Below are positions 1 to 21,597 of a DNA stretch of 21,597 nucleotides, one piece after another. Origin of the DNA: a virus; IMG/VR virus record IMGVR_UViG_3300025108_000441, positions 1-21,597 of that record; one strand, written 5' to 3'. A program made the position numbers and the translations under genes. The notes beneath the pieces are model-generated. The model ran no database searches. It saw only the letters and a list, made by a program, of their open reading frames with translations, and was not told the DNA's origin. Positions within the stretch are counted from its first letter, which is position 1, and each line of letters opens with the position of its first letter.

Positions 1-618
1 TATAGCAACCTTGCCGCCGTTTGGCTGAAGTAATAAATCATAAGCTGTAGCCGTCCCATCAAATCGTTGCACTTGGAAATAAGCGTGTCCAGACCCCAAT
101 TGACCAATCATAGAGCCATAATTGCCGCCAGTGTTGCTGATTTTTAAAAAACTAGTATTAGCCCCCAATGCTGGAATAGAAGCTTCCGCTGATATCTCGA
201 TATTTAATCTAGCATCAGGACTCGTTGTCCCTATACCAACGTTTCTACTGTTGTTAATAAACAAAGCGGAAGTACTTCCATCCAATTGAAAATCTATACT
301 AGAACCACCACTTGTGTTGTTTTTATCAACTCCAATTACTAAATTGTCAGTAGCTACTCCACTTATTTTATTGAAATCTCCCAGTAGTATGTCGCCAGTC
401 ATCTTACCACCTGCTAGTGGTAGTTTAGTATTATCAGTTGATGAGGGTAAACCCGTTAGGTTACTACCATCACCAAAAAAGGCAGTAGCAGTTACGTTGG
501 CAAATGTTGGAGAATCTGTAGTATTTAACTGTAAATCATCTAGAACTTCAGAAGTCGTTAAAGATTCGAAGGTGGTTTGGTTATTGGCTCCTGTTGCTCC
601 TACGAAATACTCAGACAT
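1..618 (-). CDS. Tail fibre protein, N-terminal part (runs off the left edge)
   Basis: A reading frame open from ATG at 618 to the window edge gives 206 codons with no stop, starting MSEYFVGATG. It contains phrases typical of phage tail fibres: FFGDGSNLTGL, LPLAGGKMTGDI and NVGIGTTSPDARLNI. The last is the usual lead-in to repeated beta-structured shaft domains, often followed by an intramolecular chaperone domain that would lie outside this window. The role is host recognition or virion structure. It follows a terminator and has its own strong promoter-like sequence, so it is probably transcribed separately from the fibre gene upstream at 719-2980. The C-terminus and receptor-binding tip cannot be seen. 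Family assignment is confident; exact position in the virion is unknown. Confidence 0.85.
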   Translation of the reverse strand, partial: MSEYFVGATGANNQTTFESLTTSEVLDDLQLNTTDSPTFANVTATAFFGDGSNLTGLPSSTDNTKLPLAGGKMTGDILLGDFNKISGVATDNLVIGVDKNNTSGGSSIDFQLDGSTSALFINNSRNVGIGTTSPDARLNIEISAEASIPALGANTSFLKISNTGGNYGSMIGQLGSGHAYFQVQRFDGTATAYDLLLQPNGGKVAI

Positions 619-626
619 ATCAACAA

Positions 627-655
627 ATTATACATTCTGTTACACTATTTAACAA
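627..655 (-). promoter_or_regulatory. Sigma70-like promoter of the last fibre gene
   Basis: On the minus strand TTGTTA (655-650) and a perfect TATAAT (632-627) are separated by 17 bases. Only 8 bases lie between the -10 box and the ATG at 618, so the transcript would be leaderless or nearly so; no Shine-Dalgarno is present. The GTGTAA motif seen before other late genes lies in the spacer. Confidence 0.55.
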
Positions 656-660
656 CAAAT

Positions 661-700
661 TCAAAAAAAAAACCCCCCCAAATTAATGAAGGAGGTTTTT
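661..700 (-). terminator. Rho-independent terminator after the large fibre gene
   Basis: Read on the minus strand, AAAAACCTCC (700-691) can pair with the G run and following T's at 677-668, with one U-G wobble. The loop is about 13 bases and the hairpin is followed by a T run to about 663. It sits 19 bases past the stop codon at 719. The A-rich flank on the other side could give weak termination in the plus direction too. Confidence 0.75.
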
Positions 701-718
701 CTTTTAAATTAATAATTA

Positions 719-2980
719 TTAGTTAGTCTCTTCCACCCAGTTATAATTGATGGTAGCGGAAGTAATTAAAGTAGCTGTTGTTTGATCGCTCGCTATCTTT
801 AATCCATTACCATTAACACTGACACTTAAGCCATAAGAAGCAGCGCTGGAGCCAGCAAAGGTCTTAGTAACAAAGGAGGACAACATATCCGTACTATTCG
901 AATCCCTACGGATAACACCTTGTATCTTCCACATTGCTACATAAGTTCCATTGTCTGCGTCTTGAGCAGTATCGGTTGATTGTACAACACCTTCGAAAGC
1001 GACTGTAGTCTTATCATTTAAAGCTATAGCATTACCATCTGAACCTGAAGTTGTTATTCCGTTATTATCAGTACCTCGTAAAATCAAAATTCCCCCTTTA
1101 GTAACTACGTTACTCGCGGTTGTGTTAGATGTACCAAGTTCTATCTCATCAAGATGACCTTGATCAGCAGTTGTAGAGAAAGCTCTATCCGCAGCAAGAG
1201 TACCTCCTCCAGTTAAACCGTCAGAAGCAGAAATTTCTGTTGTCTTAAGAGCTTTACCTTCTAACTGAGTTGCAACAGTGCTACTCCCGATTCCCGCAAG
1301 TTTACTTAACTCAGTGCTAGTTACAGTACTTGTCGTAACCTTACCGCTAGCATTAGAGATAAGAGCTTTACTTACCCCCAAGTTAGTTCCAGCAATACTA
1401 CTAGCTCCACCAGTAATTGCTGCTCTAATGTCTGTATCTAAAACTTGTAACTGACCATCATTAAATGTGATATTTTCTCCAGCAACACTAGAATGAAGCT
1501 CTGCTGAAGTAACTGAATCAGGAGCCATTTGAGCCGTCCCTATGCTATCCCCTTTAACACGAAGTGCATCAGAAGCAATCTCTATAGTTGTGCCATCAAC
1601 ATTAACAGCTATATCATCCGCATTTACAGTGATACCAGATCCATCTCCGACACTAAGAGAAACAGCACTTCCACCTAGTACCGCATTTCCTCCTCCAGCA
1701 AGACCAGCTCCACCAGTAATAGCAACAGAGGCGTTTTCTAACATGTCATTCTCGACAACATTTGCTCCAATTGTCGCAGTCAGAGTCCCAGTCATATCTG
1801 CGTTAAAATCGACTTGTCCTGTTAAATCACCACCTAACTCTATCCGAGAATCTGCTGCCCAAGCTGTTGCTGTAGAAGCATTACCAACAATATCGGATGC
1901 AATAGCTACACCATTAGTTTTCCAACGATTGTTCCCACCATCAAAAACAAATTCAGCAATATTTGCAGTCCCAGTTCCATCAATGATAATACCTCCACCA
2001 TCAGCAGCCGCAGCATTAGGAGCACCAGTGCCAAGAACTAAGCTCAAATCATCAATTTGGACGCTTGTAGAGTTAATTGTCGTTGTTGTACCATCGACCT
2101 GAAGGTCTCCCGCTATAACAACTTTACCTCCCACTCCGACAGTATCAGGATCAATCGTGATTGTACTTGGGCCTGTAATACTAGCAGAAGTGCCGTCTCC
2201 AGAAACCCGTAGACCAGACACTGTTATACTTTGATCTGTAGTCGCTCCATTATCACAAACATTATCTAAAGTCAGGCTTTGAAAAGATCCTGAAACAGCT
2301 TCAAGATCGCCAATCTGATCTTCCAAATAACCAGTAGCGTCTTCAAGAGTGTTAATATCCGTAGTGTTCGTCGAGATATTGCCAGCATTCGTCGCGATAT
2401 TCCCAGTATTCGTCGCGATATCCGCAGTATTCGTCGCGATATTGCCAGCATTCGTCGCGATATTCCCAGTATTCGTCGCGATATCCGCAGTATTCGTCGC
2501 GATATTGCCAGCATTCGTCGCGATATTGCCAGTATTCGTCGCTATCTGATTTGCGTTAGACAAAATATCAGCATCATTCCCTGTAATTTTAGCATTTAAA
2601 ACTCCAGAAATCGAATTTACCTCTGTTTTGGGATAATAAATAGTGTCTAAGTCCAGAGAGCCAAAGCTAGCAGCAGTAACGTGACCATCATCATCGAAAG
2701 TAAAAGTAGCATCTTGCAGGACTGTGCCACTTGAATTGTCAATCGCGATATCAGAAGCTGGAGTTACATCTACGTGGTTCGTTAAAGAAGCCAAAACCCC
2801 AGACATCGTATGAATTGCATCTTGTGATGCTCCACGATCCGTAACCCCATTTGTAATGGAGTCTTGTATTGCTGATGATCTTACATCAGTATCGAAAGTT
2901 GATATATCCGTCAGGCTACCTGTTTGAAAGTCTACCTGAGTGCCGTTAAGTTCGCCTTTATAAATTATATTGGTCGCCAT
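719..2980 (-). CDS. Large tail fibre protein with heptad-repeat stalk
   Basis: A 753-residue protein. Residues 1-130 form an N-terminal virion-attachment-like region. Residues 145-212 are uninterrupted seven-residue repeats (variants NTGNIAT, NAGNIAT, NTADIAT) that should form a trimeric coiled coil. Residues 285-320 carry the phage-fibre phrase GDLQVDGTTTTINST, followed by D/G/N/T-rich beta shaft segments such as LELGGDLTG-like and ITGGAGLAGGG repeats up to about 620. Residues 660-753 look like a compact beta tip ending in NYNWVEETN. Trp and Cys are rare, as usual in such fibres. It is followed by a terminator and preceded by an inverted repeat. No Shine-Dalgarno is visible before ATG 2980. 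It acts outside the cell in adsorption; the receptor cannot be predicted. Confidence 0.88.
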   Translation of the reverse strand: MATNIIYKGELNGTQVDFQTGSLTDISTFDTDVRSSAIQDSITNGVTDRGASQDAIHTMSGVLASLTNHVDVTPASDIAIDNSSGTVLQDATFTFDDDGHVTAASFGSLDLDTIYYPKTEVNSISGVLNAKITGNDADILSNANQIATNTGNIATNAGNIATNTADIATNTGNIATNAGNIATNTADIATNTGNIATNAGNISTNTTDINTLEDATGYLEDQIGDLEAVSGSFQSLTLDNVCDNGATTDQSITVSGLRVSGDGTSASITGPSTITIDPDTVGVGGKVVIAGDLQVDGTTTTINSTSVQIDDLSLVLGTGAPNAAAADGGGIIIDGTGTANIAEFVFDGGNNRWKTNGVAIASDIVGNASTATAWAADSRIELGGDLTGQVDFNADMTGTLTATIGANVVENDMLENASVAITGGAGLAGGGNAVLGGSAVSLSVGDGSGITVNADDIAVNVDGTTIEIASDALRVKGDSIGTAQMAPDSVTSAELHSSVAGENITFNDGQLQVLDTDIRAAITGGASSIAGTNLGVSKALISNASGKVTTSTVTSTELSKLAGIGSSTVATQLEGKALKTTEISASDGLTGGGTLAADRAFSTTADQGHLDEIELGTSNTTASNVVTKGGILILRGTDNNGITTSGSDGNAIALNDKTTVAFEGVVQSTDTAQDADNGTYVAMWKIQGVIRRDSNSTDMLSSFVTKTFAGSSAASYGLSVSVNGNGLKIASDQTTATLITSATINYNWVEETN
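2345..2548 (-). repeat. 21/63-base tandem repeat encoding the fibre coiled coil
   Basis: About nine to ten 21-base units, grouped into a 63-base super-unit (TGNIATN, AGNIATN, TADIATN) present three times with very few base changes. DNA-level identity is higher than the protein alone needs, which suggests recent expansion by unequal recombination or slippage. Confidence 0.85.
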
Positions 2981-2985
2981 GATGA

Positions 2986-3007
2986 GTAACTAGTTAAATC
3001 TAGTTAC
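2986..3007. promoter_or_regulatory. 8-bp perfect inverted repeat before the large fibre gene
   Basis: GTAACTAG and CTAGTTAC flank a 6-base spacer (TTAAAT). The repeat ends 5 bases from the ATG at 2980. There is no T run after it, so it is not a simple terminator. It may be an operator or an mRNA hairpin at the ribosome landing site. Its right arm overlaps a GTGTAAC motif. Confidence 0.4.
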
Positions 3008-3032
3008 ACAATAAAGGTATAATCAGAAAAAA

Positions 3033-3572
3033 TTAATATTTCAACTGAGATAAATCAACTTTTCCTAACCATCGTATATTAGTTGCAGCCTTACCTACGG
3101 CATGAAATTTTAACGACCCATTTGAAGCACTAACTGAAAATTTAACCTCTCCCACCCCTATCTCATCTTGAATAATGTGAACGTGAGGATTACCCAACAA
3201 GCTCACCGTATTTGCACTACTGCCTCTTTTAGCCCCACCATTTACATGCATAACAACGGTATCTCCATTTTGCGCTCTACCTATAAACTGGCAATTAAAG
3301 AAATAAGAGGTGTTATCCTCTAAAACAAATCTCGCATTAGTCCCATCTAAAAACAATTCTGTTTCCGAAGCGTCTGTAGAATGACCCCGTAAAAGAAAAA
3401 TTGCATTTTGAGCATCTCCAGCTGTAGAAAAATACCCATTTGAAATTATAAATTGGCTCTGTTGAGAGTCCAGACTTGTATTCTGAGACCCATCTCCAAA
3501 AATAGTTTTAGAGACGTTCTCTGTGTTAAGAGTCTCTACAACCAGATTTTTTAATTTTACTTCTAATGCCAT
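3033..3572 (-). CDS. Fibre-associated structural protein, unknown family
   Basis: A 179-residue protein starting MALEVKLKNLVVETLNTENV. The opening resembles the first strands of phage tail-fibre or baseplate-attached proteins (KLKNLVVE, SKTIFGDG). The middle is rich in small polar residues and strand-forming segments (FVLEDNTSYFFNC), and the end is LGKVDLSQLKY. No catalytic motif, signal peptide or membrane segment is seen. Its start overlaps the stop of the upstream fibre gene as TAATG, so it is probably translationally coupled to it. By position and composition it is probably a minor fibre or fibre-tip protein. I do not recognise a specific family. Confidence 0.6.
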   Translation of the reverse strand: MALEVKLKNLVVETLNTENVSKTIFGDGSQNTSLDSQQSQFIISNGYFSTAGDAQNAIFLLRGHSTDASETELFLDGTNARFVLEDNTSYFFNCQFIGRAQNGDTVVMHVNGGAKRGSSANTVSLLGNPHVHIIQDEIGVGEVKFSVSASNGSLKFHAVGKAATNIRWLGKVDLSQLKY

Positions 3573-4801
3573 TATGTATTTGGGATTGATCTAGTTTGCA
3601 ACACGTAACCTGTACCTATATTATCTGAAAATTCAACAAAGAATCCAGTAGTGGTTATATCCCTTACTGCTATGAAATAAGTTCTCTCTCCACCACTTGG
3701 TAATTGGAGTTCACACTGAACCATTGGCGCAGAAGAAAATGCAGTACTAAATTCTATTCCTGTTTCATCTATACCAGAAGGTAAAACAGTGTCAAATCTC
3801 TGGCTAGTTTCTTGAGATTGAACCCAAGTTCTCGTAGCCACCGTCTCTCCACCCATAGTTATGTCTTCTGCTACAGCTAAATTACCTGTTGGCACATCCA
3901 CACCACTCGCGAAATCAATTGTTAACCCATGTTCAGCAAAAGAAGATTTAGTTCTACCCGTTTTCCCATCAGCTAAAACCATAGAGCCTTCATGCACTGC
4001 TCTCCCACCTCTTCCTGCCATAACAGTAGAAAAAGACCCACTAGCAAAATTATTAACACCACCAACAACAATGGCGTTAGATGCATCTTCAATATTGTTA
4101 TTTTCCCCGCCTAAAATTATGGAATGATCAGGAGCAATTGTTCCACTAGTAATATTACTGCTTTGTCCACCAACAATCACTGCATTAGAAGCTCCTAAAA
4201 TGTCATTATCATAACCTCCATCAACAAGAGACGCTGTAGACTGCTTAATAGAATGTGATGTACCGCCATTTATTGTATTATAGCCTAATCCTCCTAACTC
4301 TATTAAATTAGACCTCCCTCCGATAATAACAGAATAATCATCTCCACTAATAGTATTTAGTTCTCCTCCTGCTACAATATCATAATCACCAAAAATTTGG
4401 TTACCACTACCAAGTATGGCAGCAGAATATAGTGAATTTACTGCGTTATCTCCAACGATAAGAGCTTCAGCATCGATATAAAGCTTCCTATCAGAACCAT
4501 CAAGATCACCAGTTACAAATATGTCTTGTCCACCAGCATTAATTATATAACCAGAAGTGAAAGTTTTTACTCCAGAGATTATTTCTTCGCCAGTGACGTT
4601 AATAAAAGCAGCATCCTCACCACCAACCTTCGCATATTGACTTGCAGTTAGGTGGAAATACTCTCCTTGTTGACCTCCTTGTATATTTTCTAAGGAATTA
4701 TGAGCTTTATTAGAAATATCCACATTGAGACCAGCTCCAGTAGCCTGAGCAACTGTTAAGTCTACATTTGGGGTTTCAGTTACTGTAACATTTACGCTCA
4801 T
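3572..4801 (-). CDS. Tail fibre with YadA-like beta-roll and H-type lectin-like tip
   Basis: A 409-residue protein. The first 60 residues include a typical fibre segment, HLTASQYAKVGGEDAAF. Residues about 115-285 hold repeated motifs of the form AxxxGGxxNxIxGxxS (ILGSGNQIFG, IVAGGELNTISG, VIVGGQSSNI, IILGGENNNI, VVGGVNNFASG). These are the left-handed beta-roll repeats of YadA-type head domains. The last 75 residues (FSTAFSSAPMVQCEL, then VRDITTTGFFVEFSD) match the layout of H-type lectin-like domains found at phage fibre tips. This makes it a likely receptor-binding or adhesin protein. It overlaps the upstream gene by ATGA and is followed by a TAATG overlap, giving a coupled 5145-3033 group. 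Confidence 0.75.
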   Translation of the reverse strand: MSVNVTVTETPNVDLTVAQATGAGLNVDISNKAHNSLENIQGGQQGEYFHLTASQYAKVGGEDAAFINVTGEEIISGVKTFTSGYIINAGGQDIFVTGDLDGSDRKLYIDAEALIVGDNAVNSLYSAAILGSGNQIFGDYDIVAGGELNTISGDDYSVIIGGRSNLIELGGLGYNTINGGTSHSIKQSTASLVDGGYDNDILGASNAVIVGGQSSNITSGTIAPDHSIILGGENNNIEDASNAIVVGGVNNFASGSFSTVMAGRGGRAVHEGSMVLADGKTGRTKSSFAEHGLTIDFASGVDVPTGNLAVAEDITMGGETVATRTWVQSQETSQRFDTVLPSGIDETGIEFSTAFSSAPMVQCELQLPSGGERTYFIAVRDITTTGFFVEFSDNIGTGYVLQTRSIPNT

Positions 4802-5145
4802 GGAAGAGGAGTAGCGGTTCCGCTAATTGTCGCTATCCCATACAACAACCTATCAACACAACCGTCTGATTTAATTAAAAATATATCGTAAGAACTATGA
4901 GTAGACTCCATCGCCTGAGTATCAGAACTATTTAAAGACATTTTTGCTCCACCGTTCGGAGCATCTGTTTCTGTATAACTAAATGTAGCCTGAACGTGCT
5001 GATCATAATCTCTATAAATCACTCCAGTTAAATAAACTTCATCAGTTTGTAGATCATAAGGGTCTCCTGAGTCGTCTTTTAAAGTCAAAGGAATATCAAG
5101 ACAAGCTCCTTGCTCAATAACGATATCATATTTTGTCCCAGCCAT
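4798..5145 (-). CDS. Small phage tail/baseplate-type structural protein
   Basis: A 115-residue protein starting MAGTKYDIVIEQGACLDIPL. The pattern KYDIVIEQGAxxDIPLTLKDDSG is recurrent at the N-terminus of small phage baseplate- or fibre-associated proteins, followed by immunoglobulin-like strands (VYLTGVIYRDY, YDIFLIKSDG). No enzyme motif is seen. The stop overlaps the start of the next fibre gene (4 bases, ATGA), which supports a shared role in the fibre complex, for example as an adaptor. GTGTAAC lies 8 bases before the ATG, followed by ATAAAATA. The structural assignment is fair; the exact function is unknown. Confidence 0.6.
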   Translation of the reverse strand: MAGTKYDIVIEQGACLDIPLTLKDDSGDPYDLQTDEVYLTGVIYRDYDQHVQATFSYTETDAPNGGAKMSLNSSDTQAMESTHSSYDIFLIKSDGCVDRLLYGIATISGTATPLP

Positions 5146-5160
5146 TATTTTATGTTACAC
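5146..5160 (-). promoter_or_regulatory. GTGTAAC-ATAAAATA motif before the fibre operon
   Basis: GTGTAAC (5160-5154 on the minus strand), an AT-only 8-base spacer and then ATG 5145. It is one of several copies of GTGTA(A/T) before late genes. No Shine-Dalgarno is present. Confidence 0.4.
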
Positions 5161-5167
5161 TAATTTG

Positions 5168-5482
5168 CTACTTCTTTAAGAATTTATCAGGATTCTTTTC
5201 GAACTTCTTCGCTAATGCAATTAACCCATTTGTAATCTCTGGAGCTATTACTCCGACTACGCCATAAGAAATAGCTTTAATAAAATCACTTATAGGAGCA
5301 TCATGTAATACGAACCATAAAATTCCTGATAATATAGCAGCCGCTAGAACATTCCTGAAAAAACACTTAAAGGAAACCTTACCTTTAAAAGTAAGCATCC
5401 GCACAATCATCCCAGATGCTCCAATGACAGGGATCACCCAGCCACCATCTAGAAACTCCCTAATAAGATTTTTAAAATCCAT
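5168..5482 (-). CDS. Holin-like membrane protein (superfamily III / LydA type)
   Basis: A 104-residue protein with three likely membrane segments: residues 13-30 (GGWVIPVIGASGMIVRML), 41-59 (FFRNVLAAAILSGILWFVL) and 67-90 (a glycine-rich segment ending in APEITNGLIAL). A basic tail KKFEKNPDKFLKK follows. The length, the three-TM layout and the conserved GWVIPxIGAxGMxVR and YGVxGVxAPE phrases fit class III phage holins such as P1 LydA. These form inner-membrane lesions that let endolysin or spanins act. A spanin-like pair lies at 7748-8102, separated by an oppositely oriented operon. No endolysin is seen in the window. A role as an antiholin is possible. Confidence 0.7.
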   Translation of the reverse strand: MDFKNLIREFLDGGWVIPVIGASGMIVRMLTFKGKVSFKCFFRNVLAAAILSGILWFVLHDAPISDFIKAISYGVVGVIAPEITNGLIALAKKFEKNPDKFLKK

Positions 5483-5528
5483 GTAAATTACATTACACCA
5501 AAAAAATGTTTTTGTGTATGAATAAGTG
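5483..5528. promoter_or_regulatory. Divergent promoter region with two facing GTGTA motifs
   Basis: This 46-base gap separates the holin-like gene (minus) from the acidic-protein operon (plus). Toward the minus strand it has GTGTAA (5498-5493) 10 bases before ATG 5482. Toward the plus strand it has GTGTAT (5514-5519) 9 bases before ATG 5529. No good -35 box and no Shine-Dalgarno is seen on either side. It must hold start signals for both units unless the plus operon is read from further away. Confidence 0.45.
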
Positions 5529-6725
5529 ATGGGATTAGAGGATAAAGATTTTGATGAAGCAGAAAATTTTACAATAAAATACTGCGATCCAAAAGATAGT
5601 GAAATCGTATCTGAGTTAGATAGACATGCTAGAGAGTCTGCTTGGGCTTTACTGCAAAGAATAAAGCATCTAGAAAGCCAAAAATGTGTTTGTGAAGAAT
5701 GTGGCTGCGAAGTCGAAGAAGAATCTGTAGGAGAAGAGGTTACAGGGGAGGAAGTTGCAGAAAAAGAGGAAAAAGTTCAAAAAAATAAAAGCGACGAAGT
5801 AAAAGCTGAAACGCCTGAGACTTCTACTATGGATAAGCTAACGGAAATAGCTGATAAAAATAAAGAAATTTTAGATAAAGCTGCGAAAGGAACGGCTGCG
5901 GTAGCCGCTGCTGGAGCAACAACCCAAACAGCAAGCGCTGCCACTGGCTTAACTGCTTTTGTACAAGAAACAGTTCAAAAAGTAGGAACAATTGGAATGG
6001 CTGGTACGATGTCCATAGGTAGTGGGGCTTACTTCCAAGCTAAAACGACAAAAGAAAAGGGTACTGAAATCGCCGTTGTAGCAGAGCAAGAACATCAAGT
6101 GTTTTCTAATTTAAACGACTTCACTAAAACCACAATTGGATTCCAACCCTTTGGAGGTGTTGCTGAAGCTATAGTAGAGTATGCCGAAAAAGGTTATGGG
6201 GATGTTGTAGGGACATCCGAAGAAGGTTACGAAGGGGGAGAGGAAGGAAATGAGTCTGGCGGTGAAGAGGGCGAAGGTGAAGCATCCGAAGAAGCAGAAG
6301 GTAATGAAGGAGAGCCTACAGAAGAAAATAATGAAGAAGGAGATGGAGAAGCCGTTAAAGAAGAAGACCCTGTAGAGTCCGAAGAGGAACCCGAAGAGGA
6401 GTCCGAAGAAGAATCCGAAGAGGAGCCCGAAGAAGAATCCGAAGAAGAATCCGAAGAAGAATCCGAAGAGGAGTCCGAAGAGGAGTCTGAAGAGGAGTCC
6501 GAAGAGGAGTCTGAAGAGGAACCCGAAGAGGAGTCCGAAGAGGAGTCCGAAGAGGAGTCTGAAGAGGAGTCCGAAGAGGAGTCTGAAGAGGAACCCGAAG
6601 AGGAGTCCGAAGAAGAATCCGGAGAGGGCGAAAAGAAAAAAACAGATATTGAGAATTCAGAAGAAACATTCGAATTAGAAGAAGATGATCAGGTCACCCA
6701 AGTCCCTGATGTTATAACCAGATAA
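5529..6725 (+). CDS. Very acidic protein with EEES/EEEP repeats, unknown function
   Basis: A 398-residue protein if it starts at ATG 5529 (a GTG lies one codon earlier). Residues 1-50 are helical and charged. Residues 53-60 carry four cysteines, KCVCEECGC, which could bind metal. Residues 115-170 form an Ala/Gly/Thr-rich, weakly hydrophobic stretch ([26 protein letters not shown]) that may insert in a membrane or pack as helices. Residues 230-283 are Glu/Gly-rich. Residues 284-363 are 20 perfect tetrapeptides, 16 SEEE and 4 PEEE. The C-terminus is mixed ([10 protein letters not shown]). It is the first gene of a plus-strand operon set among minus-strand genes. No family is recognised. Possible roles include a DNA-mimic, cation or surface-binding protein, or a lysis or virion accessory protein, all unproven. 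Confidence 0.75.
6378..6617 (+). repeat. 12-base tandem repeat, 20 units, coding (S/P)EEE
   Basis: Units of the type TCCGAAGAGGAG, with TCC, TCT or CCC in the first codon and GAA/GAG switching in the rest. The tract is almost all purine on the plus strand apart from the first codon of each unit. Higher-order copies, such as the spacing of the PEEE units at residues 288, 300, 332 and 356, suggest block duplication. The copy number could vary between close relatives. Confidence 0.9.
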
Positions 6726-6729
6726 TACT

Positions 6730-6921
6730 ATGGGAGATATATTCGATAAAATCCTAGCCCCTTATATGGGGTCTATGCCTGAGTTTATTATTTCAATTTT
6801 AGGCTTGTTGGGGACTCTTTCGTATATTGTGCCTGAAAATAGTAAACTGGGTAGGTTGTTAAGTAAGTTAACAGGCAATCTAACTAAACTTAAAAACTTC
6901 ATCCTAAAAAAGAAGAAATGA
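6730..6921 (+). CDS. Small one-TM protein with a basic tail
   Basis: A 63-residue protein, MGDIFDKILAPYMGS at the start. It has one hydrophobic segment at about 16-35 (PEFIISILGLLGTLSYIV) and a lysine-rich C-terminus (NFILKKKK). Size and shape resemble small phage membrane proteins such as holins, antiholins or pinholins, but no family is recognised. It starts 4 bases after the stop of the acidic-protein gene and overlaps the next gene by ATGA, so all three are probably translated from one mRNA. A membrane partner for one of its operon neighbours is also possible. Confidence 0.65.
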   Translation: MGDIFDKILAPYMGSMPEFIISILGLLGTLSYIVPENSKLGRLLSKLTGNLTKLKNFILKKKK

Positions 6922-7751
6922 AGCGCACACTCATAACTCTACTCTCAATTATTTCCGTAGCTAAATCTGCTGTCATTACCTCTGTAGAAGGAAATGTATT
7001 TCTAATAAACCCTACAGAAAACCCTAATATCAACCCTGAAGTCAATATCCAAAGACCCATCCAGATCAGCAATGAGGAAGTTGTAGATATAGCCGAGAGT
7101 GAAGATAAGAAATTAGATATGGTTATCACTTGGGACGCAGATGAAGCCGAGATTTATGATTTTTATGATGCTCCAAATTGGGATTTTTCACAATCAGACT
7201 CTCAGGAATTAAATAGAGACTCCCCTATTACTAATATCTTAACCATAACAGATTCCTTGATACTTGAAGATAGCCCCTCTTATTCACATATCGAGATTGG
7301 AGATGGTTTTTCAGTAACATTAATATCTACGGATTTTGCTTTCCAAAACAATAATGGCTTCACAGGAGTGGAAGATGATGATGGTATTTATTCCGTGCTG
7401 AACATAACTGAAGGGTCAAGTATGGACGCTATGTTTTCTGCAATTGGATTAGAGATAAATGTAGATTCAACTAGCAGCTTAACACTACGAGGCGCTGGAG
7501 ACTCAATCAATAGTCAGATCGAAAGATCTATCGTCAATTTGTCGCCAAATGCCAAACTCACTCTAGATTCAATAGAGGAGTTTTCAGAACAAGGGGATGA
7601 CATTTATTTAAATGGAGTATCATTCAATCAAGATCCTTCTATTTTAAAATTTAATGGCAACACAGGCACTGCAATTCCAGAGTTTAATTCCATTTTATTT
7701 AATGCTATACCTATAATTCTACTCTTAAGACGCAGGGATAGATTTAATTAA
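6918..7751 (+). CDS. Secreted protein with a PEP-CTERM-like sorting tail
   Basis: A 277-residue protein. The N-terminus MKRTLITLLSIISVAKSAV is a Sec signal peptide with likely cleavage near AKSA. Residues about 70-105 have the WDxxxxxxxDxYDAPNWD pattern common at the start of Verrucomicrobial PEP-CTERM proteins, followed by beta-rich repeats (TITDSLILEDS, IEIGDGFSVTL). The C-terminus has the three parts of a PEP-CTERM signal: IPEF (253-256) in place of VPEP, a 14-residue hydrophobic segment (257-270) and an RRR cluster (271-273). In bacteria such tails direct proteins to exosortase for cell-surface sorting. The second Pro of the motif is Phe here, so processing is uncertain. It is the last gene of the plus-strand operon and ends tail to tail with the lipoprotein gene. 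It was probably acquired from a host; its role in infection is unknown. Confidence 0.75.
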   Translation: MKRTLITLLSIISVAKSAVITSVEGNVFLINPTENPNINPEVNIQRPIQISNEEVVDIAESEDKKLDMVITWDADEAEIYDFYDAPNWDFSQSDSQELNRDSPITNILTITDSLILEDSPSYSHIEIGDGFSVTLISTDFAFQNNNGFTGVEDDDGIYSVLNITEGSSMDAMFSAIGLEINVDSTSSLTLRGAGDSINSQIERSIVNLSPNAKLTLDSIEEFSEQGDDIYLNGVSFNQDPSILKFNGNTGTAIPEFNSILFNAIPIILLLRRRDRFN

Positions 7752-7996
7752 TTAAAAAGATCTCTCTCCAACTTCCTGTAACGAGCATCTGAATGCCAGA
7801 CTTCATCTGTCGGGGGAGTATAAACTCCCTCTTCAGTCTGAATCGGTTGACCCGCCTTCAGCTTCAACGAAGACGGCTGATATATGTTTAAACTGCTTGT
7901 TTTCGGTGAGGAGCTGCCCCCGCAAGAAGTCAGCACGATCATTAGATTCATTGTCGCCAATAGAGCGGAGCCTTTCAATTTCTTCGATAAGTTCAT
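7748..7996 (-). CDS. Outer-spanin-like lipoprotein (Rz1 type)
   Basis: An 82-residue protein with a basic start, hydrophobic stretch and lipobox VLTSC, so the mature protein would begin at Cys25 (CGGSSSPKTSS). The rest is short, polar and Pro-containing (SLKLKAGQPIQTEEGVY, then PPTDEVWHSDARYRKLERD). The gene starts inside the 89-residue gene at 7833-8102 in a different frame and extends past its end, the classical arrangement of Rz1 in Rz. Outer spanins are small outer-membrane lipoproteins that disrupt the outer membrane at lysis. The stop overlaps the stop of the plus-strand gene by 4 bases. The lipoprotein call is firm; the spanin role rests on architecture. Confidence 0.72.
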   Translation of the reverse strand: MNLSKKLKGSALLATMNLMIVLTSCGGSSSPKTSSLNIYQPSSLKLKAGQPIQTEEGVYTPPTDEVWHSDARYRKLERDLFN

Positions 7997-8102
7997 GTTT
8001 TCTTTTGTTATGTTTTCCCGTAATTTCAGAGAATGCGAGCTTATTTCTCAACTTGAGGTATAACTCTACGCTTTTCAATACGGATTTAATTAGAGATACC
8101 AT
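7833..8102 (-). CDS. Possible inner-spanin-like (Rz-type) protein
   Basis: An 89-residue protein. The first 25 residues (MVSLIKSVLKSVELYLKLRN) form an amphipathic, moderately hydrophobic helix rather than a clear membrane segment. Residues 30-70 are strongly helical and charged (HELIEEIERLRSIGDNESND, then ADFLRGQL), fitting a short coiled coil. The lipoprotein gene starts within it in another frame with a 164-base overlap. That nesting, the size and the position next to late genes suggest an Rz-like inner spanin. The weak membrane anchor is against this, and it could instead be a cytoplasmic partner or lysis regulator. It starts at ATG 8102, with 7 bases between its start and the end of the epimerase gene. 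Confidence 0.6.
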   Translation of the reverse strand: MVSLIKSVLKSVELYLKLRNKLAFSEITGKHNKRKHELIEEIERLRSIGDNESNDRADFLRGQLLTENKQFKHISAVFVEAEGGSTDSD

Positions 8103-8109
8103 TACTTTA

Positions 8110-8910
8110 TTATATACACTCTAAGACTTGTTTCCAATTCATTTCTCCAATTACAGACGTTAGCTTTGTGATATCTGCTTGAGTGAATTTTTGGTATTGC
8201 CCTTTCAATTTTTCTGGCATCGCGATTTGCTTTACTTTCGCTCCAGAATTTTCTGCCATTTTATCAGCAATAGCTTTAAAAGGTATGGAATTGCCAGTAC
8301 CAACATTGAAGATACCAGAATTATCATGATGGAGCATCCTATAATGAACCTCACAGACATCTTCCACATGCACAAAGTCCCTACTGGCTTTTCCCCTAAA
8401 TACTTTGATCTCGCCATCTTCTTGAATTTGTTTGATGAATTTAGTTATTGGACTCGCTTGATCTCCTTTATGTTCCTCATGTGGACCATATACATTGAAG
8501 TAACGAAATCCTTGATATGGATGATGCTCATTCAAGAGCCAGTTGTCAAACATATATTTGCTGTAAGCATAAGGATTTAGTGGAACGCAGAATTGATCCT
8601 CCTCAAAGGTCTCTGCTGCACCATAAACAGAGCCACTACTGGAATATTGGAATTTAATATCCATATTCGCGCACAATTGATAAAGTGTGCCAGAGAATAT
8701 AAAATTCTCATTTAATATCTTTTTTAAGTCGGTTTCTGTGGTGCTTGAATTAGCCCCAAGATGGATAACCGCATCAATGCCATTCAAAGGAGGTAAGTCA
8801 CCTCCAAACTTAATGTCATAAGGAACTACCTCTATCCCTCTTTTCTCAAGATAAGGACAGAGATTTTTGCCAATAAAACCTTCACTACCAGTAACTAATA
8901 CCCTTTTCAC
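8110..8910 (-). CDS. hldD: NAD-dependent epimerase, HldD-like (ADP-heptose 6-epimerase family)
   Basis: A 266-residue short-chain extended dehydrogenase. The Rossmann motif GSEGFIG follows VLVT at the N-terminus. The catalytic Ser region is YSSSGSVYG and the catalytic pair is in YAYSKYMFD (YxxxK). The phrases RYFNVYGPHEEHKG, ASPITKFIKQ, ASRDFVHVEDV and SGIFNVGTG follow the order and spacing of ADP-L-glycero-D-manno-heptose 6-epimerase, as does the late YQKFTQADI. The usual enzyme is about 310 residues, so this copy is shorter and ends near the last helix. The enzyme makes the heptose used in LPS inner core. Start is GTG 8910 with no Shine-Dalgarno. It is an auxiliary metabolic gene next to the lysis genes; another nucleotide-sugar epimerase activity is possible. 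Confidence 0.8.
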   Translation of the reverse strand: MKRVLVTGSEGFIGKNLCPYLEKRGIEVVPYDIKFGGDLPPLNGIDAVIHLGANSSTTETDLKKILNENFIFSGTLYQLCANMDIKFQYSSSGSVYGAAETFEEDQFCVPLNPYAYSKYMFDNWLLNEHHPYQGFRYFNVYGPHEEHKGDQASPITKFIKQIQEDGEIKVFRGKASRDFVHVEDVCEVHYRMLHHDNSGIFNVGTGNSIPFKAIADKMAENSGAKVKQIAMPEKLKGQYQKFTQADITKLTSVIGEMNWKQVLECI

Positions 8911-8922
8911 AAAGGTATTATA

Positions 8923-9894
8923 TTAAAGTTCGCCTTCGTCCTCTACTATTTCTTTTACTGATTCTAAGAATGGATAGCCATTTAACAAGTCTTGATGATT
9001 TGCGAAAGACTCGTCATCCCAACACCACTGAGAAAACTGTTCGTTTTCGTCCCAAGCGATAACCTCTTCTGAAGCCATTGAACTAACAGGCTTTTTAGAC
9101 CAAAATTTACAACTCCAGTAGCGGGGGGTCGTTTTATCTTTAGCTGTATCACACTTATGCCTAGCCCTGAAGCTACGGCGACGAGCTGGGTCATCACGCT
9201 TAATCTCCATATTTGGATCACCAAACTTAACCATAATGGTATTACCAGTTTTGGGGCTCTTTACATAAACACCAAACTTCTTTTTGCCACCTTTTAAGCG
9301 GAAAGGCTTATTTAAAGTTTTTTTCTCTGCCTCTGTATATTCAAGATCCTCAATATCTTGATTAGACTCTTCTAAAGCCTCGACTCTTTGAAGGTCAAGA
9401 CGAGCGTGAGCAAAATCAAGTTCGTCAAAATCGAAAAAACCTTCGCCTGAATCTTCCATGTAATAATCTTCAGATCCTTTGGCGACATCTTGATCTGCTG
9501 CCCGATAAGCCTTTTTAACTTTGCCTCCACGCACCATCTTCAGGAACATATTAACCCTAGCCATCGCCCACTGACCTCTGGTCTTACCGGGCCTATGGCT
9601 AGAGCTGAATGCTCCCGCACCTCGACGGTATATTTTTTTAAGTTGCGTAAGCGAAACTTTTTTAGAATACTTATCGTTATGCTCCTTAACTTTATTTTTA
9701 AGGGACGTTACAATCTTCTCTGAAAAAGTAATTTTTTTCCCATCTTTACCCGCACTGCCTTTTTTGTTCTCACTAGAACCTTCTTTACGCTCACTAGGTT
9801 TCGATGGAGTTTGCGCTCCACTTTTAGGCCCAGATCGTTTGGCAGCTTGAGAATCAAGAAATTCCTTAGCTTGTTTAGAGAAATCGTATTCCAT
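8923..9894 (-). CDS. Phage protein with DUF5824-like domain
   Basis: A 323-residue protein if it starts at ATG 9894 (a TTG lies one codon earlier). Residues 20-55 are a low-complexity Ser/Lys/Gly linker. Residues 65-125 (YRRGAGAFSSSHRPGKTRGQ, then WAMARVNMFLKM) match the domain known as DUF5824 in phage proteins. Residues 195-266 carry a second conserved block (FGDPNMEIKRDDPARRRSFR, then HKCDTAKDKTTPRYWSCKFW), seen in several phage proteins near head or prohead genes. The C-terminus is very acidic (VKEIVEDEGEL). No protease triad is evident. Function is unknown; a virion-assembly or nucleic-acid-binding role is possible from the basic middle and phage-only distribution. Confidence 0.65.
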   Translation of the reverse strand: MEYDFSKQAKEFLDSQAAKRSGPKSGAQTPSKPSERKEGSSENKKGSAGKDGKKITFSEKIVTSLKNKVKEHNDKYSKKVSLTQLKKIYRRGAGAFSSSHRPGKTRGQWAMARVNMFLKMVRGGKVKKAYRAADQDVAKGSEDYYMEDSGEGFFDFDELDFAHARLDLQRVEALEESNQDIEDLEYTEAEKKTLNKPFRLKGGKKKFGVYVKSPKTGNTIMVKFGDPNMEIKRDDPARRRSFRARHKCDTAKDKTTPRYWSCKFWSKKPVSSMASEEVIAWDENEQFSQWCWDDESFANHQDLLNGYPFLESVKEIVEDEGEL

Positions 9895-9903
9895 CAAAGG
9901 ATG

Positions 9904-10092
9904 TTACACATCTTTTTCAAAAACTTCATTATAAGTTTGAAGTTTTTCTTCTTCGCTCATTTTCTCCAACTGATCAGTAACCTCCCTCAATGAAAGAGAG
10001 GTTACTATATCGATCAATTCGGTGAAGGTAAGATTACTAGCTATCCGATTGACAAGAGCTTTCTCAAGCTCCTCTTCCTGCAACGGAGACAT
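9904..10092 (-). CDS. Small helical phage protein, unknown
   Basis: A 62-residue, acidic, all-helical protein (MSPLQEEELEKALVNRIASN, then LTFTELIDIVTSLS). No motif is recognised beyond a pattern common in small phage proteins (SEEEKLQTYNEVF). It starts in a TAATG overlap with the stop of the upstream DUF736-like gene, so it is probably co-translated with it. The stop lies 9 bases from the ATG of the next gene. Function unknown. Confidence 0.55.
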   Translation of the reverse strand: MSPLQEEELEKALVNRIASNLTFTELIDIVTSLSLREVTDQLEKMSEEEKLQTYNEVFEKDV

Positions 10093-10487
10093 TAATTTTG
10101 AAGGGCTTTGCTTTTATAGATTCGAAGATCAGGATGGTTATCCTTTTCTTTGAATTTATTTTGGAAAATGACGATTTCTGTTTTTTTGTCTTTTACTGAG
10201 AGACTCCCAGAATAAAAGGGTTTATCATCACCTTTCCGCCACAACGCTCCGATTTCCCGCTCTGACCAGTCATCACTGGTTTGAGTAGAATCTTGAGGCT
10301 TGCTTAGGTAGATACGGAGATCAGGATGATTGTCCTTCTCCTTGAACTTATTCTGAAAAATTACAATTTCAGTCGTAGAACCAGAAACGGTAAAGTTACC
10401 AGAATAAAATGGCTTTTCGCCACCTTTACGCCAGAGAGCGCCGACTTCTCGTTCGCTCCATTCGCTATTTTTTTTATTTTCTTCCAT
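10092..10487 (-). CDS. DUF736-like protein with two tandem copies of one domain
   Basis: A 131-residue protein made of two nearly identical 54-residue units (residues 10-63 and 74-127). Each begins WSERE(V/I)GALWRKG, continues KPFYSG and ends EIVIFQNKFKEKDNHPDLRIY. The pattern IGALWxK, FxSG, VxxFxNKxK, PDxRIY is that of DUF736, a small beta-sheet family usually found in single copy in phages, plasmids and proteobacteria. Its molecular role is not known. The gene overlaps the 53-residue gene upstream by 14 bases and the 62-residue gene downstream by TAATG. The internal duplication appears fairly recent because the second halves of the units are identical for more than 15 residues. Confidence 0.65.
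   Translation of the reverse strand: MEENKKNSEWSEREVGALWRKGGEKPFYSGNFTVSGSTTEIVIFQNKFKEKDNHPDLRIYLSKPQDSTQTSDDWSEREIGALWRKGDDKPFYSGSLSVKDKKTEIVIFQNKFKEKDNHPDLRIYKSKALQN
10107..10460 (-). repeat. Intragenic duplication of the DUF736-like domain
   Basis: Copy 1 is 10460-10299 and copy 2 is 10268-10107, separated by 30 bases. The encoded units are over 80% identical, while many codons differ at the third base, so the copies have been diverging under protein-level selection. Confidence 0.75.
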
Positions 10488-10635
10488 AAGGCTTTAAGTA
10501 ATCTTTGATTAGATGTTTTTTGTCGTGAGGGAGTTTCGTATAACGTTGTTTGACACGCTTGTAAACTCTTTTCATGACAGGATTCACTTGAAAATCAAGT
10601 AAGCCCCTCAAGTATCTTGCAGTAGACCCACTCAT
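10474..10635 (-). CDS. 53-residue basic protein
   Basis: A small frame from ATG 10635 to TAA 10474, sequence beginning MSGSTARYLRGLLDFQVNPV and ending KPYGRK. It is strongly basic (many Lys/Arg) with helix-forming middle KRVYKRVKQRYTKLP, suggesting nucleic-acid binding. Its start overlaps the stop of the 69-residue gene upstream as TAATG, and its end overlaps the DUF736-like gene by 14 bases. Without it there would be a roughly 150-base gap in an otherwise gap-free run, which supports it as real. No family is recognised. Confidence 0.6.
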   Translation of the reverse strand: MSGSTARYLRGLLDFQVNPVMKRVYKRVKQRYTKLPHDKKHLIKDYLKPYGRK

Positions 10636-10844
10636 TACTTACCAAACGAAACCTTGTCAAGGCTAGTTTTAGCGAAACGACGAATAAGTCCATTATTACG
10701 GTCAAATACCTGAATGTAGTCCCCGGTTTCTCCACGGAACTGAGCATTCAGAGTTTCTCCTTGAGTGGTTTGAAGGCCGAAGAAGCGACCACGGGTTCCA
10801 CGGATAAGGTTTAAGGCAGTTTTCTGCTTTCGATTTAATTTCAT
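10635..10844 (-). CDS. Small basic phage protein, unknown
   Basis: A 69-residue basic protein, MKLNRKQKTALNLIRGTRGR at the start. A likely small beta-barrel follows (FFGLQTTQGETLNAQFRG, DYIQVFDRNNGLIRRFAK). The arrangement KTALNxIRGTRGRFFG resembles small conserved phage proteins of unknown function and would suit RNA or DNA binding. It begins 32 bases after the ClpA-like gene and ends in a TAATG overlap with the 53-residue gene. Function unknown. Confidence 0.55.
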   Translation of the reverse strand: MKLNRKQKTALNLIRGTRGRFFGLQTTQGETLNAQFRGETGDYIQVFDRNNGLIRRFAKTSLDKVSFGK

Positions 10845-10876
10845 AACACGTTATTCTAAATGTAATCCGGACTTTT

Positions 10877-13180
10877 TCAAGCAGAAAGATTGATTTTATT
10901 CAGGTTTATTTCAGAGCAGTTTTCTGTGATTTTCTCACAAATGAACTTGTTAATATGCGTATCAAATCGCTCCTCGAAATCAACTAGATTTTTAGAGGAA
11001 CGAGCAAACTTCTTAAGAAAATCTAATGTGAATGTAACTTCAATATTGTTCAAACGAAGATCCTCATTGATCTTTTGGAGCTTGTTGTAGAGGATTCTGA
11101 AAATATCTTTCTTTTTAACCTGCTTCAATAATACATTACAGTCAACTAAAGATAATAATTCTTTAAAAATGGATGAGGTTGGAGACTCTTCGTCAGAATT
11201 AAACCCCATTGATGAAGTATTCTCTACTCCGCTAGTTACAAAAATTTTGACATTAGAAAAATCAGCTATGTCTCCATTGGACATTTGTAGCTTCCCGTCT
11301 TTAAGTATTTGAGCAAATAAGCTCTTAACAGAAAGGTGCAGTTTGTGGAAGTCGTCAATAATAATAACGCTATTAGGATGGATATTAATCTTCTCGCATA
11401 AAGAAGTATTGTTCATGATCTCTGGCAAGATTTTAAACTTAGCAAACTCATCTGAGAAATGAACCCCGCTATAATTTAAGACATTCACCCCGCTTTTTTC
11501 CAAAGAATCCTTTAAATTAGAGCAGAAGAAGCTTTTGCCTGTAGACTCTTGGCCAGTGATACAATAAATACTGGGAACTGAACTTTTTTTATGTATCCCG
11601 TAGCTTGAAAGAGATATTGATTCGACAAGAGAATCGATAATCTTATTATTGCCCACAAACTTTTCTTTTAAGCTTAGAGCCAAGTCTGATAAAATGTCCG
11701 GCTTCCGTAAAGGGTTTTCTTTCTTGGAGAAAAACTCCTTTAAGTGTTTCACTGTAACTTCTGGTAAATCTTCTTCTTTATCTCCCACCCAAGAAGATAA
11801 TTGATCTGTCACAAAAGAAAGAACAGACTCTGGACAATTAAGGTCAATATCTTTTTCTTTTATACTCTCTCTGATATCCTTTAGAGAAGAGTCTTGGCCC
11901 CAATAAGCAACTTTTGCTTGCGCTCCACAATGATCGATCACATCAATAGCCTTGTCTGGATAAAACTTATTCGGAAGATACTTCTCACAGAAGTTAATAA
12001 CGTTGTTTATGAAGTTATCCGTATAACTAACACAATGGAACTCTTCATAATATGAGGCGATAACGGGCAATATCTCCTGCATCTGGAACTTGGAAGGCTC
12101 CTTGATAATAACTCTTTCAAATCGACGATCTAAAGCAGTGTCTTTTTTAATTGTATTAGTATACTCATTAATTGTGGTCGCTCCAATACAGCTTATAGTT
12201 CCCCTCGCTAATTCTGGCTTTAGTATATTTGAAGCTTCCAAAGAGTTTTCTGTTGTCCCTCCTGCTCCCACCAAGGTGTGTATTTCGTCTATAAAGAGAA
12301 TGATATTTTCGTGCTTTTTAACCTCATCTACGAACTTCTCCAACCTCTCCTCAAATTGTCCCCTGTATTGAGTCCCAGCAACCATACTAGACAAACTCAA
12401 AGAGTAAATAACCTTGTTTGCAATAAGTTCTGGGGCTTCCCCATTAACAATCTTAGAAGCTAATCCCTCAATCAAAGAGGTTTTACCTGTCCCTGCTGGT
12501 CCTACTAAAATTGCATTTGGCTTTTTCTTCCTACAAAGGATAGTGGCTATCTCTGATATTTTATCATCAAAGTCTACAACCTTATCAAACTCGTCACGGG
12601 AGGCTTTTAGGTTTAGATTCTCCGCAAATTGATCTAGGATTTCATTTTCGTCAAACATCCCAATCCAATTATCCATAGAAAGCTCGAAATTATCGCCTTC
12701 AGAATTACCATCTTTAAAATTGAGTTCCATTTCTGACTCTTCCTCATCTCTTAAGAATACGGTAATATCATTAATTAATACATCGAGGTCATCTTCATCA
12801 AAAACTTCCACCAAAGCCTTTGGAGCATACTCGGGAGCGCACATGCACAAAAGCATTGACTCTGGACTGATGTAATCTAGCCCGAAAAATTCTTTTTGGA
12901 CGAACTCACACTGATCAATAAGCTTGGATAATTTGCTTGAATACTGTCTAGAGACCTCCTTATTAGGCTTTTTCTTTCTAAGGGTCTTTTCTGCCACTAT
13001 ATTAAGAGCTTGGATACTATCATGTCTCCCTAAAATAGTTTCACATGACAAACTAATGTCCTGCATAAAGCAAGAGAAGAAAATATCTAAATCAACTTTG
13101 TTTCTCCCAAGATATTCTGTTAAGTCTTGAGAGTTTTTTAATATAGATGTTAGTTGAGGAGTAAAAGGCAAATCGTTCAT
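10877..13180 (-). CDS. ClpA/ClpC-like double-AAA+ ATPase (unfoldase-like)
   Basis: A 767-residue protein. Residues 1-200 are a divergent, partly acidic N-domain. The first AAA+ module is intact: Walker A GPAGTGKT (227-234), pore-loop region AGTQYRGQFEERL (268-280), Walker B IILFIDEIHTLVGAG (293-307) and arginine-finger region DRRFER (351-356). The second module keeps Walker A GQESTGKS (543-550). Its Walker B ends in DD, not DE (605-610), it lacks the GYVG pore loop, and the expected arginine finger is not visible. MGF at 658-660 falls where ClpA/ClpC carry the ClpP-docking tripeptide (IGL/LGF type). Clp rings unfold proteins for ClpP or remodel complexes. It overlaps the polymerase gene by ATGA, suggesting it acts with the replisome, perhaps as a remodeller. 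No clamp loader is otherwise in view. Confidence 0.82.
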   Translation of the reverse strand: MNDLPFTPQLTSILKNSQDLTEYLGRNKVDLDIFFSCFMQDISLSCETILGRHDSIQALNIVAEKTLRKKKPNKEVSRQYSSKLSKLIDQCEFVQKEFFGLDYISPESMLLCMCAPEYAPKALVEVFDEDDLDVLINDITVFLRDEEESEMELNFKDGNSEGDNFELSMDNWIGMFDENEILDQFAENLNLKASRDEFDKVVDFDDKISEIATILCRKKKPNAILVGPAGTGKTSLIEGLASKIVNGEAPELIANKVIYSLSLSSMVAGTQYRGQFEERLEKFVDEVKKHENIILFIDEIHTLVGAGGTTENSLEASNILKPELARGTISCIGATTINEYTNTIKKDTALDRRFERVIIKEPSKFQMQEILPVIASYYEEFHCVSYTDNFINNVINFCEKYLPNKFYPDKAIDVIDHCGAQAKVAYWGQDSSLKDIRESIKEKDIDLNCPESVLSFVTDQLSSWVGDKEEDLPEVTVKHLKEFFSKKENPLRKPDILSDLALSLKEKFVGNNKIIDSLVESISLSSYGIHKKSSVPSIYCITGQESTGKSFFCSNLKDSLEKSGVNVLNYSGVHFSDEFAKFKILPEIMNNTSLCEKINIHPNSVIIIDDFHKLHLSVKSLFAQILKDGKLQMSNGDIADFSNVKIFVTSGVENTSSMGFNSDEESPTSSIFKELLSLVDCNVLLKQVKKKDIFRILYNKLQKINEDLRLNNIEVTFTLDFLKKFARSSKNLVDFEERFDTHINKFICEKITENCSEINLNKINLSA

Positions 13181-15738
13181 TTTTTCTTAAGATCCATTAG
13201 TTTCATCATAATTTTAGTATCTACAACCCTTGCTGAATCTATGAAATTACTACCACGGCCTTTGCTTGCATTCAAGATTAAAACACAGTTTTTTGAAACT
13301 TTGTACTGATCAAGGAAATCAGAAAGAGTCTCTGACCTTGAGTTATCCATCATTAGAAAGCTAGCTGAAGCAGTATTGTCTGAACCCTCAATAAGCATAT
13401 ACTTGTTCCCGTTTTGAGATATCCTTGTAAAGAAATCTTTAACTTGACAAACTGTTTTGAACTTAGAATTCTCTGAGATCTCATCCAAGTCTTTCAGGCA
13501 GACCATTGAACCAAACTCATCTTCGAAACAGTCCTTCAAATCAAAAGAGTAGCTATAGCCCAATAAACTATTTTCATACCACCAATTAGAGAACTTCCGA
13601 TATGGTTTATTCTTATCGAAAATCTCTTTGTAGCTCTTGAACTTCTTTTTGAATGTCTCAAACCTAGACTCTTTTATTATAGGACGACCATCATCAGCGA
13701 TAGCCTTAACTTCAATGACTTTAGATATTGCATGTAAAATATCGTCACCAAACCTGTCTTTAAAAAGAATAAAATTCCTCTTTTCCCTATCTGTCAAGAT
13801 ATTGAATGCTTGAGCCTCTAAAACCAAACGGCTCCTTTTATCTGTAGCCTCTCCCATAGCTCCAGCTTGGATTAGGGCAACTAAAACAGAAATATTAATA
13901 CCACAACTTTTCGCAGCGGAAAAAACATCATACTTGCTAGAAAACCCGTCAGACCCTTTGAAGTGAATAAGGCTCTCAATCGATTTTGCTGAGATACCTT
14001 TGATACTATTTAAGCCATATCTAATGTTGTCCCCTTCAATCGAAAAATTCATTTCTGATTTAAATAAGTTAGGAGGTAAAAGTTTAATGCCGAAATGATC
14101 TAATTCTTGGTGGACAGAAGCGACAACCGCCAAGGGGTCTGGATCAAACTCGGATGACTCAAGGACAGACAAAAAGAACTCTCTAGGATACTTATACTTC
14201 AGATAAACCGTCTTAGCTGCCAACTCCGCATAAGCAAAGCTATGAGACTTATTAAAAGAGTAATCCGCTGAAGCTTGGAGAGCGCCCCAATAAAAATCAC
14301 TGATCTGACTATCTAATCCTAAATTTTCTGCGGCTTGATAAATCCTATCTCTCCATTTAGGCATCTCATCAACTTTTTTCTTACCAACAATACGACGAAG
14401 AGTTTCTGCCTCTTCTAAAGTCAAACCGAAAACCTTATTGGCAATCTGCATCAACTGTTCTTGATACAAGATAACGTTTTTAGACCAAGATAAAATTTCA
14501 TCTAGATCTTTATGGAGTTCGCTTGATTGAGGCGCTTGCTTTTGTCGGATATATTCGTCTACAAATTGTAAAGCCCCCGGTCTAGCAAGAGCTACAACAT
14601 CAGAAAGTTCATTCAAATTGTCTGGCTTAACGTCTTGGCAAACTCTAAAGTTTGTGTTAGCAGAAATCTGGAACAACCCCTCTGGATGATTGTAATCTTG
14701 AAGCTTATCATATATGAAGTCATCATTAGGATCAATTTCATCTATATTGATGCCAATCTTGTCGCAAGTCCTGTGGGCGATGGTTAAAGTTCTAAGGCCA
14801 AGGATATCGAACTTAACCATAAGGTCAGCGACATCATGCATATTGTAACCTGTTATCAGATCTCCGTCTTTAGTTTTCTGTAGAGGAACAACATCCCCTA
14901 TTGATTGGGAGCAAATGGCTATGCCAGATGGATGGACTCCCGTATTTTTGATTAAATTTTCTATCTTCTTTGCATTGATAAAAGTCTTATTGTGCTTCTT
15001 CGCCCAATTATCGAACTTTTCATTCTCCTCTCTTGCATTTTCCAAAGAAGATACTTTACCGTGAAGTTTCGGGATCATGTCGCTAACCGCATTAGCTTGC
15101 TCCTCCTTAGCTTCATCAAAATACTTAGTCGCTTCTCTAATACAAAGCTTAGAACTGAAAGTATTGAAGGTTAAGATCTTTGCTGTCCTACCCTCATGTT
15201 TTTCTTCAATGTATTGAATGACTTTCTGTCTTTGCTCATAACTAATGTCTGAGTCAACATCAGGAAGTAGGCTACCAACAAGAAATTCTTTATTTCGCTT
15301 GTCGTAAACTTTTTTAGCTCGGCTCTTTGAGACAAAGCGTTCGAAGAATAAGTTGTGAGGGATGGGGTCAATATTAGTAACTCCAAGCAAGTATAACACT
15401 AAAGAACCAGCAGCAGAACCACGACCCGCACCAGTGGGGATACTGTTTTCATGGCAGAAATTTAGAACGTCCCAGTTTAACAAAATATAATCTGTAAACC
15501 CAAGCTCTTCGAAAGTCTCTAGCTCCTGTTTAGCCCGATCAAAATATTCTTTTTTATTATCTTGCTTTGTAATTCCTTTATCCCGTAATCCTTTGCGGGT
15601 AAGCTCATACATAATTTCTTTAGTGGAACTTTCTTTGCCAAGACCAATACTACTCAATACAGCTTCGCTGACAGAAGTCTTAGGCAATTCAACGCCAATA
15701 GGTTCACAGTCGTCGTAAACAGAAAAATCTTCAAACAT
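13177..15738 (-). CDS. dnaE: DNA polymerase III alpha core, DnaE type, lacking the PHP domain
   Basis: An 853-residue protein from ATG 15738 (a GTG lies one codon earlier). It opens where the PHP-palm linker lies in DnaE: GFTDYILLNWD (80-90), then GAGRGSAAGSL (103-113). The palm Asp pair is in PDVDSD (D160, D162) and the third Asp is in VKFDILGLRTLT (D311). Finger and thumb phrases follow: LEEAETLRRIVGKKK (441-455) and YSFNKSHSFAYAELA (493-507). A helix-hairpin-helix (KGISAKSIESL) and a C-terminal OB fold (about 750-830) complete it. Domain order is that of DnaE, not PolC. It is normally about 1100-1200 residues; here the first 250-280 are encoded by a separate gene. All catalytic aspartates are present, so it should be active. 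It starts in a TGATG overlap with the exonuclease gene. Confidence 0.92.
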   Translation of the reverse strand: MFEDFSVYDDCEPIGVELPKTSVSEAVLSSIGLGKESSTKEIMYELTRKGLRDKGITKQDNKKEYFDRAKQELETFEELGFTDYILLNWDVLNFCHENSIPTGAGRGSAAGSLVLYLLGVTNIDPIPHNLFFERFVSKSRAKKVYDKRNKEFLVGSLLPDVDSDISYEQRQKVIQYIEEKHEGRTAKILTFNTFSSKLCIREATKYFDEAKEEQANAVSDMIPKLHGKVSSLENAREENEKFDNWAKKHNKTFINAKKIENLIKNTGVHPSGIAICSQSIGDVVPLQKTKDGDLITGYNMHDVADLMVKFDILGLRTLTIAHRTCDKIGINIDEIDPNDDFIYDKLQDYNHPEGLFQISANTNFRVCQDVKPDNLNELSDVVALARPGALQFVDEYIRQKQAPQSSELHKDLDEILSWSKNVILYQEQLMQIANKVFGLTLEEAETLRRIVGKKKVDEMPKWRDRIYQAAENLGLDSQISDFYWGALQASADYSFNKSHSFAYAELAAKTVYLKYKYPREFFLSVLESSEFDPDPLAVVASVHQELDHFGIKLLPPNLFKSEMNFSIEGDNIRYGLNSIKGISAKSIESLIHFKGSDGFSSKYDVFSAAKSCGINISVLVALIQAGAMGEATDKRSRLVLEAQAFNILTDREKRNFILFKDRFGDDILHAISKVIEVKAIADDGRPIIKESRFETFKKKFKSYKEIFDKNKPYRKFSNWWYENSLLGYSYSFDLKDCFEDEFGSMVCLKDLDEISENSKFKTVCQVKDFFTRISQNGNKYMLIEGSDNTASASFLMMDNSRSETLSDFLDQYKVSKNCVLILNASKGRGSNFIDSARVVDTKIMMKLMDLKKK

Positions 15739-16352
15739 CACAAATTCATTTCTTTTTTAAGCGCACAAAAAACTTTAAAGCACTTTTTGTTATCATATAA
15801 GGCATCATGAAGCTTCTCTTCTTCAAATTCTATACCAAAGAATTTAAGTAACTGATTTTGAGAAACTCTCGCCTTGAGAGATCGATCATGGATTATCTTA
15901 TACTGCCAACTCAATAAATCTTTCTTCGGCTTATCGAGATCTTCCCTGTAAGCCTTACCGAAAGCTCTAGTATCGTAAATTCGATTAAGATAAGAGTAAT
16001 CAGGGGTTTCTCCCAATAACCTTTGCATCCCAGCTACCATATAGACATCGAAACCCAAAAGATTTTGACCAACAATTTTATATTCTGGGTTAAATAAATC
16101 AGCCTTAAAATCAGACCAAACCTTCTTCAAAGGCTCTTTCCTCTCGTTATATTTATCCCAACTAAAACCAGTCAAATGCTCTACCTTTTTATTGATTTGC
16201 AAATCTTTGTGGCTAATATATCTATCGTTCTCTTTGATGACTCTATTCCCTTGACAGATTAACCACGAAACCTGCCAAGTGCGAGAAGAATGTAAATTAA
16301 GTCCTTCAGTTTCCGTATCGAAAACTAGATATTTTTGATTATGTGGTAGCAT
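15738..16352 (-). CDS. DEDDh 3'-5' exonuclease (DnaQ-like proofreader)
   Basis: A 204-residue exonuclease. Exo I is FDTETEGL (D12, E14), Exo II is VGQNLLGFDVYM (N97, D102) and Exo III is HDALYDN (H182, D187), so all DEDDh residues are in place. The size is close to the catalytic part of DnaQ (epsilon), without its alpha-binding tail. It lies exactly between the PHP-like gene (14-base overlap) and the polymerase core (1-base overlap, TGATG). This order copies the PHP-exo-polymerase order of PolC, but as three separate proteins. It would supply proofreading in trans to the polymerase. Confidence 0.88.
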   Translation of the reverse strand: MLPHNQKYLVFDTETEGLNLHSSRTWQVSWLICQGNRVIKENDRYISHKDLQINKKVEHLTGFSWDKYNERKEPLKKVWSDFKADLFNPEYKIVGQNLLGFDVYMVAGMQRLLGETPDYSYLNRIYDTRAFGKAYREDLDKPKKDLLSWQYKIIHDRSLKARVSQNQLLKFFGIEFEEEKLHDALYDNKKCFKVFCALKKEMNL

Positions 16353-17040
16353 CTTTATAAGACTCCCAACAGAACTCGTCTGAACAGAAGTGATTTAGGT
16401 TTGGGTTTTGGAAAGTTGGAGATTTACCTCCAGATCTATTACAAGTAGCTTTGTACAGTTGTAAAGCTGCAAATTCATCTTTATTATGATGAAGAATTGT
16501 CTTGACTGTCTCTGTCTTTACTCCAAGCCCGTCAATGACAGACTTAATTTGAAAGTCAAAAGGGTGATTATTATCTTCAATAAAATAAACTGGGTCTAAA
16601 TGCTCAATGTCTATATGAGATAACCCGAAGTAAAATAAATTATTAAAAATATAAGAGTCGTAGAAGGGTACGCAAACTTTAAGGTTTTTGAAATCCTCTT
16701 CATTATGTTCAGACAAAATAAGGGATTTACAATCATTCAAAGAGGCGCTTGAATACAGTCTTTTTAGATCTTGTATTCCCTCATTATCTTTAGCGAAAAG
16801 AACTAATTTGCTCGACCTTTCATTTTCATCGATTCCGCTATTGACAACAGAAATCCTAAGACCGAATACTAAATTAATACCTTCTTCTTGAAAAAGATTA
16901 TTGAATACTCTAAAGCCATAAAAGCTATCTTCAACCAAGGCGACATGCTCCAAAGAGTTCAGCTTTGCGATGTCCAATATTTTCTCTGCGGTCAGAATAG
17001 AATTACCTATACTAAACTGGCTCTTGAAGAGAGGTATCAT
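16339..17040 (-). CDS. Separate PHP-like domain of DNA polymerase III alpha
   Basis: A 233-residue protein whose first 65 residues follow the DnaE N-terminal PHP pattern: MIPLFKSQFSIGNSILTAEK, then AKLNSLEHVALVEDSFYGF and EEGINLVFGLRISVV. The later part follows the PHP C-terminal half (LQLYKATCNRSGGKSP, then HFCSDEFCWESY). The metal-binding HxH at the start is replaced by FKSQFS, and the GxE after strand three is GLR, so it is probably not a nuclease. A structural role, docking the exonuclease or stabilising the polymerase, is likely. It overlaps the exonuclease gene by 14 bases and starts 9 bases after the nuclease gene at 17050. No Shine-Dalgarno is seen. Confidence 0.75.
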   Translation of the reverse strand: MIPLFKSQFSIGNSILTAEKILDIAKLNSLEHVALVEDSFYGFRVFNNLFQEEGINLVFGLRISVVNSGIDENERSSKLVLFAKDNEGIQDLKRLYSSASLNDCKSLILSEHNEEDFKNLKVCVPFYDSYIFNNLFYFGLSHIDIEHLDPVYFIEDNNHPFDFQIKSVIDGLGVKTETVKTILHHNKDEFAALQLYKATCNRSGGKSPTFQNPNLNHFCSDEFCWESYKDATT

Positions 17041-17049
17041 GCAGGGATC

Positions 17050-18108
17050 TTAAAGGAGATCTCTCGGACTGTCAAACGAAAAAGACGGGCAACCAGAATA
17101 TTTTTTCTTTTCAATATGCGTCCCTACTCCTTCGTCAAGCATGTTTTGTAAATCTTCTTTAACGTAAGAGGACTTGATGAACTTATCCTTCTCTCCAAGC
17201 AAATGGTAGTACTCAAATGGGAACTTGAATGGACAGTGCCACATCAAATCTCCATTCTTTTTCAATTGTCCTACCCGAGTAGCTCTACCGCAAACAATTT
17301 TACCAGCGAAACCTTCTTCCTTCGCTGGATATCCTTTATCCCAAGCAAGGCCACTGACCGCAGTATCGTGATTGAAATTATTAATTACCTGTTGGACATC
17401 CGTTAAAAAATATTCAAAACCTTCTAGGTCTAATTCATCTAACGGCTCCATAGCCATAAGACCCTCCCCATTTAAGTCAAACTTTAAGAACAAGAACTCC
17501 ATACGCCTCTTGAGGTATTCTGGATACAAGTATTTAACAGCAAGGCAATACATGTAATCCTGCATGTTGTCTGTATACTCTTTACCTTCGAAAACACTTT
17601 TCGAGGTTTTAAAGTCTCGGATTATCGCTGTTTTTTTTCTTTTAAAAAGGAATAGCTTATCTATAAATCCTAATATCCGATAATTCTTGTCCCCTTCGTT
17701 TACGGAGATATCAAAATCTTTCTCAGAAATAGCTTCTGTCGGTTTCCCGTCTGTATCTCCAAAAAAATCAAAATTAAGACCCTCAACTGTCATCTTGTTG
17801 ATTAGGTCCATATTCTCAAAGTCGTCTATCTCATACTTCTTGGCATAAGCTTCCACCATTCTTTTAATAGGAGGGCTAACGTTTATATCTTGAGCTTTAA
17901 TAATAGCTCTATAATGCTTCCTATGCCTAGGGTTACCTAAGTTCTCAAAAACAGCATGGCAGATTGTCCCACGCAAAGATCCGTGATTAGATTTATCTGG
18001 TAAGCGTAAATGATACTTGGCCCAATATTGCCAAGTACAAGTTTGCATTGTTTTAATGCGCGAGGCTGAGAGCGGCTTGTTTTCAGATTTCTCCATAATG
18101 GAAGTCAT
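17050..18108 (-). CDS. RecB/Cas4-like PD-(D/E)XK nuclease
   Basis: A 352-residue protein from ATG 18108; a TTG four codons upstream and an ATG at 18096 are alternatives. It opens with SASRIKTMQTCTWQYWAKY, then GSLRGTICHAVFENL (43-57). The catalytic core is GFIDKLFLF (D150) and AIIRDFKTSK (D165, K167), followed by QDYMYCLAVKYLYP (motif QxxxY). This is the RecB/Cas4-type exonuclease fold common in phage replication modules. Cysteines at 24, 273, 292 and 340 could hold an Fe-S cluster, but the spacing is not the usual one. It overlaps the end of the primase gene by 26 bases and probably processes DNA ends during recombination-dependent replication. Confidence 0.75.
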   Translation of the reverse strand: MTSIMEKSENKPLSASRIKTMQTCTWQYWAKYHLRLPDKSNHGSLRGTICHAVFENLGNPRHRKHYRAIIKAQDINVSPPIKRMVEAYAKKYEIDDFENMDLINKMTVEGLNFDFFGDTDGKPTEAISEKDFDISVNEGDKNYRILGFIDKLFLFKRKKTAIIRDFKTSKSVFEGKEYTDNMQDYMYCLAVKYLYPEYLKRRMEFLFLKFDLNGEGLMAMEPLDELDLEGFEYFLTDVQQVINNFNHDTAVSGLAWDKGYPAKEEGFAGKIVCGRATRVGQLKKNGDLMWHCPFKFPFEYYHLLGEKDKFIKSSYVKEDLQNMLDEGVGTHIEKKKYSGCPSFSFDSPRDLL

Positions 18109-19132
18109 ATTTTTTTTCAAACTTCCGCAAATTAGAAGTGAATGTTTTGTTCACGCCACGTTTATTCATCTCTTTGGCGAAATCAATAATGTTAGCCATT
18201 GATTCATTATGCTTGATCGACGCACAATATTCAACATATTTATCTATTTGATCTTTATCCATGTCTCCGAAGTCATTTTCTGGGGGCGGAGAAAAAAATA
18301 CTTTATCAAAATCAATTTGATCACAGAGCTTAAATATAGACTTAATAGAACCTTCAAATCCCCTATTAGAACCTGAGTTAAAATCATTATTAAATGCAAT
18401 AAAAATTTTATCTAACGGTAATCCATGGAGCTTAGATATGAACTTAGGAGAAATATTAAGCCCGAAGGAAACTAGAACATTTTTGATCCCAGCCTCAAAC
18501 AATGAAATACAATCTCCAACTGATTCTACAATATAAACACTCCGACTCTCTTCAATAGCAAGACGAACATCATCTATCGTGTAATATGGATAGAACCAAT
18601 CAGAACATCTCCCATTGTGCAACCATTTAGGTCTAGGGTCATCCGTTACCTTTCGACCCGAGAACCCATGTATCCTCCCGTCAGGGCGGGAGATAGGGAA
18701 TATAACTCGCTGATACATTTTACCAGACATCGCCAATCCGCACTTAAACTTTTTTAAAGTATCTTCTGATATTCCTCTGTTTAAATAAAAGTCATAATGA
18801 GGTAGCAAACGACTTAAACAAGAATCTGGATATGTTTTTTCTTCACTCAAAAGATTTTTTTTAGCAGAGCGCTCATATATATTTACACCATTACTCTTTA
18901 AATAAGAACTTAAAACACTCTTGTCGTTAGTATTCAAAGTTTTCTTAAGTAAAGCTTCGAAGGGTAAAAATATAGAATCTTCTACATAGTCTTTCCAAAC
19001 TCCCGTATCTTTGTAGATCTGTAGTGCTGTAGAATTATCACCAGACCTATATACGGCGCTAGTTCTCCAATAAGAACCATGATCTTTTAGGCGATAGCCA
19101 AGATCTTCTAAAACAGATTTGTAATCAGTCAT
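18083..19132 (-). CDS. DnaG-type primase without zinc ligands
   Basis: A 349-residue protein. The first 60 residues align by pattern with the primase zinc-ribbon (YWRTSAVYRSGDN, then DTGVWKDYVEDSIFLPFEAL), but every cysteine/histidine ligand position is non-ligand. The RNA-polymerase domain is seen at GRIHGFSGRKV (152-162). TOPRIM motifs are VYIVESVGDCISLFEAG (E204, D207) and IAFNNDFNSGSNRG (248-250, NND in place of the usual DxD). It follows DnaB with an ATGA overlap. It would make primers for the phage fork, as part of a primosome with the DnaB-like helicase. The helicase-binding domain is short or absent, as in many phage primases. Confidence 0.82.
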   Translation of the reverse strand: MTDYKSVLEDLGYRLKDHGSYWRTSAVYRSGDNSTALQIYKDTGVWKDYVEDSIFLPFEALLKKTLNTNDKSVLSSYLKSNGVNIYERSAKKNLLSEEKTYPDSCLSRLLPHYDFYLNRGISEDTLKKFKCGLAMSGKMYQRVIFPISRPDGRIHGFSGRKVTDDPRPKWLHNGRCSDWFYPYYTIDDVRLAIEESRSVYIVESVGDCISLFEAGIKNVLVSFGLNISPKFISKLHGLPLDKIFIAFNNDFNSGSNRGFEGSIKSIFKLCDQIDFDKVFFSPPPENDFGDMDKDQIDKYVEYCASIKHNESMANIIDFAKEMNKRGVNKTFTSNLRKFEKKYDFHYGEI

Positions 19133-20676
19133 TGTGAAAGAGTAACTGGGATATCATCACTTTCGCTACTAGACTCCAAATTAACATCAACGTTGTTAAC
19201 AGAATTAACAATATCCTGAAGATCTCCTCTCTCTTCGATTCTAAAGTTTTGAATATTTAAATTTATGAAGTTCTTGCGATTAGAGCCATCTGGCATTTCT
19301 ATGTGATTAATGTCCCGGAGAGGGTTCTTACCTAGGTGACGAGCTTTAAGGTTCACTAGTTTATGAGTTCCGAATCTATCTCCATCTTCATGGATTTCAT
19401 CTGCGACCTTCCTCCTCAACAAAAACAAATGAGAACAAAACTGAGTAATACCATCAGAAAGAGAAACTACACTTTCATCATCAACTATTGAATCTGCTCC
19501 CCTGTTGCCTGTAATCCCAAGCCTATTTGCTTGAACAGAAGTCATCATTGAAACACAAGGCTTCCCATCAAAACACAAGTCTCTATGAATCGTTTGTTTA
19601 AACAAGTGAACCATCGAAGCAACTTGTTGCCAACCATCATTTTTGCCAAGGTTATTGAAATCTGTTTTGATGTAGTCAAAGCTAAAAATCATTCTGTTGC
19701 CCCTACCAACTTTAGAGTAGTAATACCTTTTCAAATAAGAGCACATTTCTTCAGCAGACATGCCAGCAACATTCACATAATAGAACTGCATATTGCCAGC
19801 CTTTATTTTTTTCCAAGTATTCCGCACCCTAGCTACAACCTCTTCGACAGACCAATTCTTATAACTAGAAGTCCTCCACTTTCCACTTTGTAGAAGGTAA
19901 ACGGGTATACCGCTCATTGCAGAACACTGACGAAAAGTAAGCTCCTCTTCACTCATCTCGCCATTATCAAAGTGCAAGACGGGGATGTTGTATTTAGCTC
20001 CAGTCCTTGTGGTATAATCCATACAGAACTGAGTCTTTCCTACGCCAGAACGAGCAACAATAACAGAGATATTCCCCTCTAAAAGTAGAGACCCGTAAAT
20101 CTCGTTTATTCTTTCATGTGGACCCATCAATCCAGATTCCTCAACAGGATTATTCCCCCTGTCTTCAACCAAACTTTCCATCATATCAAAAAGATTAATT
20201 GGCCCATCATCAGTGAACTCAAAGTCTTTGATATTTTTATTGTAAATCTCGTCAGCTTTATCTATAATTTCTGAATATTTTTCATCAGGATCGACCTTTT
20301 TGACATAAGAAGCTACGTCCCTTGCGGAGCGATAGATCTCTCTACGAGCAGAGAACTTTTTCAACTCCTTTACTGAAGAAATGAATATATCTTCAGTAAT
20401 CTTATGGTAAACAAGGGAGCGGATGTATTCTGGTAGGTCAATACTGTCTGGGAAACTCACCTTTAGTTGCTCCAATCTTGGAATAAGAATAGTGTCATCA
20501 ATTGACTCCATATTATTCAATGCATTGCGAATCAATTTGAAAATAGAAAGGTGAACCTGAGAGTCATCGCTAAAGAAATCTTTCTCATTGAGGAATACTG
20601 AAACTTCAGCCCACTTGTGAGGGTGCTGGAGAAGACCCTTCAATACAGTCTTCTCCAGATCCATGCTTGATATCAT
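19129..20676 (-). CDS. dnaB: Replicative DNA helicase, DnaB type
   Basis: A 515-residue protein. The N-terminal domain (about 8-150) is helical and DnaB-like (EKTVLKGLLQHPHKW). The RecA-type motor has Walker A ARSGVGKT (208-215), the Glu region FDNGEMSEEE (236-245), Walker B MIFSFDYIK (329-337) and the SVQANR motif (380-385). It unwinds DNA at the fork and pairs with the adjacent primase. The start at ATG 20676 is chosen because a strong Shine-Dalgarno AAGGAGGT lies 6 bases before it; the in-frame Met at residue 5 is not needed. The gene overlaps both neighbours by ATGA. Size is slightly above the usual 450-470 residues, with a Ser/Asp-rich tail. Confidence 0.92.
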   Translation of the reverse strand: MISSMDLEKTVLKGLLQHPHKWAEVSVFLNEKDFFSDDSQVHLSIFKLIRNALNNMESIDDTILIPRLEQLKVSFPDSIDLPEYIRSLVYHKITEDIFISSVKELKKFSARREIYRSARDVASYVKKVDPDEKYSEIIDKADEIYNKNIKDFEFTDDGPINLFDMMESLVEDRGNNPVEESGLMGPHERINEIYGSLLLEGNISVIVARSGVGKTQFCMDYTTRTGAKYNIPVLHFDNGEMSEEELTFRQCSAMSGIPVYLLQSGKWRTSSYKNWSVEEVVARVRNTWKKIKAGNMQFYYVNVAGMSAEEMCSYLKRYYYSKVGRGNRMIFSFDYIKTDFNNLGKNDGWQQVASMVHLFKQTIHRDLCFDGKPCVSMMTSVQANRLGITGNRGADSIVDDESVVSLSDGITQFCSHLFLLRRKVADEIHEDGDRFGTHKLVNLKARHLGKNPLRDINHIEMPDGSNRKNFINLNIQNFRIEERGDLQDIVNSVNNVDVNLESSSESDDIPVTLSQ

Positions 20677-20894
20677 CGAGCACCTCCTTCGTCCAAAGAA
20701 ATTTCCAATAACTTACTCAAAGCCATATCAACACAAGTATTTTCTGTCTTAGTCGCGAAAGTTGGTTGGCCCACATCATTAATGTAATATAAGAAAAATC
20801 CTTTATTCCCACCGCTTTCAGAACCCGTGCAATCAAAAAGCTTAGTTAGAATGCTTGGAGGCAATGTGTTGTCCGTTTTGTCAAAATTATTCAT
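20673..20894 (-). CDS. Small protein of unknown function
   Basis: A 73-residue protein starting MNNFDKTDNTLPPSILTKLF. The middle (GGNKGFFLYYINDVGQPTFA) suggests a small beta-strand pair and the end is helical (CVDMALSKLLEISLDEGGAR). It has two cysteines and no metal motif. It overlaps both the nuclease gene upstream and DnaB downstream by ATGA, so it is in the core of the replication operon. The position suggests a helicase-associated accessory role, but no family is recognised. Confidence 0.5.
   Translation of the reverse strand: MNNFDKTDNTLPPSILTKLFDCTGSESGGNKGFFLYYINDVGQPTFATKTENTCVDMALSKLLEISLDEGGAR
20682..20689 (-). promoter_or_regulatory. Strong Shine-Dalgarno of the DnaB-like gene
   Basis: AAGGAGGT on the minus strand, ending 5-6 bases before ATG 20676. 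It decides the start codon and stands out because most other starts in the window lack such a site. It also encodes the last residues (DEGGAR) of the preceding gene. Confidence 0.75.
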
Positions 20895-21298
20895 ATAATA
20901 TCTAGTCTTCTCAGAAGCTCCTCGTCAATAGTATCCTTTTCCAATATTCTGACAAGCTTAATTTTATTGATTTCACAAAAATACTCCTTTTTCTCATCTC
21001 TCTGTAATTGAGAAAGGAAATTTTGCCTAGAGTTTGAGTGGAAGAACTTGTTGTATTTGTAATGTTGATTACCATCCACCTCTACTGCAAGTTTTTTATT
21101 TGCGTTGTAAAAGTCTAATGTCATTCGTGTCCCAAGAACGGGAAGCTCCTCAAAAACAATATCAGAAACCCAATTTGAGTATAAGAGATCTTTAACTTTT
21201 TTTTGAAGCTTACTTCGACACTTTTTATCCCAATCAATTAAATACTTTGTAGAATTCTTGAGCTTTTGTTCTCGACCAGTTGTCGTTAAAAAGATCAT
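20891..21298 (-). CDS. Vsr/DUF559-like PD-(D/E)XK endonuclease
   Basis: A 135-residue protein. The core is TRMTLDFYNANKKLAVEVDG (about 77-96), giving the D-x(n)-ExDG pattern of Vsr and DUF559 nucleases, followed by NQHY. Downstream QRDEKKEYFCEINKIKLVRI supplies the conserved RDxxKxxFC helix and the strand LVRI. An upstream EELPV (about 70) fits the first acidic position. Size is right for a single-domain nuclease. It could nick or cut DNA during recombination or resolve junctions; a homing-type nuclease is an alternative. It is linked by ATGA overlaps to the recombinase gene upstream and the 73-residue gene downstream. Confidence 0.68.
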   Translation of the reverse strand: MIFLTTTGREQKLKNSTKYLIDWDKKCRSKLQKKVKDLLYSNWVSDIVFEELPVLGTRMTLDFYNANKKLAVEVDGNQHYKYNKFFHSNSRQNFLSQLQRDEKKEYFCEINKIKLVRILEKDTIDEELLRRLDII

Positions 21299-21597
21299 GC
21301 AAAAATGTTTTCAGCAATAAATAGGTGCATCGCTTTTGTAACCTCTTCGTCATTCTCTAAGAGGTCATACAACGCTTTCATTCCTTGATATTTCTCCTGA
21401 AGTTTAACACCTCTGTCAGCAAGATATTTGATCAGCTCCTCATCAAACTTAAACCAAGAAGCTGACTTCTCAATGAAGTTCCACATTAGAAGCATTTCAA
21501 TAATCTCACGCTCAATCCAAATAGACTTTCCATCAGATCGACCATGCTTAATTGGATAGCGAATACGCATTCCCGTGCTTTCATTCGTAGACTTTTG
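21295..21597 (-). CDS. C-terminal end of a RecA/UvsX-like recombinase (runs off the right edge)
   Basis: The frame is open to the window edge; ATG 21570 is an internal candidate only. The 100 visible residues match the RecA C-terminal region by pattern: RYPIKHGRSDGKSIW, then REIIEMLLMWNFIEKSASWF, which parallels [20 protein letters not shown] in RecA. Next comes a helical end (GMKALYDLLEND, then HLFIAENIF) like RecA's QGKENARQFLKENPEI segment. The ATPase core would be upstream of this window. As a strand-exchange protein it fits the recombination nucleases beside it. It ends in an ATGA overlap with the nuclease gene. The assignment rests on a short region only. Confidence 0.55.
   Translation of the reverse strand, partial: QKSTNESTGMRIRYPIKHGRSDGKSIWIEREIIEMLLMWNFIEKSASWFKFDEELIKYLADRGVKLQEKYQGMKALYDLLENDEEVTKAMHLFIAENIFA

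What the first reader, a model, noticed from the sequence alone, without database searches (positions are those of the whole stretch)
13177..17040. DNA polymerase III alpha split into three genes, with the proofreader placed between PHP and polymerase
Three overlapping genes in order encode a PHP-like protein (16339-17040), a DEDDh exonuclease with all catalytic residues (15738-16352) and a DnaE polymerase core that starts exactly at the PHP-palm linker (13177-15738). PolC has the exonuclease inserted in its PHP domain, while DnaE carries PHP and polymerase in one chain. This locus has the PolC-like gene order but a DnaE-type polymerase (OB fold at the C-terminus). The overlaps of 14 bases and 1 base suggest coupled, balanced synthesis of a trans-assembled polymerase. 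It could be a fission product or an intermediate between the two architectures.
Basis: partly seen in the sequence, partly recalled or inferred. Interest (0 to 1): 0.78.

Follow-up and report, generated by a model that had tools for sequence, protein, structure and literature searches.

The report
Phage DNA polymerase in three genes
A large, uncultivated group of aquatic phages makes its copying enzyme (a bacterial-type DNA polymerase III) as three separate proteins - a catalytically dead PHP domain, a proofreading nuclease and the polymerase core - so the PHP domain's poorly understood role could be tested by adding or removing one protein.

Summary
The three genes lie at the stated coordinates with 14-nt and 1-nt overlaps, and the PHP, exo, pol order is kept in 173 of 182 distinct polymerase loci. 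PHP and pol are never fused there; seven of the nine exceptions are cut by a contig end. The PHP-like protein is a DnaE-type PHP domain by fold (E about 1e-10) and ends where DnaE's PHP ends. The exonuclease keeps all DEDDh residues in 171/171 copies and pol its catalytic aspartates in 175/175. All nine PHP metal ligands are gone in 166/167 copies, mostly replaced by conserved Lys/Arg, while dN/dS is about 0.07. PHP divergence tracks pol (partial r 0.60) rather than neighbouring genes. Best reading: ancient fission of a DnaE polymerase, with PHP kept as a structural subunit assembling in trans. The PolC/DnaE 'intermediate' idea fails: the core is DnaE in profile, fold and tree, and exo follows a complete PHP. 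Cultured actinophages show independent PHP/pol fissions with an intact PHP site and no adjacent exo gene, so this is a new variant, not a new category. Complex formation is inferred, not shown.

The parts
16339..17040 (-). stand-alone PHP domain of a DnaE-type alpha subunit (233 aa), metal site lost (LKNDRKFTL in place of HHDHEHCDH)
   Evidence: Pfam PHP 2.1e-8; AF2 pLDDT 88.9; Foldseek best hits are Pol III alpha PHP domains, TMq 0.75-0.79; ligand count
15738..16352 (-). DEDDh 3'-5' exonuclease (204 aa), catalytic residues D12 E14 D102 H182 D187, no C-terminal tail
   Evidence: RNase_T 2.8e-9; PHROG DNA polymerase exonuclease subunit 5e-16; residues invariant in 171/171
13177..15738 (-). DnaE-type polymerase core (853 aa): linker, palm/thumb/fingers, HhH, OB; catalytic D160, D162, D311
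   Evidence: Pfam; TIGR00594 466 bits over cut-off; AF2 pLDDT 85; Foldseek DnaE1 4.6e-39; 175/175 catalytic residues
16339..16352 (-). 14-nt overlap of the PHP and exo genes
   Evidence: same -14 overlap in about 40 distinct relatives
15736..15740 (-). TGATG stop-start overlap of the exo and pol genes (ATGA in other relatives)
   Evidence: sequence; relatives
10877..13180 (-). ClpA-like AAA+ ATPase gene overlapping the pol end by 4 nt (context; role not assigned)
   Evidence: TIGR02639 2.4e-110
17050..18120 (-). PD-(D/E)XK nuclease upstream of PHP (replication cluster context)
   Evidence: Pfam PDDEXK_1 1.3e-14
18083..19132 (-). DnaG-like primase (context)
   Evidence: PHROG DNA primase 1.1e-23
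19129..20676 (-). DnaB-like replicative helicase (context)
   Evidence: PHROG DnaB-like 4.6e-30

Best explanation
This is the replicative polymerase of a lineage of large aquatic phages. An ancestral single-chain DnaE (PHP plus core) was broken at the flexible PHP-palm linker and a DEDDh exonuclease gene came to lie between the halves (SHOWN: genes, homology, order, DnaE affinity). The PHP half then lost its whole metal site, so proofreading rests on the exonuclease (SHOWN in sequence; the activity is inferred). The free PHP is kept under purifying selection and co-diverges with pol (SHOWN). INFERRED: the PHP protein docks on the palm/thumb as the covalent domain does in other DnaE enzymes, holding the core and the tail-less exonuclease together as a trans-assembled Pol III core (pseudo-PHP, exo, pol), with the former metal pocket, now lined with conserved Lys/Arg, possibly used to grip exo or DNA.
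For: PHP fold equals the Pol III alpha PHP domain. Break point at the PHP-palm linker. DnaE-type core and a monophyletic split clade nested in DnaE, SH-aLRT 100. Order kept in 173/182, never fused. Each of 12 large records has one PF07733 gene and one split PHP, so no second fused DnaE is seen. Exo 171/171 and pol 175/175 catalytic residues kept; PHP 0 of 9 ligands in 166/167. PHP dN/dS 0.07-0.08. Partial correlation of PHP distances with pol 0.60, exo 0.25, PDDEXK 0.01, primase 0.08, helicase -0.34, 43 loci, although exo, not pol, is the adjacent gene. Known biology: the PHP of E. coli alpha binds the proofreader and is itself inactive (PMC3919608, PMC12926913).
Against: No complex was modelled or measured; the structure tool takes single chains only. 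The exo has no epsilon-like C-terminal tail, so it cannot dock on PHP in the known E. coli way. Distance-matrix partial correlations are not independent tests. No beta clamp was found in 12 large, possibly incomplete records and no conserved canonical clamp motif was seen in pol, so the rest of the replisome is unknown. All relatives were found with split-type queries, which favours split forms.
Confidence: 0.77

Rival explanations
1. The PHP protein has been freed from the polymerase and does another job (for example binds a host factor or nucleic acid through its new basic pocket); only exo and pol work together.
For: It is the fastest-diverging of the three (about 45% identity where pol and exo are about 70%), its metal site is replaced by conserved Lys/Arg, and it can be separated from exo by other genes.
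Against: It retains the complete DnaE PHP fold including the C-terminal segment next to the palm, is always encoded with pol and exo in the same order, and its divergence tracks pol specifically.
Confidence: 0.13
2. The locus is an evolutionary intermediate between PolC and DnaE (exo moving into PHP).
For: Gene order PHP-exo-pol superficially matches the PolC domain order; the exo scores slightly better with PolC models than with epsilon models (34 against 23 bits).
Against: Core is DnaE by profile, fold and tree; PHP matches DnaE better than PolC; OB is C-terminal; exo lies after a complete PHP, not inside it; the PHP site is a derived, dead one. The origin of the exo was not resolved.
Confidence: 0.03
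3. The three ORFs are joined after all, by programmed frameshifting or protein splicing, into one chain.
For: Short overlaps (14 and 1 nt); some relatives carry split-intein-like sequences inside pol.
Against: Foreign genes between PHP and exo in many relatives; no intein domain matched in PHP, exo or the window's pol; overlap lengths differ between clades.
Confidence: 0.02
4. The split is simply the PHP/pol fission already present in actinophages (shared ancestry), with nothing special about exo.
For: Gordonia phage LittleFella gp69/gp70 and Rhodococcus phage ChewyVIII gp72/gp70 split at the same linker.
Against: Those cores group with fused Troll4 (support 99) and not with the split clade; 33 representative split cores are one clade with support 100; the actinophage PHPs keep all nine ligands and no exo gene was seen beside them.
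Confidence: 0.05

Closest known systems
Bacterial DnaE1 (Pol III alpha, E. coli 2HNH/5FKV) with separate epsilon
   Same: Same core, same PHP fold, C-terminal OB, separate DEDDh proofreader, inactive PHP as in E. coli
   Different: PHP is a separate gene product; exo lacks the epsilon tail; region beyond OB (CTD) absent; exo gene sits between PHP and pol
PolC
   Same: PHP, exo, polymerase appear in that order along the DNA
   Different: One chain with exo inserted inside PHP and OB at the N-terminus; sequence, fold and tree exclude the phage core from PolC
Actinophage split DnaE (LittleFella gp69+gp70; ChewyVIII gp72+gp70)
   Same: PHP and polymerase core are separate adjacent genes broken at the same linker
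   Different: PHP active site intact (HHDHEHCDH), no exo gene beside it, independent fission in the tree
Bacteroidetes DnaE1 with exo fused before PHP
   Same: DnaE core with its own DEDDh exonuclease
   Different: Single chain, order exo-PHP-pol (PMC3919608); here PHP-exo-pol in three chains
Cyanobacterial split-intein DnaE; Cellulophaga phage phiST gp44/gp45
   Same: C-family polymerase encoded in pieces
   Different: Broken inside the polymerase core; the cyanobacterial break is mended by trans-splicing; here the break is between domains and no intein is present

Membership tests
DnaE-type Pol III alpha (TIGR00594) | core profile over the curated cut-off | tested here: met
   466.1 bits against cut-off 434.35
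DnaE-type Pol III alpha (TIGR00594) | three catalytic aspartates of palm | tested here: met
   D160, D162, D311 in 175/175
DnaE-type Pol III alpha (TIGR00594) | OB fold C-terminal to HhH | tested here: met
   HhH followed by a C-terminal beta region in AF2; OB-type partial matches in Foldseek
DnaE-type Pol III alpha (TIGR00594) | N-terminal PHP domain in the same chain | tested here: not met
   PHP in a separate ORF here and in 173 loci
PolC | PolC profile over cut-off | tested here: not met
   TIGR01405 37.8 bits, cut-off 1043
PolC | exonuclease inserted within PHP | tested here: not met
   PHP complete to FSSDEF-type end before the exo gene
Active PHP proofreader (HHDHEH[C/H]DH) | nine metal ligands | tested here: not met
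   0 of 9 in 166/167
DnaE PHP domain (fold) | structural match to Pol III alpha PHP | tested here: met
   Foldseek E 1.5e-10, TMq 0.75
DnaQ/epsilon proofreader | DEDDh catalytic residues | tested here: met
   171/171
DnaQ/epsilon proofreader | C-terminal alpha-binding tail | tested here: not met
   protein ends after the catalytic domain, 204 aa (alignment)
Split-intein DnaE | N- and C-intein halves at the break | tested here: not met
   no intein domain in PHP, exo or pol of the window; present in pol of a few relatives at other sites
Trans-assembled polymerase complex | physical PHP-pol-exo contact | not testable with these tools
   only indirect: co-occurrence and co-divergence

The most novel reading that the evidence does not exclude
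A C-family replicase that is an obligate three-chain enzyme, in which the PHP domain has become a metal-free structural subunit whose former active site was remodelled into a conserved basic pocket (Lys/Arg at four former ligand positions, Phe at a fifth) that clamps the exonuclease or product DNA, conserved across a very large uncultivated phage lineage.
Probability: 0.35. Interest if true: 0.75.

Novelty: new variant of a known kind. Interest (0 to 1): 0.6.

Why it matters
The PHP domain is kept in C-family polymerases even where it has no activity, and its structural role is hard to test because it is covalently attached. Here nature supplies it as a separate, dead but conserved subunit, so omission, add-back and mutation are direct experiments. 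It also shows that the PHP-palm linker is a repeated fission point in phages and that a PolC-like order can arise as a gene order without PolC ancestry.

Tried and rejected
Sequencing frameshift or misassembly: rejected. PolC membership or intermediate: rejected. Unrelated family for the PHP-like protein: rejected by fold, although the PHP profile alone found no significant PDB hit. Clamp and clamp loader: PF02768 and gp45 (PF02916) gave no hit over cut-off; hits to the PHROG clamp-loader model are RuvB-like by sequence, so not counted. Canonical clamp-binding motif: none conserved. No close cultured relative found with pol, PHP, exo, helicase or the ClpA-like protein. Literature: no paper found in the held library describes a separate PHP subunit; marine jumbo-phage cluster PGC_A is noted for PF07733 (PMC9123017) and jumbo subgroup 3.2 for a fused PHP-Pol III (PMC7824862).

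Full report
WHAT IS THERE. The window is a whole 21.6-kb IMG/VR record, part of a phage genome with tail-type genes on one side and a replication cluster on the other: DnaB-like helicase, DnaG-like primase, PD-(D/E)XK nuclease, PHP, exonuclease, polymerase, ClpA-like ATPase. The three genes of the finding are at the stated places. PHP (233 aa) and exo overlap by 14 nt, exo and pol by one (TGATG), and pol and the ClpA-like gene by four.

IDENTITY. The polymerase matches palm, fingers and HhH models and passes the DnaE cut-off (466 bits) while scoring 38 with PolC. Its AlphaFold model (pLDDT 85) is closest to M. tuberculosis, Thermus and E. coli DnaE1 (E 4.6e-39 to 1e-27) and much less like PolC (6e-16). 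The exonuclease is a DEDDh enzyme. The PHP-like protein passes the Pfam PHP cut-off; its model (pLDDT 88.9) matches the PHP domain of Pol III alpha with E about 1e-10 and TM 0.75-0.79, ahead of PolC (3e-8) and of free PHP phosphoesterases (about 1e-4). Aligned with fused DnaE proteins, it runs from the HxH region to the FSSDEFYLKS-type end of the PHP domain, and pol resumes within the linker before the palm.

CONSERVATION. Scans of viral contigs and one genome scan (where the hits look like phage contigs binned with bacterial genomes) gave 182 distinct polymerases; 173 have PHP, exo and pol in that order, none out of order and none with PHP in the pol ORF. Seven of the nine others are cut by a contig end within 620 bases; two (L261, L282) are short contigs with exo but no PHP in the held stretch. 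PHP and exo overlap in 41 cases, are within 100 nt in 82 and further apart in 50 (gaps measured to the profile start, so approximate in distant members), some with whole genes between them such as LAGLIDADG-like, GMP-reductase-like or SET-like genes. This rules out a frameshifted or sequencing-broken single gene. Twelve large records each hold one PF07733 gene and one such PHP.

A DEAD BUT KEPT PHP. In the cellular DnaEs used as references (other than E. coli) and in two of the three fused phage DnaEs compared, the nine-ligand motif reads HHDHEHCDH, the motif that PMC12926913 uses for an active PHP; E. coli reads RHDFDHGDR. In 166 of 167 split PHPs none of the nine is kept (the window reads LKNDRKFTL). 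The replacements are themselves conserved: K/R at the second His (161/167), at the LDG Asp (155), at the Glu (165), at the AHL His (166), and Phe at the Cys (167/167). PHP is nevertheless under purifying selection (dN/dS 0.07-0.08), exo keeps DEDDh in 171/171 and pol its aspartates in 175/175. The pattern, one live proofreader and one dead PHP, is the E. coli-like solution (PMC12926913).

CO-DIVERGENCE. In 43 dereplicated loci, PHP distances correlate with pol distances after the other replication genes are partialled out (0.60; resampling 0.60 +/- 0.05), weakly with exo (0.25; resampling 0.21 +/- 0.12), and not with the PD-(D/E)XK nuclease (0.01), primase (0.08) or helicase (-0.34). The exo gene, not the pol gene, is adjacent to PHP, so neighbourhood does not explain this. 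It is indirect evidence for contact.

ORIGIN. In a tree of 63 cores rooted on PolC, 33 representative split cores form one clade (SH-aLRT 100) inside DnaE near other phage DnaEs (weakly supported joins, some long branches), and PolC lies far off. Fused phage DnaEs surround it, so fission is the economical reading. The PHP/pol break has happened elsewhere: Gordonia phage LittleFella gp69+gp70 and Rhodococcus phage ChewyVIII gp72+gp70 have separate PHP and pol genes, but with a full HHDHEHCDH site, no exo beside them, and a fused sister (Troll4, support 99). So a PHP can be freed either alive and without a neighbouring exo gene, or dead with one next to it.

HOW IT PROBABLY WORKS. Pol core, exo and pseudo-PHP assemble in trans; PHP braces the palm and thumb and carries or positions the exonuclease, which has no epsilon-type tail. 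Shown: genes, fold, conservation, loss of metal site, co-divergence. Inferred: the complex and its geometry, and any use of the basic pocket. Not known: the clamp (no beta clamp or gp45 over cut-off found) and the host.

VERDICT. New variant of a known kind.

Noticed in passing
L091:5962-9039; L155:5977-8961; L067:7365-10257 and L068: In these relatives pol itself is interrupted by what look like naturally split inteins: N-half starting with Cys after GAGRG (L091) or YSFNK (L155, L067), and a separate downstream ORF starting with a C-intein ending in HN or SN before SAAGS or SHS. Pfam Intein_splicing gives weak to moderate matches, below its cut-off. The polymerase would then be assembled from four chains with trans-splicing; not tested further.
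   Followed up: partly
window 20891-21298 (-): 135-aa DUF559-like nuclease gene beside the helicase, possibly a free-standing homing-type endonuclease.
   Followed up: partly
window 7748-7996 and 7833-8102 (-): Overlapping ORFs, one with a lipoprotein-like signal (LTSCGG), resembling a nested Rz/Rz1 spanin pair; no Pfam match.
   Followed up: partly
window 6918-7751 (+): Protein ending IPEFNSILFNAIPIILLLRRRDRFN, which resembles a PEP-CTERM sorting tail; a possible clue to the host group.
   Followed up: no
window 10092-10487 (-): 131-aa protein made of two near-identical repeats (WSERE.GALWRKG..KPFYSG...TEIVIFQNKFKEKDNHPDLRIY).
   Followed up: no
L096, L101, L112, L124, L158, L159 between PHP and exo: Genes resembling IMP dehydrogenase/GMP reductase inserted between PHP and exo in several relatives; SET-domain-like and cupin/JmjC-like genes occupy the same gap in others (named by eye from the sequence).
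   Followed up: no
G009-G014, loci L188-L193: PolC proteins of about 1,217-1,238 aa whose profile match skips roughly positions 177-375 (the exonuclease), i.e. PolC that seems to lack its exo domain, in the bacterial class sampled.
   Followed up: no
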